DNA of 64,000 nucleotides from positions 1 through 64,000 of the forward strand of contig JALHRJ010000002.1 of assembly GCA_022841475.1 (NCBI GenBank). The letters are read 5' to 3'. The stretch comes from Cyclobacteriaceae bacterium. Its GTDB lineage: Bacteria > Bacteroidota > Bacteroidia > Cytophagales > Cyclobacteriaceae. The translations under genes were made by a program, and so were the position numbers. Below, in pieces: positions 1 to 64,000 of this stretch (position 1 is the first letter of the stretch; the number at the start of each line of letters is the position of its first letter). Below the pieces are notes generated by a model. It was given only the letters and a program-made list of their open reading frames with translations. It was not told the origin of the DNA and searched no databases.

Positions 1-99
1 TTTGACATTCGTAACTATCCTTTTGTCAGAAAGCAATTTTGGTTCTATCAACTTGAAGCCATTTATCGCGCTGCTTGTGAGTGGAAAAACAATATTTAA
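1..99 (+). CDS. 3' end of an upstream gene (partial)
   Basis: Frame 1 is open from the window edge for 32 codons and stops with TAA at 97-99; the C-terminus reads EAIYRAACEWKNNI. Too little is visible to name a product. The stop lies 2 bases before an 18-bp inverted repeat, which suits the end of a transcription unit. The opposite-strand frame across this region overlaps a consensus promoter and was not called. Confidence 0.5.
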   Translation, partial: FDIRNYPFVRKQFWFYQLEAIYRAACEWKNNI

Positions 100-101
100 C
101 A

Positions 102-139
102 GTCAAGAGAAACGTTCGAAATCGAACGTTTCTCTTGAC
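102..139. promoter_or_regulatory. 18-bp perfect inverted repeat overlapping a -35 box
   Basis: GTCAAGAGAAACGTTCGA at 102-119 is the exact reverse complement of 122-139, with only AA between. The right arm contains the first five bases of the TTGACA -35 box at 135-140. As RNA it would be a very stable hairpin directly after the upstream stop, but no T-run follows at once. It could be an operator for a dimeric repressor, a terminator or processing hairpin for the upstream gene, or both. Confidence 0.6.
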
Positions 140-162
140 AAAGTGTGTTTTTTTGTTATAAT
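135..162 (+). promoter_or_regulatory. Consensus sigma-70 promoter for the PARP gene
   Basis: TTGACA (135-140), 16-base spacer, TATAAT (157-162): a perfect match in both hexamers. The expected start near 169 lies downstream of the possible GTG start at 165, which rules out that GTG and favours ATG at 204 for the gene. A host-like promoter of this strength suggests early expression. Confidence 0.75.
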
Positions 163-203
163 GAGTGCATATTGTTAGTTGCAAAAAAGGTTCGGATGCG
201 ATT

Positions 204-1535
204 ATGTCTCGAAAAAGTCTAACCGGATTTGTTGATACAAACAAACCTCAAACTACACCTGACTATGTTTCTCGTTGGCAATTTTACGAACGCGGAAAAT
301 CCAACAAAAGTTATGTCATTGAATTTTGGCAAAAAGAAGGTGTCATGCGTTTGGCTTATGGCCCAACCGAAGCACCTGAACGAACCGAATGCGTCGTTAT
401 TGCCAGTATGAATGATGTTCAAGAACAGGAAGACCGTCGCCGTAAAAAAGGTTATCAGTCTGTTTCGGCTAGTCAAGCTGACATAGATTCTGCTGCCAAG
501 AAATTGAATACGGCTGCTCTTCCGGCAACAGTCGATAATAACCCGCAACACCATAGTCTTGCGATAAAACCTGCTGTCATGGATTTGGTTAAGTTGGTTT
601 TTTCGGCTAACCAAACAAAAGTCAATAGTTTTTTGACAAAGAAAGTGGATAGTTTGTCGCTTGAAGCTATCAACAAAGGACGCAGTTTGCTAGTTCAAGC
701 CAGTCATATTTTTAAGAGCAACCCTACTGACAGTCGCATCATTGATTTAAGCGAGGAATATTTTATGCATATTCCGACTCAACTTCCTCGTTTTAAGAAC
801 CGTCCTATTATTGATGAAGCAGTTAAGATTTTTACTGATTTTGTTGAACAAGAAGACAGGCTTAATCAATTGGAAGCGGCACTAGCAACCCTTCAGTATA
901 GTAACACCCAAAACAATTATCGTTATGACCCTGTTATTGCTCATTACATGTCACTAGGAATCACCATTGATGTATTTGAACCGGGTCAGGATAACTACGA
1001 TTTAGTTATTGAAAAATTTAGCAATACTATGGCGGTATCGGGTCGCAAAGAAGCGAAAATCATTAAAGCGTACATGGTTACTATTCCCAATGAACGCGCT
1101 AATTTTGTAAACACTTATCAAAATTGGGAGAACGCTTATCCGAAAGTAAACCCTAATGTTGTCCACTTGTTTCATGGAACAGCGCGACATAACGTACAAC
1201 ATATCCTTAAAACGGGGTTGATTGTACCAAAAACGGCTGCAAACGGGCGTCGGTTGGGGGACGGTATCTACTTCGGCCCGACCAGTGTTCGCAGCTTGTA
1301 TTATACCGATTATGTCAATGACAAGCGTTCTCAGCTTCCTTATCTGATGTTTGTGAATCAGGTCATTTTAGGTAAGGGTTATGAAGTCACTGGATTGTAC
1401 AGCGGTAGTCAACCACCTAAAGGATACCATTCCGTTTTTGCGCCAACCACTAATAGTGGTCGCGGCGGAGAACATGTTGTTTTCCAAACCAGCCAACAAA
1501 CTGCAAGAATTTTGTTGATGCTTGAGCCAAACTAA
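204..1535 (+). CDS. WGR-domain poly(ADP-ribose) polymerase (PARP)
   Basis: Predicted NAD-dependent ADP-ribosyltransferase of the eukaryote-like PARP1/2 architecture, 443 aa from ATG 204. Domains in order: WGR (about 20-75; WQFYERGKSNKSYVIEFW and YGP), a linker, a PARP-regulatory helical domain (about 125-230; SLEAINKG and EEYFMHIP), then the ART catalytic fold. The H-Y-E triad is visible: H324 in FHGTARHN, Y356 in GIYFG, and E423 in GGEHVVF, aligned with the catalytic glutamate of PARP1. The Glu suggests chain-forming rather than only mono-ADP-ribosylation. WGR domains bind DNA ends or strand breaks. The target is unknown; it could modify host proteins or nucleic acids or consume NAD. It stands alone behind its own consensus promoter. 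Family assignment is strong, role is inference. Confidence 0.88.
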   Translation: MSRKSLTGFVDTNKPQTTPDYVSRWQFYERGKSNKSYVIEFWQKEGVMRLAYGPTEAPERTECVVIASMNDVQEQEDRRRKKGYQSVSASQADIDSAAKKLNTAALPATVDNNPQHHSLAIKPAVMDLVKLVFSANQTKVNSFLTKKVDSLSLEAINKGRSLLVQASHIFKSNPTDSRIIDLSEEYFMHIPTQLPRFKNRPIIDEAVKIFTDFVEQEDRLNQLEAALATLQYSNTQNNYRYDPVIAHYMSLGITIDVFEPGQDNYDLVIEKFSNTMAVSGRKEAKIIKAYMVTIPNERANFVNTYQNWENAYPKVNPNVVHLFHGTARHNVQHILKTGLIVPKTAANGRRLGDGIYFGPTSVRSLYYTDYVNDKRSQLPYLMFVNQVILGKGYEVTGLYSGSQPPKGYHSVFAPTTNSGRGGEHVVFQTSQQTARILLMLEPN

Positions 1536-1599
1536 CACTTGCTATTTTTTGATTGTTTCTATATACTTTAAATCAGTATAACCAACGAAAGGTGATTTT

Positions 1600-2067
1600 A
1601 TGATGACTACACAAGATTCAAACTTAACAGTTACGGTTCGCCAACCAGTAACCAATGATGAATTGCGAACACTGGTCAATGCTGCGTTAGACGCACTGAT
1701 TTCGCAGCACGACAAGGGTGTTGAATTTACTGCGTACATGGTTACACTAGGGCTGCGTTCTCGTTTCCCGAATCTTGAAATCCCGCACTTTGATCAAAAT
1801 GGCAATGTTGGGGTTCAAAACGTTGTTCACGAAATGATGCAATACGGTGATTCACAGAATATGGGGTTGATGCACTTGGTAGATACTCCATACGTTACTG
1901 AGGATCGGGTTTGGGCAAACAACGGGAAATTGAAAAATGCTTGCACTTATATTCCTGTTAACGCAAACCCCATGCCAGTAATTAGCGCAGCGGTTGTTCA
2001 CGATGTAAACACTGCACCCGCTGTTTATTTCCTTGCCAGTGGCGATGGCATTCATTGGAATAACTAA
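1600..2067 (+). CDS. Hypothetical protein, 155 aa
   Basis: Not recognised. GAAAGGTG lies 9 bases before ATG 1600; a second ATG follows immediately. The N-terminal half looks helical (NDELRTLVNAALDALISQHDKG, shortened here as positions 19-40), and the C-terminal half contains short beta-like stretches ending SGDGIHWNN. No membrane segment, signal peptide or metal-binding motif is seen. It follows the PARP gene by 64 bp on the same strand and precedes the RNA ligase, so it may belong to the same transcript. Confidence 0.7.
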   Translation: MMTTQDSNLTVTVRQPVTNDELRTLVNAALDALISQHDKGVEFTAYMVTLGLRSRFPNLEIPHFDQNGNVGVQNVVHEMMQYGDSQNMGLMHLVDTPYVTEDRVWANNGKLKNACTYIPVNANPMPVISAAVVHDVNTAPAVYFLASGDGIHWNN

Positions 2068-2111
2068 TCTATATTTTAAGGAGTTTAGGGGTAGTAATAC
2101 CCCGTTTCATC

Positions 2112-3179
2112 ATGACACGAACATTAGCATCTATTCGTAAAATTGACGCATTGACACCTATTTATGTTTCCACTGAACCATTAGTTGAAGCTGATAGCAT
2201 TTGTCAGGCTTCGGTTGGCGGTTGGCGGTTGGTCGTCAAGAAAACAGAATTTCAGGTTGGCGACGATTGTGTATTTTTTGAGATTGATTCTATCCTTCCC
2301 GAAGGAGCAGAATGGTCTGAATTTATGCGAACTAAAAAGTTTCGCGTTAAAACAATGAAATTGAACAAGATGTTTGTTAAGTCTATCACTAATGACGATA
2401 GACCAATTTATCTTCCGGTTATTTCTCAAGGGTTAGCGCTTCCTGTTTCTATTATTGGCACTGCTGTTCCGGTATTAAATGGAAACATTGAGGATGTAAC
2501 CGAGATTCTTGGGGTTACAAAATATGAAGAGCCAGAACGTTTTGTTCAGGGTGATGCAAAGGGAAACTTCCCTTCTTTTATCCCAAAGACTGACGAACTG
2601 CGAGTTCAAAGTTATATGTCAATCTTGGATGAAATGAGGGGCTATCCTTACTATATTACAGTCAAGCTCGATGGTACATCTTGCACCGTATATAAGTTTG
2701 ATGAAAATTCAGAAGTAGAGGTTGCTTCGCGCAATCTCATCAAGAAGGTTTCCGATGTTGACACTTATTACAAGACGGTTTTGCAAAGTGGTTTGTTAGA
2801 AAAAATGAATACACGCCCTGGATTTGCTATTCAGGGCGAAATTTGCGGAGAGGGTATTCAGAAAAACAAATTGAATTTGAAAGGGACTCATTTCTTTGCT
2901 TTTAATGTCTATGACATTAAGGCTGCGCGTTATCTCGATCAAATTGATTTTATTAAATTTTGTGATGAATTAGGAGTGAAAACAGTTCCTATCATTGAAG
3001 ATTGTGAGGACGGGTTCGATTTACAGCTTGAAGATTTGTATCGCATCGCTACACGAACTTATGATGATACATTCAATCAGATTGAAGGAATTGTTATTCG
3101 CCCCAAACGTGAACAAACCAGTCAAATTTTAGAAGGGCGTATGTCGTTCAAGTTTATTCATCCTGAATATTTAGTTTAA
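2112..3179 (+). CDS. RNA ligase, DraRnl/Rnl5-like
   Basis: Predicted ATP-dependent RNA ligase that seals 3'-OH/5'-phosphate nicks through a covalent lysyl-AMP. Residues 1-120 match the N-terminal OB-like domain of the Deinococcus RNA ligase family (LASIRKIDAL, VGDDCVFFEIDSILP). The nucleotidyltransferase core follows: motif I K185-L-D-G, motif III around E243 (AIQGEICGEG), motif IV E325-G-I-V-I-R, motif V S345-F-K-F-I. All expected catalytic residues are present, so the enzyme should be active. The usual phage role is repair of tRNAs or other RNAs cut by host anticodon nucleases, or sealing nicks in RNA-DNA hybrids. A second RNA ligase, RtcB, lies 2.6 kb downstream and uses different end chemistry. 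Confidence 0.88.
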   Translation: MTRTLASIRKIDALTPIYVSTEPLVEADSICQASVGGWRLVVKKTEFQVGDDCVFFEIDSILPEGAEWSEFMRTKKFRVKTMKLNKMFVKSITNDDRPIYLPVISQGLALPVSIIGTAVPVLNGNIEDVTEILGVTKYEEPERFVQGDAKGNFPSFIPKTDELRVQSYMSILDEMRGYPYYITVKLDGTSCTVYKFDENSEVEVASRNLIKKVSDVDTYYKTVLQSGLLEKMNTRPGFAIQGEICGEGIQKNKLNLKGTHFFAFNVYDIKAARYLDQIDFIKFCDELGVKTVPIIEDCEDGFDLQLEDLYRIATRTYDDTFNQIEGIVIRPKREQTSQILEGRMSFKFIHPEYLV

Positions 3180-3190
3180 CGAGGTGATTT

Positions 3191-3715
3191 GTGGCATTCG
3201 CACCCATGTTACTTAATGCACAGTTTGATTTAGTTCGTTTCTTAGATGTCTTTGGAATCGATGTTATTAATGTTGTTGAAATCGACGGTAGATTTGACTT
3301 GGTTGTTAGTGAAAATGTTGATGAAGAAGCATTATTGCGAATGTTTGATTTGTTAGACGTTAAGTATTCTAACATTCATTACTTAAGCGAAACTGATTTG
3401 GGTTGGGGTGGCGAAGATACAACACAAAATGTTTTCATTGAAATCACGTTGCCAAATCACCCTATTGACTTAATTAACTTTCTAAAAAAGTTTGAATTTT
3501 TCACAGTTACTATCGATCATCAATATGGCAGTACGAGTTACATTGCCGTTAGCGAAAAGTCTGCCAAAAGATTAGTAGAAGATTGGGTTAAAAATTGGTG
3601 GAACACTGAATTTGATGTTGACTATTCTACAATTGAAGACCCTGTAACATTTTACTTCGAAAGATCAGACGAGAGTTGTTCCATAACCAGTTCGTTTATA
3701 ACAAGGATACTCTAA
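3191..3715 (+). CDS. Hypothetical protein, 174 aa
   Basis: Not recognised. The start is GTG 3191 with GAGGTG 5 bases upstream, 11 bp after the RNA ligase stop, so the two are probably co-transcribed. The protein is acidic and mixes beta-strand-like stretches (FDLVRFLDVFGIDVINVVEI at 10-29) with a second similar unit near 85-110 (HPIDLINFLKKFEFFTVTI), perhaps a duplicated small alpha/beta domain. No catalytic motif is visible. The next gene starts 2 bp after its stop. Confidence 0.72.
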   Translation: MAFAPMLLNAQFDLVRFLDVFGIDVINVVEIDGRFDLVVSENVDEEALLRMFDLLDVKYSNIHYLSETDLGWGGEDTTQNVFIEITLPNHPIDLINFLKKFEFFTVTIDHQYGSTSYIAVSEKSAKRLVEDWVKNWWNTEFDVDYSTIEDPVTFYFERSDESCSITSSFITRIL

Positions 3716-3716
3716 A

Positions 3717-4217
3717 TTGAACGACAATAATTTTAACAAACCGTATTTTCACGAGTATGTTGATCGCTTGTTGGGTTACAATAAACAAAAATTACAAAAA
3801 AACTACTTTAGATACTTATCGATAGTAACATTTGCAACTTTAATCGTTGCGCTGTTAATGCTCGTTGTTTCATCATCTAATGGTTCAATTTTGACGATTA
3901 CTCATTTTCTGTTTTTCTTGTTTGCACCTGAAGTTTCTTTGCGAATAAACCAAAACTTAAATCGCAAAATAGATATTAGCGATAAAACGACTTACTATTT
4001 TTATAGTGCGCTTAGTTGGCTTCCAATTATCATGACAATCGTCGCTGCTTTTACACTCAATTGGTTATATGCGGTTGTTATGTATATATTATATTTTTTA
4101 TATTATGCATTTCGACTCATTATTTACGCAAAATATGACCCAGAAACAGGTATCATTAAGAAAAAATACTTCACTCACGATGAATTTATCGCTAATCTTA
4201 AGAGCTTGATAGATTGA
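3717..4217 (+). CDS. Multi-pass membrane protein, 166 aa
   Basis: Predicted inner-membrane protein of unknown function. Hydrophobic segments lie at about 35-55 (FATLIVALLMLVVSS), 60-78 (TITHFLFFLFAP), 95-115 (LSWLPIIMTIVAAF) and 118-140 (YAVVMYILYFLYYAF). The C-terminal 25 residues are charged and probably cytoplasmic. The start is TTG at 3717, supported by AAGGAT 9 bases upstream; no better ATG exists. It is tightly packed between the upstream unknown gene and a 43-aa membrane peptide, so a small membrane-directed group is possible. Confidence 0.7.
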   Translation: MNDNNFNKPYFHEYVDRLLGYNKQKLQKNYFRYLSIVTFATLIVALLMLVVSSSNGSILTITHFLFFLFAPEVSLRINQNLNRKIDISDKTTYYFYSALSWLPIIMTIVAAFTLNWLYAVVMYILYFLYYAFRLIIYAKYDPETGIIKKKYFTHDEFIANLKSLID

Positions 4218-4231
4218 AGGACTAAAAAATT

Positions 4232-4363
4232 ATGGGATTTGGACATGGCACGTCAAACGAATCGTGGCGTCAAATAATTAAAACGGTTATGTTTTACCTG
4301 ATCGGATTTGGTTTAGTTGCTATATTTTGTATGATTGGTTTCATTATTGCAATTGCTAGATAG
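4232..4363 (+). CDS. Small membrane protein, 43 aa
   Basis: ATG 4232 with GAAGGA about 12 bases upstream, ending TAG 4361-4363. The first 18 residues are polar (MGFGHGTSNESWRQIIK) and the rest is one hydrophobic segment ending IIAIAR. A similar mini-protein, also beginning MGF and with one membrane segment, lies at 8259-8393. Such peptides in phages often modify host membrane enzymes or act as holin-like or superinfection-exclusion factors; no specific role can be assigned. Confidence 0.55.
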   Translation: MGFGHGTSNESWRQIIKTVMFYLIGFGLVAIFCMIGFIIAIAR

Positions 4364-4367
4364 TCTC

Positions 4368-4583
4368 ATGCAATCACCACATTACAAAAATTGGAAACGC
4401 GCTTTAACTGAATATTACAAAAATCAACTTTTGTCACATAACATTACTTCTGCGACTAAAGCAATGTTAACTTGCGGTTTCAGTCAGTTTGAGTTAGAAA
4501 CAATAGCAATTTCGCTTGAAAAAGATAAAGATATTATTGGCTTGTTAACATCAGTTCAATCTTGCACGAAGCCCGTTGTTTAA
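4368..4583 (+). CDS. Hypothetical protein, about 71 aa
   Basis: Not recognised. The preferred start is ATG 4368 (MQSPHYKNWKRAL), 4 bp after the preceding stop; an in-frame ATG at 4335 would overlap the membrane peptide. The product looks helical and has two cysteines near the middle and end. No strong ribosome site is seen, so it may be translated by coupling to the gene before it. Confidence 0.5.
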   Translation: MQSPHYKNWKRALTEYYKNQLLSHNITSATKAMLTCGFSQFELETIAISLEKDKDIIGLLTSVQSCTKPVV

Positions 4584-4590
4584 TGCATGG

Positions 4591-4619
4591 TTGTCACTTT
4601 TGTGATACAATTGTAACAT
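4591..4619 (+). promoter_or_regulatory. Putative promoter for the kinase-rtcB pair
   Basis: TTGTCA (4591-4596), 17-base spacer, TAACAT (4614-4619), just before the histidine kinase start at 4642. Each hexamer differs from consensus (one base at -35, two at -10). It lies in the only sizeable gap in this stretch. Confidence 0.42.
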
Positions 4620-4641
4620 ACGATTTGTACAGGGACAAAAC

Positions 4642-5790
4642 ATGCATAGCTTTGAAGGGACATTCGAGAAGACCATTTCCCTAGTTGAAAACACATGGAA
4701 AACGTTTAGAGCAATTTATAAAACGATTTTTAACGCATCAACAGATGCTTTCTATTTATTCGCACCTTTGTTATCTGGAACGACCATAGATGATTTTGTT
4801 GTTATTGACGCTAATCAAAATGCTTGTTTACAATCTGGATTTGATCGAAATAATTTAATTGACAAAAAGTTAAAAGAACTTCCGTTTTTTTTAACAACTA
4901 ATAACTTTCAGCAATATGTTGATGCTTTTGAAAATAAGACATCGTTTGAAAAAGAATACCAATCGGATAACACTGGACTTACTTATTATCAAATCGTATA
5001 TGCTTTTGAAAACAAACTGTTTGTTATCATTCGTGATATAGCAAAAGAAAAAAACTCGATTAAACAAACATTCGAGTTACAAATTGAGCGCGAACGTTTG
5101 CGACTTCTAAAAGAATTTGTGCGTGAAGCTGGTCATGATTTACGAACTCCGTTAGCAGTCATTAATACTAGTGCTTATTTAATTGAACGTCAATATTTGA
5201 ATGATGAAAAACGTACTGAATACTTATCTGCAATACGCGAACAAGTAACTGATCTAAATGCAATTATAGATAGCTTAAGCCGAACGGCAAAATCAGAGCT
5301 TAATATATACAAAGACATGCAAATTGTAGATGCCCACATATTTGTTGAAAATATAGTTAACGGGTTGCGTATAGTAGCAGCAGAAAAACAACAAACGCTT
5401 TCTTTTGATTCTGTTAATTCTGCGCCTATCTATATTAATATAGATGATATGCGTCGTGTAATTTCAAATTTAATCAGAAATGCAATTAACTATACGCCAC
5501 AAAAAGGAAGCATAAAAGTTGTTATTACTAAAACGGATTCCGATTTGCTTATATCTGTAATAGATGATGGAATTGGGATAGAAAAACAATATCATGAAAA
5601 AATCTTTGACCGCTATTTCCGCGTTAACCCAGAAATACAATCACCCGATGGAAATAGCGGTTTAGGATTAAACATTGCCAAACGAATCGTAGAGGAACAT
5701 GCCGGGAGTATTATGGTGGAATCAATGGGTTTAAATAAAGGTTCTACTTTTATCGTTATGCTTCCTATTATTAGAGAGGAAGCACTATGA
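4642..5790 (+). CDS. Soluble PAS-domain sensor histidine kinase
   Basis: A complete two-component-type histidine kinase, 382 aa. A PAS-like sensor region (about 25-135; FVVIDANQNACLQSGF) is followed by a dimerisation helix with the phospho-acceptor H165 (AGHDLRTPL), then a HATPase domain with N-box N280 (NLIRNAINYT), G1 D308-D-G-I-G-I, F-box FDRYFRV, and G2 S339-GLGL. No membrane segment is seen, so it should sense a cytoplasmic signal. No response regulator or Hpt protein is encoded in the window, so it may feed host regulators or phosphorylate something else. Its stop overlaps the rtcB start by ATGA, which implies translational coupling. Complete histidine kinases are rare in phages; the family call is firm, the target is unknown. 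Confidence 0.9.
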   Translation: MHSFEGTFEKTISLVENTWKTFRAIYKTIFNASTDAFYLFAPLLSGTTIDDFVVIDANQNACLQSGFDRNNLIDKKLKELPFFLTTNNFQQYVDAFENKTSFEKEYQSDNTGLTYYQIVYAFENKLFVIIRDIAKEKNSIKQTFELQIERERLRLLKEFVREAGHDLRTPLAVINTSAYLIERQYLNDEKRTEYLSAIREQVTDLNAIIDSLSRTAKSELNIYKDMQIVDAHIFVENIVNGLRIVAAEKQQTLSFDSVNSAPIYINIDDMRRVISNLIRNAINYTPQKGSIKVVITKTDSDLLISVIDDGIGIEKQYHEKIFDRYFRVNPEIQSPDGNSGLGLNIAKRIVEEHAGSIMVESMGLNKGSTFIVMLPIIREEAL

Positions 5791-7160
5791 AAGAGACAAA
5801 TAGTAGTTTATTAACCAAAGATATATTAGAATTAGATCGTCAACTTCAGTTAGCAAATTTGCCATATCCATTTCATCAAATGGCTTACGAGATTTTTCGT
5901 GATTTCGGATTGCAAAAAGCTATTCAATATGTAACAGATCGAACATTAGAAGTTCGATCTACTTTTCAAAGTGATAAACTTCGCGAAAAAGCCGTTCCTT
6001 ACAAAATTATTGGTGAATATTTGACTGATCGACACGCATTGTTGCAAATGAATAATGCGGCTCGATTACCAATCGCAGAACGCGCCGCATTAATGGCAGA
6101 TGCTTATTTGGGTTATGGTTCTCCGATTGGTGCAGTTATCGCTACTAAACACTCTTATATTCCTTACGCTGTTGGCTCAGATATAGGGTGCGGCATTTCA
6201 ATTTCTCTTTACGATATAAAAAATGAACATTTTAACAAAAATTACCAACTTTTTGTCGATTCCATTATTAAAAACACATTTTGGGGAAATCGAAATAAAC
6301 AAGATGGTAAAAACCATCACGCCATTTTAGATGGTTTTAATTGGAATATAAATCCGTTTATTAAGGGTTTGCGAGACATTGCTATTGAGCAGTTGGGTAC
6401 TTCTGGTGGCGGCAATCATTTTGTCAATATGGGGTTTGTTGATATATTTGATGATAACCATTTTATATCGCATGGACATTACTTTGCAATCATGTGTCAT
6501 GTGGGTTCAAGAAGAATCGGCTCTGATATTACTGATCGATATGCTAGTATCGCTATAAAACAACACCCTTATTTGGATGTAACAATTAGAAATCTTTCAT
6601 GGTTAAACAATGATTCTTCAGAAGGAATTGAATACTATAATGGCATGAATCTGGCTTTAGATTACGCTAAAGCCAACCATGAAGTTATTCACAATAGAAT
6701 ACAAAAGTTTATTGGCGAAAAACCATTATTCTATAATTTTGTTACTCATAAATTTTTACGCAAAGAAAAAATTGATGGGAGCGATTATTATATTCATCGT
6801 AAAGGAGCATTTGAAAGTCGTAAAAGTTCTTTTGGAATAGTGACATCAAACATGTCTGATACATCTTATTTAGTTTCAGGCAAGGGGGATGAAGATGCTT
6901 TAAATTCATCTAGTCATGGGTGTGGCAGGGTTATGTCAAAGGTGGTTGCATTTGAAAAACTTTCTCATGGCGAATTAGAAAGTATTATGAATCATCGTCA
7001 AGTTAATTTGTTGGGTGGGTGTATTGATGAAGCACCCCAAGTTTTCAAACCAATCGATGCTATTATTGCATCCCATGCTGATAGCTTTAGTGTTTTTGGT
7101 AAATTTAAGCCAAAAATTGTTCGTATGGAAAATATGTCAGAACGATCATTATATAAATAG
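5787..7160 (+). CDS. rtcB: RtcB RNA ligase
   Basis: GTP- and Mn2+-dependent RNA ligase joining 2',3'-cyclic-phosphate or 3'-phosphate ends to 5'-OH ends, as made by tRNA anticodon nucleases and toxin RNases. Family motifs are intact: metal ligands D132 and C135 (GSDIGCG), H211 (GGGNHFVNMG), H238 (CHVGSRRIG), H321 (VTHKFLR), and the guanylylated histidine H377 in SSSHGCGRVMS, which takes the place of the usual SSCHGAGR. Length (457 aa) fits the family. ATG 5787 overlaps the kinase stop by 4 bp. With the Rnl5-like ligase at 2.1-3.2 kb the phage can reseal both kinds of cut RNA ends. Confidence 0.92.
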   Translation: MKETNSSLLTKDILELDRQLQLANLPYPFHQMAYEIFRDFGLQKAIQYVTDRTLEVRSTFQSDKLREKAVPYKIIGEYLTDRHALLQMNNAARLPIAERAALMADAYLGYGSPIGAVIATKHSYIPYAVGSDIGCGISISLYDIKNEHFNKNYQLFVDSIIKNTFWGNRNKQDGKNHHAILDGFNWNINPFIKGLRDIAIEQLGTSGGGNHFVNMGFVDIFDDNHFISHGHYFAIMCHVGSRRIGSDITDRYASIAIKQHPYLDVTIRNLSWLNNDSSEGIEYYNGMNLALDYAKANHEVIHNRIQKFIGEKPLFYNFVTHKFLRKEKIDGSDYYIHRKGAFESRKSSFGIVTSNMSDTSYLVSGKGDEDALNSSSHGCGRVMSKVVAFEKLSHGELESIMNHRQVNLLGGCIDEAPQVFKPIDAIIASHADSFSVFGKFKPKIVRMENMSERSLYK

Positions 7161-7171
7161 GGAGATATGCA

Positions 7172-7543
7172 GTGACAACTAAAAATAATAACAGTGTAAA
7201 TGTAAGTCGATACGAAACAGTAATTGGTAGTGGTCTTGTAATCAAAGGCGAACTAAAAGAAATTAACAGTGATGGCAATATTCGCGTTGAAGGAAAAATT
7301 GAGGGGCCGGTAACAATTGAGCAAAAACTATTAACAATTGAAGGGTCTAGTATTGTTGGGAATATTAACGCGAATATTGCTGAAATAGGCGGTGTGGTCA
7401 ATGGTGACATTGAAGCCAATTATGTTATTCTTTTATCAACCGCCCGTGTTACGGGTAACATTACAACAACTTTCCTTGAAACAAAACAAGGTTGTTTCTT
7501 TGAGGGTAAAACTATTATGTCAAAAGTTACTAACGGAGAATGA
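7172..7543 (+). CDS. Bactofilin-family protein
   Basis: Short beta-helix cytoskeletal protein, 123 aa. The repeated triangular-helix pattern is clear (GSGLVIKGELK, GNIRVEGKIEGPVTI, GGVVNGDIEANYVILLS, ARVTGNITTTFLET). Bacterial bactofilins form stable filaments without nucleotide and act as membrane-associated scaffolds in shape, chromosome or polarity control. The start is GTG 7172 with GGGAGAT 7 bases upstream. There is no obvious amphipathic membrane-targeting helix beyond the polar N-terminus. It sits 11 bp after rtcB, so it is probably in the same transcript. In a phage it might organise replication or assembly sites or alter host morphology; that is inference. Confidence 0.8.
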   Translation: MTTKNNNSVNVSRYETVIGSGLVIKGELKEINSDGNIRVEGKIEGPVTIEQKLLTIEGSSIVGNINANIAEIGGVVNGDIEANYVILLSTARVTGNITTTFLETKQGCFFEGKTIMSKVTNGE

Positions 7544-7552
7544 ATTTGTTCG

Positions 7553-7876
7553 ATGAATAAGGTTAAACTACTTGTTCCTGATAACTTTTGTGGTTTGGTT
7601 GGGTATGGGAAAGTTATTGATGACTCGCTCTATATCTGGTTTGTTGTTGACCACCAGGAAGAAAAACTTAAACTTTATTTGAAAAATATTATGGATACTC
7701 CAATAGGCGTGTTTCAAGCACCTGTCAGTCAATCTATTTTTGATATAGGTGAACCCGTTGATTTCGAGTTGAAACACGAAATTATTCCGCTGCATAACAA
7801 TGAATCGGCAGGAATTAACCATTACGTTGTAATACTAAACGGTGTCCCAATTAGCGATACATATTCAATAGGCTAA
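7553..7876 (+). CDS. Hypothetical protein, 107 aa
   Basis: Not recognised. Mainly beta-like sequence (DSLYIWFVVDHQEEKLKLYL; NHYVVILNGVPISDTYSIG) without membrane segments or catalytic motifs. It begins 9 bp after the bactofilin gene and the next gene starts 4 bp after its stop, so all three are likely co-translated. A partner role for the bactofilin is possible from position only. Confidence 0.68.
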   Translation: MNKVKLLVPDNFCGLVGYGKVIDDSLYIWFVVDHQEEKLKLYLKNIMDTPIGVFQAPVSQSIFDIGEPVDFELKHEIIPLHNNESAGINHYVVILNGVPISDTYSIG

Positions 7877-7880
7877 AAAT

Positions 7881-8234
7881 ATGGCAGACTTGTTATCTGA
7901 AAATAATACACAAGAAGATGGCATCCAAATTCTTATTAATACGTTGCGAATTGGAACACCTATTCAAAAACATGATGCAGCAAAGGCTTTAGGTTATATT
8001 GCCAAAGCAGGGCTTTTGAAGCAAGTCTATCGTCATGATTTGGTCAAAATTATTGTTGACATATTAACAAACGAAAGTCCGGGTTTAACTGTAGCATTTG
8101 CATTATTAGAAGCATTAATACGAATTGATGAAGATGCATTTTGGTCGCTTATTATATCATTTTATTCTAAGTCGGTTCAAAGTGCCTCTTCAGTAGTCAA
8201 AATGCAATCTATCATTCAAAACACATCAAGTTAA
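7881..8234 (+). CDS. HEAT-repeat-like helical protein, 117 aa
   Basis: Two or three HEAT-like helix pairs are visible: IQILINTLRIGTPIQKHDAA and KALGYIAKAG at about 13-42, then LVKIIVDILTNESPGLTVAF and ALLEALIRIDEDAFW at 53-88. Such repeats usually bind protein partners. No enzymatic motif is present. It closes the bactofilin-containing gene cluster. Confidence 0.65.
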   Translation: MADLLSENNTQEDGIQILINTLRIGTPIQKHDAAKALGYIAKAGLLKQVYRHDLVKIIVDILTNESPGLTVAFALLEALIRIDEDAFWSLIISFYSKSVQSASSVVKMQSIIQNTSS

Positions 8235-8258
8235 TATATAAAGGAAGGCGATAGAATT

Positions 8259-8393
8259 ATGGGATTTTATAATCCTAATAGAAACGATGAAGATAACGTC
8301 AAAAAGATTAGAACGCTTATCTTGTGCCTTTTGATTATGCAAGTTCAGTATTATTTGTTGTTATTGTATTATTTTTTCATTATTAACGTTTGA
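8259..8393 (+). CDS. Small membrane protein, 44 aa
   Basis: AAGGAAGG lies 9 bases before ATG 8259, a good ribosome site. A charged N-terminus (MGFYNPNRNDEDNVKK) is followed by one long hydrophobic segment ending FIINV. It resembles in layout the MGF-starting peptide at 4232-4363. Probably a single-pass membrane peptide of unknown function. Confidence 0.58.
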   Translation: MGFYNPNRNDEDNVKKIRTLILCLLIMQVQYYLLLLYYFFIINV

Positions 8394-8419
8394 CCGCGTT
8401 AACAAAACACCCTTTTAAT
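8390..8419 (+). promoter_or_regulatory. Possible promoter before the nucleotidyltransferase-like gene
   Basis: TTGACC (8390-8395), 18-base spacer, TTTAAT (8414-8419), in the 89-bp gap before the GTG start at 8483. The -35 matches consensus at five of six bases; the -10 is moderate. Confidence 0.35.
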
Positions 8420-8482
8420 TTTTCGCGAGTTGTGGTATCGTTATTCGTGTAGTGATTTGCAAGTTTCAACAAGGAGTAAAAT

Positions 8483-9433
8483 GTGCAACTTAAAACCGTA
8501 AAATTAACTAAACCCGTTTATTACGAATACGAATCAAAAAAATACATGATACCCATCGGGGAAACCGGAATGGTTTATAATTATGCCAGTCCAGTTTCAA
8601 GTATTTTGTTTTATCGCGCACCTTATATTTACAAAGATAACACCTTGCTTTGTCCGGTTGAAAACGATTCATTCGAGTTTTTGTACCCAAATAAGCGCAA
8701 ACTTTCTAATCTCTTTGAACAATCCTTGTATAATCCAATCGTTGACGTTGATTTTAAATTAGCTCCTGTTGTGCGAGGAATTAACGAACAGATTTTACAC
8801 ATTTTTGATATTATTAAAAACAGAGCGTTTATTGCCGGTGGTTATGCTGCTTATATGTTAGCACCTGCTACATTTTATAGTAATAATCTCATGCATAAAG
8901 TCGATATAAAAGCGCCAACTGACATTGATATTTACGCTGTCAATTGTTTTTTTATTGAATCTATATCCTTGTCGTTGCAAAAAATAGGTTACAAAATAGA
9001 AACTCAAGGTGTTTCCATTACTTTGAAGCATAGTAATCCGAATTATTTACCAGTTCAAATTGTTCAATCTAAAGTCACAAGCAGTTTTACTTCCCCGGAA
9101 CAAACTATTGACAACTTTGATTTTTCTATTATTCGCGCTGCTGTTTTTAATGAACAACTGGGGATTGCCGATGTTGCATTTGATGAAGATTATTCGATGA
9201 ACCTTGTTCGCATTAGGCACTTTTCTCATTTTAGAAATACTTTCCAAAGAATGGTCAAATATGCTCGTAAAGGATATGTCATTCCAAGTTATACCTTTGC
9301 TCAATTTGCAAACCTTATTCGCATAAATCCGAATTACTTTGACTTAGAGTTGCCTAAATCTTCCCCATCCCACCCATTGTCTTATAACGAAAACGGTTAC
9401 ACTGATTCTGTTTATTATACCGATTGGTTTTGA
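8483..9433 (+). CDS. Nucleotidyltransferase-fold protein, 316 aa
   Basis: The middle section fits the phage version of the minimal nucleotidyltransferase fold: helix-start glycines in AFIAGGYAAYML (about 113-124), the paired acidic residues TDIDIYAVN (about 143-151), and a third acid in FDFSIIRAAVF near 210. The family transfers nucleotides to RNA, proteins or small molecules; the substrate here is unknown. A beta-rich N-terminal domain precedes it. The start is GTG 8483 with AAGGAG 7 bases upstream. The overlapping ATG at 8481 opens only a six-codon reading frame. A separate possible promoter lies upstream. Confidence 0.62.
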   Translation: MQLKTVKLTKPVYYEYESKKYMIPIGETGMVYNYASPVSSILFYRAPYIYKDNTLLCPVENDSFEFLYPNKRKLSNLFEQSLYNPIVDVDFKLAPVVRGINEQILHIFDIIKNRAFIAGGYAAYMLAPATFYSNNLMHKVDIKAPTDIDIYAVNCFFIESISLSLQKIGYKIETQGVSITLKHSNPNYLPVQIVQSKVTSSFTSPEQTIDNFDFSIIRAAVFNEQLGIADVAFDEDYSMNLVRIRHFSHFRNTFQRMVKYARKGYVIPSYTFAQFANLIRINPNYFDLELPKSSPSHPLSYNENGYTDSVYYTDWF

Positions 9434-9437
9434 TTCT

Positions 9438-9737
9438 ATGATTTTGAAAAATTTTGATATTTTACTCGATTACAAAACAAAGCTGGAAAACGCTAATTTT
9501 ATTCTGGTTAAACCCTATTTAGCAGAAAACATTAGGATTCAAACTGAAGGACAGTATATTATATATCTGTCTGACTATCATGCATCTGATCTTGAAGAAG
9601 TAAAAGAAACTATAGAAAGGGTTATTCCGGTTGAGGTTATGGCTGTTTTTCCTGCGCGTTATCGTTATGTTGACCCTGATACTCGTCAACAACAAGTGAA
9701 ATCTGAGGTTTGGGTTATTTTTAATACGAAAGGTTGA
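9438..9737 (+). CDS. Hypothetical protein, 99 aa
   Basis: Not recognised. It starts 4 bp after the nucleotidyltransferase-like gene stop and its own stop (TGA 9735-9737) is 2 bp before the recA start. The sequence alternates short strands and a helix (EEVKETIERVIPVEVMAVFP). No motif is visible. Tight packing suggests co-expression with recA. Confidence 0.65.
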   Translation: MILKNFDILLDYKTKLENANFILVKPYLAENIRIQTEGQYIIYLSDYHASDLEEVKETIERVIPVEVMAVFPARYRYVDPDTRQQQVKSEVWVIFNTKG

Positions 9738-9739
9738 TC

Positions 9740-10939
9740 GTGCCACCAAAAATGAAAATGAAATCGAGTGAAGTTACTTCTGATGTAAACGACTTGTTAG
9801 CGCAAAAGTTAGATGTTGCTGCAAAAGTTCTTGATAGTTTGCGGCGTGATTTGGGTGATACTATTATGTTCAAAGGTAATAGCGATCACATGATTGCTAA
9901 TGTTCCGGTGTATTCAACCGGAAGCATTGGAATTGATTATGTTACAGGTGTCAATGGTATTCCTCGCGGGAGAATAACTGAAATTTATGGGCCAGAATCA
10001 TCTGGTAAGAGTTCTTTGTGTTTATCGATTGTAGCTCAAGCACAAAAACAAGGTGATTTGTGTGCTTTTATTGATATGGAACATGCTTTAGACCCATCTT
10101 ATGCTTCACGAATTGGGGTTGACATGAGCAACTTGTTTATATCGCAACCAGATAATGGCGAACAAGCAGTTCAAGTTGCCGAAGAGTGTATTCGATCTGG
10201 TGTTTTTGGTATAGTTGTTATTGATTCAGCAGCAGCTTTAGTCCCAAAGGCGGAATTGGATGGGGAATTTGGCGATCAACATGTTGGTTTGCAAGCGCGT
10301 TTAATTACAAAGGCCCTTCGTCGTGTAAATGGAGCATTAGGTAGCACCAAGACTGCTTTGATTTTTACGAACCAGCTTCGTGATAAAATCGGTGGAATGA
10401 CGGGTTTTGGTATGGGTGCTAACGAAACGACGCCCGGTGGACGTGCGCTTAAATTTTACGCCAGTTTACGCATTGATATGCGAAGAATTCAGACTATTAA
10501 AGTCGGGGATAGCGAAGTCGGGAATCGAACGCGAGTTCAGATTAAAAAGAACAAGGTTGGCGCACCATTTGGGAAGTGTGAATTTGACATTATGTTCGAT
10601 GAAGGTATCAGTTTAACTGGCGAAATTATCGATTACGCAGTTGAACATGGCATTATTACTAAAAGCGGAGCATTTTTTCGTTATAATGGAAACACATTGG
10701 CACAGGGTCGCGAAAAATTACGTCAAGCATTGATGTCTAATTTTGATTTGGCTTTTGAAATTCACAGTGCGATCTTGCAAAAGTTGGGAATGCCGCCAGT
10801 TGATAAATCATCTGTAGTTTACAATAAGTTGTCTAAGGTTGCTTTAGGAAAAGCTGATTTAGACCCCGAAATTGATGAATTGCCTGATGAATATCAAGCT
10901 GAGGTTGTTATTGACAGCGATGGCGTTATTGAAGATTGA
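9740..10939 (+). CDS. recA: RecA recombinase
   Basis: Full-length RecA-type strand-exchange ATPase, about 399 aa. Walker A is GPESSGKSS, Walker B is VVIDSAAAL; the catalytic glutamate region (EHALDPSYA), L1/L2 loop regions and the FTNQLRDKIGG and TTPGGRALKFYASLRI segments are all conserved, more like bacterial RecA than T4 UvsX. The acidic C-terminal tail (DEYQAEVVIDSDGVIED) is typical. The start GTG 9740 has GAAAGG 6 bases upstream; the TTG at 9734 overlaps that site and is less likely. It would serve recombination-dependent replication and repair together with the polymerase downstream. Confidence 0.95.
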   Translation: MPPKMKMKSSEVTSDVNDLLAQKLDVAAKVLDSLRRDLGDTIMFKGNSDHMIANVPVYSTGSIGIDYVTGVNGIPRGRITEIYGPESSGKSSLCLSIVAQAQKQGDLCAFIDMEHALDPSYASRIGVDMSNLFISQPDNGEQAVQVAEECIRSGVFGIVVIDSAAALVPKAELDGEFGDQHVGLQARLITKALRRVNGALGSTKTALIFTNQLRDKIGGMTGFGMGANETTPGGRALKFYASLRIDMRRIQTIKVGDSEVGNRTRVQIKKNKVGAPFGKCEFDIMFDEGISLTGEIIDYAVEHGIITKSGAFFRYNGNTLAQGREKLRQALMSNFDLAFEIHSAILQKLGMPPVDKSSVVYNKLSKVALGKADLDPEIDELPDEYQAEVVIDSDGVIED

Positions 10940-10952
10940 GACAATTTGACAC

Positions 10953-10981
10953 TTGAGTTATTCACTTAGTTGAGCTAAAAT
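10953..10981 (+). promoter_or_regulatory. Possible promoter for dnaE
   Basis: TTGAGT (10953-10958), 17-base spacer, TAAAAT (10976-10981). It overlaps the hairpin at 10978-11002, so transcription reading through from recA and initiation for dnaE may be linked. Confidence 0.4.
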
Positions 10982-11002
10982 ACCCAGAAATTCTGGGTAT
11001 TT
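10978..11002 (+). terminator. Hairpin between recA and dnaE, likely terminator
   Basis: AAATACCCAGAA pairs perfectly with TTCTGGGTATTT (12 bp, minimal loop), followed by GCTTTT. It lies 38 bp after the recA stop and ends 22 bp before the dnaE start. Confidence 0.6.
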
Positions 11003-11024
11003 GCTTTTAAGGTTTCAAAAATTT

Positions 11025-14000
11025 ATGTGCAACGATTTTGTTCATCTCCATGTTCACACTGAATATTCGCTATTAGATGGCGCATCTCAAATTGATGACC
11101 TTGTTAAACGCGCTATCGAATTAGGGCAAAAAGCTATTGCAATAACTGATCATGGTGCTATGCATGGTGTAATTGATTTTTATCGCGCTTGTAACAAGCA
11201 AGGTATCAAACCTATACTTGGCATGGAATCTTATATGGCTAAACGTAGTCATTTAATAAAGGACGCTACTGAAAGAAACCCTTATCACTGTCTTTTGTTA
11301 GCAAAAAACAAGCAGGGTTATAATAACCTGATGAAACTTTCTTCTATTGCACATGTGGATGGTTACTATTATCGACCCCGTATCGATAGTGCATTATTGG
11401 AAAAATATCATGATGGGATTATTTATTCTAGTGGCTGCATTGCTTCTGAAATCCCTTCCTTATATTTGAATGGTAAGGAACAAGAAGCTGTAGCTGCTAT
11501 TAATTATTACAGAGGCTTGTTCGGTGAAGATTTTTATCTTGAATTGCAACCGCGTGAACACAGTGACGACCAAAAAACACTGAACAAATGGTTGTTATCC
11601 ATGTCTAAGAAAACTGGCGTGAAAGCTATTGCTACAACCGATGCACATTATATCCGGCGCGATGATGCTAAAATTCATGATATTTTACTTTGTGTTCAAA
11701 CTGGAAGTAAGGTTAGTGAAACACAAAGAATGCGTTTTGATGAAGATACATATTATATTAAAAGCTACGATGAAATGGCTGTTGATTTTTCAGGTGCAGA
11801 ATTTGTTTTACATAACACGCTTGAAGTAGCTGAAAAGATTGATGTTCACTTTGACAAGGACGCTTATCATCTGCCTGAGTATACAGTGCCTCTTGGTTAT
11901 ACATCAGAAACATTTTTGCGGGAGATGTGTTTTGATGGTTTGAAGTGGCGCTATGGCGAAGTTACAAAAGAATTAACTGATAGACTTGAATATGAGTTGT
12001 CTGTTATTAACAAGATGAATTTCTCTACTTACTTTTTGGTTGTTTGGGATATTTGTGAATTTGCGCGTCAAAATGATATATGGTGGAATGTACGTGGAAG
12101 CGCAGCCGGGAGCGTAGTTTCTTATGTTCTTGGGATTACCAGTATTGAACCTATATCAGCCGGATTGTTTTTTGAACGTTTTTTGAATCCCAATCGTATT
12201 ACAATGCCCGACATTGATTTGGACTTTCAGGATAACCGCCGTAACGAATTAATCGATTATGTGGTCAACCGTTACGGAAGCGACAAGGTTGCAGCTATTA
12301 TTACATTTGGAACTATGGGCGCAAAAACATCGCTAAAAGATGTTGGTCGCGTTTTGGATTATCCACTTGACGAAGTTAACAAAGTGTCAAACTTAATTCC
12401 GACAACCCCCAAGATGAAAGCATTGTCCGATTATCTTGAAATTATACCTGAGTTGAGTGATTTATATAATAAAGACAGTCGTGTTAAAACTTTGTATGAT
12501 AATGCAATGTCGCTTGAAGGAAAAACGCGCCACACCAGTCTACATGCCGCTGGTATCATTATTGCTGACTTACCCCTGTCTGATTATATTCCATTGCATC
12601 GATTGACAGGTAAATCTTATGATAACACTGATCTAAAAATGGCGACACAATTTCCAATGGGATTGTGTGAAGAACTTGGACTTCTCAAGATTGATTTCTT
12701 AGGTTTATCGACGCTAACTATTATGCGAAAAGCCTGCGAGATGATTGAAAAGCGTCATGGTATTCATTGGGATATTGATAACATTCCTTACCAACATGGT
12801 ATGTACGAACAACATGACCATTTGTTAGATGAGGCTTATCGCCTTATTACAAATGGCAACACCGCTGGCGTGTTTCAACTTGAAGGTTCGGGGATGACTG
12901 CTATGTTGAAACAAATGAAACCGACGCGATTTGAGCATATTGTTGCGGGAGTCGCATTGTATCGACCCGGCCCAATGGATTATATTCCAAACTATATCCG
13001 CCGAATGCACGGGGAAGAAGAAATTGTTTACCATCACCCCAAACTTGAACCAATATTGAAAGAAACTTACTCGGTTATCACTTTCCAAGAACAATTGATG
13101 CAATTGGCAATGGATTTGTTTGGTTATACACCATCTGAAGCAGACTTTTTACGAAAAATTGTATCAAAATCAAAGCGCGAAGAAATGGCGAAGGAAACAG
13201 TTCGATTTCATGAAAAAGGAAAAGAACAGGGTCTCGACGAAGAACTTATCAATACGATCTGGGAAGAAATTAAAACTTTTGGACAGTATGCCTTTAATAA
13301 GTGTTTAGCGGGAAACACACTTATTTTTGATGCTGATACTGGGCAGAAACACCGAATTGATGACCTTTTTAATGGACACGTTTCCATATCACATGTGTTG
13401 TCTGTTACTGATAACTTAAAAATAGTTAAGCAGCCAGTTCGTAAGATTATGATGAACGGAACGAAAAAAATTTATCGCCTAACACTAAAAAGCGGAAAAA
13501 CTATTGACGCTTCTTCTAATCACCCGTTCTTAACTTACGATGGATGGAAGTCACTTGAAGAATTGAATGTTAAAGATTTGATTGCAACTCCGAGATATAT
13601 ACCTGAACCTTTGTTTAATAATAGGTGGGAAGATTATCGTCTTATAACACTGGGTTACTTAATTGCAGAAGGCAATTTAGCACATCCATCTTCAGTATAT
13701 TATAAATCGAATTCAGAATTAGAGACAGATGATTTTATTGTCCATGCAGAAAAATTTGAAAACACTTCGATTAAAAAGTATCAAAGACCTAATGGAGCTT
13801 ACGATGTGTGGTCTAGACGTATTGACAAACAAAAACAACAAGGACTTTTTAATTGGATTAAAGAATTGGGGTTACACGGGTCTATTGCTACAAACAAACA
13901 TATTCCGCGACCAGTTTTTTCATTGTGCAGTGATAACATAGCATTGTTATTAGGCAGGATGTGGACAGGGGCTGGACATATTGGAGTTTCAACAGGTGGC

Positions 14001-15602
14001 TCTAAAAATGTTTTTTACGCTACATCATCTTTTGCGCTGGCACAGGACGTTCAACATTTATTACTTAGATTGGGTATTAGAAGTGTTATTCATACTGCAC
14101 AATTTAAATACAGAGATGGTTTAAAAACTGGTTATCAAATTTGGATAACTTCACCAGAAGCCATTAATAATTTTATTGAACTTGTTGTACCTTATATTTT
14201 GGGGAATAAGTCTAATGTTGGAAGGAATTTAACTATTCGTTTTGACAAAGAATTCAAAGATGTTATTCCAAATAATATTCGGTTCTATATTCGACAAATA
14301 ATTACTAATAATGGTAAAACTTGGAAGGAAATTTCTGATGCTACTGGAGTTAGTACATCTGCAATACGGACTGACTCTGGTGGGCGTGGAGTAAGAAGGG
14401 GCTACCAAAGAACTACAATTCGTAAAATTGGTACTTATTTGCAAGATGATTTTATACTGAAACATGCAGATAGTGATATTTTTTGGGATGAAATCAAAAG
14501 CATAGATTATCTCGATGAGCAAGTGGTTTACGATATTGAAGTTGATGGACACCATAACTTTGTGGCGAATGATATATTTGTTCATAATAGTCATGCCGCC
14601 GATTATGCTAAGGTCAGTGTTCAAACTGCGTTTTTGAAAGCGCACTATCCGATTGAGTATATGTGTGCGCTTCTATCGACTTATGTAGATAACAAAGATC
14701 GGATGGTGTTGTTTTTAGACGAGTGTAAGCAAAAGAATATACGCTTACTCCCGCCTGATATTAATGCTAGTTCTAAATCGTTTGAAATCGAACCATTTGC
14801 AGCAAATGTTGATTCTATCCGCTGCGGATTTGATTTGGTTAAACAAGTTGGTTCTAAAGTTATTGACTTGATTATTGAATCGCGTCAATCAATGCCATTC
14901 AAATCAATTCATGATTTGATTGAAAGGTTAGATATAAGCAAGATTAACAGTCGTGCTTTGCAAAACTTAATTAAGGTTGGCGCTTTTGATCGTTATGGAA
15001 GTCGCTTTGACTTGTTGCAAATAGCTGATGACTTAAAAAAAATCAGCAAGAAATATTGGGGTGCTAGTAAAGACAAGAAAACTCAAAACAAATTATCGTT
15101 GTTTGATATGGGCGAATTTACCCAAACTGGTCTGAATTTTGATATAAATGAAATGATTGCAAAAGCTGACGATTCGCCTTATACTGAATATGATGTTTTT
15201 GAATGGGAAAAAGACTTACTCGGATTTTACGTTAGCGCTCGTCCAACGGATAAATATAGAAGCGTTTTTCGATCAATATTGACTGTTCCGATTACTGAAG
15301 TAATTAACAATCACGAGAAATACGATGGGAATTCAGTTCAGGTTGCAGGTGAATTAACAAAGATACTCCCAACTGTTACTAAAAATGGTTATTCAATGGC
15401 TTTTGCCACATTGGAGGATTGGTATGACACGGCTGGTACGATTAAGATAGTCCTTTTTCCGAAGATTTTTGATAAGTACAAAACAATGCTTCATGAAAAA
15501 CAGTATGTTTCAATTAAGGGTAAAGTCGATAGTAGCTATCGCGATACAACAATTATTGTGGATAACATCACAGACTTCACCGATAAAACTTTAAGGTCTT
15601 AA
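11025..15602 (+). CDS. dnaE: DNA polymerase III alpha (DnaE) with intein
   Basis: Replicative C-family DNA polymerase, 1525 aa precursor and 1096 aa after intein removal. An N-terminal PHP domain (VHLHVHTEYSLLDGASQ; AITDHGAMHG) precedes the palm with catalytic D396 and D398 (PDIDLDFQDNRR). Finger and tandem HhH sequences follow, and an OB-like domain lies near the end (SVQVAGELTKILPTV). An in-frame intein (codons 760-1188) interrupts the conserved FNK/SHAADYA motif. ATG 11025 begins MCNDFVHLHVH, the usual family start; an upstream TTG at 11001 lies in the terminator hairpin. No separate exonuclease subunit or clamp is seen in the window. Confidence 0.95.
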   Translation: MCNDFVHLHVHTEYSLLDGASQIDDLVKRAIELGQKAIAITDHGAMHGVIDFYRACNKQGIKPILGMESYMAKRSHLIKDATERNPYHCLLLAKNKQGYNNLMKLSSIAHVDGYYYRPRIDSALLEKYHDGIIYSSGCIASEIPSLYLNGKEQEAVAAINYYRGLFGEDFYLELQPREHSDDQKTLNKWLLSMSKKTGVKAIATTDAHYIRRDDAKIHDILLCVQTGSKVSETQRMRFDEDTYYIKSYDEMAVDFSGAEFVLHNTLEVAEKIDVHFDKDAYHLPEYTVPLGYTSETFLREMCFDGLKWRYGEVTKELTDRLEYELSVINKMNFSTYFLVVWDICEFARQNDIWWNVRGSAAGSVVSYVLGITSIEPISAGLFFERFLNPNRITMPDIDLDFQDNRRNELIDYVVNRYGSDKVAAIITFGTMGAKTSLKDVGRVLDYPLDEVNKVSNLIPTTPKMKALSDYLEIIPELSDLYNKDSRVKTLYDNAMSLEGKTRHTSLHAAGIIIADLPLSDYIPLHRLTGKSYDNTDLKMATQFPMGLCEELGLLKIDFLGLSTLTIMRKACEMIEKRHGIHWDIDNIPYQHGMYEQHDHLLDEAYRLITNGNTAGVFQLEGSGMTAMLKQMKPTRFEHIVAGVALYRPGPMDYIPNYIRRMHGEEEIVYHHPKLEPILKETYSVITFQEQLMQLAMDLFGYTPSEADFLRKIVSKSKREEMAKETVRFHEKGKEQGLDEELINTIWEEIKTFGQYAFNKCLAGNTLIFDADTGQKHRIDDLFNGHVSISHVLSVTDNLKIVKQPVRKIMMNGTKKIYRLTLKSGKTIDASSNHPFLTYDGWKSLEELNVKDLIATPRYIPEPLFNNRWEDYRLITLGYLIAEGNLAHPSSVYYKSNSELETDDFIVHAEKFENTSIKKYQRPNGAYDVWSRRIDKQKQQGLFNWIKELGLHGSIATNKHIPRPVFSLCSDNIALLLGRMWTGAGHIGVSTGGSKNVFYATSSFALAQDVQHLLLRLGIRSVIHTAQFKYRDGLKTGYQIWITSPEAINNFIELVVPYILGNKSNVGRNLTIRFDKEFKDVIPNNIRFYIRQIITNNGKTWKEISDATGVSTSAIRTDSGGRGVRRGYQRTTIRKIGTYLQDDFILKHADSDIFWDEIKSIDYLDEQVVYDIEVDGHHNFVANDIFVHNSHAADYAKVSVQTAFLKAHYPIEYMCALLSTYVDNKDRMVLFLDECKQKNIRLLPPDINASSKSFEIEPFAANVDSIRCGFDLVKQVGSKVIDLIIESRQSMPFKSIHDLIERLDISKINSRALQNLIKVGAFDRYGSRFDLLQIADDLKKISKKYWGASKDKKTQNKLSLFDMGEFTQTGLNFDINEMIAKADDSPYTEYDVFEWEKDLLGFYVSARPTDKYRSVFRSILTVPITEVINNHEKYDGNSVQVAGELTKILPTVTKNGYSMAFATLEDWYDTAGTIKIVLFPKIFDKYKTMLHEKQYVSIKGKVDSSYRDTTIIVDNITDFTDKTLRS
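13302..14588 (+). other. Intein in DnaE with a probably crippled homing endonuclease
   Basis: 429 residues between FNK and SHAADYA. Block A starts with Cys1 (CLAGNTLIFD); block B has SSNHPFLT; block F/G is YDIEVDGHHNFVANDIFVHN followed by Ser+1, so splicing should work. Between them lies a LAGLIDADG endonuclease: block C LGYLIAEGN keeps its acid (E), but block E reads LLLGRMWTGAGHI, with Ala (GCT, 13971-13973) where an Asp is normally required. A helix-turn-helix (TWKEISDATGVSTSAIRT) follows. The splicing call is strong; loss of cleavage is inferred from one residue. Confidence 0.9.
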
Positions 15603-15630
15603 ATTTTCACAAAATCAAAAGGAGTCCATC

Positions 15631-16260
15631 ATGTCCGTTAATATCCCGCTGCACATTCGCGAACAATATGCCGAAATTTACTGGCGCACTTCATCTACGG
15701 TCAAAGAACGCATTGATCTCGGTTTTCGTTATTACAAACCGAGGCATCGTATTCTTAAGTGGGCAAGAATGCTTTCCAGCGAAGAGATTCCTCGCTGGAT
15801 TGAAGTATGGGGTGATCGTTTGCGAGTTGATGCAGGATATTTTTTGATTTATGACCCAACATCGACACCAACTCGCGAGGAAAGAGAAATTGTTTTTTCA
15901 AATCAATATGCAAAATTTGAAAAAGATTTCGATCATTGGCCTATTGAACCTAATTTATTTGCTAAAACCTATTCGCTTTATGCTATTGATTATCCAAATT
16001 ACGATGAGTTAACCGAACGCTTTGTTGATGCAGGCGGGTTTGTTCCTGTCTATAAATCAGCCGGAATTTGGGCAAAGCCAGTAACAATTAAAACAGCGAT
16101 TAGCGGAATCGAACATGGTGAAAGCGCTATGCAACTTTCATTCACTGAAGTTCCAATGGGGTCTATTCTCGCTTTAGGTTATGATGGCGAACCTTACTTT
16201 ATGCGAAATGAAAAGTTTGTTGCTAATTATAACCAAGTACCACATATAACAGAGGAGTAA
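15631..16260 (+). CDS. Hypothetical protein, 209 aa
   Basis: AGGAG lies 6 bases before ATG 15631. Not recognised with certainty. The C-terminal half (about 130-205; PVTIKTAISGIEHG to GYDGEPYFMRNEKFVANY) resembles the small PGDYG-like domain seen in many phage and bacterial proteins, with a strand-turn pattern around GDGEPY. The N-terminal half is helical with several Trp and Arg residues. It follows dnaE by 28 bp and is probably co-transcribed. Confidence 0.68.
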   Translation: MSVNIPLHIREQYAEIYWRTSSTVKERIDLGFRYYKPRHRILKWARMLSSEEIPRWIEVWGDRLRVDAGYFLIYDPTSTPTREEREIVFSNQYAKFEKDFDHWPIEPNLFAKTYSLYAIDYPNYDELTERFVDAGGFVPVYKSAGIWAKPVTIKTAISGIEHGESAMQLSFTEVPMGSILALGYDGEPYFMRNEKFVANYNQVPHITEE

Positions 16261-16264
16261 TTTC

Positions 16265-16888
16265 GTGAAATATATATCTGCTCACAATTTGTACTTTGAA
16301 ACTGTAGTTCCATCATCTGATGGGACAAAGCGCTATACCGTTTGTTATGGTCAAAATGACAGCCCAATTGAACATGGCGTTAATCTCCATAAACGTCCAC
16401 TTCGAATTTGGAGTTGCACTTGTCCTGATTATGCATATCGTCACAAAGAAAAACAAACTCACTGTAAGCATATTGAACACGTTTTAGCTTTAAGTCCAGA
16501 ACAGGGTGGGCCGTGTCATTTAGAATGCGATGAAGCGGATATTATATACAAGATTGTTGACGGAGTTCTTTGTGCTTATATTAGCCACAAAGATGTAAAC
16601 GGATACTTCATTCCGGCTATTAAAGTTAGTTGTGACGAGGGTGAAATCATCAAAATTAATGGAATGGAATTTCAACTTCGTTGGGTACAGTTACCTAATA
16701 CGAGTTACTCAGTTGTTATCCCAAACCCACCTGTTCTATGCCCTCAATGCGCTCACGATATGGTTGACATTTCGTCTGATTTGTTAAACATCCACAGTTT
16801 AGTTTGTATTAATTTAACTTGCTCTCTATATAATGCGCCCGCACACCGTCTTTTTTCACAATGGAAAAACGATAACAATCAAACTTAA
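16265..16888 (+). CDS. SWIM zinc-finger and zinc-ribbon protein
   Basis: 207 aa. A SWIM-type zinc finger is plain near 50-72: C-T-C in WSCTCPDYAYRHK, then HCKHIEHVL, giving CxCx(n)CxH. SWIM domains bind DNA or proteins and occur in nucleases, helicases and recombination mediators. A second metal site at the C-terminus (CPQCAH, then C and C near 183 and 188) looks like a zinc ribbon. The start is GTG 16265, 4 bp after the preceding stop, with AGAGGAG upstream. Likely a nucleic-acid-associated accessory factor; no enzymatic core is seen. Confidence 0.72.
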   Translation: MKYISAHNLYFETVVPSSDGTKRYTVCYGQNDSPIEHGVNLHKRPLRIWSCTCPDYAYRHKEKQTHCKHIEHVLALSPEQGGPCHLECDEADIIYKIVDGVLCAYISHKDVNGYFIPAIKVSCDEGEIIKINGMEFQLRWVQLPNTSYSVVIPNPPVLCPQCAHDMVDISSDLLNIHSLVCINLTCSLYNAPAHRLFSQWKNDNNQT

Positions 16889-16891
16889 CCC

Positions 16892-16920
16892 TTGCTTATA
16901 TTCATACGGTGTCATAAAAT
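16892..16920 (+). promoter_or_regulatory. Putative promoter for the phosphoesterase gene
   Basis: TTGCTT (16892-16897), 17-base spacer, TAAAAT (16915-16920), in the 69-bp gap before the TTG start at 16958. Confidence 0.43.
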
Positions 16921-16957
16921 AATAGAATGCGTTTAATTTTTCGAGAAGGATTCAAAA

Positions 16958-18094
16958 TTGTACAGTGAATTAAATATTCCTACGTTAAAAGCATTGAGAC
17001 TCGAACACGTGGAGCGCGGTGGAGAGCTAACATGGGCGCAAATATGTGAAAAATATAGTTTGCCGATTACGCCCAATGCTTTGAGAAAAAGAGTCGCGCA
17101 GTATGAGCAAAAATTCGATGTGTATGATGAAACATCAGATGATAGCCCGCAATTAACTTCAATCAAGCGTCAAATTGAGGCGCTTACAAAATTAATTGAA
17201 GAATTATCGTCTAGTTCAACCGACAATAATTCTTTGCTATACGACCCTTATCCACCTGAGTTAGATGATACAAATAAGTGGGTTGAAATCCAAAATGAAC
17301 TTGAAGAACAACATGATTACGTTTCTTGTATGATTTGGAGCGACATCCATATACCTGATCATAGTGAATGCGCTTTGCAACTTGCGCTGAAATTACTTAA
17401 AGAAGCACAACCCCATGTTTTGCTAATGAATGGCGACATGTTTGACTTTGATATTTTGTCAACTTTTGCGAAATCCCGTCGTCGTCGCACACAAGATGTT
17501 TTCAAGGAAATTGAAACTATTTGGAATACGCTCATTGATAATGTCAAGAAAATATCACCCGATACGATCATTGTTGCTTATAAAGGCAACCATGATGATC
17601 GCGTTGAGCGTTGGAACAATGCGTTTAACAATCCATATGCCGATACGATTGAAGAATCGTTTGTTGAAATTGTTCGATCAAAAGATCGCGTTTTGTGGTT
17701 AGGACAATACCAAGAAACGAATATCGGCTCGTTGTTTGTACAACACGGAAAGCGAGTTGGTGAAAATGCTGCAAAGGGGGTGCTAAAGGATAATGGTTAT
17801 ACGACCAGTGTGGTTCAAGGTCACAATCATCGTCCTGGTAAAGTTATTCATCGTGTTAATAACCCTAGAAACATAAAGGATTATAGAGTAGTAACGGCTG
17901 TTAGTTCTGGCGCTTTGTGTAATATACCGCCACATTATCAGTTAGATACACGACAAACAGCTTGGTTACATGGTATTGTTTATGCTGTAATTCATATGGA
18001 TAGCGATAACGTTAATATACAAGACATTGTTTTTCATAAAGGCGAAAATAATAGCTTGTGGACAGTTTTTGGTAGTCGCGTACTTAGTGTTTAA
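16958..18094 (+). CDS. Calcineurin-like metallophosphoesterase
   Basis: 378 aa. Residues about 120-370 carry the metallophosphoesterase signature: SDIHIPDH, a later GDMFDFD, GNHDDRVERW and the closing GHNHRPGKV. These bind two metal ions and hydrolyse phosphodiesters. The N-terminal 60 residues resemble a helix-turn-helix (TWAQICEKYSLPITPNAL), and an acidic helix follows. The start TTG 16958 (MYSELNIP) has GAGAAGGA upstream. Substrate unknown; phage members act on DNA ends, cyclic nucleotides or modified nucleotides. It is the last plus-strand gene before the terminator. Confidence 0.82.
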   Translation: MYSELNIPTLKALRLEHVERGGELTWAQICEKYSLPITPNALRKRVAQYEQKFDVYDETSDDSPQLTSIKRQIEALTKLIEELSSSSTDNNSLLYDPYPPELDDTNKWVEIQNELEEQHDYVSCMIWSDIHIPDHSECALQLALKLLKEAQPHVLLMNGDMFDFDILSTFAKSRRRRTQDVFKEIETIWNTLIDNVKKISPDTIIVAYKGNHDDRVERWNNAFNNPYADTIEESFVEIVRSKDRVLWLGQYQETNIGSLFVQHGKRVGENAAKGVLKDNGYTTSVVQGHNHRPGKVIHRVNNPRNIKDYRVVTAVSSGALCNIPPHYQLDTRQTAWLHGIVYAVIHMDSDNVNIQDIVFHKGENNSLWTVFGSRVLSV

Positions 18095-18113
18095 AAACAC
18101 AATCGATAAATTA

Positions 18114-18145
18114 AAACAGCCTCAAAATTGAGGCTGTTTGTTTTA
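18114..18145. terminator. Bidirectional intrinsic terminator
   Basis: AAACAGCCTCAA (18114-18125) pairs with TTGAGGCTGTTT (18128-18139), with T-rich sequence following on the plus strand and A-rich sequence before it. It lies between convergent genes. Confidence 0.85.
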
Positions 18146-18187
18146 GAAAATCAATGTACTAACGATGTATGGATGCTGCCGCACCAG

Positions 18188-18601
18188 TCAACCGAGAGCA
18201 TCCTCGTCTGGTAATCTATTTTCGGTTACAACAGGCGGAGTAACTGGCGGGATTGTCGGTTGCCCTAAAGCATCGCGCCATGCATACAAAGTTTCGATAA
18301 GCGGATGAATGACTTCTGTACCAAGCACAATAATTAGTATGCTTAACACCCAAACCCCAAGCGGCGGAACAGTTGCCAAAAACGGGATAAGTTCAACCAA
18401 CGGGCCAATGCCACCCATCAACGCTAACCCGACTAGCGCACCAACGGTTCTAATCGCATAAATTGTAACGATATAGACTTGTTCTCCACTTGTCTCTAAA
18501 ACCTTATCAAGAAACACAGGCTTGAATTGCTTGATAAGCACAGTCAGCGCACCAGCAATGCTGCTTAGAAACAACAAGAATGAAATCGCGTTTTCGATCA
18601 T
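18188..18601 (-). CDS. Holin-like membrane protein
   Basis: 137 aa with three or four hydrophobic segments: AISFLLFLSSIAGALTVLI (5-23), a segment around TVGALVGLALMGGIG (51-65), VPPLGVWVLSILIIVLG (77-93) and possibly part of 68-76. The polar proline-rich tail (PTIPPVTPPVVTENRLPDED) would be cytoplasmic. Size, topology and closeness to the glycosidase-SH3 lysin gene suit a holin, but no family signature is recognised. GAGAGG lies 9 bases before the ATG. Confidence 0.6.
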   Translation of the reverse strand: MIENAISFLLFLSSIAGALTVLIKQFKPVFLDKVLETSGEQVYIVTIYAIRTVGALVGLALMGGIGPLVELIPFLATVPPLGVWVLSILIIVLGTEVIHPLIETLYAWRDALGQPTIPPVTPPVVTENRLPDEDALG

Positions 18602-18646
18602 AATTTTTACCTCTCATAACATCTTTTGATATGTTTAACAAACTAT

Positions 18647-18655
18647 ATTGTACCA
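18647..18655 (-). promoter_or_regulatory. Extended -10 element before the holin-like gene
   Basis: On the minus strand TGGTACAAT (18655 to 18647) is an extended -10 motif, giving a start near 18640, upstream of ATG 18601. No good -35 is seen. Confidence 0.38.
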
Positions 18656-18660
18656 CAATT

Positions 18661-19278
18661 TTATATCACAAGAAATCTTCGCGTGAATTCGTGATTTTCT
18701 GGTATTACCCAAAATCCACCATAATTTACATTCCTTCGATCTTCTGATTCCAAGTAATAAGTCCAGCTAGGTTTTTCTAGCGAACCATTCTTTTTCCACT
18801 TTAATTCATATGGTTCTAACAAACTGATTGCATCTAGTTTGTGCTTTTGTATATTTTTGTTCATACCTTTTTTGATACAATAAACTAACGTTTTTTGAAA
18901 TTGCATTATTTTTTGATTAACTTCGATCATGACATCGTATGGAATTAACCATGTTCGTTTCGGTAAATACACATCGTTTCGATAATTAGCTGGATGTATA
19001 CCCAAAGTCAAGTAGACATAATATGGAATTGAAAAAGGTGGACGCATAGTGTATTCAGCCCATTGACGTTGATTACTGCGCCAATCTTCCAAATTGAAAC
19101 CGTGCTTTCCGTTTTTGACTTCTATATTAACAGCACGACCATTACGCGCTGCGAATATATCGGCTCGTCCTATATCTTTACCATTAACGCCAGAAAATTT
19201 TGATGTTACATCAGTTCGTGTAATAAATCCGTGATAATGTAACATTTTGATACATAAGTGAGCGTTTAAATCTGCCAA
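18661..19278 (-). CDS. PD-(D/E)XK nuclease
   Basis: 205 aa. The N-terminal half has the restriction-endonuclease-like core: an Asp in GRADIFAAR (about 38-46), then NIEVKNGKHGFN (about 51-62) supplying the E-x-K pair, then a conserved Q-rich helix (SNQRQWAEY). This arrangement is like phage Holliday-junction resolvases and VRR-NUC-type nucleases that also carry a downstream Gln. The C-terminal 90 residues are unassigned. It has its own promoter with an inverted repeat in the spacer. Likely roles are branch resolution before packaging or host DNA breakdown. Confidence 0.72.
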   Translation of the reverse strand: MADLNAHLCIKMLHYHGFITRTDVTSKFSGVNGKDIGRADIFAARNGRAVNIEVKNGKHGFNLEDWRSNQRQWAEYTMRPPFSIPYYVYLTLGIHPANYRNDVYLPKRTWLIPYDVMIEVNQKIMQFQKTLVYCIKKGMNKNIQKHKLDAISLLEPYELKWKKNGSLEKPSWTYYLESEDRRNVNYGGFWVIPENHEFTRRFLVI

Positions 19279-19304
19279 TGGATTAACCTTAATATTTTTT
19301 CAAA

Positions 19305-19333
19305 ATTATATCAATGTAATTGATATAACACAA
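19305..19333 (-). promoter_or_regulatory. Promoter with embedded inverted repeat
   Basis: On the minus strand TTGTGT (19333 to 19328), 17-base spacer, TATAAT (19310 to 19305), reading toward the nuclease gene. The spacer and -10 contain ATATCAAT-TAC-ATTGATAT (19308-19326), a perfect 8-bp inverted repeat that could be an operator. Confidence 0.55.
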
Positions 19334-19336
19334 TGG

Positions 19337-20866
19337 CTATTTTTCGATTTTTAGATCAATTTCATAACTAAACTTAGCAATAGCAACGCTAATTTCTTCT
19401 AAAACTTTTGCGAATGCACGTTGCTTCTCGTCAGTAACCTTGTACTTAAAACTGATTTTTATAGTATCGTAGTCCTCGATTGGTGCGGGTGGTTCGGGTT
19501 TAACATAATCAATGAAACTAAAAACATCGCTTCTAACCCAACCCAAATTACTGAAATCACCCGATTCGAAATCGAGTTCTTCTCTTGTGTTAATTCGCAC
19601 TGGATACCATTTAAATCCATTTACGACTTTTGCGCCTTCAATCAAAATTAAACCAACGGTGTTTTTTCTGATATTACCAACAACACTGGCATTAACATTG
19701 GGCGATAAGCGTATATTTGTTTTGGATGATGTCGAATTGAGATAAACGTTATTCCATTTAGGGTTATTTAAACCTAAATCAACAGGGGTGTTATTCACAG
19801 GTGGTTCTCCTATAGGTGGTAATATTTTACTGTTATATTGCACGATTAATTCTAATAAGTGATCGTCTGAACCATAATTGAATCCAAACTTGTCCCAATC
19901 GTCACCAAATGACCACATGAACGGCATAAATCCGATATAATGTGCAGGATAAATCTTGTCGGCCCATTCAAATTGCTTAAAAATAGACTGGCTGGTTGAC
20001 CATTGTGGAAACAATTTTTTCCACATATTTGCGTATGTATAAGCGCCACGCATTTCCACATAAGGGTTTGGGACACCGTATTTATTTTGCAATTGTTCAT
20101 ATATATGATTTTGACCAAATGTCAAGTCGGGCATTCTATCCCAACCGAATTCAGTTAACCATATATTGTGTTGTTTTGCACCAATTTTTGCAGCACGAGT
20201 TGAAAACCATGTGCTTCGTAGTAAATGGTAATAATTTTTAACGTAGTTCTTACTGTAGTCTTCGATTTTATTGGGCCAATTCTCTGGCTTTAATTTTGCC
20301 TCATCTAATAATTCGTTTCGTTCCCAAACCCCTAAACCAAAAGGCAGTAAAAATCCTGTATACTCATGAATACCAAAAGCAGCATTATTCGAGTATTCAC
20401 CTAACGTATGTAAAACTGGGTCAAAATAACCCGACTCCACATCATTTATTTCGTAGCTTCCTACACTCAGATTTCCAACGATGGCCTTGTGTCCTGCATC
20501 CGCCATAATTTTTATTATGTCGCTCATCCACAAAGACATTTTTTTCCATTCGTTGCCTCTTGCATAAGGTTCGTTCATCACATATTTCCATATATGTTGA
20601 TGAGGACGACTTGAAAGATTTGAAGCCATTAATTTTTGCGCTATTTCGTTGGCTGATTTTGTTGCCCAATATGCAGCATCGTCTTCTTGCCAATCGCGAT
20701 AAACGACCTGTGTCTTTCCCTCAGTGATGTTATGGATTTTTAACGCTAAATCCATGTTGTTCATAACTAACATGGTTGTTGGTTCGGCACGTTTTACGAA
20801 ATCGAGTAAACGTTTTTCATCGTTAACTCGCTGTCCATTTACATTAAAACCAATTCTTTGTGTCAT
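19337..20866 (-). CDS. Glycosidase-SH3 protein, probable lysin
   Basis: 509 aa. Residues 1-345 look like a TIM-barrel glycoside hydrolase: a putative acid/base Glu in KYVMNEPYA (about 115) and a putative nucleophile Glu in IWLTEFGWDR (about 246), the spacing typical of clan GH-A. A bacterial SH3 domain follows (about 375-460; TNIRLSPNVNASVVGNIRKN), as in cell-wall-targeting lysins, then an alpha/beta tail. Together this suggests hydrolysis of a wall or capsule polysaccharide. It neighbours a holin-like gene. The start codon overlaps the upstream stop by 4 bp. Whether it is the endolysin or a virion depolymerase cannot be told from sequence alone. Confidence 0.74.
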   Translation of the reverse strand: MTQRIGFNVNGQRVNDEKRLLDFVKRAEPTTMLVMNNMDLALKIHNITEGKTQVVYRDWQEDDAAYWATKSANEIAQKLMASNLSSRPHQHIWKYVMNEPYARGNEWKKMSLWMSDIIKIMADAGHKAIVGNLSVGSYEINDVESGYFDPVLHTLGEYSNNAAFGIHEYTGFLLPFGLGVWERNELLDEAKLKPENWPNKIEDYSKNYVKNYYHLLRSTWFSTRAAKIGAKQHNIWLTEFGWDRMPDLTFGQNHIYEQLQNKYGVPNPYVEMRGAYTYANMWKKLFPQWSTSQSIFKQFEWADKIYPAHYIGFMPFMWSFGDDWDKFGFNYGSDDHLLELIVQYNSKILPPIGEPPVNNTPVDLGLNNPKWNNVYLNSTSSKTNIRLSPNVNASVVGNIRKNTVGLILIEGAKVVNGFKWYPVRINTREELDFESGDFSNLGWVRSDVFSFIDYVKPEPPAPIEDYDTIKISFKYKVTDEKQRAFAKVLEEISVAIAKFSYEIDLKIEK

Positions 20867-21462
20867 TCTGCCCCCTTATTTTGATTTTCAACAAATTGCA
20901 TCAGTTCTTCAGTATCGCGAACCCCAAGATTTTTGATTTCTTCTTTTGTTATCAAGTTATTCTTCTCAAGTCTAACGATGTACTCACGTAATTTTAACTC
21001 TAACTCATCGTTAACCTTTTCAAGTTTGTCAATATAATTTTCTGCTTTTTCATTTTTAACGCGCTCATCAGTATATTTTTGACGATAGTCTTTGATTATA
21101 TCTTCTTGTAATTTGTTTGTAACTTTGAGTTCGGCATTTTCAGCTAACTTGACTTCATACTCACGTTGTAATTTTTCTAATGCGCCCTGTCTTTGATCGG
21201 CTAAATCCTTGATTGTGCCATAATATTCTTTAGCGGTATCTTGCAAAAACGTTTTCATATTTTCATCGGTTGTTTTTGTAGGTTGTGTGGGGTGAGTCTT
21301 TATTTCTTCTGAATCACCGTCGTTTTCTAATTTTTTGTTAATTTTTTTAATGAGTGAAGGTAAAATTAATTTTGCCACAGTAAATAACACCCCTAACATT
21401 AGGCTTAAAAAAGCGCCAAGACTCAATGGTTCAATATTGATTATGTTTGCGTCCATAATCAC
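20863..21462 (-). CDS. Membrane-anchored coiled-coil protein
   Basis: 199 aa. One N-terminal membrane segment (LSLGAFLSLMLGVLFTVAKL, about 13-32) is followed by a polar linker and a long charged coiled coil (about 70-185). ATG overlaps the previous stop (ATGA), so translation is coupled to the gene upstream and in turn to the lysin. In a lysis operon this layout recalls an inner-membrane spanin, but no partner lipoprotein is recognised and the coiled coil is longer than usual. Confidence 0.62.
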   Translation of the reverse strand: MIMDANIINIEPLSLGAFLSLMLGVLFTVAKLILPSLIKKINKKLENDGDSEEIKTHPTQPTKTTDENMKTFLQDTAKEYYGTIKDLADQRQGALEKLQREYEVKLAENAELKVTNKLQEDIIKDYRQKYTDERVKNEKAENYIDKLEKVNDELELKLREYIVRLEKNNLITKEEIKNLGVRDTEELMQFVENQNKGAE

Positions 21463-21926
21463 AACTCTTTTGTTACATCAATTTTAATATTTGCTGCTTG
21501 TATAGTATCAATAGCTATTCTTTTTAACATACTTTGTAGTATAACAATTTGAACAAACACTTCCCGCGCTATATAAGAAGCGTTAATATTTTGGAACGAG
21601 AATAACAGACTGCCAATTATTTCAAGTTGAAACGGAAAGATACATATTAGTAAAGCCCAGAATGATATGCTGCGACCTTTTGCTAAAACATAAACCGAAC
21701 TAAGTAAATACCAAGTTGATAGAATGTAATAATTAAGTCCTGTTGTTTGAATCAATATATTAAGAGTTGAACCATTTCTTAATGGCTCAAATGCTACCAA
21801 AAATGCATATATCAAGAGGGCTGTTCCCAATGCTCGTTCGAATGATAGAAAATTAATAACCCGAATGAACAAGCTGAGTATTGCTACTCCGAAACCTTTT
21901 AATTCGCTATTGTCGTTTGTAACCAT
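21459..21926 (-). CDS. Multi-pass membrane protein, 155 aa
   Basis: Four or so hydrophobic stretches: GVAILSLFIRVINFL, ALGTALLIYAFLVAF, YYILSTWYLLSSVYVLA and ISFWALLICIFPFQLEIIG. The C-terminus (KIDVTKEL) is polar. Not recognised. Four-base overlap with the coiled-coil gene downstream suggests a functional pair at the membrane, perhaps in lysis or exclusion. Confidence 0.62.
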   Translation of the reverse strand: MVTNDNSELKGFGVAILSLFIRVINFLSFERALGTALLIYAFLVAFEPLRNGSTLNILIQTTGLNYYILSTWYLLSSVYVLAKGRSISFWALLICIFPFQLEIIGSLLFSFQNINASYIAREVFVQIVILQSMLKRIAIDTIQAANIKIDVTKEL

Positions 21927-21931
21927 TATTT

Positions 21932-22567
21932 TTACCTTTTTGACCTAAAAAACGGTGTTTTCTTTTTTGTTTCTTTTTTACTTTTCTTTGAATAATAACG
22001 CTGTTTATTACGATAACGCTTATTACTCCATTCTAAACGATTTTCGTTATATTCGTCTTTTTTCTTTTTGTAAGCATCTGATTTTAACCATGCTATATAT
22101 TCTGTTGGATTTGTATAATATCCCGGTTTCCAACCTTTTCGATCTGCGTTATACCATGCGGGATTCATGCGATGAGATAATATTTTGTTAGTTAGCTTGT
22201 GTCCCTGCCGCCTTATTTCTGCTATCCATGCGTCTTCAAGTCGATTTGCATCTGCTATATCATCACATTCCCATTCGTCTAGAATTTTTATTTTAACTTC
22301 TGCACCATTTTTTTTGATTGCGTTGATCTTGTTTAGTTTTGCTTTGTTGCTAACATCGGGTTTCTCTTGAAAAACCAAACCCAATAATTCTAATGCAGAA
22401 AAACTTCGACTGTTTTCGTATTGTTCTGCTTCACTTAGATGTTGTAAAATGCGACTGTTAGGACGTTTAGTTCTGCCAATATAAAAAGGCTTATCATTTT
22501 CATCCAATAAGGCATAGACAAAAAAGTGTCCGTAACTATTTTCGTTTTTCGTTTGCGATGAATTCAT
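21932..22567 (-). CDS. GIY-YIG endonuclease
   Basis: About 211 aa from ATG 22567 (MNSSQTKNENSYGHFF); an upstream ATG at 22618 lies deep inside tmk. The GIY-YIG core is clear: FFVYALLDENDKPFYIGRTK gives the first strands, followed by the catalytic Arg in PNSRILQHLSEA, and a Glu near RLEDAWIAEIRRQG. A basic C-terminal tail with repeated Lys and Arg and modular NUMOD-like stretches (NPTEYIAWLKSDAYKKKK) would bind DNA. Free-standing GIY-YIG enzymes in phages are usually homing endonucleases. The gene overlaps the 3' end of tmk by 32 bp. Confidence 0.78.
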   Translation of the reverse strand: MNSSQTKNENSYGHFFVYALLDENDKPFYIGRTKRPNSRILQHLSEAEQYENSRSFSALELLGLVFQEKPDVSNKAKLNKINAIKKNGAEVKIKILDEWECDDIADANRLEDAWIAEIRRQGHKLTNKILSHRMNPAWYNADRKGWKPGYYTNPTEYIAWLKSDAYKKKKDEYNENRLEWSNKRYRNKQRYYSKKSKKETKKKTPFFRSKR

Positions 22568-23150
22568 CAACGTATGCTGCAATGTCACTACTAACCTTTT
22601 CAATATTTTGTGTAGCATCTATTTTCCTAACATTTGGAAGTGTTTCTAACCAGTCTTCATAACCATCTTGTACTTTCTTATAAAAACTGACTCCACTATT
22701 TTCAATTCTATCATGCTTCCCGCTGAATCTGTTTTCAATTAAGTATTCAAGCGGAGCATGTAAGTAAAAAATAATATTTGGAGTAATGTTCTGTGTAGCA
22801 AACATACACATATTATAAACACGGTACGCACCGATGCCACGTCCATAACCTTGATAGGCAATGGTTGATTCGTTAAATCGATCACAAATGACAATCTTAC
22901 CTTGCATAAGTGATGGTTTTATAACTTTTGATACAAGTTCTGAGCGTGATGCCAAGAATAAAAATAGTTCGGTTTCTGTTTCAAGGTCTTTATCCTTTTG
23001 TAACAAAATTTCCCTGACCGTGTTTCCTATCTCTGTTGTTCCGGGTTCTTTTATAGTTAATACATCATGTCGCTGGTTTAAGTGATTATGTAAAAGCTCG
23101 ACTTGTGTTGTTTTTCCAACCCCGTCAAGTCCTTCAAATGTGATAAACAT
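22536..23150 (-). CDS. tmk: Thymidylate kinase
   Basis: 204 aa; phosphorylates dTMP to dTDP for phage DNA synthesis. P-loop FEGLDGVGKTTQ at 4-15, the EPGTTEIG segment, the DRF motif (ICDRFNESTIAYQGYGRG) and the LID region are all present. Length fits the bacterial family. Its ATG overlaps the stop of the 76-aa gene upstream, so the two are translationally coupled. Confidence 0.9.
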   Translation of the reverse strand: MFITFEGLDGVGKTTQVELLHNHLNQRHDVLTIKEPGTTEIGNTVREILLQKDKDLETETELFLFLASRSELVSKVIKPSLMQGKIVICDRFNESTIAYQGYGRGIGAYRVYNMCMFATQNITPNIIFYLHAPLEYLIENRFSGKHDRIENSGVSFYKKVQDGYEDWLETLPNVRKIDATQNIEKVSSDIAAYVDEFIANEKRK

Positions 23151-23380
23151 TATTCGCTTCCTTCGGTGTCTCTTTTTTCTGCTAATTTAAGTATTGGGAG
23201 AATTTTCATTTCCTGTGTTGTTATACGTCTTGGTTTGTTCAGTCTTTCATTATCTCCTGGTATTACTGATGGAAGCCATCGATTAAGCGACGTTCTAGCT
23301 TTTCTTCTTAACATATCCAACACATTTTCGCGCAATGGTGTGCCGCCAAATGAAACTTTGTCTTCGTGAACATTCTGCAT
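23150..23380 (-). CDS. Hypothetical protein, 76 aa, start supplied by the TnpB element
   Basis: Not recognised. The reading frame ends at the tmk start, as a real operon gene would. Its first codons (ATG CAG AAT GTT CAC) lie inside the right end of the TnpB element, which also occurs at two other places in the window. The element has therefore either replaced the gene's original 5' end or supplied a new start. The rest (KVSFGGTPLRENVLDMLRRK and onward) is basic and helical. It may be a truncated remnant that is still translated. Confidence 0.5.
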   Translation of the reverse strand: MQNVHEDKVSFGGTPLRENVLDMLRRKARTSLNRWLPSVIPGDNERLNKPRRITTQEMKILPILKLAEKRDTEGSE

Positions 23381-23479
23381 AGTCTAAAGACCAGCAGCTT
23401 CTACAGCACGTTTGTGCTTACCTTTGCCTTGCGGCATTGGCAGAGGCGCTGCGTTATGCTGTACGGACGTGTCCCATCC
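23366..23479 (-). ncRNA. Predicted omegaRNA scaffold at the tnpB 3' end (copy A)
   Basis: The last codons of tnpB and the right end fold as GCAG-CGCCU-CUGC, UGCC-GCAA-GGCA, GCAC-AAAC-GUGC and a terminal CUGC...GCAG stem holding GUC-UUUA-GAC. This is where TnpB guide RNAs are known to arise. The guide would be the flank beginning GAAGACAAAGTTTCA. Two further copies exist at 31370-31482 and 62490-62603. Confidence 0.7.
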
Positions 23480-24562
23480 GCTTTGTTTCAAAATGTTAAT
23501 CGCGGCGTTGTGATCACGATCTAAACTTAAACCGCAATCGCATTGAACCCATCGATCTGCTAACGTTAATTCCTCAAACATTGCACCACAATTCGAGCAA
23601 CACTTTGATGTGTAAGCGGGGTTTACAAACACTGTTTGACGCCCAGCTTCTTCCGCTTTGTTCGTCAATAATTGTCTGAAGACGCCCCATCCAGCATCTA
23701 AAATGCTTTTGCTCAATTTGTGATTTTGTACCATGTTTTTAATTCGCAAATCTTCGCAAACTATCAAATCGTAATTCTGTACCAGCTTATAAGTGAGCTT
23801 ATGTGCAAAATCTGTTCGCTGATTTTTGCTATGCTCGTGTTGTCGCTGCAACTGTAACAATGCCTTGCGACGATTCTTGCTGCCTTTCTTCTTTCGTGCT
23901 AAAGCCCGTTGCAAAATTCGCAGCTTCTTCTGACTTTTACGATAAAACTTTGGATGTTCCACTTTATCGCCATCGGATGTCGTCACCAACGCTGCAAGTC
24001 CGACATCAATACCAATAACTTGTCCAGTCTTGGGTAAGGGAGACTTATCCTCTACTTCGCAAGCAAAACAAGCATACCATCGACCCGCCTTGAAAACAAT
24101 ACGGACTGCTTTGATTTTGCCTTCAATCGGTCTATGCCAGCGAACGGTAACGCGCCCTATGCTAAATAGCTTTAAGCGCTTACCATCTAACTTTGCCCCA
24201 ACTCCAAACTGCTTAAAATTAAAGCTGTTAAAGCGATTGTATCCCTTAAAACGGGGATACCCCGGCTTCTGACCTGCTTTAACCCGCCGAAAAAAGGCTT
24301 GAAATGCTTTGTCTAAATCGTCGGCTACCGTCTGTAAAGTTTGCGAAAAAACAGCTTTAGCCTGTGGGAATGTTTGACGATAACGGATTGCCATCTTTTC
24401 TTGTTCAGATTTGCTAACACTTCGTTTCTCGAATTCGTAAGCTAACTTTCGATCTTCCAGACACATGTTATAAAAGTGACGACAAACTGAAAGCGTATTA
24501 AACATACTCTTTTCTTGTGTCGGTGTTGGATAGAGTCGATACTTAAAAACTTTGATTCCCAA
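23384..24562 (-). CDS. tnpB: TnpB RNA-guided nuclease (IS605 type)
   Basis: About 392 aa. RuvC residues are intact: first Asp in IGIDVGLAALVTT, Glu in LIVCEDLRIKNM, last Asp in SLDRDHNAAINIL. The zinc finger has all four cysteines (CCSNCG and CDCG). TnpB proteins cut DNA next to a short motif, guided by an omegaRNA made from their own 3' end. ATG 24595 lies inside an extended -10 motif (TGCTACAAT), so translation more likely starts at TTG 24562 (then GIKVFKYRLYPT), with AAAAGG upstream. The DNA is less A+T rich than its neighbours. Expected to be active. Confidence 0.88.
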   Translation of the reverse strand: MGIKVFKYRLYPTPTQEKSMFNTLSVCRHFYNMCLEDRKLAYEFEKRSVSKSEQEKMAIRYRQTFPQAKAVFSQTLQTVADDLDKAFQAFFRRVKAGQKPGYPRFKGYNRFNSFNFKQFGVGAKLDGKRLKLFSIGRVTVRWHRPIEGKIKAVRIVFKAGRWYACFACEVEDKSPLPKTGQVIGIDVGLAALVTTSDGDKVEHPKFYRKSQKKLRILQRALARKKKGSKNRRKALLQLQRQHEHSKNQRTDFAHKLTYKLVQNYDLIVCEDLRIKNMVQNHKLSKSILDAGWGVFRQLLTNKAEEAGRQTVFVNPAYTSKCCSNCGAMFEELTLADRWVQCDCGLSLDRDHNAAINILKQSGWDTSVQHNAAPLPMPQGKGKHKRAVEAAGL

Positions 24563-24727
24563 AACGATAAAACCTTTTATTCTGTATGCTTGCATTGTAG
24601 CACAAAAAAAGGTGTCCCTTTGTAAATTTCTTACATTTTTTTTATATTTTTCTTGCGTTATTCATATAGTTCAATTGTATCATATAAATGAAATTTGAAC
24701 AGAGTTAGATTTTGAAAGGAAAATATT

Positions 24728-25117
24728 ATGCATTTAACTACTCTTTACCGTGACATTGATCGTGTTTTAGATAAGATGTATCAACCTGCTTACAAATATA
24801 ATGCGCCTTTGTTAGTAAGAACCGATGTTAGAGAAATTGATTCTTCGTATGTATTTGAAATTGATCTTCCGGGTTATGAATTGAATCAAATTTCTGGCGA
24901 AATTGTTGATGGGGTGTTAGTTGTATCAGCAAAACGCGAAGAATCTAATGAAGGTACATATCTTCGCCATGAACGCTATAACGAGTGCTATGTCAACTAT
25001 GCTTTGCCGAAAAATACTGACCATTCAACAATGAGAGCCAATTACAAAAATGGCGTTTTAGTTGTTACGGTCAACAAATCAGCCGATAATTCTCGTAAGT
25101 TATTAATCGAAGGATAA
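24728..25117 (+). CDS. Small heat-shock protein, Hsp20 family
   Basis: 129 aa. The alpha-crystallin domain spans about 30-125: VRTDVREIDSSYVFEIDLPG, then GEIVDGVLVVSAKR, and the closing NGVLVVTVNK that matches the family A-x-x-x-N-G-V-L motif. It would hold unfolding proteins without ATP, possibly helping virion assembly or infection under stress. GAAAGG lies 7 bases before ATG. It is monocistronic: its upstream region is shared with the TnpB element left end and a terminator follows. Confidence 0.9.
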   Translation: MHLTTLYRDIDRVLDKMYQPAYKYNAPLLVRTDVREIDSSYVFEIDLPGYELNQISGEIVDGVLVVSAKREESNEGTYLRHERYNECYVNYALPKNTDHSTMRANYKNGVLVVTVNKSADNSRKLLIEG

Positions 25118-25131
25118 CAAATTTTCACCTC

Positions 25132-25158
25132 AAAAAGCCTCTAACCAGAGGCTTTTTT
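25132..25158 (+). terminator. Intrinsic terminator after hsp20
   Basis: AAAAAGCCTCT (25132-25142), loop AACC, AGAGGCTTTTTT (25147-25158): a GC stem followed by six T residues, 15 bp after the hsp20 stop. Confidence 0.9.
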
Positions 25159-25159
25159 C

Positions 25160-25187
25160 TTGACTTTTAACGGATACTTGCTATAAT
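25160..25187 (+). promoter_or_regulatory. Strong sigma-70 promoter
   Basis: TTGACT (25160-25165), 16-base spacer, TATAAT (25182-25187), directly after the hsp20 terminator and 43 bp before the next start codon. Confidence 0.7.
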
Positions 25188-25230
25188 GGCTTGTGTATAT
25201 TGATGCGTAAAAATCACAAGGATTCATATA

Positions 25231-25794
25231 ATGGACGATAGTTTGAAAAACCTGATTGCTCAATCGACCAAGAAAATCGAAGCCGAACGGTTGCTGAAAC
25301 AGGATAACAAGAGAATTAAAGCGGCAATGGAAGAGGCTAATGCAATTCGTGCTGAAATGTGGCGTAAAGAAAACGAGCGCGAATACTTGAGCGATTTGCT
25401 TAAGCGAATTGTTGTCAAACATTCGATGGATTATGAATTGCTTGTTGGAACAGGAATGGAAAATCCACCTGAAGATGATGGTTATCTGGCTGTTGTCGGG
25501 ATGGCAATTGATCACGTCATTGAGTATAACGCCAAATGGTATAATGGTGCTAGTATCTATTGTATCAAGAACATCGCTCTCTTTGGTTTTAAGAACGATG
25601 GCATCTCCACTAAACAGCGCGTTTTGGATATGATCGATTTGTCTTTACTAGCAGTTGCACCCTTGATGCTTCCTTTGTTTTCGGTAATGAGTTTCAAATT
25701 TGGTGATGAATATCGTAACACATTTGAAACAGTAACGGAAATACAAACTGAGATTTCAAAACGCCTGTGTTCAATCTATAACATTAAATTGTGA
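25231..25794 (+). CDS. Hypothetical protein, 187 aa
   Basis: Not recognised. Residues 1-65 form a charged coiled coil (KKIEAERLLKQDNKRIKAAM); the rest mixes helices with one hydrophobic stretch (LLAVAPLMLPLFSVM, about 140-155) that may be buried or membrane-associated. Ribosome site CACAAGG. It has its own near-consensus promoter and is followed at 15 bp by another unknown gene, with a terminator after that, so the two form a short operon. Confidence 0.75.
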   Translation: MDDSLKNLIAQSTKKIEAERLLKQDNKRIKAAMEEANAIRAEMWRKENEREYLSDLLKRIVVKHSMDYELLVGTGMENPPEDDGYLAVVGMAIDHVIEYNAKWYNGASIYCIKNIALFGFKNDGISTKQRVLDMIDLSLLAVAPLMLPLFSVMSFKFGDEYRNTFETVTEIQTEISKRLCSIYNIKL

Positions 25795-25809
25795 AACAAG
25801 GATTAAATC

Positions 25810-26223
25810 ATGCCATTGTTTGATACAGTTAAAACAGCTATTGGCGGAAACAGCATTAGTTTTTATGAGATTCTGGTTTCGGTTTTAGATTCTGATGTGT
25901 TTCCGCAATACATGGACGAGAATAATAAGCCGCATTCTATTCGTTCCACAACTATGTTATCTGAGCAACAAGTTGTTGATGTTTTGCTGTTAATGACCGA
26001 TGAAGTTTATAATCGTCGTTATAAGCCTATTGCTGGAAAGTCACGTTATTTAACACTTGACAATGCAATGGCAAAAATTGAAACTGTTATTGGTGAAAGT
26101 AATTTCATTAACTCGTGGTTTCCTATTCCTGATGAGGGATGCATTGAGATTGAAGCGTTGTATAATAACGAGCATGTAGCTATTCGTATTTATCGACGCT
26201 TTGTCACTGATGACATTGTTTAA
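25810..26223 (+). CDS. Hypothetical protein, 137 aa
   Basis: Not recognised. ACAAGGA lies 10 bases before the ATG. Compact alpha/beta-looking sequence with no membrane segment (LSEQQVVDVLLLMTDEVYNR; PIPDEGCIEIEALYNNEHVA). Second gene of the two-gene unit that starts at the 25160-25187 promoter. Confidence 0.72.
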   Translation: MPLFDTVKTAIGGNSISFYEILVSVLDSDVFPQYMDENNKPHSIRSTTMLSEQQVVDVLLLMTDEVYNRRYKPIAGKSRYLTLDNAMAKIETVIGESNFINSWFPIPDEGCIEIEALYNNEHVAIRIYRRFVTDDIV

Positions 26224-26229
26224 AAATAA

Positions 26230-26361
26230 TCATTCGATAGTGAAAAAGTCGTTCAAAAGGTCAGCTTGTCTGGCCTTTTTTCTTCTTCTCATTGAAATTA
26301 TTGCCAAAATGATTGCCAAACTGTTAAGAATACCAATTGCAATCATGTAATTTTCATTCAT
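26230..26361 (-). CDS. Small membrane protein, 43 aa
   Basis: Starts ATG 26361 in a four-base ATGA overlap with the upstream gene, as is common in this operon. One hydrophobic segment (YMIAIGILNSLAIILAIISM) is followed by a basic stretch (RRRKKARQ). Its 3' part is the reverse complement of the plus-strand terminator, so coding is less certain there. It would be the last gene of the virion operon; a small holin or anti-holin is possible by size only. Confidence 0.45.
   Translation of the reverse strand: MNENYMIAIGILNSLAIILAIISMRRRKKARQADLLNDFFTIE
26255..26285 (+). terminator. Intrinsic terminator
   Basis: AAAAGGTCAG (26255-26264), loop CTTGT, CTGGCCTTTTTTCTT (from 26270): a 10-bp stem with one G-T pair and a T-run, 31 bp after the preceding stop and facing the convergent virion operon. 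Confidence 0.8.
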
Positions 26362-26747
26362 AATTTTTGCTCCTTTTCAAATTCTTCAAACGCCTTAGTA
26401 TCAGGGAACATCCTTTTAACAGTTTCTCTTTTATCTTGCAACCCGCTGATTAACGGATGCGTAGGATACAATTCGGATAAAACCTTAAAACAAGTTACAG
26501 CTAATTCTTCGACAGTAGCGCCATATATATCATAATAATATCTTCTGATTTCACCCATATCAACATTATATGTTTTTAATACTTCTTCGCCGCGTTTTTG
26601 ATTGTCGTTGTCTTCCGGGTTATTGTAACCTATATTAATGTTTCCATCAACATCAGCAAAAACAATGTTATATTTTACGTTTTTAGCTTTTAATGCGTTT
26701 TCAACGGCGCGTATTTTTATGTTAATTATTTTGTCATTTTGTATCAT
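26358..26747 (-). CDS. Hypothetical protein, 129 aa
   Basis: Not recognised. Soluble, charged and mostly helical in the second half (GATVEELAVTCFKVLSELYP; KAFEEFEKEQKL). ATG overlaps the stop of the long fibre gene upstream by 4 bp, so it is translated with it. It may be a fibre assembly chaperone by position, but nothing in the sequence proves that. Confidence 0.65.
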   Translation of the reverse strand: MIQNDKIINIKIRAVENALKAKNVKYNIVFADVDGNINIGYNNPEDNDNQKRGEEVLKTYNVDMGEIRRYYYDIYGATVEELAVTCFKVLSELYPTHPLISGLQDKRETVKRMFPDTKAFEEFEKEQKL

Positions 26748-28183
26748 ATTAAAATTTCACCAGTTAATCCACCATAAACTACGTTTGTTCCGCTTAAGAA
26801 ATACATAAAAACAGTATATCCACTGGTCACATTGCTAACGAGACATTCCATTGCTTGTAAGTAACTAACGGCAGATGTAGCATAAAAATTGTAATTTGTT
26901 AAGGTGCTTAACGATGTTGTACTTGGTATGTTAAAATATTGCGTAAATCTTGAGTAATTTTTTGAAAAATCGGGCGTCCCTGATACGCGCCCTAATCCTA
27001 ATGTTGTTAAATAAGCACCCGTTCCTGCTCCGCCTGGACTCGGTGCTACCGTAAAGTCAACATTTATTTTAACATCATCCCGACCAGCAACATACCACAA
27101 TCTAAGTCCATAATGTAAACCTGCTGGTCGCCATGCAAAAGCCGTTGTTCCTGTACTCCAACTTGCGAAAGCGGTATCGTAGAAATTTACAATTCTAGAT
27201 AGTTTGTTATAGTAGTTATATACACCAAAAAAATTAGTTGCATCACGTACATTCAAATCTGAGTCAAATAGAACTGTTCCAACGTATTTTCTTGTCTGAT
27301 CGCCAAACTTATGCAATACTCCATTTGTATTAGTTAATAAACTTCCGGCTCTTGTTTTAGTTGTACTAACGAGATAAGCTATACCACCTGTTCCAACTCC
27401 ACCCGGTGCGGCTGTGCTTACTGGTGTCAATTCGCCTAATGTTGCTGTTGTTCCAGTTACCGAGATGACGCGATACAATCTATTGTTAGCTGCAAGAGTA
27501 TTACCTGTTACTGATATGAGATCGGTTGCAACAAAAGTATGAGTTGTCGTAAAAGTTATTACTCTTGGGCTGGCGTTGCTTATACTTGTTATTGTCTGCG
27601 AAACAAATGTTGAACCCCAATCCTGCTTTTCTAATTGAACATTGTTCCCGTCCCAATAAGCAAATATATCGGCTGCTGAATAAGGTATTGGCGCTGGACT
27701 TCCTGTATTAAGCGATACAGATGAAAAATATCTCGGTATATATGCTGTTTCTGTAGAATCATAAAGTGATATGATTCCTGCCCCGTTTAATGGAAGTAAA
27801 TATAAAGTCGAAGAAGCTAATGGCGCGTTATATGTATCTGGATTTGGATTTGTTGCCGATAGTGATAACCTAAAATAATTTCGATCAGACTCATCAATAA
27901 CAATTTTGATTTCTGGTGTTCCGGCAATGTAACGTTTCTTTATCCCTTCGCCGTTTGTTTGAATTAACGTATTAGATGGGGATGCAATATCAGCAGCGCT
28001 AACGGCTGCAACCGTAATATTAGCGCCACTGGATGATTGCTTTAGGAATTGACCAGTTCCACCTGTAGCGCTTAAATTAGCGCCTGTTCCGCCACGATTA
28101 ACTGGTATTACGGATACAGTATCATTGTAAGTTGTTTTTAGGATACCGTTGGCATCATAAATTTCTACCACGTAAGGCTTCAT
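26744..28183 (-). CDS. Tail fibre or adsorption protein, 479 aa
   Basis: Structural protein of the adsorption module. The N-terminus (VVEIYDANGILKTTY) matches that of the neighbouring 457-aa protein, and NRGGTGANLSATGGTGQFLK is the GGTG motif common in phage fibres. The rest is beta-rich, with repeated WRPAGLHYGLRLWYVAG-like and ARSLL segments; the C-terminal 190 residues align by eye with the next gene (RKYVGTVLFDS / RKYIGTFMTNE; YGLRLWYVAG / YAHRVYFVIG). This shared module is probably a receptor-binding or capsid-decoration domain. Confidence 0.75.
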   Translation of the reverse strand: MKPYVVEIYDANGILKTTYNDTVSVIPVNRGGTGANLSATGGTGQFLKQSSSGANITVAAVSAADIASPSNTLIQTNGEGIKKRYIAGTPEIKIVIDESDRNYFRLSLSATNPNPDTYNAPLASSTLYLLPLNGAGIISLYDSTETAYIPRYFSSVSLNTGSPAPIPYSAADIFAYWDGNNVQLEKQDWGSTFVSQTITSISNASPRVITFTTTHTFVATDLISVTGNTLAANNRLYRVISVTGTTATLGELTPVSTAAPGGVGTGGIAYLVSTTKTRAGSLLTNTNGVLHKFGDQTRKYVGTVLFDSDLNVRDATNFFGVYNYYNKLSRIVNFYDTAFASWSTGTTAFAWRPAGLHYGLRLWYVAGRDDVKINVDFTVAPSPGGAGTGAYLTTLGLGRVSGTPDFSKNYSRFTQYFNIPSTTSLSTLTNYNFYATSAVSYLQAMECLVSNVTSGYTVFMYFLSGTNVVYGGLTGEILI

Positions 28184-28186
28184 TTT

Positions 28187-29560
28187 TTATCGCTCGAAAT
28201 TTCCTACTAAACCACCAGCCCAAAAATAGGTATTTGGGATTTCGTTTCCATTGTAAAACGTATAAACTGTTACATTTGTACCTGGGCCATTATATACAGA
28301 TTCGATAGGATTGATATAGTAATTTCCTGCACCAACAAACTCGTCAAATCCAGCTTGACTATAATGCTGACTTGAAGCATTGGCATAAAAATTAGTATTG
28401 ATTCTTTTGCCAACAGTTGTTGATGTGTCACTAAAAGTCCATGTTTCTGTACTTAATGTAATAGCAGTTGAAAGTGATGATGCAGTAGGGTTAATAGCCG
28501 CTGGTTGATACATAGCTTCATAACTAGCCTGAATTCTTTCTGGCAATCCAATTACAAAATAAACACGATGGGCATAATCGTTTTTTGCTGGTCGCCAAGT
28601 TTGATTGCTTGGTATTGTCCACGAACCAGTTGCGATGGTTGTGTATTTATATGCAACGGGGAGATTTTTTCTATTATAAGCATTATAGATAAAAGCTCTT
28701 GCCAGTGTGTTTTGAACAAGCGCTTCCTCGTTAGTCATAAAAGTGCCAATGTATTTTCTGGTCTTATCGTTATTTTTACACCAAACCCCATCATAACGAG
28801 TCAATGCAGTTGCACGAGTCAATATGCTATCAACATAAGTGATAGTTCCGCCTGTGCAAGCTAATTCGGAATAAACACTTGTATTAAGATTTCTAAGTTG
28901 TGTGTTTGTTTGTAAATTGAACATACGGTTGTTAACCGAAGATTGCGATGTGTTTCGAATAACAACGTTTTTTCCATTTGCAGCACTTGTTAACGAAGAA
29001 CCGCTATAGGTAATAACGCCTGCTGCTGTGATACTGGTTAAAAATGCAGCAGGCGGTGGATTCCATCCCAATAATTCGAATACTACACTGCTACCACTTC
29101 TGTATGCAAATATATCAATCGGCAAAAATGCTGAATTGACACCAACTAAACCAATATCGGTTTGACTAAAAGTAGTCGGTATCCAAGCGCCATAAGTTTC
29201 ATCCCAAAGTCCAATAATATTTGATGTGTAAGGTGAATAACGAATAGTAGAATATGATGGACTACTGCTGCGATCAGCCAAATTGGTTGATGGGAGTTCT
29301 TCTCTTGTACTAGATACAGGTAAACCAAGTCGCCCACCGTTGATATGAGGTGTGTTGAAAGCAAGTGTTAATAAATTACCGGCATCGTTGTAATTTTTGA
29401 CAGCTAAACTTCCCAAAGTTGTAAAGAGGTCGTTTACACGATCATCAATTGCTTCGCTTAAGTTTTGTACATTAGCAGCATCAATTGTTAATCCGGTTGT
29501 TGAAAAAGCTGTCTTTTTGACGCCCGAACTATCGTATACTTCAATTTCAAAATCGCTCAA
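28187..29560 (-). CDS. Tail fibre or adsorption protein, 457 aa
   Basis: Paralogue of the gene just downstream: same N-terminus (FEIEVYDSSGVKKTAF) and the same C-terminal module (KTRKYIGTFM, WRPAKNDYAHRVYF). The central part differs, suggesting that only the ends are shared for attachment while the middle has diverged. No catalytic motif is seen. It is separated from the next gene by 3 bp and overlaps the one upstream by 4 bp. Confidence 0.75.
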   Translation of the reverse strand: MSDFEIEVYDSSGVKKTAFSTTGLTIDAANVQNLSEAIDDRVNDLFTTLGSLAVKNYNDAGNLLTLAFNTPHINGGRLGLPVSSTREELPSTNLADRSSSPSYSTIRYSPYTSNIIGLWDETYGAWIPTTFSQTDIGLVGVNSAFLPIDIFAYRSGSSVVFELLGWNPPPAAFLTSITAAGVITYSGSSLTSAANGKNVVIRNTSQSSVNNRMFNLQTNTQLRNLNTSVYSELACTGGTITYVDSILTRATALTRYDGVWCKNNDKTRKYIGTFMTNEEALVQNTLARAFIYNAYNRKNLPVAYKYTTIATGSWTIPSNQTWRPAKNDYAHRVYFVIGLPERIQASYEAMYQPAAINPTASSLSTAITLSTETWTFSDTSTTVGKRINTNFYANASSQHYSQAGFDEFVGAGNYYINPIESVYNGPGTNVTVYTFYNGNEIPNTYFWAGGLVGNFER

Positions 29561-29871
29561 GTCAACACCCCTTTAGTTAAAGTCCACGCGATTGATGTAG
29601 CAGCACTTGCTTCAGCGTACATAACATCACTAGGCCCAAATTGGATTCTGATAATAACAGATTCTCCTGTTGCTAAGGATATATTTAGTATCCTTCCTTG
29701 ATTCGAAACCGCATTGACCCATACTTGTAATGTTCGAGTTGATACAGAATAATTATTGAATTGCACATTAATCATTTCTTGTGCTGAACCAACTGCCGCT
29801 GTTACAATTGTATCCTGTGTTCCGCTTCCCGTAAGCGTTCCTTGTAAAATGTCTGATGTTAATACTGGCAT
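29557..29871 (-). CDS. Small virion beta protein, about 104 aa
   Basis: Starts at ATG 29871 (MPVLTSDILQG); upstream codons belong to the IS607 element. LTGSGTQDTIVTAAVGSAQE and NYSVSTRTLQVWVNAV match the 106-aa gene at 33397-33717 (LTGSGTQDTLITAGASVEI; NYSVSTITVRMWVNGV). Probably a beta-sandwich subunit of the fibre network. The IS607 element sits immediately upstream and may have split this gene from its former neighbour. Confidence 0.72.
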   Translation of the reverse strand: MPVLTSDILQGTLTGSGTQDTIVTAAVGSAQEMINVQFNNYSVSTRTLQVWVNAVSNQGRILNISLATGESVIIRIQFGPSDVMYAEASAATSIAWTLTKGVLT

Positions 29872-29887
29872 TGTTAACCGAGCCTTT

Positions 29888-31051
29888 TTAGATACTAAAT
29901 GCTGACAATTCGCCAGCATGGTTTACCAATGCACGTTGGATAGACTCCAACGAGGGCAGTTCTGCCAAAGCCCGCAGAAAAATTCCACGAGCGCCATTCA
30001 CGTCTCGGTGCATGGTGATGCCATCCGAACCGCGAATCGTTTCACTAGACCCGATATTGACCATTTCCCCCGACCAGCTACAGGTTTTGCTGGTGTAGGC
30101 TTCATTCACTTCGATCACTGTTTTTCCGCATTGCATCGCCGCGACTTTGAGGCGTTTCTTGAATTTGAAATGCGCCCAAGTGAGCATCGAGCGCACCGCC
30201 TTTGATTGCAACTTGCGCTGGGCGCGTTTCGCCATCTGCGACGTTTCAAAGGTGGGAATGAGAATGATGTCGAAATTGTCCACCATGAAGCGGATTGTTT
30301 TAGTGTGGAGTTCGTCGCGCAGGTCTTTAACTTTCCAGCGCAAACGATTAGCTGCTTTCCGCATCCGATAGCGTTGTTTCCTGCTTTTTGAAGTGCTGGT
30401 ACGGGAAATAAGATCGTCCAGGTGACGACACAACCGTACCAGTCGCCCAAAATCGTGCTGCCCGATCATGCCTGCCATGTCGGGCGAAAAGAATGTCTGG
30501 AACGTGCGAACTCCGGGGTCTAGTGCCACGATGCGAGCTTGGTTTTCGCCCGGTAGTATCGTGGTCTTATGCGGAACACACAGAAACCAGCGCCCTTGCT
30601 GCCAACTGAGTTCACAATCCTGAAAATCTTCTGGTAAGTTTTCGGTGTAATCGATTGCGCCCGCAATCGTTGGGTAGATACCACTTGGTTTTACCGCTGA
30701 TTTTGGTATGTAACAGGTTTGTTTAGGGGATTTGCGACTTTTGAAGTGTAGTTCAGAAAGTTCTCCTGTGCGGCGATACTTTTGCTTGGCAGCGGTGAAA
30801 GCATCGCAGGCTTCCTTAACAGCCATTTTCTTGATCTGAAACGGGATTTCACGCGCCCAATCGGGCAGTATTGGAAAGATCACATCTTTGGCAATATCCG
30901 TCCAGACGGGTCGCTTGCCTTCCAGTGCCTTCAGGTAGTCCAGTGTTTGGTTGTAGACAAAACGTGAAGCACCCAACCACTTACGAAAGATCGTCCGTTG
31001 TTTCACTGACGGATAAAGCCTGATCTTGCGCGATTTCGTCGCGATATTTAC
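29888..31051 (-). CDS. tnpB: TnpB nuclease (IS607 type)
   Basis: About 388 aa from the first residues that match the family (VNIATKSRKIRLYPSVKQRT); no standard start codon is evident there, and the longer open frame upstream is a shadow of tnpA. RuvC residues are present: Asp in IVALDPGVRTFQTFF, Glu in ILIPTFETSQMAKR, Asp in TMHRDVNGARGIFL. The zinc finger reads KTCSWSGEMV, with Ser where a second Cys is often found. Unrelated in detail to the IS605-type TnpB at 23.4 kb. It may be active, but translation start and metal site are doubtful. Confidence 0.75.
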   Translation of the reverse strand, partial: VNIATKSRKIRLYPSVKQRTIFRKWLGASRFVYNQTLDYLKALEGKRPVWTDIAKDVIFPILPDWAREIPFQIKKMAVKEACDAFTAAKQKYRRTGELSELHFKSRKSPKQTCYIPKSAVKPSGIYPTIAGAIDYTENLPEDFQDCELSWQQGRWFLCVPHKTTILPGENQARIVALDPGVRTFQTFFSPDMAGMIGQHDFGRLVRLCRHLDDLISRTSTSKSRKQRYRMRKAANRLRWKVKDLRDELHTKTIRFMVDNFDIILIPTFETSQMAKRAQRKLQSKAVRSMLTWAHFKFKKRLKVAAMQCGKTVIEVNEAYTSKTCSWSGEMVNIGSSETIRGSDGITMHRDVNGARGIFLRALAELPSLESIQRALVNHAGELSAFSI

Positions 31052-31369
31052 GGATACTTTGCATTCGGGCTGCAAAGACACTAAGGATGGCGAGAAGGTC
31101 TTTGAGAAGTTCGTCGGCGTGGTTGGTGTGATGAGACTTACTGAGAACCACGACTTGTCCACTGTTGCGTTCGATAAGCCACTCGATAAACTCAAAGCTG
31201 AACCTTGCGAGTCCATCGCGGTGGGCAACCACAATTGTGAACTTGTCTCCTTGTAAGATGCGTTCCAGTAGGGTTTTAAGCCTACGCCTTTTGAAGTTGA
31301 TGTTACTGGCAATGTCAGTGATAACTTCTGCATACGGTTCTTTCGTCTTTAGATAAGCGATCTGTTGTT
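30981..31369 (-). pseudogene. tnpA: Truncated IS607 TnpA serine recombinase
   Basis: Recognisable from IAYLKTKEPYAEVITDIASN and FEFIEWLIERN to LLAILSVFAARMQSIRKYRD. The N-terminal MerR-like domain and the catalytic YARVSS serine region are gone, and the usual DRLAR motif reads DGLAR. Upstream it is fused in frame to scaffold copy B, where one extra T abolishes the tnpB stop. It cannot be an active recombinase. Confidence 0.8.
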
Positions 31370-31482
31370 GTGAACATTCTGCATAGTCTAAAAGACCAGC
31401 AGCTTCTACAGCATGTTTGTGCTTACCTTTGCCTTGCGGCATTGGCAGAGGCGCTGCGTTATGCTGTACGGACGTGTCTCAT
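31370..31482 (-). ncRNA. Orphan omegaRNA-like scaffold, copy B
   Basis: 113 bp nearly identical to the tnpB 3' end at 23366-23479, with no tnpB attached. All four stems of copy A are kept except one closing pair (GCAC/AUGC). An extended -10 promoter lies just upstream, with a predicted start at about 31479, the 5' end of the scaffold. The adjacent sequence that would serve as guide (AACAACAGATCGCTTATC) is tnpA sequence of the IS607 element. Confidence 0.65.
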
Positions 31483-31485
31483 TGA

Positions 31486-31494
31486 ATTATACCA
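31486..31494 (-). promoter_or_regulatory. Extended -10 promoter for copy B
   Basis: Minus strand TGGTATAAT (31494 to 31486), predicted start A at 31479. CTTTTTGTGGTATAATTCAA here resembles CTTTTTTTGTGCTACAATGC before tnpB copy A, so the promoter may have been carried over from the full element by an internal deletion. No good -35 is seen. Confidence 0.55.
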
Positions 31495-31525
31495 CAAAAA
31501 GATAAAAATTCATCCACCATTTTAG

Positions 31526-31575
31526 TAGTTTAGCTTTATTAAACTATTTATAAGCCTAAAGAATAGCTATTCTTT
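31526..31575. repeat. Two hairpins in the gap beside the IS607 element
   Basis: TAGTTTA (31526-31532) pairs with TAAACTA (31540-31546). The 18-bp palindrome AAAGAATAGCTATTCTTT occupies 31558-31575, 6 bp after the stop of the small fibre gene. The palindrome may end that transcript. The rest of this ~100-bp gap is A+T rich with no gene seen. Confidence 0.5.
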
Positions 31576-31581
31576 TAACCT

Positions 31582-31797
31582 TTAATTCCATAAACTTAAA
31601 TATATAGCTGTATCGTCTTGAACCCATGTTCCATCGCCACGCAAATATTTTTTGTTATCAGTTGCGGCAGGTGCAGGTACTAAACCCGCTTGCCCGGCTG
31701 TAACCCCATCTGCACCAATCATAACTGGCACTTCGACTTCGGCTGCAATTTTGATTTCACCAAATTGATTATACCACGTCCAACCTTTGCCGTTCAA
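31582..31797 (-). CDS. Short fibre protein, 71 aa, possibly truncated
   Basis: N-terminus WTWYNQFGEIKIAAEV matches the gene at 33031-33384 (WSWYNSKGQLKVATRS). The C-terminus carries the widespread fibre motif NKKYLRGDGTWVQDD. It is much shorter than typical carriers of that motif, and the IS607 element lies 100 bp beyond its stop, so it may be the N-terminal stub of a longer fibre. Its start is 9 bp after the upstream gene's stop. Confidence 0.65.
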   Translation of the reverse strand: MNGKGWTWYNQFGEIKIAAEVEVPVMIGADGVTAGQAGLVPAPAATDNKKYLRGDGTWVQDDTAIYLSLWN

Positions 31798-31806
31798 AAT
31801 TTCTCC

Positions 31807-33030
31807 TTATTGATGTTCATGCCAATTCAAAGAAGCATATAAACTTTGCGAACTAGCAATTGACTGCCCAAATACGACTAATTGGTCTGAAACCCCTGCA
31901 ATTGTTGTTCCAAGAAGTAATGTTGTTTGTAATTGTGAGGCAACATCTGATCTTGAAATAGCATATTGCGAATATAATATAGTACCGCCTGTTAATGTAT
32001 TTGTATTATTTCTGCTTACATCGTATTCTATGGCGCTGTTAGAAATGGATAACCAACTGGCATTATCTAATCCTGCTATAGTGGGGTTCATGATTAAGCC
32101 AAAACGGAACAAATTGTTTGAACCGCCTTCTAGAATTGAAATTGCCATAGGTTGAACAGTTGCAAACGAATAATTTGATTTCAAACGAATTGAAAGTAAC
32201 GGATGTAAACTGGTATTATTTCCTGTTACATAAGCTGTGCTGCTTCTATCTACACTAAAGTTCGGGCCATTTTGTTCCATCCCGCCCTCGCTGATAACAC
32301 TGGAACAAATGTGAACCAAACTAGCTGCTCCCCCTGCTCCACTATTTGATATTTCGTAGCGCAAAGGAAGATTAGGGCTACTCATATATACAGTGGTTAT
32401 ACCAAGTACATTTGCATGATACGATTCATGGCAAATAACAATTTGTCCGTTTATTACAAATCCATAACGAACACGACCAACACCTAACCATTCGAAATCA
32501 ACAAAAAATATTTGTGGCAACGATGTATTAATTGTAAATTTTGATCTTCCAGTTCCATCTAATTTGTCGATGTTCCAATTGCTTTGTGTCGTAACTGTAT
32601 CAACCGGAGTTCCAGTCACATTAGTTCTTCTAACAACACTTAATGTTGTCCCTGATAATTGAAAAAACAAACCATTGTTTCCATCGAAATAACCAATTCT
32701 TCGTGTTATTCCAGTTGCACCAGCGCCCAAGACACCAGTCATGAAAATCAAATGGCTTTTCGATGGCTGATAGTTAAACCGCCTTTTTGTTTGTCTGATA
32801 ACTGTTGATACAGTAGCATTTGCAACACTCAATGTTGTACTCGCTTGGTTAGCGTTATGTGTTGAAGCTGCACCTGCACCCGTTATACTTTCATCCCAAA
32901 ATAACGATTGTTTGTCAACAATTTGCTTACTATCGAATATTGTATAGGGGTTAGAAAAACGCGCTCTACCAAATGCATCAATGGTAGCATTATCAATATA
33001 TTGAACTTCTAAAGCCGGAATATATGTCAT
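31807..33030 (-). CDS. Virion structural protein, 407 aa
   Basis: Resembles a beta-rich structural protein found in many environmental tailed phages: FGRARFSNPYTIFDSKQ near the start, DGNNGLFFQLSGTTLSVVRR and QSNWNIDKLDGTGRS in the middle, FEWLGVGRVRYGFVINGQ and ICSSVISEGG further on. That match is from memory of the pattern, not a search. Likely a head fibre, whisker or tail-side decoration. No catalytic motif is seen. It abuts the next gene upstream without a gap. Confidence 0.7.
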   Translation of the reverse strand: MTYIPALEVQYIDNATIDAFGRARFSNPYTIFDSKQIVDKQSLFWDESITGAGAASTHNANQASTTLSVANATVSTVIRQTKRRFNYQPSKSHLIFMTGVLGAGATGITRRIGYFDGNNGLFFQLSGTTLSVVRRTNVTGTPVDTVTTQSNWNIDKLDGTGRSKFTINTSLPQIFFVDFEWLGVGRVRYGFVINGQIVICHESYHANVLGITTVYMSSPNLPLRYEISNSGAGGAASLVHICSSVISEGGMEQNGPNFSVDRSSTAYVTGNNTSLHPLLSIRLKSNYSFATVQPMAISILEGGSNNLFRFGLIMNPTIAGLDNASWLSISNSAIEYDVSRNNTNTLTGGTILYSQYAISRSDVASQLQTTLLLGTTIAGVSDQLVVFGQSIASSQSLYASLNWHEHQ

Positions 33031-33384
33031 TTAAATTATTCTCCAACCTGTGCCGTTACTTACCAAATCAACTGTTGCAAAATTTTGCTCCAATATCATT
33101 CCCACATTATCTCCGTTTAATGTCTCTCCGCCAATTGTATTAATGGTCGTTGGATAAGTTGTTGCAAATTCATGTGTAATAATTCTGAAAACTCTTCCTG
33201 TTAAGCCACTTGCTGATGGTAATGTAATCGTTATACTCGATGTTGTATTTGTAACTTCTATTATATTATCTGTAGTTAAAATTGTTGTATTAATAGCAGT
33301 TTGACGATAATTTTGTTTAGTTATCGCGCCGCTGCGTGTTGCAACTTTAAGTTGCCCCTTCGAATTATACCAACTCCAACTCAT
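33031..33384 (-). CDS. Small fibre-module protein, 117 aa
   Basis: MSWSWYNSKGQLKVATRSG, then a beta domain with IEVTNTTSSITITLPSASG and FRIITHEFATTYPTTINTIG, typical of short phage fibre knobs. It shares its N-terminus with the 71-aa gene at 31582-31797, which points to a common docking peptide. No other function is visible. Confidence 0.68.
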   Translation of the reverse strand: MSWSWYNSKGQLKVATRSGAITKQNYRQTAINTTILTTDNIIEVTNTTSSITITLPSASGLTGRVFRIITHEFATTYPTTINTIGGETLNGDNVGMILEQNFATVDLVSNGTGWRII

Positions 33385-33396
33385 GATTTTTTCGCT

Positions 33397-33717
33397 TTAT
33401 GTTATTTCAACATAACTAACCGTAACTGTACATGCACTTGCAGTATTGGCTTCGGCGCGTAATGTATCATTAGGCTCTAATACAATTTCCCCATTAAAAG
33501 CACCGTAATCACCTGCTTCCATTGTGGTAGGTGGCAAAACCATGTTATTATTTGCTACTCCGTTAACCCACATACGAACCGTTATTGTTGAAACAGAATA
33601 GTTTACTATTTGTATTCCTTTAATGATAATTTCAACACTAGCGCCTGCTGTTATGAGCGTATCTTGCGTCCCACTTCCAGTTAATGTTAGCTGTGCATTT
33701 TTTAATGTACTTGCCAT
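33397..33717 (-). CDS. Small virion beta protein, 106 aa
   Basis: Paralogue of 29557-29871, sharing LTGSGTQDT and NYSVSTITVRMWVNG. More distantly it resembles 36076-36714 and 37887-38189 (short strands ending in an L-x-N/L-x-L and a DTL-x-A turn). Probably one of a set of beta-sandwich subunits that build the adsorption apparatus. Confidence 0.7.
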   Translation of the reverse strand: MASTLKNAQLTLTGSGTQDTLITAGASVEIIIKGIQIVNYSVSTITVRMWVNGVANNNMVLPPTTMEAGDYGAFNGEIVLEPNDTLRAEANTASACTVTVSYVEIT

Positions 33718-33720
33718 AAA

Positions 33721-34077
33721 TTAAAATCCTAACCAAAAAAGTCGTTCATCTACCTCATTAACAGTATCAAAAGCCAATTGACCAGAGCCGTTGGTTTTTA
33801 TAAATTGACGATTTGTTCCGTCAATTGCAGGCAACTCAAAATTAACATCACTTCCGATTGTTGTTGGCGCAGTTAAACTAACGCGATATTGTGGCGCACT
33901 GTTTCGATGAAAATGAACTCGATTGGTTGCAACTGTTCCATATTGTGTAATATTCGAGGCGAGTCTAATTCGAACATCACCATCGGCTGTACTTTCGACA
34001 ACCGATGCGTTTGTTTTCCCGATACGAAACACATTCGAGAAAGTTGCCACCAACCGTGATAAGACTTGATTTGCCAT
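33721..34077 (-). CDS. Fibre-module protein, 118 aa
   Basis: The N-terminus MANQVLSRLVATFSNVFRIG matches that of the next gene upstream (ANQTLSRLVRTMQDFFRIG). The remainder (RVSLTAPTTIGSDVNFELPA and RQFIKTNGSGQLAFDTV) is the common phage fibre motif that ends in LPA and a G-x-L turn. It probably docks through its N-terminal helix. Confidence 0.7.
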   Translation of the reverse strand: MANQVLSRLVATFSNVFRIGKTNASVVESTADGDVRIRLASNITQYGTVATNRVHFHRNSAPQYRVSLTAPTTIGSDVNFELPAIDGTNRQFIKTNGSGQLAFDTVNEVDERLFWLGF

Positions 34078-34086
34078 AAATTTTTA

Positions 34087-34728
34087 TTATGCCGGGTTAA
34101 CATATTCTACATAAACAATACCAGAAAAAGTCTGACTATCTGGAACAATTGTTAATACAATTGCATCTGGACTGCCACCCAATTCAATTGGTTCTTCAAC
34201 TTGATAAGTGGCAACTGTTTTAACATCACTTTCAGCAGTTGTCATATACAAAGCTGGACTTGCGGCTGTTCCAACTGATACAGTGGGGTTTCCGGCTGCG
34301 GCTGCTACCTGTAAATCTATGATGATTCTAAGAAGCCTTGCGTTTGCAGGTGGAGTAAATATGGTTAGTGGTGATGTTGTCGCTTCAGTAAAACTTTCTT
34401 GTTGAATCAAATTAGCGTTTCCGCTAACGTTAATAAAACCAAGTGTACCATCGCCACCCACATCAGCCAAAACCTGATTACTGCTACCAACTGCTGAAGG
34501 CCAAGTAAATGTCACATTTGCGCCCAACCCGTTAGGTGATGTTAATACAACGGCATTAGTTGCATTGTTCCCTTGCAGACGAATTTTATTAACAGCAGTA
34601 TCAGCATAGGCTGTATCCCCACCATTACGCAACTGAACTGTCCCTGCGCTATCTTTAATTCGAATTGTTCCGATTCGAAAAAAATCTTGCATTGTTCTGA
34701 CGAGTCTTGATAATGTTTGATTTGCCAT
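34087..34728 (-). CDS. Fibre-module protein, 213 aa
   Basis: Modular: an N-terminal docking helix shared with 33721-34077, a middle fibre motif (VVLTSPNGLGANVTFTWPSA, SNQVLADVGGDGTLGFIN), and a C-terminal beta domain (RLLRIIIDLQVAAAAGNPTV, ALYMTTAESDVKTVATYQVE) that is also found at the C-terminus of the gene upstream. The sharing of different parts with different neighbours shows domain shuffling. Confidence 0.7.
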   Translation of the reverse strand: MANQTLSRLVRTMQDFFRIGTIRIKDSAGTVQLRNGGDTAYADTAVNKIRLQGNNATNAVVLTSPNGLGANVTFTWPSAVGSSNQVLADVGGDGTLGFINVSGNANLIQQESFTEATTSPLTIFTPPANARLLRIIIDLQVAAAAGNPTVSVGTAASPALYMTTAESDVKTVATYQVEEPIELGGSPDAIVLTIVPDSQTFSGIVYVEYVNPA

Positions 34729-34738
34729 AAATTTTTCC

Positions 34739-35257
34739 TTAAATTCTCTTGCTTAATATAATGACACGACCATTGCCAGCAGTTGAACCCACTGCGCTGA
34801 TATAAAGCCTTATGATCGTTGAAGCTAAATATTCAATGGCAGGTTCAGTTTCATAATTCCCTATACTGTAAGGGTCGTTTTCGCTAGTGGTCATTAATCG
34901 TTGTATGTTACCTGTTTCACCTATACTGATTGTAACTGTTCCATCAAACAAGGTGTCTATATATAATTTTACACTAATAATTGTCTCGTTGTTCCCCGTT
35001 GTATATAATGCAAGCGGAGAAACAGCGTTATAAGCAAATGGGACAATTGTCTGAATAGTTTCAGACTCAATTGTAACCAGTTCGTTTGCAACACTGTTGT
35101 TTAAGTCAATATTAATTCCTGCACCCTCTTCCAATTTAGGAAAAAGGTAATCAGCAATAGCATCAGTGCCAGACGCTTTGACTTTTTCATCATCTCCGCC
35201 CCCGCCGCCACCACCAATAGTAACGGTTACAGTAAATTCAATCGGGTCATTAGGCAT
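34739..35257 (-). CDS. Fibre-module protein with Gly hinge, 172 aa
   Basis: A run of seven glycines (TIGGGGGGGDDEKVKASGTD) links a short N-terminal strand to a fibre motif (DYLFPKLEEGAGINIDL), then a C-terminal beta domain (ISVKLYIDTLFDGTVTISIG; RLMTTSENDPYSIGNYETE) like that of 34087-34728. The start is preceded by a 2-bp gap from the upstream gene. Confidence 0.7.
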   Translation of the reverse strand: MPNDPIEFTVTVTIGGGGGGGDDEKVKASGTDAIADYLFPKLEEGAGINIDLNNSVANELVTIESETIQTIVPFAYNAVSPLALYTTGNNETIISVKLYIDTLFDGTVTISIGETGNIQRLMTTSENDPYSIGNYETEPAIEYLASTIIRLYISAVGSTAGNGRVIILSKRI

Positions 35258-35259
35258 GA

Positions 35260-35580
35260 TTAAACTGGGGTTCTCCCAAATGTTGCTAATGTAATCGCTA
35301 AAAGTGCATTGTTTGCTGAAGCAATCATTTTGAGATTACGAATATTGCGAATGCTTCGTACAATACGTTCTCCGTTTGCTGTTATTTTGTGTCCATCGCC
35401 CACAGCCGGAGTTCGCCCACTATACCAGAACCAAACATCTTGATTATACACACTGATATGGACGCTATCGGCTACTGCTATTTGTTCTTCGGTAAACCCC
35501 ATATCGATTAATGATTTTGCTACACCTGCGCCCAAAGTAATCATATTACTGGCATAACCAGCCGCGCCAATCATTGTCAT
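35260..35580 (-). CDS. Virion-module protein, 106 aa
   Basis: Not recognised. GYASNMITLGAGVAKSLIDM and an NMITLGAG helix lead into ISVYNQDVWFWYSGRTPAVG and a basic helix (RIVRSIRNIRNLKMIA), followed by strands ending FGRTPV. Close in style to small fibre knobs of the flanking genes; ATG 35580 is 4 bp after the upstream stop. Confidence 0.62.
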   Translation of the reverse strand: MTMIGAAGYASNMITLGAGVAKSLIDMGFTEEQIAVADSVHISVYNQDVWFWYSGRTPAVGDGHKITANGERIVRSIRNIRNLKMIASANNALLAITLATFGRTPV

Positions 35581-35584
35581 GATT

Positions 35585-36079
35585 TTATCCCACTTTCATT
35601 ACAAATGCACGACTATCAACATCGCAATTTTCTCCAGAATTATTATTAAATTGCAAGTAAAAATAACCCTCGCGTGGTAAGAAATCGCCTATTGACATAT
35701 CAAATGCCAATTCACTTAAACCATTGGCACTTAATGTCGTCCTTGTAATTTCACCGCTATCATAACTATTATACAGAATAGCTGTAAAATAACCCGTTGT
35801 GATCGGGTTGGCAAAAGTTACTTTGACTGCAACTGTCACAAAATAATAACCTTCTTCGCGGCCCCAAATGCCACCTGCTACAGCATCGGCAAATCGCCCA
35901 AAATCGGCTCTTGGGAAAGCAGCAACACTCCAATCGACTGAAGTAGTGTTTCCACTTCCTGATACGACACCTGTTTTTGCTCCGCCTGTTAAAACCGCAC
36001 AATAACGATTGTCTAGCTGCGGCATGTATCCTTGCCCAGCAGCTTCACCACCCAAACCAAAAAATATAAATTCTTTCAT
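35585..36079 (-). CDS. Virion-module protein, about 164 aa
   Basis: The preferred start is ATG 36079 (MKEFIFFGLGGEAAGQGYMP), which overlaps the upstream stop as ATGA, as elsewhere in the operon. Beta-rich (GYYFVTVAVKVTFANPITTG; REGYFYLQFNNNSGENC). No recognised family; probably a minor fibre or baseplate subunit. Confidence 0.65.
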   Translation of the reverse strand: MKEFIFFGLGGEAAGQGYMPQLDNRYCAVLTGGAKTGVVSGSGNTTSVDWSVAAFPRADFGRFADAVAGGIWGREEGYYFVTVAVKVTFANPITTGYFTAILYNSYDSGEITRTTLSANGLSELAFDMSIGDFLPREGYFYLQFNNNSGENCDVDSRAFVMKVG

Positions 36080-36714
36080 GGTATTTCCTCGGCCCCATCT
36101 AACCAATAAACAATCCCGCTTGTTCCTGTTAAATTAAATTGATCGGTTGACGACAAAATGATCGGAAAATCAACCACAAAGTATTCATTTTCGCGCATCA
36201 TAATGCTCATAATACTGGTAGTGTTAATACTCAAATCTAATTGATTTGGACTAGCTGTATTTCCATTGGTACTAAACAGAATGAGGTTGTACAAGTAAAA
36301 AGCACGTCCAGAAGGAACGGTGTAAGTATAACTTGCTGTCAAGTCTCCATCTGAAATGTGTTTTGGAACAATTCCACTTCCCGGAACACCGCTTTCCCCA
36401 CCGCTAATATAATAATACACCTGACTTGCATTAGTTGCATCGCCTTCAATTAAGTCAGCATCTTCTAATACAATGGCGTGTTCTAACTGATATACCCAGG
36501 TTGAATTGGGTTTAAGTGTTTGAACAGCTATTTTTTTTGACGTTCCACTGTCATTTTTTAGATACAATGTGGTTGTGTTGTAATTGACAGAAGAACTATT
36601 ATAAAATATGATCGATTTAACTCTTGTTAACTTTGTTGCTGGAACAGTGTAAATTGTTCCTTTTGTCGCTGCGAGTGTTCCGCTTGCTAATCGCTTAGCT
36701 GTTATTGCTGCCAT
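36076..36714 (-). CDS. Virion beta protein with duplicated fold, 212 aa
   Basis: Two similar halves: GTIYTVPATKLTRVKSIIFY in the first and ASYTYTVPSGRAFYLYNLIL in the second, each followed by strands and an acidic loop (LEDADLIEGDA; DQFNLTGTSG). Also similar to 37887-38189 (LKNDSGTSKKI / LHNGTSRRI; DLIEGDATNASQVYYYISG / DLIEGEAATSSVVDYWLS). A structural repeat of the adsorption module. Confidence 0.7.
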   Translation of the reverse strand: MAAITAKRLASGTLAATKGTIYTVPATKLTRVKSIIFYNSSSVNYNTTTLYLKNDSGTSKKIAVQTLKPNSTWVYQLEHAIVLEDADLIEGDATNASQVYYYISGGESGVPGSGIVPKHISDGDLTASYTYTVPSGRAFYLYNLILFSTNGNTASPNQLDLSINTTSIMSIMMRENEYFVVDFPIILSSTDQFNLTGTSGIVYWLDGAEEIP

Positions 36715-36721
36715 TTTTATT

Positions 36722-37876
36722 TCACCAACTTGTCCATACTAATTCGCGAATGTCATCTACTCCTGATGCGCCAGCGCTTGATTCGATTGTTATCGTTTTG
36801 TCACTTGTTCCATTGACTGTAAGTGTTATATTTGCACCAGCAACTAATTTGTTCGCGAGATAATTATAAGTAGAATCTGTTCCGTTTGTTAAAACTTTAC
36901 CGCCATTATTTTCAATTGTTTTGGTACGACTAGCAAGTTGATCAAGACCACCGTCTACGTTGCCAGGGTCAGCGCTACTGTTCCAGTTTGCCAACACTGC
37001 TGGTGTATAAGTAATCCCGCTGGCATCACTTGAACCGCTTGTTTCTATAGTCTTAACCCTTGCAGCCAATTGATCGAGCGCGTTATCAGTATCGCCGGGG
37101 TCAGCACTGCTATTCCAATTGGTTACAACTGCTGGTGTGTATATTACATCGGCACTGTTAACACTTGCTGATATTTGCAAATCTTCATCGCCGCTTGGGT
37201 TTAGGACGGTTAAAGAAATTCCTGTTCCTGCAACTAATTTCCCATTTAGAAAACCCGGAGTGGTATCATTTGTTGTAACCTTGACACTGTTTGTTCCACC
37301 CGTTTCTAGTGTTTTAGTGCGACTAGCAAGTTGATCGATTGCATCATCGGTATTTCCAGGGTCAACACTGCTGTTCCAGTTACTTAAAGTTGAGGGAACG
37401 TATAAAACTTCACTGGCGTCAATTTGATTAAATTGTTCGGCTAAATAGTCAAGTGCATCATCGGTGTTTCCTGGGTCAATGCCGCCCCAATCCGTCAAAT
37501 CATTAGGGGTATAGGTAATTCCCGATGCATCTGTTGCTGGTGTTGCTTCCAGTGTTTTAACTCTTGCTGCAACCTGATCGAGAGCATTGTCAACGTCACC
37601 GGGATCAGCATTGCTATTCCAGTTTGTTAATACAGCGGGCGTATAAGTAACATTTGCTGCATCCGGGTTTGAGGATGCTGTTTCTAATGTTTTGGTACGA
37701 CTAGCAAGTTGATCAAGACCACCGTCTACGTTGCCAGGGTCAGCGCTACTGTTCCAGCTTGTTAGTAATGCGGGTGTATATGTAATAGCAGAGGCATCTC
37801 CACCTGCTCCACCCCCACCCTGTCCATTATTAACAGTCCCGTCTTGTTTGATTACGATTATTTCATTATTTGCCAC
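36722..37876 (-). CDS. Repeat-containing fibre protein, 384 aa
   Basis: After a glycine-rich start (NNGQGGGGAGGDAS) the protein consists of six copies of a ~44-residue unit of the form (A/S)-x-I-T-Y-T-P-A-x-L-T-N-W-N-S, then SADPGNVD, then ALDQLASRTKTLE. Each unit ends in a short heptad helix, so the whole is probably a trimeric coiled-coil and beta shaft. Two units share an identical 70-bp DNA block. Non-repeat inserts with fibre motifs (FLNGKLVAGTGISLTVL; YLANKLVAGANITLTV) lie after units 4 and 6. Confidence 0.78.
   Translation of the reverse strand: MANNEIIVIKQDGTVNNGQGGGGAGGDASAITYTPALLTSWNSSADPGNVDGGLDQLASRTKTLETASSNPDAANVTYTPAVLTNWNSNADPGDVDNALDQVAARVKTLEATPATDASGITYTPNDLTDWGGIDPGNTDDALDYLAEQFNQIDASEVLYVPSTLSNWNSSVDPGNTDDAIDQLASRTKTLETGGTNSVKVTTNDTTPGFLNGKLVAGTGISLTVLNPSGDEDLQISASVNSADVIYTPAVVTNWNSSADPGDTDNALDQLAARVKTIETSGSSDASGITYTPAVLANWNSSADPGNVDGGLDQLASRTKTIENNGGKVLTNGTDSTYNYLANKLVAGANITLTVNGTSDKTITIESSAGASGVDDIRELVWTSW
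36917..36986. repeat. 70-bp exact repeat, copy 1
   Basis: Identical to 37688-37757, in the same frame of the six-unit fibre gene, encoding the DPGNVDGGLDQLASRTKT part of units 6 and 1. The identity, in contrast to the diverged units between, suggests recent duplication or gene conversion and could allow loss or gain of units. Confidence 0.85.
37688..37757. repeat. 70-bp exact repeat, copy 2
   Basis: Matches 36917-36986 base for base over 70 bp, about 770 bp apart and in direct orientation. Recombination between the two would delete whole repeat units in frame. Confidence 0.85.
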
Positions 37877-37886
37877 AATTTTTCCC

Positions 37887-38189
37887 TCATGTTACAGTTG
37901 CTAAACTCAACCAGTAATCAACAACACTAGACGTTGCGGCTTCGCCCTCAATTAAATCTCCATTTTGCAAAACAACCTTTTCTGGTTGGATAATTGTTGT
38001 ACCTGATTCTAAGTCAATACTTAGAATTCTGCGCGAAGTCCCATTGTGTAAATAAACTTTTACATTTCGCGTAGCTACATCGGTATTGTGAAATGTCATG
38101 CTTATTGCAAGCACTGTTCCCGATGCAGTGAAAAGTGTCGTTTTAGTATTGGTTAAAGCTCCACCAACTCTTGATAAAGTAACAGCCAT
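37887..38189 (-). CDS. Small virion beta protein, 100 aa
   Basis: TKTTLFTASGTVLAISMTFH, NVKVYLHNGTSRRILSIDLE and GDLIEGEAATSSVVDYWLSL match the half-repeats of 36076-36714. A single-copy version of that structural unit. ATG lies 9 bp after the upstream stop. Confidence 0.7.
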   Translation of the reverse strand: MAVTLSRVGGALTNTKTTLFTASGTVLAISMTFHNTDVATRNVKVYLHNGTSRRILSIDLESGTTIIQPEKVVLQNGDLIEGEAATSSVVDYWLSLATVT

Positions 38190-38198
38190 AATTTCCCC

Positions 38199-38579
38199 TT
38201 ATAATCCAATTAATGCTAGTATATAGGCGTCTTCGCCTTTATTATCAACCCATTGCAAACCGAGTGTTTGTCCTGATTGTGCTGATAGAATTTGACCATT
38301 CGAACCTACAGTCTGAACCCTGAATTCGCCAGACCCATTATGAGCAAGTACGCTTCCTTTGCCGGGAGAAGGCGTAATATTAACATCGGAAAGTTCATCA
38401 AGTTGATTTGCGCCACCTTGACCAAATGGGCCAACCACAACTCCGGCATCAGTTTTGAGATACATCAAATTATTTTTGACGTAAATCCATGCTTTACTTG
38501 CCGATGGATTTCCCGCAGGGTCGCCAACGTTAGATACTAATTGTATCTGACTAATATTTGCGTTTTTGATAAATGCCAT
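38199..38579 (-). CDS. Fibre-module protein, 126 aa
   Basis: ASKAWIYVKNNLMYLKTDAG and GPFGQGGANQLDELSDVNIT carry the L-x-x-L-x-D-V fibre motif that also occurs three times in the 500-aa protein at 39048-40550. Likely a short shaft segment with a C-terminal NGQILSAQSGQTLGLQWV turn. Confidence 0.7.
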   Translation of the reverse strand: MAFIKNANISQIQLVSNVGDPAGNPSASKAWIYVKNNLMYLKTDAGVVVGPFGQGGANQLDELSDVNITPSPGKGSVLAHNGSGEFRVQTVGSNGQILSAQSGQTLGLQWVDNKGEDAYILALIGL

Positions 38580-38584
38580 TTTTA

Positions 38585-39034
38585 TTAATCCTTTGCGTAA
38601 AAGATAGCATCATCTAACATTGAATCTAGTTTTCCTAATTTATTCGTTAATTTTTCTATGTCATCAATAATTTCGTTCGATAACTGATCGATTTTATTAT
38701 CGAATTCATTGTCTTCATCAAAAACATTGTCGCGTAAAATAGTTTCCAGTAACAACAATCTACTTCTTCCAATCCTACCGATAACTTCTTCGACAACATT
38801 AATATTTTTAATTAAGGTAGTCTCTGACAATTTCTTTAAGGCGGATTTTTTAGCCTCGTGTGCCAATTGAAAACTTTTTTGCCAACCGATGCTTTTTGCA
38901 TAGTGTCTTACAACTGTCCCTGTTGCGTATTCGTAACAATTGTTACTAGAGCCATTTTCCTGACAACCTTCAAAAACATGCTTCCACATTCTTTCGGCTT
39001 CTGCGCCGTACTGTTCACTAATCCAATCGGGCAT
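38585..39034 (-). CDS. Helical protein, 149 aa
   Basis: Unlike its beta-rich neighbours it is helical. WISEQYGAEAERMWKHVFEG and NNCYEYATGTVVRHYAKSIG are followed by long helices (LLLLETILRDNVFDEDNEFD; IIDDIEKLTNKLGKLDSMLD). Two cysteines lie near 29 and 38. The first 50 residues faintly recall ChaB-like phage proteins. Function unknown; it could be an assembly factor. Confidence 0.65.
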   Translation of the reverse strand: MPDWISEQYGAEAERMWKHVFEGCQENGSSNNCYEYATGTVVRHYAKSIGWQKSFQLAHEAKKSALKKLSETTLIKNINVVEEVIGRIGRSRLLLLETILRDNVFDEDNEFDNKIDQLSNEIIDDIEKLTNKLGKLDSMLDDAIFYAKD

Positions 39035-39047
39035 AATTTAATTCCTG

Positions 39048-40550
39048 TTAATCTTGATAGTTGATACTTAATACATTTCCATCGTCATCTAACATAACGT
39101 CGCCATTTTCATCAGTTAAAATGTATTCTGGTAAGAAATTATTTGTCCATTTTATCCCATAAGTGGCGGTTGAGTCAACTGTTAAAACTTGATTATTAGT
39201 TGCTCCCTTTAATAGAACAAACCAAAAACCCGACCCGTTATTTACTATTATACTCCCCAATTGAGGAACTGGCACTGTTAGATCGACATCAGTTAGATCA
39301 TTTAGGCTAAATATGCCATTACGCAAAGTCCATGCTGCTGCACCAGTGCTGTATGCAATAATCTGGTCGTTTGTTGGGCCAGTAGCATTAACATCGATCA
39401 GGTCGTCGAGAAAACGTGCTATAGTTTGTGGTTGCCATGTATTTGTTCCACTATTCCAGACTAGGGCTTGATTGTTTAATGGCGCTGGCGCATCAACATC
39501 ATTAAGATCATCAAGATCAATGTTACTTCCATCGGGTTCGAACTCTTGCCACGCTGTTCCTGCTAGGTTTGTAATGTATAATGCTCCAAGACCAGCATTT
39601 CCATCGGGTGACCACCATATATCTCCAAATCCTTGTGGTGTTGCGGGGCGACTAGCATCTAATCCACCCCTAATTTTGGCGTCGTGTAAATCGGGAAATG
39701 TGAAATCTTTGTGTATTTCAGCTAAATTGGTTTCGCTGCTAAGTGTTAAATAATCTTGAACATTCCAAATGTGTGCGCCACGAGTTATACGTTGCATTCC
39801 AGAAACCAATCGGATATAACCACATCGGAAATGACCATCATCAGTTGCAGGTAAATAAGGATGGTTAACCCCTGCTTCGTCAAGTGAAAAAACCTGTTCG
39901 TTTGTTAAACTAGACGGAAATTCATCTCCATATTTGTAACTGAGTGCTTTAGTTGTAAAGTTAAGTTGAACTAAGGCAAGTCGTGCTTTTGTGTTGTTAG
40001 TTGGAACATTACTGTTATTTGGTGCTATGCTCCAATCAATTGTTTCTTGTGTTTCGACAAATTTCCATTCATTACCAATACGATAAGCACCTGATAACAC
40101 TTGCGCTTTCATGCTTGATGGGTTGGTTTGCGTAAGCATTCCCGGCGCTAATTTATTATAAGGGACAAACACTCCATCATCTTGTGCTGTTCCTTTGAAA
40201 AATTGTGCAGCATAACGTGTGTCGAGTCCTATTATTTCCCATTCACCATTTACCGGGTCTTTGCGAATTTTAATGGGAGTGCCATAACGAATTTGCCACG
40301 ATTGCAATGCACCGGGTTGTAAGAACGCTTCACCTTGAAATGATGTGCCACCCGCTTCATGAAAATAATATTTTTCAGGTTCGCCTGTTCTATCCGTTGG
40401 GACTTGAACAAAGCGACTTCCTTGACTATCCTCATAACCCAATCGCGCTGATGTTGGGCGACGAATAGCATCGCCAAATGCTTCTATTAATGCAGCTTTG
40501 AATCTGGCACTTTGTTCACGTTCTTTTCTTAAATCGTCTTTTTGCGCCAT
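39048..40550 (-). CDS. Tail fibre protein, 500 aa
   Basis: The first 300 residues appear globular (ARLGYEDSQGSRFVQVPTDR; YYFHEAGGTSFQGEAFLQPG) and may attach to the tail tip, whose gene follows upstream. The last 200 contain at least three copies of the L-x-D-L-x-D-V repeat (IDLDDLNDVDAPAPLNNQAL; FLDDLIDVNATGPTNDQI; SLNDLTDVDLTVP), each ending in a W turn, typical of phage fibres. It closes with YILTDENGDVMLDDDGNVLS. Confidence 0.75.
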   Translation of the reverse strand: MAQKDDLRKEREQSARFKAALIEAFGDAIRRPTSARLGYEDSQGSRFVQVPTDRTGEPEKYYFHEAGGTSFQGEAFLQPGALQSWQIRYGTPIKIRKDPVNGEWEIIGLDTRYAAQFFKGTAQDDGVFVPYNKLAPGMLTQTNPSSMKAQVLSGAYRIGNEWKFVETQETIDWSIAPNNSNVPTNNTKARLALVQLNFTTKALSYKYGDEFPSSLTNEQVFSLDEAGVNHPYLPATDDGHFRCGYIRLVSGMQRITRGAHIWNVQDYLTLSSETNLAEIHKDFTFPDLHDAKIRGGLDASRPATPQGFGDIWWSPDGNAGLGALYITNLAGTAWQEFEPDGSNIDLDDLNDVDAPAPLNNQALVWNSGTNTWQPQTIARFLDDLIDVNATGPTNDQIIAYSTGAAAWTLRNGIFSLNDLTDVDLTVPVPQLGSIIVNNGSGFWFVLLKGATNNQVLTVDSTATYGIKWTNNFLPEYILTDENGDVMLDDDGNVLSINYQD

Positions 40551-40551
40551 G

Positions 40552-43500
40552 TTATAAAGCTGCCTTTACTACTTTTATATATTCACTATCACCATTGATA
40601 GCTTGTAACCAGTTTCCGTAAAGTGAATCTGCTGAAACAAAATTATCCTCGCTAAACGATATAAATTGATAACCCCAAAGTAAGCCAAAGTTAGATATTT
40701 GTTTTAACCCTTGATAAAAACCGCTGTTACTTGCAACCGTCCATGTTGTTCCACTGTTTGTACTGACTCCCAAGTATTTTCTAAAACCGGGATAACGAAT
40801 TGCGGCTCTGACTGTATTTGTAGCGATTTCATCGCCTGACATTGAGTAGGGATTGACTGGACATGCACCGCTTGCCGGAGATATATTTGTAAATGTTGGA
40901 CTTCCGCCTGTGTAACCTGAAACACGATAGAGTGTTGGAATAATTGTTTCAACCTCGCTGAAAGTAACGGTTGCGTCATATATCATAGCTGGCGGATAAT
41001 TACCTGTGCCACCAGCAGAAACGTAATCAAAAATTAACTTAACTTGTGTTACTTCTGGTATAGCAATTCCACTGTAATTATAATTGACTTCATCAAAGAA
41101 AGAATTTGCCTCAATGCGATTAAATAGATCGGCATCTGAATACATCAGTCCACTTGTACCATTTACTTCTATACCGTTACTAATGTATCTTCCCATAGCA
41201 TCAACAACTCCCCACGATGTTGGCGCTGTACTTTTTGATAAAGTATCTCCATTGTATGAAGCCGTTGATAATTCCCCTCTGCCGTTCAAATTGAATGTAA
41301 CTGTTGCTTTGACTTTTTGCGATGTGTATCCAGCGTCTTTTAATAACCATCCGCGTAATTGAGTGCTAGTTCCAGGTACAGCCGCCGTAGGATAAATCCA
41401 ATCTTGTGCGGGAGTTCCGGGACTCCATGCTGTAATTAATCTAGGGTCTTCTATAGGAGTCCCGTCAATAAGCATTTCCATTTCACTTGGGTCAAACGAA
41501 TCAGTAAATCCCATTCCACTAAATACTCGTTTACGTTTTCTTACTGTTGGAACACCGCTGACATCTTCAACGTAAAATTTGTATTCGGTTGTTTCTGGAT
41601 TTAACCCTGTTGCAATTTTAGTTGCATACACATTGCTACCATTAACTTCAATGGCGGGCCAGGGTACATCACTCAACTCACTGTTGGTTATAAAGTTAAA
41701 ATTACTGCTTAACGAATTAGCATAAGCCAGTTTCCATTTGCCAGTTATTGTATCATAACCCGATGTAATAACGCGATTTCCATCGAACGTTATATCAACT
41801 GGTTCATTTATTGCTCCGGCTGCTCCGCCAATTGTTGTTCCGGCTGATACGCTGTTCCATGTCGTTCCATTAGTCGATCTTAAAACGGTTGTCCCATTTG
41901 TGTCGTGTACTGCTACGGCTAAGTAATCTTGAACTGTCTTACTCGATATAATTCTGACCGAATTGGTAATGTCACTATTTACACCGCTAAAATATTGGCG
42001 TGTCCAAGTTGGAACATTGGCAGATATTAAATCTGTCGTATACCATACTTCAATTGCATCATATATACCGCTACTTTCAATGCTTTCGGTTGCAACGGCG
42101 GCCCATGCGCCTAATGTTCCTTCACTATAACCAGATGTAATATAATTTGAATAGTAATCAAATGCAATATCTTGAAATTTTCCTGTTACAACACCATTGA
42201 TAGCTTCCCAATTTTCACCATTAAAACTACGTGCTATATAACCATCATCATCAATAGCAATCAAGAAACCAAGCGAACTATTAAGTTCCTCTTCTTCTTC
42301 TAATGTTGGTGGGATAACAGGGTCGTACTGTGTACCTGCACCAGTATCAATGTTATAAGTTTCACCCGGTTGACCAAATGTTTCTGGTGCAACTGTAACA
42401 GAAACATTTTTAATCCACGCTGCACCGTCACTTTTTTCCCAAGCTCTATCTATACTCACAGGTAAAACGCGGCTGTTGAATGTTACATTTCTTCTGGGCG
42501 ACCAAACAGCAGGAAGTTGCAATCTAAACCATAACATTTTTGCCGGGTCAAACACATCCATATTACGATTCAAAGCTAAAGACACTTCTTTTATAGCTGT
42601 GTTTTGTTTAGCCAATAAGTGTCCGGCATAAACATTAACCGCATTTTGACCTGCTAAGAACAGACTGTCTTGGGTTGGTTTTACAATAAAGCTATCTTCA
42701 TCGCTCGAACCCGCTGCTTGCATTTGAGTATAACCCGGTGCGATACTGGCAACGGCTGTTGTTTGCGAACCATCATACATTAATGCAAAGAGTCGTATTT
42801 GTCCGGTTGAATTAAAAAAGTTCATGGGGATTTCTGGTGCAGATACAATATCAGATACATCAGTATCCGGGTCTATTTTTAATGTCATGCGTTCATCGAC
42901 TTGATTACGAAAATTGTTTGTTTCAATATTAGGGTCGCGTCGTAAATACAAGCTCCCATCACTAACACAACCAATATTTCCACCAAAAACGCTGGAACAT
43001 TGTTCTAAATATTCTCCTAAAGTGCTGCCATTTAAACCCCAATTTAATTTTCTTGGTGGGTTCGACTCGGTTAATGGAAAATAATCGAACATATCAAGAA
43101 AGCTACTATGGTGTTTTAATAAATACCAAGCGATAAAATTGGAAGTTCCTAAACCTGGTGCTATATCTGTCCAATCGGCGGGCGATGCTACTTCAACAAT
43201 GGCTTGAGAAACCATCGGTATGATTCCAAGCCATGTATACGGACTGTTAAGATTGAACTGAGTTGCTTTTTCACCTTTAACATAATCATAAGTTTCAGAC
43301 GAATCGTTAGAAAACCCAACATAATTATCAGTCAATATTCCGCTGCTTAATGTGCTGCCATCAAAATAAGCTATTTCACTAATGTGCATAGCCGCACCCG
43401 GTAGAAATGTTGTGTCGTAAAAATCACCAAATACATTTAGCGAGACATTTCTACCTTTTCGATCTTGTTGATCACTTCCTATTTCAAATCCAAATTTTTC

Positions 43501-44250
43501 TGATAATGGCGGGAAGTTATCGCCGTTAACCCAAACTGGTCTGAATGAAGTTTGAATAGCACCACCACTATCTGTGATAGTACAGCGAACGATATGAAAA
43601 CCTTGAGGTAAGTTAAAAGTCAAACTAGGGTTTGTTAAAGGATGACTAACATTGGTAGCACTCGCAGGTAATTGCCATAATACACTGCTGATGGTTTTGT
43701 TATTCCAACCAAAAGAGTTGCTTGTATCAAATGATAATGTGCCTAAACCCGTTATTTCATCCGCCCAAACTTGTCGCCAACTTCCAATATTGCAAACCGG
43801 AGATGGATTGCTGCCACTTCCATCGTAAGGAATATCAAACTTCTTGTAAAATCGACCATCCTTAATGCGCGATAATAACGCCCATAAAGGCTGAAATGTA
43901 TAAACCGTCACAGACTGTCCGGCTGTTAACCCAAAAGCCTGATTAACCGCCATACCACTGTCTCCGCGTGACTTACCATCGATAAATAAAGTGTTGCTGG
44001 TAGCAGTTAAACGTGCTACGCCGTAAGTTACTATATTTGAACCACTTCGAACAACAAAAAGCTGACCGATTTTTATATTTTGCCAATTTGAATTAGTCCA
44101 AGTTACGCCAAAACTGCCAATGGGATAATTAACAACAGTGCTGCTAACTGTTCCTTGTGCAACAATTTCTGCTGGAAAATAATTAACCACTGGCCTCGTG
44201 ACATGCATGTTACCACGCAGTTTGTTTTGATCGCCTATTGGGATGGGCAT
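40552..44250 (-). CDS. Large tail-tip protein, 1232 aa
   Basis: By size, and by position two genes after the tape measure, this is the tail hub or tip protein that sits between distal-tail protein and fibres. The first 700 residues alternate strands and turns typical of hub domains (RDPNIETNNFRNQVDERMTL; LFALMYDGSQTTAVASIAPG). The rest includes kelch- or sialidase-like repeats of the form W(T/N)xVxxG with ITSGYSEG, ITSGYDT and an RSTNGTTWNS unit, which suggests a beta-propeller for glycan binding. No peptidase motif is seen. Confidence 0.75.
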   Translation of the reverse strand: MPIPIGDQNKLRGNMHVTRPVVNYFPAEIVAQGTVSSTVVNYPIGSFGVTWTNSNWQNIKIGQLFVVRSGSNIVTYGVARLTATSNTLFIDGKSRGDSGMAVNQAFGLTAGQSVTVYTFQPLWALLSRIKDGRFYKKFDIPYDGSGSNPSPVCNIGSWRQVWADEITGLGTLSFDTSNSFGWNNKTISSVLWQLPASATNVSHPLTNPSLTFNLPQGFHIVRCTITDSGGAIQTSFRPVWVNGDNFPPLSEKFGFEIGSDQQDRKGRNVSLNVFGDFYDTTFLPGAAMHISEIAYFDGSTLSSGILTDNYVGFSNDSSETYDYVKGEKATQFNLNSPYTWLGIIPMVSQAIVEVASPADWTDIAPGLGTSNFIAWYLLKHHSSFLDMFDYFPLTESNPPRKLNWGLNGSTLGEYLEQCSSVFGGNIGCVSDGSLYLRRDPNIETNNFRNQVDERMTLKIDPDTDVSDIVSAPEIPMNFFNSTGQIRLFALMYDGSQTTAVASIAPGYTQMQAAGSSDEDSFIVKPTQDSLFLAGQNAVNVYAGHLLAKQNTAIKEVSLALNRNMDVFDPAKMLWFRLQLPAVWSPRRNVTFNSRVLPVSIDRAWEKSDGAAWIKNVSVTVAPETFGQPGETYNIDTGAGTQYDPVIPPTLEEEEELNSSLGFLIAIDDDGYIARSFNGENWEAINGVVTGKFQDIAFDYYSNYITSGYSEGTLGAWAAVATESIESSGIYDAIEVWYTTDLISANVPTWTRQYFSGVNSDITNSVRIISSKTVQDYLAVAVHDTNGTTVLRSTNGTTWNSVSAGTTIGGAAGAINEPVDITFDGNRVITSGYDTITGKWKLAYANSLSSNFNFITNSELSDVPWPAIEVNGSNVYATKIATGLNPETTEYKFYVEDVSGVPTVRKRKRVFSGMGFTDSFDPSEMEMLIDGTPIEDPRLITAWSPGTPAQDWIYPTAAVPGTSTQLRGWLLKDAGYTSQKVKATVTFNLNGRGELSTASYNGDTLSKSTAPTSWGVVDAMGRYISNGIEVNGTSGLMYSDADLFNRIEANSFFDEVNYNYSGIAIPEVTQVKLIFDYVSAGGTGNYPPAMIYDATVTFSEVETIIPTLYRVSGYTGGSPTFTNISPASGACPVNPYSMSGDEIATNTVRAAIRYPGFRKYLGVSTNSGTTWTVASNSGFYQGLKQISNFGLLWGYQFISFSEDNFVSADSLYGNWLQAINGDSEYIKVVKAAL

Positions 44251-44289
44251 AGTTTATTGTAACCTTTATTTCGTTCGATTTCAAACGTT

Positions 44290-45906
44290 TTATAAACTGT
44301 ATTTTGCGATTAGATAATTGTGCAAATTAGTTAAATCGGCGGGAGATAAATTGTTATTATATACGATAATTTCGTAAATTCTACCATTATAATAACCAGC
44401 GCTTCCGGTATGGTGAGCGCCAATAGTCGCATTATTAACAGAAGAAACACCCGAAGCACTTACGGGAGTTCCGGTTGAAACTCCGTCTAACCAGAATGCT
44501 TTACCATTTGCATCGTTGACAAATTTATATGTATAGGCTTGTAATCCACTTTGTGCTGTAGCAAACTTGGTATAGGTACTCCCATCGCGAATAGCAACTG
44601 AATCTAAAAATCCAATTTCATTATCAATATGATAGAAACCAAATGTCCCACCACCTCCATTCGTGAATGACACTAAAACTTCATTATCTGTTGCTCCGCC
44701 TGAGTTAACTGCATCGTGAACAACGATAACAGATAAATCCATGTTGTTTCCAACAAGACTGCTAACATTGAAATATTGGCTACTGCCACCAGTAAATTCA
44801 ATATATGGCAAACCATTAATGCCACCTGTTTTGTATACGGGGCGATTTGCTAATGTATTCTGTTCAGCGTCGTAAGTATTTATTGTTTGATCTAACCATA
44901 ACTGAACAGGGTCGTTATTAATTGCTAATGTATTACTGTCTTTATAAACCAACTGATCAGATTTGTACCACATGAAGATGTTACTAATGGCAAATGGTGA
45001 CCAAGCAAGTATATTCAAATTCGTACTGTTGTTATTGTTAGCAGCATTTTGATCACCCGTTGTATTAACTGTAAAAAGACTGACATTATTGCTTGAAACT
45101 ACTTTTGGTAACAAATTAACGTTAATAATTGATGAATTACTTAAGCTGTTAATTGTATTGGTATGTGTCAACCGAATATGTGTAACAGTTGATAAGTCAC
45201 CCGGTGGTGTCCCACTATAACTCACTCCGTTATTAACGCTGTATTCGATATTTGTATTTGCACCAGTATAACTTACGTATTGAAAATTGTTTGGAATGTC
45301 ATAAACAATTACACTGTCATCGAATGTACTGCTGTCACCGACATTATCGATTCGCACAAGGATTGTGAATTCGTCTTCATCGTACAAAGAAGGTGGATAT
45401 GTAACCGTCAATGTTACATCCGGCCCATTGGGCGCAATTTTATATGCCGAAAATGCGATTTGTAAATCACTATAACCGCCTAGTGTAGCTTCTGCCTCAC
45501 CATCAAAGTTAGCAAATTGACCGAAACATTGATATGTTTCCCATTCGCCCGTAGCGCGGTTATAAGTTTGAACAGTTAACTTGTTACTCCACCCGCGATA
45601 AAAAAAAGTGTCGTTAACAAAATTGGGATTAAAGTAAGTTTCTTGTAAGTGTTTAACCATCTGCGGCGACAAGTTGACCATAGGCCACTTAAAAATTAAA
45701 CCACCATAACCAAAACGTTGTCCGGTTGGTGTATCAACAAAACGCGCAGGTCTGACTATATCTGCTGCATTTCCAGGTCTAATCCAGCGTCTTCCATTTG
45801 CCATATCGGTTTGAATCGGAAGATTGTTGACTTTTGTTCCTTCGGTGTACAATTGAGCGCGGCTTTTCCAGCCTTCGATTATCCAGAAGCCTTTTTCAGT
45901 TGCCAT
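44290..45906 (-). CDS. Distal tail-like protein with LamG domain, 538 aa
   Basis: Follows the tape measure without a gap, the usual place of the distal tail protein. Residues 1-165 resemble a tail-tube/distal-tail beta barrel (FGYGGLIFKWPMVNLSPQMV; FANFDGEAEATLGGYSDLQI). Then a DUF11/CARDB-like domain (about 165-300; VRIDNVGDSSTFDDSVIVYD; IRLTHTNTINSLSNSSIINV) and a C-terminal concanavalin/LamG-type sandwich (about 310-538; YIEFTGGSSQYFNVSSL; INEIIVYNNN-like end). The last two probably bind carbohydrates on the host surface. 39 bp of spacer precede the tip gene. Confidence 0.77.
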   Translation of the reverse strand: MATEKGFWIIEGWKSRAQLYTEGTKVNNLPIQTDMANGRRWIRPGNAADIVRPARFVDTPTGQRFGYGGLIFKWPMVNLSPQMVKHLQETYFNPNFVNDTFFYRGWSNKLTVQTYNRATGEWETYQCFGQFANFDGEAEATLGGYSDLQIAFSAYKIAPNGPDVTLTVTYPPSLYDEDEFTILVRIDNVGDSSTFDDSVIVYDIPNNFQYVSYTGANTNIEYSVNNGVSYSGTPPGDLSTVTHIRLTHTNTINSLSNSSIINVNLLPKVVSSNNVSLFTVNTTGDQNAANNNNSTNLNILAWSPFAISNIFMWYKSDQLVYKDSNTLAINNDPVQLWLDQTINTYDAEQNTLANRPVYKTGGINGLPYIEFTGGSSQYFNVSSLVGNNMDLSVIVVHDAVNSGGATDNEVLVSFTNGGGGTFGFYHIDNEIGFLDSVAIRDGSTYTKFATAQSGLQAYTYKFVNDANGKAFWLDGVSTGTPVSASGVSSVNNATIGAHHTGSAGYYNGRIYEIIVYNNNLSPADLTNLHNYLIAKYSL

Positions 45907-48900
45907 TTATGAAACCGACTCCCTCACTACTTCAATCAATGTTTGTTGCATTGATATAAGCTGCGAACGAATTTCTTCTCGCGTTATATCACTGCCAACC
46001 TGAATGCTTTGTATGTTCATATTCATCCCTGCTTGTAATTTACTTATTGCTCCAATTAGCGCTCTTGTATTAATTCCATCCTGATTGTTTGGCATGGCAT
46101 TTAACATTTTAGTTCCACTTGGTAATATGCTATTCGTAAATTCTCGTGTAAATTTCTTCGCAATATCATCCGGGATTCCCTTGCTTTCATCAAACGGAAA
46201 AACCAATTCTGGGATATTGCCTTCGCCAGCAATTAACGATGTCGGACGATTAATAAACGCGCCTTTTGCTGCCAAAACACCCGGTCTATTTCCAGTCCCA
46301 ACTGTACCACCACGATTGTTATTGTTGCTACTTCCCGATGAACCAGAGCCAGAACCACGATTACGATTACTTGAACTGCTTGAACTGCTTGAACCACCCA
46401 TGCTATTAATGCGATTGAGTGCATTTTGTGCTGAGTTAATCATTGAATTTGAAAGATCATTATATATGATCGCGGTTCTGATCGTTCCTATTTTACCGAT
46501 TGACTCAATCATGTTTAGTGTTTGTTGATAAAACCCGGTAGTTTTCCCCTTGAACACATTCCCATATTCATCAATGCTGGTTATACTAGCATCATAAACT
46601 GATTGTTGTTTTTCTAGCGATGTAACATTGGCTTCATCTTCTAATAACTGCATTTCAGATAAATATTCTGAATTTTGGGTTTGAAGTGTATCTAACCCTT
46701 CACCCTGAGTGGTTGCTTGGGTTGCGTAACTATCTGATAATATTGTGTTTTGCCCATCAAGTCCGGTTTGGGTTGTTTGACTCTGATCATAAAAATGATC
46801 ACTTAAGGCATCAATATCCTTATCTTCTTGTGTTCGGCGCTGTGTATATAAATAATCGTAACCTTCAAGTATGCTTTGATTTTGTGCATCGGTTTGATTT
46901 TCAAGTTCACTTAAGGTTTCGTCACCACGATTTCGTATTACAGTTTGTTGCGCCGATGCTTGACGATTTATTTCAGATTGAGTTTGATAACCGAATTCAG
47001 TTGCTTGCAGTCCTAAATCATTATAATATTGTTGGTTTTCTTCAATAATATCGTCGTAAACTGTACCACTTCTTGCTATTTCGCGTCTAGCTGCGCCATC
47101 ACTTCCATATTCTAATTGGTTACTGTATTCGCTGTTAGCAATAGATGCAGCAATAGCTTCTTGTTGTTCAATAAGTTTGCCAAGCGTGATTTTATCCATC
47201 GCTGACAATTCAATTGTCTGATCTTGTGGTGTTGTTAAGAATGATCGCGACAAACTCATTAACGCATTATAAGATGATTGTTCGGCTGTTGTTAAAGTCC
47301 CACCAGAATCCATGATTTGCTTGAGTCTTCCCAACTCATTCATCACGAGTTCCTGATAGCCTTGTCTCTCAGTTTGGTCAATACCGCCAGACATTCCCTG
47401 TCTTAAGCGATTGTATTCTTCTTTAACCGCGTTCATGTCACCCAAGAAACTGGTAATTAACGCTTCGCGCTGATTGTAGTATTCCAGTTCAAGTGTGAAT
47501 GCATCGTTTAGTTCTTTACGTCGTTCGGCTAAGCGCTCAAGTCGGTCTTGATCTTCAATGGCGCGATCAGCGTCTAACTCTCGTTGTTTCTCTTCAAAAT
47601 CACGCACCATTTTTGCGCGAGATTCTTTGTAAGCGTAATCTTCCTCAATTAACTTGGCTGCAAATGCATCTTTCGCCTGTTGCAAATCCATTTGATATTG
47701 CTTCTGGCGTTCTGCCTGTTGTTCTTGGAAGTTAGCAATTGCCTGCGCTTTGCTTTCTTCGTATTCTTGTTGTCTATCCGCTTTGTCTTTGGCGCGTTGT
47801 TCTTCTTTTTCGGCTTGTTGTTCAGTGAAATCCTTACGCTCTTGCATCAGGCTTTCGTTATATTCTTCTTCAGCTTCCTTATTTTCTTTTTCGCCTTGTC
47901 GTTGTAATTTGAAAAATTGTAAAGCGTCGTTTGATAATTCGGCTTCAAAAAGTTGTTCTTGTAAATCTTTTTGACGCTTAATCTTTGCCTTGTTATAATC
48001 CTCTTCCATTTTAGCAAGACGTTTCTGGTAATCTTCATTACTCTTGTCTTGCTCTTCGCGCCACGATTCTTCTTCTTCGACAATTCCTTCGCGGAATTCA
48101 GTGTCGATGTCGTTCAGGTTTTCATTAAGCTCTACTTTAGCACTTTCAACTTCCGAATTATAATCAGATTCGGCTTTTTGCAATTCGCGCAAATGATCAA
48201 GTCGCATACTACGAACTTTTTCATTGTACTCAGTTTCAGAGCCAGCTAATTCATCAAGGTGTTCTTTAAGCGCTTGTTTATCTTGTTCGTTTCGTTTTTC
48301 TTGTGCATCGCTTGTTTCTTCATCGTATGATTTCTGAAGATCATTTAGATCGTTTTCCAGCTTGGTTTGTTTTTCAAGCATCTCAACCCGCGCATCAATC
48401 AGGTCATTTTCATATTTAGCCATATTCTTAATGGCTTCTTGACCCGATTCAAGTACAACATTCATTTGGCGAGTTCTTTCGACTGCTTCTGGAATGTAGT
48501 CGCGTGTTAATAATTCAAGTTGTCTGTTCCATTCGGATATGTCTTTGTTAAGCTGACCAATTTCTTCACCAGCCGCACCCATAATGTACGTGTTTTCATC
48601 CCAGAATGTAATGGTTTCGGTCATTACTGTTCGGAAAACATCCCATGTGCTGGTTAATGCCAATGCATTATCAGCTAAAGATTGTCGCTTAGTTTCAGCC
48701 GCCTGAATTTCATCCATAATCGAGTCAATTTGATCGTTAACAGCACCAATCGACCCTTTCTTGATGATTTCATTGAGTTTTATAGTGGCTTCGGCTTCTT
48801 TCATCAACAAATCGCGACGTTTTTGGATTTGTTCGGCGGACTTACCCATCGCTAAGTCGTATAATTCAAACCCGACCTGAACTCCTTGTATCGCTGGCGC

Positions 48901-50511
48901 AATTTTTCCTAAGCCTTTTTCCATAAAGCCTAGTGCTTTTGATGCAAATCCAGAGCCTTTAGCAAAACCGCCCATGATTTTTTGGAAGCCAGTTAATTGA
49001 CCGCCGCCAGCCTTAATCGCATTATTTTGTGCAAGGATAGATTTACCCCAATCGCCTATTGAATTTGAGCTATCCTTTAACGAATTTTGCATATTCGAGA
49101 ATTGCGCGCTAGTTTCAGATTGACGTTGTGCAATCGCGCCAATTCCTGTTACTAATTCACCAAGTGATACTGTGGTTCTACCTAATGCACTATTTGTATC
49201 ACTGAGTGTTGTATTCCACAATTGAACTTTATCGAGGTTAATCCCGATTGTTTCTGACATGGACTTAATTGAATTGGAAACACCCGCAATATTTTTAAGC
49301 GCTGGCCCAATGGCCGCAGCACCTTGATTACGTAAACCGAATTGCAAATCAGAACGCTGTAAGGTGCGCTGTTCTTTCAACCAAGTATTTTGCTCCTGAA
49401 TCTTCTTGGTTAAATCGTCGTACTTTCCCTTCATTATCTCAAGGACGCCAGGGTCGTTAGTTTCCCTGAATGCCCTTGCCAATAAAACCTGTTCACCTTT
49501 CATCCGCCCAATAGAATCAATAGCTGTGTCATATTCGCTCTCGACATCCTGAGCTATCGCTTTTAAACCCTTGTTGCTTAATTGTTTCTGGCTTAACCCT
49601 AGTTTCTCATTGGCTTCAAGCGATTCAATTGCGCCTTGTTTTTGTGCATCCCAATATTGAGTAATTTGATCGGTTGACATTGTGCTTAACAAGGATTTGT
49701 ATTGCTTGTCAAGCATTGACATACGTTCGCTTAATGCTTTTTGTAATTGTGGGTCAGAAGTTTGACGAATAGAAATTTCAAGAGAAGTAATTGTGTCGTC
49801 TAACTCTTTAACTTTGTCGTTAATAGTTGTGTAATTTTTAGGAGTTTCTTTGATTGCATTGTTGTAATCTTCAGCGGTTTGTAGCAATTGCTCGGTTGGC
49901 GCATTTTCAAAACCGAATGCAAGTCCTTTTGCAACCTGAGCTTGTGCAGCAACAATTTCAGGTAATGTTTCATTGAGTTCACGAATATTTGAAGTCGTTT
50001 GCGATACAGTTGATCTGAAACTTTTCCACTCTTTGACATCTTTGGCTTGTAATTGTTGCGTTTTAACTGTACGCAATTCACCCGACAATTTTACCAGATT
50101 TTGGTTCATTGTCTCGTATAAATCATTAAAGTTTATAGATGTTTCGTTGGATGTTGCTGTAACAGAAGTTAATTCGCTGTTAATATTCGACGTTGTATCA
50201 GTTATCTCCATGTATAACTGTTTCATTGTCGTCAAATCTTCAGCGAATACTTTTTTGTCTTTAGATGCTTGCCTTGTAGCTTTATAGTTTTTTTCGAAGG
50301 ATTCAGTTATCCCACTAATTTGCTGCTGTAATTGTTTGATCTTGTTCTGATCACCCGCCATTGCATCAGCAAAATTAGGAGCTTTCCTAATATCGTTTAA
50401 TTCTTGTTTGGTTTTTTCGAGATAATCGATAATTTCCCCGAAAGTGTTAAATAACTTTCCGGTTTCTGGTACGGTTATCCCAATCAGTATGTCATTACTA
50501 CCAGTAGTCAA
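45907..50511 (-). CDS. Tape measure protein, 1534 aa
   Basis: The longest virion gene, directly after the chaperone pair with the frameshift. The N-terminal 500 residues are helical. A hydrophobic patch follows (about 500-560; GFASKALGFMEKGLGKIAP, VGFELYDLAM). Then a very long charged coiled coil (about 690-1000) rich in Glu, Lys and Gln, and a Ser/Gly/Asn-rich linker near 1395-1425 before a conserved tail-end segment (AKGAFINRPTSLIAGEGNIP), seen at the C-terminus of many tape measures. At ~0.15 nm per residue the tail would be about 230 nm long, a general scaling. Confidence 0.93.
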   Translation of the reverse strand: MTTGSNDILIGITVPETGKLFNTFGEIIDYLEKTKQELNDIRKAPNFADAMAGDQNKIKQLQQQISGITESFEKNYKATRQASKDKKVFAEDLTTMKQLYMEITDTTSNINSELTSVTATSNETSINFNDLYETMNQNLVKLSGELRTVKTQQLQAKDVKEWKSFRSTVSQTTSNIRELNETLPEIVAAQAQVAKGLAFGFENAPTEQLLQTAEDYNNAIKETPKNYTTINDKVKELDDTITSLEISIRQTSDPQLQKALSERMSMLDKQYKSLLSTMSTDQITQYWDAQKQGAIESLEANEKLGLSQKQLSNKGLKAIAQDVESEYDTAIDSIGRMKGEQVLLARAFRETNDPGVLEIMKGKYDDLTKKIQEQNTWLKEQRTLQRSDLQFGLRNQGAAAIGPALKNIAGVSNSIKSMSETIGINLDKVQLWNTTLSDTNSALGRTTVSLGELVTGIGAIAQRQSETSAQFSNMQNSLKDSSNSIGDWGKSILAQNNAIKAGGGQLTGFQKIMGGFAKGSGFASKALGFMEKGLGKIAPAIQGVQVGFELYDLAMGKSAEQIQKRRDLLMKEAEATIKLNEIIKKGSIGAVNDQIDSIMDEIQAAETKRQSLADNALALTSTWDVFRTVMTETITFWDENTYIMGAAGEEIGQLNKDISEWNRQLELLTRDYIPEAVERTRQMNVVLESGQEAIKNMAKYENDLIDARVEMLEKQTKLENDLNDLQKSYDEETSDAQEKRNEQDKQALKEHLDELAGSETEYNEKVRSMRLDHLRELQKAESDYNSEVESAKVELNENLNDIDTEFREGIVEEEESWREEQDKSNEDYQKRLAKMEEDYNKAKIKRQKDLQEQLFEAELSNDALQFFKLQRQGEKENKEAEEEYNESLMQERKDFTEQQAEKEEQRAKDKADRQQEYEESKAQAIANFQEQQAERQKQYQMDLQQAKDAFAAKLIEEDYAYKESRAKMVRDFEEKQRELDADRAIEDQDRLERLAERRKELNDAFTLELEYYNQREALITSFLGDMNAVKEEYNRLRQGMSGGIDQTERQGYQELVMNELGRLKQIMDSGGTLTTAEQSSYNALMSLSRSFLTTPQDQTIELSAMDKITLGKLIEQQEAIAASIANSEYSNQLEYGSDGAARREIARSGTVYDDIIEENQQYYNDLGLQATEFGYQTQSEINRQASAQQTVIRNRGDETLSELENQTDAQNQSILEGYDYLYTQRRTQEDKDIDALSDHFYDQSQTTQTGLDGQNTILSDSYATQATTQGEGLDTLQTQNSEYLSEMQLLEDEANVTSLEKQQSVYDASITSIDEYGNVFKGKTTGFYQQTLNMIESIGKIGTIRTAIIYNDLSNSMINSAQNALNRINSMGGSSSSSSSSNRNRGSGSGSSGSSNNNNRGGTVGTGNRPGVLAAKGAFINRPTSLIAGEGNIPELVFPFDESKGIPDDIAKKFTREFTNSILPSGTKMLNAMPNNQDGINTRALIGAISKLQAGMNMNIQSIQVGSDITREEIRSQLISMQQTLIEVVRESVS

Positions 50512-50515
50512 AATC

Positions 50516-50910
50516 TTATCCTTCGGAGTGATTCTTTTTCTTTATGCGCTCTCTTTCTATCATAGCGCGATTTTCTTCGGCATGTAATTTATAGGCGTCT
50601 GGGTTCTCGTTGAAGGCTTCCCACTGCTCGTACATCTTCATCACCGGAGAATTATTGTGTTGGTGACTATATAAATGCATAGCAAGTTTCATGTCAGATA
50701 TATAACGTGGGTCATATTTTCCGACTTGTTCCTGATTAGGCAACTCTTTAAATCCCGACATTGCCCATAACCAAAAACCTATTTGAATAATCTCGAATGG
50801 ATAATCAAATTCCCATTGTTCTGGTTCACCAAATGTTCCTTGACCGTCGCTGTTGATCGATTTGAACCATTCTCGTGCTTCTTTTTTGAATGTTGAGCGA
50901 CGGTTAATTA
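50516..50910 (-). CDS. Tail assembly chaperone, frameshift extension (gpT-like)
   Basis: In the -1 frame after the slippery site the sequence continues LINRRSTFKKEAREWF and runs 131 codons to a stop 4 bp before the tape-measure start. An internal ATG at 50761 exists, but the open frame extends back to the overlap, and the arrangement matches the G-T pair of lambda-like phages. The extension is basic near the end (RERIKKKNHSEG). It should be made only as a fusion with the upstream protein, giving about 281 residues. Confidence 0.78.
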
Positions 50911-51360
50911 GTTTGGGTCTGTTTCATCCTCGGCAATTTCTTTTTCTTCAACGGGTTTCCAAATTTTGTGAGCATCTTCAATTGCATCTTGGTATGTATT
51001 TGTTAGCGGGTTTGGGATGTTGCGAATATAATATAAATAACATTCAACGTCATCTTCGCCATTACTAATCTTTTTCCACCATGTTTCAAGGTTTTTGTAT
51101 TCTTCTGGCACATCTGCTGTAAAGTTAAAATACATCGCCCGTGTATATACAGCGCGTTGTGCATAATTCAGCGTGAAAATTCCATCGTCGCGTTCCGTTA
51201 CTTGACGAATTTTAGTTGACATATTAATAGATTGAAGGTCAAACTCGACTTGACGCCACCCAAATATATCAACCGTAACCATATCGTAAAAAAACGTTCT
51301 CCGTTTATTTTCCGGTTTAACTTCAGGAATTGTCACAACACTAAGCTCCTTTTTAGCCAT
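50908..51360 (-). CDS. Tail assembly chaperone (gpG-like)
   Basis: 150 aa, located between tube and tape measure genes and ending in the slippery heptamer. Sequence is not conserved enough to recognise directly (FFYDMVTVDIFGWRQVEFDL; NIPNPLTNTYQDAIEDAH), but position, size, acidic tail and frameshift fit the chaperone that coats the tape measure during tail assembly. AAGGAG-like site precedes the ATG. Confidence 0.78.
   Translation of the reverse strand: MAKKELSVVTIPEVKPENKRRTFFYDMVTVDIFGWRQVEFDLQSINMSTKIRQVTERDDGIFTLNYAQRAVYTRAMYFNFTADVPEEYKNLETWWKKISNGEDDVECYLYYIRNIPNPLTNTYQDAIEDAHKIWKPVEEKEIAEDETDPN
50911..50917 (-). promoter_or_regulatory. -1 frameshift slippery site CCCAAAC
   Basis: The minus strand reads GAC CCA AAC TAA: a canonical X-XXY-YYZ heptamer directly before the stop codon at 50910-50908. 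Slipping one base back reads CCC AAA CTA ATT AAC and joins the chaperone extension frame. The stop immediately after the A-site codon should increase pausing and slippage. Confidence 0.88.
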
Positions 51361-51366
51361 AATTTT

Positions 51367-51723
51367 TTATTGTCCTTTTTTGTTTTTATTATTTGTTACA
51401 ACAGACTGATCAGCTTCCACAACATGCTCAACTGATGCGACTGTAGCTGCGACTACTTCGGCAGGCACTTCGGTAATTGTGTTGTTAGGATTTTCGCCAA
51501 TCAAATCAAGGAATTCTTCCAACACGATGTCGGGCAACTGAATGATTCTAACCGGAAGTACACAAAAATAGTTACTATCTTTACCAAAATACATTGTTGA
51601 CGGAGTGGGATTTGATGCTCTGTTCCATACACCCCCGCCAATAGCAAAGTGTGTTGGGTATCTTTTTACAATCCCATCTGTGCCAATTACGCCAATTCTT
51701 TTATCATCAACTATTGGTGACAT
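51367..51723 (-). CDS. Hypothetical virion-module protein, 118 aa
   Basis: Not recognised. RIGVIGTDGIVKRYPTHFAI and YFGKDSNYFCVLPVRIIQLP lead to an acidic, Val/Ala-rich C-terminal half ending in NNKNKKGQ. It lies between the tube gene hairpin and the chaperone gene; it might be a tail-terminator or tube accessory protein by position only. Confidence 0.62.
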   Translation of the reverse strand: MSPIVDDKRIGVIGTDGIVKRYPTHFAIGGGVWNRASNPTPSTMYFGKDSNYFCVLPVRIIQLPDIVLEEFLDLIGENPNNTITEVPAEVVAATVASVEHVVEADQSVVTNNKNKKGQ

Positions 51724-51849
51724 TTCTTATTCCTCGTATTATTTTAATCAAAAATGAGACTTATAACACACAATGTTATAACATAACTTGATTTAATTTT
51801 ACCACAGAAAACGAAATTTTCTTTGTTAACAGTTTTTGGGGATAGATAG

Positions 51850-51878
51850 ATCGAAGCAGGTTGATTTCCTGCTTCGAT
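51850..51878 (-). terminator. Strong hairpin after the tube gene
   Basis: ATCGAAGCAGG (51850-51860), loop TTGATTT, CCTGCTTCGAT (51868-51878), 21 bp beyond the tube-protein stop. No U-run follows on the minus strand, so it may be a partial terminator or an mRNA 3'-end stabiliser. The 51724-51849 part of this gap shows no gene. Confidence 0.6.
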
Positions 51879-51898
51879 ACCTGTTAACAACAGTGGCT

Positions 51899-52828
51899 TT
51901 AGCTTGTACGATATTCAGTTTCGTATAGAATACCAATATATTCATTGCCAGTGAACGCTACTGCCGGAGAAATAGGTGCAACAACAACGGCGCGGCTGCT
52001 TAATGTAACTGAGTTCGCGTTTGTCTGAACACCATTGATATACACCTGAACTCGTTGTGTAGCTGAGTTTGGAGAAGTATAATCAGCCTGAACACCAATC
52101 GGACGATAAGGAAGTGTAATGGATACTGTTGCAGCAGCAGCAGCAGGTCTGTAACCAACGGCATGAATCGGATAGTCGGTGATCATGTAAAAGTTTGGTG
52201 ATTCATTCTCGCTGAAGTCCAAACCTATCTCTCCTGCGGCTGTTGTTTCACCAAACGTCGGCCCCCAGGGCAAACGATCACCAATCGTCGGAACAATTGT
52301 GAAACCATAGTTACCTGCTGCTTGGAATGCTGGCGCACCTGCCACACCCTTCGGCGCAACCCAAACACGCGGAAGCACTGTGGTCAAGTATTTGTTCGCG
52401 CCCTTAGAGCCGCTTTCTTTCGACTGAATACGATAAACGATAGCCATCCAGCACTGAGGCGGGGTAGCTAACATGATATTCTCACCGAAATAATTTTGCA
52501 AACTGTTCAGTGTATTATCAATACTAGACTGGCTGGTCATCGCAATCAAGTCGCCTTCAATGGTTGAAAGCGTCAATTGGAATGTGCCAAGCGACGTTAT
52601 GCCATAGACATAGCTACCAGTCCATACATCACCGCCTGTAAAATCAATGACGGTTCTATCCGGCATTGCAATTTCGGCGCTTTGTGCATACTTAACGTAA
52701 TACGGGCTAACAACCGTACTAGCTGCAAACCCATCGCCCGCTGTACCTGCGTTATAACCTTCCTCAGTGACCAAGCCAATCAAGACTCGATATAAGCCGT
52801 GAGGATCACCAATTTTTATCTGTGCCAT
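51899..52828 (-). CDS. Major tail tube protein (probable)
   Basis: 309 aa. Position before the chaperone pair, its own extended -10 promoter and a strong hairpin after it point to a highly expressed structural protein. Features: VIDFTGGDVWTGSYVYGITS and LGTFQLTLSTIEGDLIAMTS resemble tube-fold strands, and a C-terminal immunoglobulin-like part (VSITLPYRPIGVQADYTSPN; RVQVYINGVQTNANSVTLSS) is common in tube proteins. AGGTGAG lies just upstream of the ATG. Confidence 0.77.
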   Translation of the reverse strand: MAQIKIGDPHGLYRVLIGLVTEEGYNAGTAGDGFAASTVVSPYYVKYAQSAEIAMPDRTVIDFTGGDVWTGSYVYGITSLGTFQLTLSTIEGDLIAMTSQSSIDNTLNSLQNYFGENIMLATPPQCWMAIVYRIQSKESGSKGANKYLTTVLPRVWVAPKGVAGAPAFQAAGNYGFTIVPTIGDRLPWGPTFGETTAAGEIGLDFSENESPNFYMITDYPIHAVGYRPAAAAATVSITLPYRPIGVQADYTSPNSATQRVQVYINGVQTNANSVTLSSRAVVVAPISPAVAFTGNEYIGILYETEYRTS

Positions 52829-52864
52829 ATAATCTCACCTTTTTTATTCTAAAACATCAATTTC

Positions 52865-52873
52865 ATTATATCA
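52865..52873 (-). promoter_or_regulatory. Extended -10 promoter of the tube gene
   Basis: Minus strand TGATATAAT (52873 to 52865), predicted start near 52858, 30 bp upstream of ATG 52828. The -35 is weak. Confidence 0.5.
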
Positions 52874-52896
52874 TGCAATTAATTTGTTGTATGATC

Positions 52897-53292
52897 TTAC
52901 GATCTAAATTTTAATAGAATATTATAATCAGCAAAATCTTCAGTTGCTATATAAAATAATTCAGATAAACGCGATTCTGCACTTTTTAATAATTCTTTTA
53001 CTTGTTTTACCGTTGTTTCTAAATTAATGTTTTCTGTCATTTGAAATAACGGGCTGTCAGGAAAAACTTTAAGATAGGTTGTGTATTCAAGTATATATTC
53101 AGCATTTTGTAACTCATCGCGCATCTCTCGAATATTTCTAACAAATATAGCAAGTTCGTTATACTCTTTTTCAATTTGTAGCGCAGTTTTTTCGTTAGCC
53201 TCTTCATCTGGCAGCAAAACATAACTTGGATACACATTTGATTTGTATTGTTTAAGTGCTTTCTTAACACTTCTTTTGATTAAATAGGTCAT
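52897..53292 (-). CDS. Tagged helical virion-module protein, 131 aa
   Basis: Preferred start ATG 53292 (ATGA overlap with the upstream stop). Begins TYLIKRSVKKALKQ, a basic amphipathic segment like the NIIRKAVKRAVSK tag of other genes in this block. The remaining residues are acidic and helical (LAIFVRNIREMRDELQNAEY; TTVKQVKELLKSAESRLSEL). No known family. Confidence 0.65.
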   Translation of the reverse strand: MTYLIKRSVKKALKQYKSNVYPSYVLLPDEEANEKTALQIEKEYNELAIFVRNIREMRDELQNAEYILEYTTYLKVFPDSPLFQMTENINLETTVKQVKELLKSAESRLSELFYIATEDFADYNILLKFRS

Positions 53293-53579
53293 CGTTGCCT
53301 TCTCCATTTAACATTAGATTTTAGATATTCATAGCAAAAATTGTAAACATCACGTTTTGACCAAGCATCAATAAAACTGTTTCGCTTGTCGTTGTACGTT
53401 TCTGCTATTGTCTGTGCTATTATTTCACGCGGGTCTTCATCAATTGCAATTGGAGTTACATACCATTCTTCAATTGGCGTTTCTGTTGTAATATCAAACA
53501 TTTTAATAAGTGGGACTCCACTGTCGTTGTATATTTCAACATAAACTTCTGAAAACTTAATATACGCGACTTGATTCAT
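53289..53579 (-). CDS. Hypothetical protein, 96 aa
   Basis: Not recognised. VAYIKFSEVYVEIYNDSGVP reads as strands, followed by a helical half (REIIAQTIAETYNDKRNSFI) and a basic end (KSNVKWRRQR). It lacks the N-terminal tag of its neighbours but lies among them, with 17 bp before and a 4-bp overlap after. Confidence 0.6.
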   Translation of the reverse strand: MNQVAYIKFSEVYVEIYNDSGVPLIKMFDITTETPIEEWYVTPIAIDEDPREIIAQTIAETYNDKRNSFIDAWSKRDVYNFCYEYLKSNVKWRRQR

Positions 53580-53596
53580 TGACGTTTATTTTTCAT

Positions 53597-54031
53597 TTAA
53601 TAATTATTTAATGTGTTTCTAACTTCGCGCAAAGCATCTATATGTGAATCGCCATATTCTTCAAGTCTTTCAGTTAAAACGTTTGATTTGTTTATAAATT
53701 TATCCTGAAACTCGACTAATGATTGTATCAATTTTTCTACATCGAGAAAAACATTTCTGTCCCAATTTGCTCTTTTCGCTCTGCCTTTAGCAGCAGCAAT
53801 TTCAGCATTCAATTCATTAATTTTCCCGGCAAAATTATAACTATCAATAATGTCAGCTATTTCATATGCTAATTTTTGTGTATCAGTTAGTTCTAACTCT
53901 AATGCACTTAAGTTTGGTACGTTGTCTAGCGCGTCAAAATTTCCGTTAATTACATCGGCATAAGCATCTTTAACACGACTTTTGTTTAACGCTTTATTTA
54001 CCACTCGTTTTGCGATTTGCTTTGTGTTCAT
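53597..54031 (-). CDS. Tagged helical virion-module protein, 144 aa
   Basis: Starts NTKQIAKRVVNKALNKSRV, a variant of the basic tag, then an acidic helical body (LSALELELTDTQKLAYEIAD; SLVEFQDKFINKSNVLTERL). Likely a member of the same family as 58137-58565 and 59899-61510. Function unknown. Confidence 0.65.
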   Translation of the reverse strand: MNTKQIAKRVVNKALNKSRVKDAYADVINGNFDALDNVPNLSALELELTDTQKLAYEIADIIDSYNFAGKINELNAEIAAAKGRAKRANWDRNVFLDVEKLIQSLVEFQDKFINKSNVLTERLEEYGDSHIDALREVRNTLNNY

Positions 54032-54048
54032 GTTTTATATATTCTTTT

Positions 54049-54393
54049 CTAATTTATCTCTACAACTAATGCGAGTTCAATGCCTTTTGATCTTAAATCA
54101 CTTAAAAGTTCCATAGCTACATTATAATACGGGTTCAACTCGTTATTTCTATCAACGTATAAATACTCGTTGGCTTTTAATAACTCATAAGCATAGTTAA
54201 CTTCAACAACATACAAAAATTTGTCAGCAATTTTTATTTCATTTTTGTTAAAACGACGCGGGGCAAATATGCTGTCCCACAAGTCAACCGACATTTCAAC
54301 AAAATCAAAACTATAAGGGAATAAATTGACACCGATACGATAATCGGTTGATTTTATTCGCTTGGCTGCTCTATAATTTCTCACAAATGTCAT
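54049..54393 (-). CDS. Hypothetical protein, 114 aa
   Basis: Begins TFVRNYRAAKRIKSTDY, basic but only loosely like the tag. The body is alpha/beta (FDFVEMSVDLWDSIFAPRRF; KIADKFLYVVEVNYAYELLK). Overlaps the upstream gene by 23 bp. No family recognised. Confidence 0.58.
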   Translation of the reverse strand: MTFVRNYRAAKRIKSTDYRIGVNLFPYSFDFVEMSVDLWDSIFAPRRFNKNEIKIADKFLYVVEVNYAYELLKANEYLYVDRNNELNPYYNVAMELLSDLRSKGIELALVVEIN

Positions 54394-54589
54394 TTGTTAA
54401 TTCTCCATAAAAATCATAATACTTTAAATACTCTGCTTCTGCTTTTAACCCATCGTCTATTTCGTGCATAAGACGATAATGTACGCGATTTTGAATAACA
54501 ATAGCTTCTGCAACAGATAGATACAATTCGTTATTGTCGCTTGGCTTGTTGTCAATTAATAAGCCAATGCCATATCTGGGAGTTTCCAT
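54371..54589 (-). CDS. Hypothetical protein, 72 aa
   Basis: Not recognised. A short start (ETPRYGIGLLIDNKPSDNNE) and two helices. It overlaps both neighbours (23 and 34 bp), so it could be an over-called frame, but its place in a gapless run of small genes supports it. Confidence 0.5.
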   Translation of the reverse strand: METPRYGIGLLIDNKPSDNNELYLSVAEAIVIQNRVHYRLMHEIDDGLKAEAEYLKYYDFYGELTNDICEKL

Positions 54590-54969
54590 TTTCTTTCTAA
54601 TTCTTCACTTCCCTGACTAAAGAACTTATCGAACACTTCTTTGATTTCTTCTAACCCGGAGAATATTGTATTAGCTGCACCAATTTCGCTGCTCGTCATG
54701 TCGTAAGATTGTGTTATCTCGACAAGTTTACGTACTTTTTTGCCAAAATCACCGTTGTAAAGTTCGTTGAACTGTCTTTCCAAATCATTCATCACATCAA
54801 CCATATCAATATATGTTGCAATTCTGGCCTGATCGGTTAATGACAAGTTGGGATACTCATTTCTAAGCAGAAAGTCAACATGACTATGCCCGTTTGACTT
54901 TGTGCGACGATTTAATGAAGCATTCGAAATCGAACGATTTGCAAGTTTACGTAGTTTGCTCTTAGTCAT
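54556..54969 (-). CDS. Tagged helical virion-module protein, 137 aa
   Basis: SKLRKLANRSISNASLNRR at the start is another variant of the basic tag, followed by a predominantly helical acidic body (ARIATYIDMVDVMNDLERQF; FSGLEEIKEVFDKFFSQGSE). Overlaps the upstream gene by 8 bp. Family member of unknown function. Confidence 0.62.
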   Translation of the reverse strand: MTKSKLRKLANRSISNASLNRRTKSNGHSHVDFLLRNEYPNLSLTDQARIATYIDMVDVMNDLERQFNELYNGDFGKKVRKLVEITQSYDMTSSEIGAANTIFSGLEEIKEVFDKFFSQGSEELERKWKLPDMALAY

Positions 54970-55522
54970 AATAATTTTTCCAATCGCGTTTTTGTGATTT
55001 GGCTATTTTTTTGTAACTTTTTTCTATACTTTCTTCGTCTTCAAGATTGTCTGAAGCAGCATCTAAATCATTACCCAATTGACGACTCATCAGCGCTGTA
55101 AAACCACGTCTACCACGAATTGCGTCTTTTGTGTTAATAAGTTCTTCACTTAAATTGCTTCCAACATCACTGATTTCTTCTTGAATGGATGCTAACATAT
55201 CTTTTAGGTTATCAAACACAGGTTTAGCATTTAACAATGGGTCAAGTGCCTTGTTGATTCGATTGTTTGTATCAAGCAGATTTTTTACCAACTCGTTTTG
55301 ATAGTTAACAAGTGACAACAACTCGTCAATGACTTGAATTTCAAGATTCGCAGTTTTGTACAAATACTCTATGTCTTCAAACGAAGTATTTTCGTCGTAT
55401 ATATATTCTAGAAAATCTTCAGGTGTTAATTCGACACCTTTGACAGATTCAAGGGCGCGACTATTATAACGTTTCAATATTTCGGCCTTTAGTTGCTGTT
55501 TGATTTGTTGTTTTGTTTTCAA
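54962..55522 (-). CDS. Helical virion-module protein, 186 aa
   Basis: Starts KTKQQIKQQLKAEILKRYNS, basic and helical, and ends with another basic helix (EKSYKKIAKSQKRDWKNYYD). The central 120 residues are a long helical bundle (LLDTNNRINKALDPLLNAKP; LASIQEEISDVGSNLSEELI). Not recognised; grouped with the tagged proteins by composition and place. Confidence 0.62.
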   Translation of the reverse strand: MKTKQQIKQQLKAEILKRYNSRALESVKGVELTPEDFLEYIYDENTSFEDIEYLYKTANLEIQVIDELLSLVNYQNELVKNLLDTNNRINKALDPLLNAKPVFDNLKDMLASIQEEISDVGSNLSEELINTKDAIRGRRGFTALMSRQLGNDLDAASDNLEDEESIEKSYKKIAKSQKRDWKNYYD

Positions 55523-55530
55523 AATTATTT

Positions 55531-56034
55531 TTATCCTACCGTTTCATATTCAAATTGTTCTGTTACTGTTATATCTATTGTAAATCCCCAGAAAGCACTT
55601 CCTTCGACAGCATCGCGACTAAATAGCGTCACCCCGCTGCGACTGTTTACCCTGATGCTCGTTATTCCATCTAATGAACCTAATGGTTCGGGCAGTAGAT
55701 TATTTGTGTTACTAACCTGTCCTTGCGGATGACTCAATAAATAACGAACTGCATCTTCTGCTATTTTTCGTGCCAATTGTTCGTATTGTGCATCAAATTC
55801 TACATAACCACCAGCACTAAAAACTTGACCGACATAGGCTATTGAATATCCTTGTTCCACTTGTTCCTGATCAACAGTTGTTCCGGGGTAACTAGCATCT
55901 TCAACAAAAATTAACCAACATGGACGCTCCACTTGGTCGATTGATTCTTGTGTATAGTAATAAGATGCTACTATTGTAGGATGACAATCAGCTAACATTT
56001 GTGCTAATCGTTGCGGAACAGTCAAAATAGACAT
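55531..56034 (-). CDS. Tail completion / minor tail protein (probable)
   Basis: 167 aa. Strand-helix layout (WLIFVEDASYPGTTVDQEQV; YSIAYVGQVFSAGGYVEFDA; EQLARKIAEDAVRYLLSHPQ; FWGFTIDITVTEQFEYETVG) fits tail-terminator-type (gpU-like) proteins that cap the tube below the connector. Sequence is alpha/beta, unlike the helical neighbours, and lies in the usual place between connector and tube genes. Family by pattern, not by motif. Confidence 0.6.
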   Translation of the reverse strand: MSILTVPQRLAQMLADCHPTIVASYYYTQESIDQVERPCWLIFVEDASYPGTTVDQEQVEQGYSIAYVGQVFSAGGYVEFDAQYEQLARKIAEDAVRYLLSHPQGQVSNTNNLLPEPLGSLDGITSIRVNSRSGVTLFSRDAVEGSAFWGFTIDITVTEQFEYETVG

Positions 56035-56039
56035 AGATT

Positions 56040-56456
56040 CTACTTATCTACAACATAGACATCTTCAGCCGGGTCATAATATTGCACCATGTCTTTGCGC
56101 CATTGCGCTTCTTCGTAAGCACCCTCTGAAATAAGGACATTTTTTATTTCTTGAAATAATGTAGCGTAAAAAATCTCGTTATCAAAATCGCGCAGTTTAT
56201 TATATATTTTTTGATTTAACTCTTTCATTAGGCCACTATTTACATCATTGGCTACAGCAGTAGCATCAGCAACGCTTCTTAGTAACTTAGCTTTGAATTC
56301 TGCAAAATCTTTTCCAGACCCATTTATTACATCTCGTATTCTCATTGATGCTTCAAAAAGCAAAATTGCTTTAGGTGAAAACACTTTTGGTTCGTTATAT
56401 ATATCGCGATAGTTTTCACTACCATACAATATGTGTTCAGATTTATACCTTCTCAT
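56040..56456 (-). CDS. Helical virion-module protein, 138 aa
   Basis: Begins MRRYKSEHILYGSENYRD, sharing RYKSE with the next gene upstream (MKRYKSEP). The body is helical (ILLFEASMRIRDVINGSGKD; FAEFKAKLLRSVADATAVAN). No family recognised. Part of the gapless small-gene run. Confidence 0.62.
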   Translation of the reverse strand: MRRYKSEHILYGSENYRDIYNEPKVFSPKAILLFEASMRIRDVINGSGKDFAEFKAKLLRSVADATAVANDVNSGLMKELNQKIYNKLRDFDNEIFYATLFQEIKNVLISEGAYEEAQWRKDMVQYYDPAEDVYVVDK

Positions 56457-56459
56457 GCT

Positions 56460-56798
56460 TTAAATCCTTCTCGAAACAGCCCTAGTAACGGCTTTTTTAA
56501 TCAAAGATTTTTCAGGTTTGTAATTTTGACTATATTGGTCAATAGCCACTTCGAATTCAATATTTGCCTCAAGAAAATCGCTTTTTATAAAAGTCATATC
56601 ATTGCGTAATTTGTCAAACATTCCATCAACTTTTTTGAAAAATAATGGATTGTTTTGCATGAATTCAACTAAGCGATGATTATGTACAAATAAATCGAAT
56701 TGACGCACATAATCATTTAATGCTTCACTCAAATCTTCGAGTCCGCTAAGTATATTAACTAAATCTTCCGGTGTTGGTTCGCTTTTATATCGTTTCAT
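56460..56798 (-). CDS. Helical virion-module protein with C-terminal tag
   Basis: About 112 aa from ATG 56798 (GGAAAAAAG upstream); an ATG at 56840 would overlap the previous gene. Here the basic tag is at the C-terminus: KSLIKKAVTRAVSRRI closely matches the N-terminal NIIRKAVKRAVSK of 58137-58565. The body is helical (DLVNILSGLEDLSEALNDYV). A tag at either end suggests a portable module. Confidence 0.62.
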   Translation of the reverse strand: MKRYKSEPTPEDLVNILSGLEDLSEALNDYVRQFDLFVHNHRLVEFMQNNPLFFKKVDGMFDKLRNDMTFIKSDFLEANIEFEVAIDQYSQNYKPEKSLIKKAVTRAVSRRI

Positions 56799-56811
56799 CT
56801 TTTTTCCAATG

Positions 56812-57540
56812 TTAACAATCTGTGAATTGCCCGTTTTCATCGCGACAATTTTCTATGCCTTGATTTCTAAGTTTTTGATCAGTTTGACGTTCGATAGCGC
56901 GTTCGTCTTCTTTGTCTTGTTCCTCGCGTCGTTTTTCTCTTTGATCGGCAAAACGCCCTGAAGCACCACCAAATGGGTCGCTTTCATCTGAATTAAAATC
57001 CTCATAACGATTTTTATGCGCCAATAGATTTCTCAATCCAACTGCAAGACTGCTTTCAACGAATCGAACATCGTCATCGTATAATATTTCATATTCTAAT
57101 TGATCGTTAACTACAACGGGCATACCCAGTAATTCTACGCCTTCGTATTCTTCTTCGTCTTCAGTGTTTGATTCAACAAATTCTTCTAACAACTCACTTA
57201 TACTTTCTAGTGCTTCGTTTAGCCGAACATCAACATCTTCTATTAATTCTTCTTCTTCATCGCTTTCAATTACTACTGATTCAAGCCACATTTTATACAA
57301 AGCAATAGTATTAGAAATATCAGTTACCATACTGGCTAAATCAGTAATCTGGAAAGCATTATCAGAATTTTCAATTGTCTTGAATGGCAACTCAAGAACT
57401 CGTTGACTATATGTTTTTAACAACCGCTTTGCTGCAATTAGCACGTTTATACAAGCCGATATTTCTGGCTCTTGTTCGTTTTGTGATAATTCAACAATAA
57501 GTTGATCTAAAACTTTGCTATAGTCGTGCATGTTAAACAT
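56812..57540 (-). CDS. Acidic protein, 242 aa
   Basis: Residues 1-150 are helical with a strongly acidic centre (VVIESDEEEELIEDVDVRLN; FVESNTEDEEEYEGVELLG). The last 60 residues are highly charged and disordered (FADQREKRREEQDKEDERAI), ending ENCRDENGQFTDC. Not recognised; acidic internal head proteins and scaffolds can look like this. Two ATG starts (57540, 57531) are possible. Confidence 0.65.
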   Translation of the reverse strand: MFNMHDYSKVLDQLIVELSQNEQEPEISACINVLIAAKRLLKTYSQRVLELPFKTIENSDNAFQITDLASMVTDISNTIALYKMWLESVVIESDEEEELIEDVDVRLNEALESISELLEEFVESNTEDEEEYEGVELLGMPVVVNDQLEYEILYDDDVRFVESSLAVGLRNLLAHKNRYEDFNSDESDPFGGASGRFADQREKRREEQDKEDERAIERQTDQKLRNQGIENCRDENGQFTDC

Positions 57541-57542
57541 TT

Positions 57543-58124
57543 TTATCTGTTCCTTAATCCCTTGCGATAACCAAGTGCAAATGCTTTTTGGTTAATTAAC
57601 ATAGAGCGTATTGCTCGTTGAACCGCCTTAAACGGAATTCTAGTAACCTCTCCCATAGCGATAACAGTATCATCGCTGCCGCGTTCAATCTTGTTAATAA
57701 CAAACTCAACACCCGGTAATTGTGTTCGAAGCCACATTTGAATAGGTGTTGGTGCAATAACAGCTTCATCTAGGTCTTCAAATACAGACAACAAACTATC
57801 AGCCGGAAATGAAATCTCAAGATTTCCATCTGCATCAAGTGATACATAATCGTAATCCGTTTTTGATTTACCAAGTTGATTTGCCAATGCATGTCGCGGT
57901 GCTAACTCGCCCTCGCGAACCATTGCTTCGTAAGCGCTTAATTTACTTGGGTCGTATTCAACCCCACCTTCGCCAACAATTGTTAAGCCTGTATTTCCCT
58001 TAAAACAAGAACGAAAAGCGCGAGTTAACATCTTCGCGTAAACGTTCTCATCCATCATCACGCCTTCGACTTCAATTGGGAAGCCATCGGCCTTAATTCT
58101 TTTACGTAGTGAATATTGTTTCAT
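57543..58124 (-). CDS. Hypothetical head-tail region protein, 193 aa
   Basis: Starts KQYSLRKRIKADGFPIEVEG. Contains mixed alpha/beta (TGLTIVGEGGVEYDPSKLSA; LEISFPADSLLSVFEDLDEA; GVEFVINKIERGSDDTVIAM) and a basic end (ALGYRKGLRNR). Different in style from the small helical genes. It could be a connector-side completion protein (HK97 gp10-like position), but no motif confirms it. Confidence 0.6.
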   Translation of the reverse strand: MKQYSLRKRIKADGFPIEVEGVMMDENVYAKMLTRAFRSCFKGNTGLTIVGEGGVEYDPSKLSAYEAMVREGELAPRHALANQLGKSKTDYDYVSLDADGNLEISFPADSLLSVFEDLDEAVIAPTPIQMWLRTQLPGVEFVINKIERGSDDTVIAMGEVTRIPFKAVQRAIRSMLINQKAFALGYRKGLRNR

Positions 58125-58136
58125 TATTTAATTCCT

Positions 58137-58565
58137 TTATTTTCCTAATTCGGCTAATTGTTGTTGGTAATCACTTCTTCTATTTTCAAGCCACTTTAAA
58201 AACGTTTTTTGCATTGCGCTTAATCTATCTAAATACTCATCTGTTACAGGGAAAATATCTATTGATCTTAAGAAATCTTTGTATTCTTGTATTCCGATCA
58301 ACGGAGTTGTCGTTGAATCAAATGTTTCGAATATATTAGATTCCAAATTTGAAAGAATTCGATGAGCTTCGTTTAATTTTAAGAAAACTTGTTCAATTTT
58401 ATCAATAGCTCTTAATTCGCTGTTAATATATGTTTCAGCCATTGTTGGTATTTCTTCATCATAACCACTATCATCTTTGTAAATATCTTCACTTAGATAC
58501 TCTCGATAGTTGATAGTTTTACTAACGGCTCTTTTGACTGCTTTTCTGATAATATTTTTGTTCAT
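58137..58565 (-). CDS. Tagged helical virion-module protein, 142 aa
   Basis: Carries the clearest tag: MNKNIIRKAVKRAVSKTINY. The rest is acidic and helical (AIDKIEQVFLKLNEAHRILS; LSAMQKTFLKWLENRRSDYQ). ATG overlaps the upstream stop by 4 bp. No known family; see the family finding. Confidence 0.68.
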   Translation of the reverse strand: MNKNIIRKAVKRAVSKTINYREYLSEDIYKDDSGYDEEIPTMAETYINSELRAIDKIEQVFLKLNEAHRILSNLESNIFETFDSTTTPLIGIQEYKDFLRSIDIFPVTDEYLDRLSAMQKTFLKWLENRRSDYQQQLAELGK

Positions 58566-58966
58566 TTTTGCCGATTCCTTGTTTTGTTAATAAAATGACT
58601 AAATGTTTTTCTTTTATAATTGTATTTTCCGGTTCTATCCTTCACAAACGTTTTGTACAAATAACCAGAATCTTTAGCTTTTTTAACATCAGTAGTAATT
58701 TCTTTTAACATAAAAAAACCATCAAGTATTTTGGCGTGGGCTTCGTCCACTTTTGTTTGAATAGAAAGCCACATATTGTACTCTTTTGTCATATCGTCGT
58801 TTTCTAAATAGGGTTCAATCGACCTTAATCGATTGGGGATTAATGAGTCAGCCGTAACCTCTATTCTTTCTATTGTATCACCCAATTCTTTAATGAGTGG
58901 ACTTAACAAAGAATCGACATCGCGCTCGATTGTTTTTTGACTGCCAAATCGTTTATTTGGAATCAT
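58562..58966 (-). CDS. Helical protein, 134 aa
   Basis: Starts IPNKRFGSQKTIERDVDS and ends in a basic stretch (FVKDRTGKYNYKRKTFSHFI, then NKTRNRQK). The central part is helical (SLLSPLIKELGDTIERIEVT). Directly after the connector gene (2-bp gap). Not recognised. Confidence 0.62.
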   Translation of the reverse strand: MIPNKRFGSQKTIERDVDSLLSPLIKELGDTIERIEVTADSLIPNRLRSIEPYLENDDMTKEYNMWLSIQTKVDEAHAKILDGFFMLKEITTDVKKAKDSGYLYKTFVKDRTGKYNYKRKTFSHFINKTRNRQK

Positions 58967-58968
58967 GA

Positions 58969-59865
58969 TTAAATGATAGACCTCGTATATAACTTCAGTA
59001 TTTTTAGTGGGTCATCAGGGATACTGAGTTCCGCGCCAGAGCTAACATCGCTAACACCGATACGTGAGCCTGCTGCTAAATCAGCTTCGCGCCATATTTT
59101 TGCAATCTGTAAACAACACCATTGTATATCTTCTATCACGCGCCATTTCTTTATTACAACACCAGCATTGTGTACCACTGCCGTACTTCCCTTTGCGCCA
59201 CGTATAAGTGTCAATGTGTTTGTTCCTGTATTGATTGCCGTAACTTCCATGAATTCGTTATCAATTCGAATCAAATTACCAACAGAGAATCGAATTCTTC
59301 CGTTGGCATCATCGGCATCAATATCGGTTAAAACAAGTGTTGTTTGATTGGCTGTCATGCCAGCAATAGGAACTACTTCATTTGTATTAATCCAGAATTC
59401 ATTGGGATAATTGTAATCAGCATAACCCCATATTCCAGTAATAGAAATAGTTGGCTGGTCGTAACGCTTTAGTGCGCCGCCTAAACCGCCCCAATAATTG
59501 GGATAATTTAACGCAATTGCTGTTTTGGGGTAAATATTATTTTCTAGTAGGAAATAGTCGGTAGTTAATAAATTTTTAATACCATTATTGACTATAATAG
59601 TTTCTAGTAAATCAGCATCTAATGATAAGTGTGCTGACGGAAAGCGCCTGACTGCTAAATCGTAGTAAGCATAAGGGACAGGATATTCTTTTAGTGATAT
59701 GGAAGGGAAAAATGCGCGTCGAGTCGTTCTATCAATAAAACGAGTAGCGCGTTCGAGATAGGATTGGATTTTATCAGACGCCGTTACAGTTAAATTTGCA
59801 ACGACACCCGGTTTTGTTAAGTCTTTCATTTCAATGAAATCATTAACAGTGGCATACGTAAACAT
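58969..59865 (-). CDS. Head-tail connector protein with inserted beta domain
   Basis: 298 aa. The N-terminal helices (TVNDFIEMKDLTKPGVVANL; YLERATRFIDRTTRRAFFPS) and C-terminal helix (EDIQWCCLQIAKIWREADLA) match the gp6-like connector layout found below the portal. Residues about 165-240 (MTANQTTLVLTDIDADDANG; FMEVTAINTGTNTLTLIRGA) form a small extra beta domain of the kind added to many phage virion proteins. Good fit in order between capsid and tail genes. Confidence 0.72.
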   Translation of the reverse strand: MFTYATVNDFIEMKDLTKPGVVANLTVTASDKIQSYLERATRFIDRTTRRAFFPSISLKEYPVPYAYYDLAVRRFPSAHLSLDADLLETIIVNNGIKNLLTTDYFLLENNIYPKTAIALNYPNYWGGLGGALKRYDQPTISITGIWGYADYNYPNEFWINTNEVVPIAGMTANQTTLVLTDIDADDANGRIRFSVGNLIRIDNEFMEVTAINTGTNTLTLIRGAKGSTAVVHNAGVVIKKWRVIEDIQWCCLQIAKIWREADLAAGSRIGVSDVSSGAELSIPDDPLKILKLYTRSII

Positions 59866-59898
59866 GTTGTTTTTACCCGGCGTCTTTTAAGTTATCGT

Positions 59899-60309
59899 TT
59901 AGAACTCTAATTCCTGAACTTCGTTCAAGTCTTCTTTTAAGTCGGAAATATATTGATCGATTCCATCAGACAAGTTATCAAATTCATTAGTAAAATCGTA
60001 AATCGATTTTTCCAATCTTTCCATTAAACCCCCAATATTATTATCAAAAGTTGTTTGAGCAATTGGATACAATTCTTTGTAATATTTTTTATGTGTACGA
60101 ACGTTACCAAGTATATTCATGAAATAACTAACCATTATGCGAAAGTTAGAATTAATCAAATCTGCGACTTCAATATCTTTTGATATTATTTGTGATAATT
60201 CTTTAGCTTCTTCGGGATTTTGTGGACTCTGTGTATTCCAATGTGACACAAACGCCTTTTTCCCGCGCAATGCTTTTTTGACACTACTTCTGATGATATT
60301 TCTATTCAT
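59899..60309 (-). CDS. Tagged helical virion-module protein, 136 aa
   Basis: MNRNIIRSSVKKALRGKKAF is the tag; HWNTQSPQNPEEAKEL directly after it matches IWNTNPTTEREKVELL in the gene at 61118-61510, so the two are true paralogues. The body is helical and acidic, ending DQYISDLKEDLNEVQELEF. Start preceded by a 27-bp gap. Confidence 0.7.
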   Translation of the reverse strand: MNRNIIRSSVKKALRGKKAFVSHWNTQSPQNPEEAKELSQIISKDIEVADLINSNFRIMVSYFMNILGNVRTHKKYYKELYPIAQTTFDNNIGGLMERLEKSIYDFTNEFDNLSDGIDQYISDLKEDLNEVQELEF

Positions 60310-60336
60310 CTTTTTACCTTGATTCGTAATACTTAA

Positions 60337-60720
60337 TTACACATTTTTCATAATAAAATCAGCAAATTGTTTGTAATAGCCTTTTAGTTCGTTAAATGAA
60401 CCTGCTGCACCATCTAAGTCTTCAGTAAAAGATTTAGCCCATTGTCTCAAACTATTGAGTGCATACACTTGATCGTCGTTAAGTGCGCTTTGATCAACTT
60501 CTTTAAGGAGATTATCCATAGAGTCGTAAATTTTTATGTTATTATCTTTAATATCAGCTAATAAATCGATATTAGCATAAGCTAATCCCCTAAAATCTTC
60601 CATTTTTTTTGCAAAATCAGAATCACCATAAACCATTTTGATTCTTCTGCCAGAATAATTTGGTCTGCTATGACGACCCATTGTATTTCTAACTGCTTGT
60701 TTGATAATGTTTCTATTCAT
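60337..60720 (-). CDS. Tagged helical virion-module protein, 127 aa
   Basis: MNRNIIKQAVRNTMGRHSRP is the tag, then a tyrosine/arginine stretch (NYSGRRIKMVYGD) and a helical acidic body (YANIDLLADIKDNNIKIYDS). Overlaps the upstream gene by 8 bp. Family member. Confidence 0.68.
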   Translation of the reverse strand: MNRNIIKQAVRNTMGRHSRPNYSGRRIKMVYGDSDFAKKMEDFRGLAYANIDLLADIKDNNIKIYDSMDNLLKEVDQSALNDDQVYALNSLRQWAKSFTEDLDGAAGSFNELKGYYKQFADFIMKNV

Positions 60721-61114
60721 CTTTTGTTTTTTCCGTTAAGTATTTGTAAACTTCATTTGCTGCATCAGCATCATTTTCAAATTCCAATGTCATATCAGCC
60801 AACGCATTCATATATTGTTTAAAACTACCAATTGCCTTGAGTGTTTCATTTATATATCGCTGGTATTGCGCTTTCAAAAAGTTGTTTGTCTGAATTAAAT
60901 CGTTTGCTTCAGCGAAAAAAAGCTCAATTCGTTCAACATCGGGCAACAATAAACTTATGTCTTCGTAAGTTTCAGACATAATAGCTAAAACGTTACTGTC
61001 AATTTTTGAAATTTCTATCCAGTTGTTCAATCCGGCTGGCGTAATTTGATATAACGAATCAAAGTCGCTCGGTTTTGGATATTGAACAGGTTGATACGAA
61101 GTTGATTTGATCAT
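60713..61114 (-). CDS. Helical virion-module protein without tag, 133 aa
   Basis: Starts IKSTSYQPVQYPKPSDFDSL and lacks the basic tag, but the body resembles its neighbours (LLLPDVERIELFFAEANDLI; QYMNALADMTLEFENDADAA) and ends KYLTEKTKDE. Packed between two tagged genes (3-bp gap and 8-bp overlap). Confidence 0.65.
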   Translation of the reverse strand: MIKSTSYQPVQYPKPSDFDSLYQITPAGLNNWIEISKIDSNVLAIMSETYEDISLLLPDVERIELFFAEANDLIQTNNFLKAQYQRYINETLKAIGSFKQYMNALADMTLEFENDADAANEVYKYLTEKTKDE

Positions 61115-61117
61115 TAT

Positions 61118-61510
61118 TTAGGTCAATCCGTCAATTAGATCACTTAATGCATCGTAATGATCATCTATTTTTTCGAGTGTTGTTATAATGTATTTGTGTC
61201 TAGTGTTCATTTCCTGTATTTGAGTTCCTTTTTCACTGACACCCATACCAATAAAAACATCCTGCACATCTGGATGTAATTTATTAAAAGCTACTTGTAC
61301 ATTTTCAAATGCTTGAACTAAGTCTTCGTAAGCCATTCCTGCCTCAGCATATGCTAAACGCATTTCATCTGTTGCAGCTAACTCGTTACTGAGTATGTTT
61401 AGTAACTCAACTTTTTCGCGCTCTGTTGTTGGATTAGTATTCCAAATAATAGTGCTGCGAGTGGGTTTTATGACACGTCTGATTGCCTTGCGAATGATAT
61501 TTCTTTTCAT
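61118..61510 (-). CDS. Tagged helical virion-module protein, 130 aa
   Basis: MKRNIIRKAIRRVIKPTRST is the tag, followed by IIWNTNPTTEREKVELLN, shared with 59899-60309. Body helical (DEMRLAYAEAGMAYEDLVQA). First of the run after the decoration protein. Unknown function; see the family finding. Confidence 0.7.
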   Translation of the reverse strand: MKRNIIRKAIRRVIKPTRSTIIWNTNPTTEREKVELLNILSNELAATDEMRLAYAEAGMAYEDLVQAFENVQVAFNKLHPDVQDVFIGMGVSEKGTQIQEMNTRHKYIITTLEKIDDHYDALSDLIDGLT

Positions 61511-61529
61511 TTTATTTTTAATTCCTAAG

Positions 61530-61557
61530 TTGAGACTGGCATAAAAACCAGTCTCAA
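61530..61557 (-). terminator. Hairpin after the LamG-like head protein gene
   Basis: TTGAGACTGG (61530-61539) pairs with CCAGTCTCAA (61548-61557), 13 bp beyond the stop. No U-run follows on the minus strand; part of a series of similar hairpins after major virion genes. Confidence 0.58.
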
Positions 61558-61570
61558 AATTATACTATAA

Positions 61571-62371
61571 TTAGCGAGTTCCTGCAACGGCGACATAATC
61601 AATATCGATTGACTTTGTTGCACCTGACAAACTCACCAATGAAATCCAAGGGGTCAAAATAGCTGTAGTTGCTACAGCCAATAAGTGTGTTGCAACCAAC
61701 GTGCCATCCACGAAGAAGTAAGCATCGCCATCCGAGTTAACAGCAATACCTAATTTCTGGAAAGTCGTACCAGGTGCAGCCGTTAGCGCAGTTGCAGCAG
61801 GTGTTCCCGCGTTAACCGTATTAACCGCCCATGCAGTCATACTTGCATCGGTATCATAACCGAAGATTGCAGCATTATCCGCTACATCAACAACGCCAGC
61901 CGCGCTGTGATTGCTGAATGCTAAACCAGCAGTTTCAGACAAAGCATCGCTTAAACCAACTTCAATAGCTCTTAGTGTGATAGCAGTAACACTTGCAACA
62001 CGAGCTTCGAAAAAAGTCCATCCTTTTGAAACGGTGAAATTCAGACCTAGCGCCAATGTTGCGAAATCGTTGTCGTCTGTGTCAGTTGTTAACCGAACAA
62101 CGCCGGGTGTCTGAGCATTGATTGCTGCGGTTGCACCAGTTGATAAGTTTGTCTGCCAAGTAGCATTGACTGTATCGCCTAGAAAGTCGTCAAACCATGC
62201 TAAGTATTCCGGGTTGTTCAACATCAAGCTCCAACGCAAACCTTCCCAATTGTGAATTGACGGGCGTCCTGCCTTTGCGCCAATTACAATTGCGCTGCGA
62301 TCAACATCGCTACTCCCGGCTTGCGGGAATGAAATGTTGGTGTTAGCTTGTTCGTAATCTCTTATAGCCAT
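61571..62371 (-). CDS. Head-associated beta-sandwich protein, about 266 aa
   Basis: Preferred start MAIRDYEQANTN at 62371; ATG 62383 is possible. The first 60 residues include a typical virion N-terminus (DRSAIVIGAKAGRPSIHNWE). The remainder is a jelly-roll/LamG-like sandwich (NDFATLALGLNFTVSKGWTF; FEARVASVTAITLRAIEVGL; LGIAVNSDGDAYFFVDGTLV). Probably a capsid decoration or surface-binding protein by position two genes after the capsid gene. A strong hairpin follows. Confidence 0.68.
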   Translation of the reverse strand: MAIRDYEQANTNISFPQAGSSDVDRSAIVIGAKAGRPSIHNWEGLRWSLMLNNPEYLAWFDDFLGDTVNATWQTNLSTGATAAINAQTPGVVRLTTDTDDNDFATLALGLNFTVSKGWTFFEARVASVTAITLRAIEVGLSDALSETAGLAFSNHSAAGVVDVADNAAIFGYDTDASMTAWAVNTVNAGTPAATALTAAPGTTFQKLGIAVNSDGDAYFFVDGTLVATHLLAVATTAILTPWISLVSLSGATKSIDIDYVAVAGTR

Positions 62372-62436
62372 ATATATTACCATTCTTCTAATATATTACC
62401 AGTTTTTATCCCCGAAGGGAAGTTACTTTTTGTATT

Positions 62437-62464
62437 ATAGAAGCAGTTTCAAGTCTGCTTCTAT
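62437..62464 (-). terminator. Hairpin in the gap after the decoration gene
   Basis: ATAGAAGCAG (62437-62446) pairs with CTGCTTCTAT (62455-62464). It lies downstream of orphan scaffold copy C and upstream of the next gene; its sequence resembles the tube-gene hairpin (GAAGCAG / CTGCTTC). Confidence 0.58.
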
Positions 62465-62472
62465 TTACAAAG

Positions 62473-62640
62473 TGTCTACGGTTAATTCAGTGACATTCTG
62501 CATAGCCTTAAAGACCAGCAGCTTCTACAGCACGTTTGTGCTTGCCTTTACTTTGCAGTATTAGCAGAGGCACTGCGTTATGCTGTACGGACGTGTCCCA
62601 TCCAATTCAGTGACCGCTATTAGCGATATTAACCGTAGAC
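62473..62640. repeat. 13-bp inverted and 10-bp direct repeats around copy C
   Basis: GTCTACGGTTAAT (62473-62485) is repeated inverted as ATTAACCGTAGAC (62628-62640), the latter covering the last codons and stop of the 152-aa gene. AATTCAGTGA is repeated directly at 62484-62493 and 62604-62613, tightly flanking copy C. Removing copy C and one direct repeat restores a 13-bp stem with a 21-base loop, so copy C appears to have entered an existing stem-loop. Confidence 0.8.
62490..62603 (-). ncRNA. Orphan omegaRNA-like scaffold, copy C
   Basis: 114 bp homologous to the tnpB 3' end but without tnpB. It has diverged (about 10 changes), yet the stem UGCC-GCAA-GGCA of copy A has become UACU-GCAA-AGUA: two base pairs changed on both sides, pairing kept. 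In the old tnpB frame the same changes give A-V, P-L, M-I, P-L and G-S, so protein coding is not what is conserved. It would be transcribed as the 3' UTR of the 152-aa gene. The potential guide begins TGAATTAACCGTAGACAC. Confidence 0.68.
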
Positions 62641-63087
62641 TAACACAGCTTCGTTATATGAACTGTGCTGATCGAAATCCCCAGGATAACGCAAACGATG
62701 ATTAATCAAAGTCACGCTGTAAGGAGTTGTTCCTGCTGCACCAACGGTTACTTCGGCGCGAACAAACTTGAAACCGTTTTTGTCATCAAGCGCACCCGGC
62801 GCAATTTCGATAGTCTTAATTACTTCATCGGTTGACGAGGTAATTTGTGTGATTGCTGCGCCAGTAATTGCCTTGCGACCAGTTCCGCTTGAATCAGATG
62901 CCTGATAGAGTGCCACATCAACAGTTTCAGTTGTAGCACCACAAGTTAACATGAATACAGAGCGATCACTGCTTCCGCCATCGGCAAAAGGAGAAACCCA
63001 AGCTGTATTTAAGTCGCCATTGCTGGCTGACGGAGCAATTAGTAATCTGACGTAATGTGATTCGCTGAAAGTGTGTACATTTGCCAT
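62629..63087 (-). CDS. Capsid decoration protein (probable), 152 aa
   Basis: Small beta protein directly downstream of the capsid gene: VRLLIAPSASNGDLNTAWVS, RSVFMLTCGATTETVDVALY, FKFVRAEVTVGAAGTTPYSV. Size and place fit a head decoration or stabilisation protein. Its stop codon lies within one arm of the 13-bp inverted repeat. AGAAGG precedes the start. Confidence 0.68.
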   Translation of the reverse strand: MANVHTFSESHYVRLLIAPSASNGDLNTAWVSPFADGGSSDRSVFMLTCGATTETVDVALYQASDSSGTGRKAITGAAITQITSSTDEVIKTIEIAPGALDDKNGFKFVRAEVTVGAAGTTPYSVTLINHRLRYPGDFDQHSSYNEAVLVYG

Positions 63088-63130
63088 TTTTGTTTACCTT
63101 CTTTACTTATATATACAATCAACAATTTTG

Positions 63131-63159
63131 GCAGCGCCGTTTGAAAATAACGGCGCTGC
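63131..63159 (-). terminator. Strong hairpin after the major capsid gene
   Basis: GCAGCGCCGTT (63131-63141), loop TGAAAAT, AACGGCGCTGC (63149-63159), 13 bp beyond the capsid stop, GC-rich in an A+T-rich genome. Followed on the minus strand by CAAAATTGTTGATT rather than a U-run; probably partial termination or mRNA protection. Confidence 0.62.
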
Positions 63160-63172
63160 TTACTTTGTTGTA

Positions 63173-64000
63173 TTAGCTCGCGCTAACTTTCAAAACCTTG
63201 ATTGCGGCAGGCTGAATGACCTGTCCACCAAGACGAGCGCGGCCCAAGAACAAGACCTGATCTTTTTCTGCGTATTTTGCATCATCGAAACGACGAATGC
63301 TGAAATCGACACGTTTACCAATCAAGTAACCCTTGCTCAAGTCACCCAAAATGATCGGATATTGATTTGTTTCAACGCTGTCAGCATATTCATTGTAAAC
63401 AATCGGACGACCCAACAATCTGTCAGGAACGCCAACTGCCTGCAAGCTCTCATCGCGCTGATCGATCAAGTAGTTACCTTCGCCATCTTTCAATGTAGCG
63501 ATCTGCAAACCAGTGTCAGAGTTCATGTACCACTTTGCACGAGCGCGGTATCCACGCGGTAAATGGAACAGCATTTCTTTCAAAACATCAGCAGTCACGA
63601 TACCATTCGGTGAACCAGTGGGGACATAACCACCAACAGTTGTCACACCCGCTGAACGGCTACCAATGACACGGTTGTTGGTCACGATACCTTCTAACTT
63701 AGCCTGACCATCGCCACCCCAAATCAACTCGTCGTAAGCAACCGCAACGGCCTCGCTGAATGCTTCGTTGATTTCATCCTCAAGTGAGAAAGTCACATCT
63801 TCAAGGGCGCTATTACCAGCAGTCAAGCTGATAAGCATGACGTGAATCGGCACATCGGTCTGAGCGTACTGATCTTCGATTGTGCGTGACTCGGTATCAT
63901 CAGTGATAACCTCATCAGGCCAACGAACCTTAGCAGCGTGGGCGCGACGTGCATCGGTTGTCACAAGTGTCGGCTGAACGATACGATCACTGGTTGTCGT
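63173..64000 (-). CDS. Major capsid protein, HK97 fold (5' end beyond window)
   Basis: The open frame runs to the window edge, so the start is outside; at least 276 residues are visible. The C-terminal two thirds match HK97-type capsid proteins: a helix and loop with FSEAVAVAYDELIWGGDGQA, GIVTADVLKEMLFHLPRGYR, the P-domain strand WYMNSDTGLQIATLKD, LLGRPIVYNEYAD, and the A-domain pattern IILGDLSKGYLIGKR with KDQVLFLGRARLGGQVIQPA near the end. Upstream genes beyond the window are expected to include portal and protease. Confidence 0.87.
   Translation of the reverse strand, partial: TTTSDRIVQPTLVTTDARRAHAAKVRWPDEVITDDTESRTIEDQYAQTDVPIHVMLISLTAGNSALEDVTFSLEDEINEAFSEAVAVAYDELIWGGDGQAKLEGIVTNNRVIGSRSAGVTTVGGYVPTGSPNGIVTADVLKEMLFHLPRGYRARAKWYMNSDTGLQIATLKDGEGNYLIDQRDESLQAVGVPDRLLGRPIVYNEYADSVETNQYPIILGDLSKGYLIGKRVDFSIRRFDDAKYAEKDQVLFLGRARLGGQVIQPAAIKVLKVSAS

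Follow-up and report, generated by a model that had tools for sequence, protein, structure and literature searches.

The omegaRNA of ISDra2 TnpB is one of the closest known counterparts of the locus analysed here. According to the passages of PMC10097598 that deal with this RNA, its 116-nt scaffold contains a stem 1, a UUUA loop and a pseudoknot in which positions -5 to -3 pair with positions -105 to -103, and an RNA cut back to stem 1 allowed editing equal to or above that of the long form (PMC10097598). The orphan scaffold described below, found in a 64,000-nt stretch of DNA that we call the window, resembles this RNA as portrayed there in its scaffold length of about 115 nt, in a stem 1 loop whose pairing partner immediately precedes the guide, in a UUUA-type loop of the terminal hairpin and in a guide located directly 3′ (PMC10097598). 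It differs from the ISDra2 omegaRNA, to which it is likened by description, in having no tnpB in cis, in its distance of 39 kb from that gene and in one additional base in the terminal loop.

Among transposons of the IS200/IS605 group, PATE-like units have been described, and the relevant passages of PMC7290912 report one from Halanaerobium that retains 28 nt of the left end, the last 58 nt of tnpB and the full right end. As depicted in these passages, such units share with the orphan the retention of the tnpB 3′ end and the right end and the lack of genes (PMC7290912). In the orphan, the right-end hairpin is present and genes are absent. Unlike PATE-like units it has no left end, and nothing resembling the left ends of its relatives was seen beside it in a comparison by eye. 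The passages of PMC7290912 concerned with these units do not treat them as guide RNAs.

TldR proteins are phage-borne, nuclease-dead repressors for which the corresponding passages of PMC13418256 describe gene regulation with guides down to 6 nt, and a figure legend in the same paper mentions that a frameshifted locus may still supply guides in trans (PMC13418256). As with TldR in that account, both the TnpB-type protein and the guide are phage-encoded in the present case (PMC13418256), whereas the phage TnpB retains the RuvC triad. A survey of titles and the beginnings of abstracts, with most subscription journals outside its coverage, showed no work on guide-only TnpB units among the papers listed. 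Orphan IscB omegaRNA loci, in which a scaffold stands without a nuclease gene, were reportedly described by Altae-Tran in 2021; the nuclease here is a TnpB and not an IscB.

Results

The phage and its three scaffold copies

The window covers positions 1-64000 of a contig of 196 kb, which belongs to an assembly of 5.7 Mb. This contig represents all or part of the genome of a tailed phage, with recognisable genes for the major head protein, the portal protein and the terminase. A tnpB gene on the minus strand (23384..24595) encodes a protein of 403 aa with Pfam OrfB_IS605 and TNB domains, in which the RuvC residues D197, E281 and D361, conserved in all three aligned TnpBs, are present together with cysteines 333, 336, 352 and 354. 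Neither tnpA nor a left end was seen beside tnpB on inspection by eye. Near tnpB, at 21932-22618, lies a gene for a GIY-YIG domain protein (weak Pfam match).

The earlier note had reported a copy of the tnpB 3′ end 39 kb from tnpB. DNA and model matches confirm this copy at 62490..62604 on the minus strand, where 115 nt extend from the foot of stem 1 to a terminal GTCAC. The orphan is a copy of the tnpB 3′ end without tnpB in cis; it matches aa 371-403 of the protein alone, with 79% identity and one stop. At the 3′ end of tnpB itself, the resident scaffold (23366..23480, minus strand) has an extra U near its 3′ end and a C.A mismatch in P3. A third scaffold (31370..31485, minus strand), here called copy 31, has no tnpB upstream; two of its stem 1 pairs are broken, and it leads into a truncated resolvase frame. 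That resolvase-type frame, which begins within copy 31, is overlapped by a second, different TnpB of 481 aa (29888-31442). A 151-base query around the orphan matched 23370-23479 at 92% and 31374-31488 at 89%. The extra U before the terminal CAC is found in the resident copy and copy 31; the orphan does not have it and ends in GTCAC like most relatives. In the resident copy four of the five pseudoknot pairs form, with G-U replacing G-C, and the spacing to the guide is one base longer. A search of the window against Rfam gave no match at the gathering score.

Structure of the scaffold family

Relatives of the phage TnpB were gathered from genome contigs (the best 80 of 215) and from viral contigs (51). 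The titles of the eight best relatives in genome contigs name Chloroflexi, Anaerolineae, Aggregatilineales or Chloroploca. At the locus L171, a terminase large subunit frame (11984-14872) with an apparent intein insert and a long aspartate run has further matches to DNA primase, helicase and endonuclease families. Inspection of 24 tnpB-end loci revealed one common architecture with a variable middle: stem 1, whose loop forms a pseudoknot with the 3′ end, then a middle part with branches and a terminal hairpin. A covariance model for searching the phage and its relatives, a check put forward in the earlier note, was built from six seed sequences (the three window copies, L095, L018 and L019), and exactly three copies were found in the 5.7-Mb assembly, by DNA and by the model (E<=1) alike. 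The orphan, itself among the six seeds, covered the full model (1-114) with 123.8 bits.

In the seed structure including the pseudoknot, 92.5% of 227 cells are paired and 19 of the 39 pairs show changes on both sides; when the partners were shifted by 1-3 columns as a control, the values fell to 28-43% of cells and 3-8 pairs. Double changes in P3 and P5 also occur in L018 or L019, and the pseudoknot, as read by eye, appears among relatives as GACAC/GTGTC, GACGC/GCGTC or GAAAC/GTTTC. Applied to the window and 49 loci, the seed model yielded 43 matches, of which three belong to the window; 40 loci had one match each and nine had none. Of the 40 locus matches, 39 are no more than about 100 nt away from where the tnpB match ends, whereas the one in L036 is displaced by roughly a further 1 kb and truncated by the end of the contig. 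RNAalifold detected double changes at 24 of 25 pairs across the 43 matches, in an alignment fitted to the model.

The region 62490-62604 is a full omegaRNA scaffold, which begins at the foot of stem 1 and terminates in GTCAC like the rest of the family. Its elements are all read on the minus strand. Stem 1 (P1; 62588..62604), mapped by hand from the alignment, pairs 62600-62604 with 62588-62592 in five of five pairs; base 62604, which is also the last base of a direct repeat, pairs as U-G. Within the stem 1 loop, 62593-62597 forms the 5′ side of the pseudoknot, whose 3′ side lies at 62492..62496, with four of five pairs formed. P2 (62526..62587; 62580-62587 with 62526-62533) encloses P3 (62570-62573 with 62538-62541) and P4 (62563-62566 with 62543-62546), and the GCAA-capped stem P5 occupies 62549..62560 (23425-23436 in the resident copy). 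The terminal hairpin P6 (62498..62521) forms nine of nine pairs and has a bulged U and the loop UUUAA instead of UUUA.

Divergence of the orphan from the resident copy

The orphan and the resident copy differ by eight substitutions in 102 indel-free columns, and all eight hit columns that are paired in the family structure, which make up 72 of the 102. This comparison excluded column 1 (the junction, where a U-G pair still forms), the base inserted in the loop and the U that is lacking close to the 3′ end. None of the substitutions breaks a pair; outside the pseudoknot the orphan forms 34 of 34 pairs versus 33 in the resident copy, and 38 versus 37 of 39 when the pseudoknot is included. Two pairs have changed on both sides. 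Both belong to P5, for which the earlier note had described changes on both strands in two of four pairs; this is borne out at 62549-62560 versus 23425-23436, where G-C became A-U and C-G became U-A from resident to orphan. In alignment column 33, an exchange of C for U turns the C.A mismatch of the resident copy into a U-A pair in the orphan. In the next stem, C-G is replaced by U-G and G-U by G-C, and beyond the two double changes and the mended mismatch the remaining substitutions are changes to or from wobble pairs. The terminal stem, said previously to differ only by U-A to U-G, indeed shows no other change in pairing, but its loop is also one base longer.

The chance of such a pattern was estimated by random draws. 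On the family structure, for which the orphan had been part of the seed, random transitions kept all pairs in 1.5% of draws, produced at least two double changes in 0.7% and did both in 0.03%. The corresponding values were 1.2%, 1.0% and 0.05% for draws of the observed base changes and 0.03%, 0.2% and 0.0007% when any substitution was allowed. When the resident fold alone served as structure, seven of the eight substitutions were in paired columns (67 of 102) and all 34 pairs were kept; transitions then gave 7.2% for kept pairs, 0.7% for double changes and 0.17% for both. The overall joint chance is 0.03-0.2%, depending on the structure chosen, and the power of the test rests on the double changes, as keeping all pairs is not rare by itself (1.5% or 7%); eight substitutions are few.

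The divergence of the orphan indicates selection on RNA pairing. This selection may be older than the loss of tnpB by the copy, which qualifies the earlier proposal that the orphan is kept as RNA: the full scaffold and the pairing-preserving divergence agree with it, and the selection behind them possibly dates from before the loss. The non-conservative amino-acid changes cited in the same context are real but uninformative, because the TnpB tail is variable in the family, and this argument was dropped. The passages of PMC10097598 on ISDra2 TnpB likewise describe its C-terminal domain as variable.

Orphan scaffolds in other genomes

The model was also applied to the sources of chosen loci, 25 genomes or records (14 cellular, 11 virus), with up to 150 candidates scored in each. 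On this basis 38 matches were obtained in 22 of the 25. According to tblastn with the phage TnpB, 26 of the 38 follow a TnpB of the family that ends at the scaffold and one follows a divergent TnpB; two more lie at contig ends, and nine have no TnpB or its tail alone. These nine orphans are confined to four of the 14 cellular genomes, and the 11 virus records searched contained no orphan scaffold. Since all orphans apart from those of the Chloroploca query described below came via the covariance model, broken orphans are under-counted.

In seven of the nine orphans, a left-end-like sequence follows TTTAC, TTGAC or ATGAC and lies 178-265 nt upstream of the scaffold; this motif was read by eye and with one pattern, and not from empty sites. 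The same seven contain no ATG-started frame of more than 68 aa in the scaffold and the 320 nt before it, and look like small gene-less transposons. Six further places fitting the left-end pattern were rejected by eye (L179 660 and 575, L189 593, L193 482, L208 606, L200 22). The left end of L176 is the weakest, and L198 and L200 have none; of tnpB, L198 carries only the tail (aa 359-403). The guides of the nine orphans are all different.

In a model-fitted alignment of 11 orphans, the nine and the two of the window, 94.9% of 314 cells are paired, compared with 32.5-49.5% in slid controls, and double changes occur in 20 of 34 pairs. A query made of left end and spacer, which carries no bias towards intact scaffolds, detected five places in the Chloroploca mongolica assembly: the left end of a tnpB element and four small units, two of them identical over the query, all with a scaffold. 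The four units (L193, L208, L209, L212) consist of a left end, a conserved leader some 180 nt long that folds strongly, and the scaffold, with no tnpB-like sequence. A single promoter-like site precedes the scaffold in each of L209, L179 and L189 (shuffle means 0.0, 0.1 and 0.7), the last of which means little because of its shuffle mean; among the four units scanned, L212 had no such site before its scaffold. Rfam gave no match at E<=0.05 in seven of the nine orphan loci, including L193, L209 and L212 (L200 and L208 lay outside this search). Orphan scaffolds are therefore not unique to the phage. Guide-only units of this TnpB family occur in several genomes of Chloroflexota, so that the phage case stands out less and the question gains in generality.

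Genomic surroundings and predicted guide of the orphan

The orphan lies 24 bp past the stop of the phrog_28483 gene (62629..63087; function unknown), which is directly upstream of it and itself downstream of the major head protein gene (63173..64000, start outside the window), all on the minus strand. A scan of 62300-63200 detected no promoter-like and no terminator-like site on the strand of the orphan, and one terminator-like site on the plus strand (63130-63160). With a single gene between the orphan and the major head protein gene, read-through transcription from the head genes is plausible.

The edges of the orphan coincide with two copies of an 11-bp direct repeat, AATTCAGTGAC, at 62484..62494 and 62604..62614. 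The whole lies inside a 13-bp inverted repeat with 100% identity (62474..62486 and 62628-62640), between whose arms the orphan is located. We considered two putative routes of insertion from this arrangement: an RNA-mediated event, which would fit ends close to the RNA ends and the 11-bp repeat, and an insertion behind GTCAC that might have left a remnant of the left end. Little weight attaches to a TTTAC situated 15 bp from the repeat, since this motif occurs 200 times in the window, counting both strands.

DNA searches of phage and plasmid records gave no match to the orphan locus, and a 27-base exact scaffold pattern had none in viral contigs. For the neighbouring gene (62629-63087) one distant relative was found in each of two collections, and for the gene at 61571-62383 none in viral contigs. 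Thus no phage relative holding the orphan locus was found among phage and plasmid records and viral contigs, and the locus is represented by one genome only. In a DNA search of the genus and order of the assembly, one of 96 genomes matched, and in a model search of its class with stricter filters one of 295, in each case the assembly itself. Accordingly, none of the 294 other sampled genomes of this class matched the model under these filters. The best TnpB relatives in genome contigs, by contrast, bear the Chloroflexi, Anaerolineae, Aggregatilineales or Chloroploca titles given above, and the phage contig may have been binned with a genome other than that of its host.

By analogy with the ISDra2 omegaRNA, the 16 nt 3′ of GTCAC, TGAATTAACCGTAGAC (62474..62489, minus strand), are the predicted guide. 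In the assembly it occurs at its own place and, with two mismatches, at six others (four for a reversed-pattern control), none of which is directly behind TTTAC or TNAC. Exact 16-mer places in the viral collection numbered 15 for the guide of the orphan, 18 for that of the tnpB copy and 13 for that of copy 31. None of the 15 lies directly behind TTTAC or matches past 19 nt, and for all three guides no place in this collection matches past 20 nt or directly follows TTTAC. From their short extent and the lack of TTTAC, the viral places were treated as chance matches, without a formal expectation. A convincing target for the orphan guide was thus not found in the assembly or in the viral collection.

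Discussion

The orphan may be a complete TnpB omegaRNA scaffold that has lost tnpB, is constrained as RNA and provides the phage TnpB with a second guide in trans, a proposal to which we give somewhat less than an even chance. Scaffold, structure and pairing-preserving divergence are direct observations within this proposal; transcription, binding, target and the time at which selection acted are what we infer. Most probably the head genes, which lie on the same strand, would deliver the orphan RNA by read-through. The phage TnpB, made 39 kb away, would trim and bind it, as expected from the reported behaviour of TnpB proteins, and the complex would carry UGAAUUAACCGUAGAC as a second guide in trans. 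Possible targets would be genomes with the guide sequence behind a suitable motif, for example rival phages without the insertion.

We counted in favour of a second guide the structure, the kept pairs, the start at stem 1, the intact RuvC residues, the position beside the head genes and the orphans of relatives. Counted against it were the restriction to a single genome, the lack of a promoter-like site, of a convincing target and of orphans in virus records, as well as the missing left end and the broken stem 1 of copy 31. As the pairing test is blind to whether selection acted before or after the loss of tnpB, and no relative holding the locus was found, our confidence remains below one half.

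About equally likely, and likewise a little short of even odds, is that the orphan diverged within a working tnpB element, was then cut down to the 3′ end and is now a functionless remnant. Against a remnant we counted the cut at the foot of stem 1, the retention of the entire scaffold with no broken pair and the 38 of 39 pairs formed versus 37 in the resident copy. Phage genomes generally shed useless DNA, which we also counted against it. In favour of a remnant, copy 31 in the same phage has two broken stem 1 pairs, and L198 among the relatives is an orphan with a tnpB tail only and no left end; the phage orphan shows neither left end nor promoter-like site nor convincing target.

The locus could also be a PATE-like non-autonomous transposon or what is left of one, its scaffold being kept only as the right-end hairpin for a transposase. 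Such units have been described, at least in the passages of PMC7290912 cited above, and seven of the nine orphans of relatives, with left-end-like sequences and without an ATG-started frame over 68 aa, would fit, as would the scaffold in all four Chloroploca units that were found by left end and spacer. The phage copy, however, has no left end, and a right-end role, although it accounts for the terminal hairpin, leaves unexplained stem 1, P2 and P3, where the orphans show covariation as well; we regard this explanation as improbable. Very improbable is co-option of the RNA as a guided regulator of a phage or host gene or as an RNA element of the head genes, for although it lies beside head genes and within a 13-bp inverted repeat, and nuclease-dead phage-borne relatives are described in passages of PMC13418256 as regulating genes with guides as short as 6 nt, the phage TnpB retains its RuvC residues and the assembly has no site for the full 16-nt guide behind a fitting motif at up to two mismatches.

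Beyond the proposed second guide of the phage TnpB, a more general view, which we regard as rather unlikely, is that TnpB guides can become uncoupled from tnpB: scattered guide-only scaffolds, carried by some genomes of this clade and by the phage, would be used in trans by one TnpB as a dispersed analogue of a guide array, and the phage scaffold beside the head genes would perhaps be a working guide in its own right, which may have spread as a guide-only unit that cuts genomes lacking it. With the covariation model and the listed orphan loci, the idea of guides in trans becomes testable, for instance in Chloroploca. If the orphan is used in trans, it would show how a phage can keep a programmable nuclease with a guide set among its head genes, and a single TnpB working with several guides at once would stand between one-guide transposons and CRISPR arrays.
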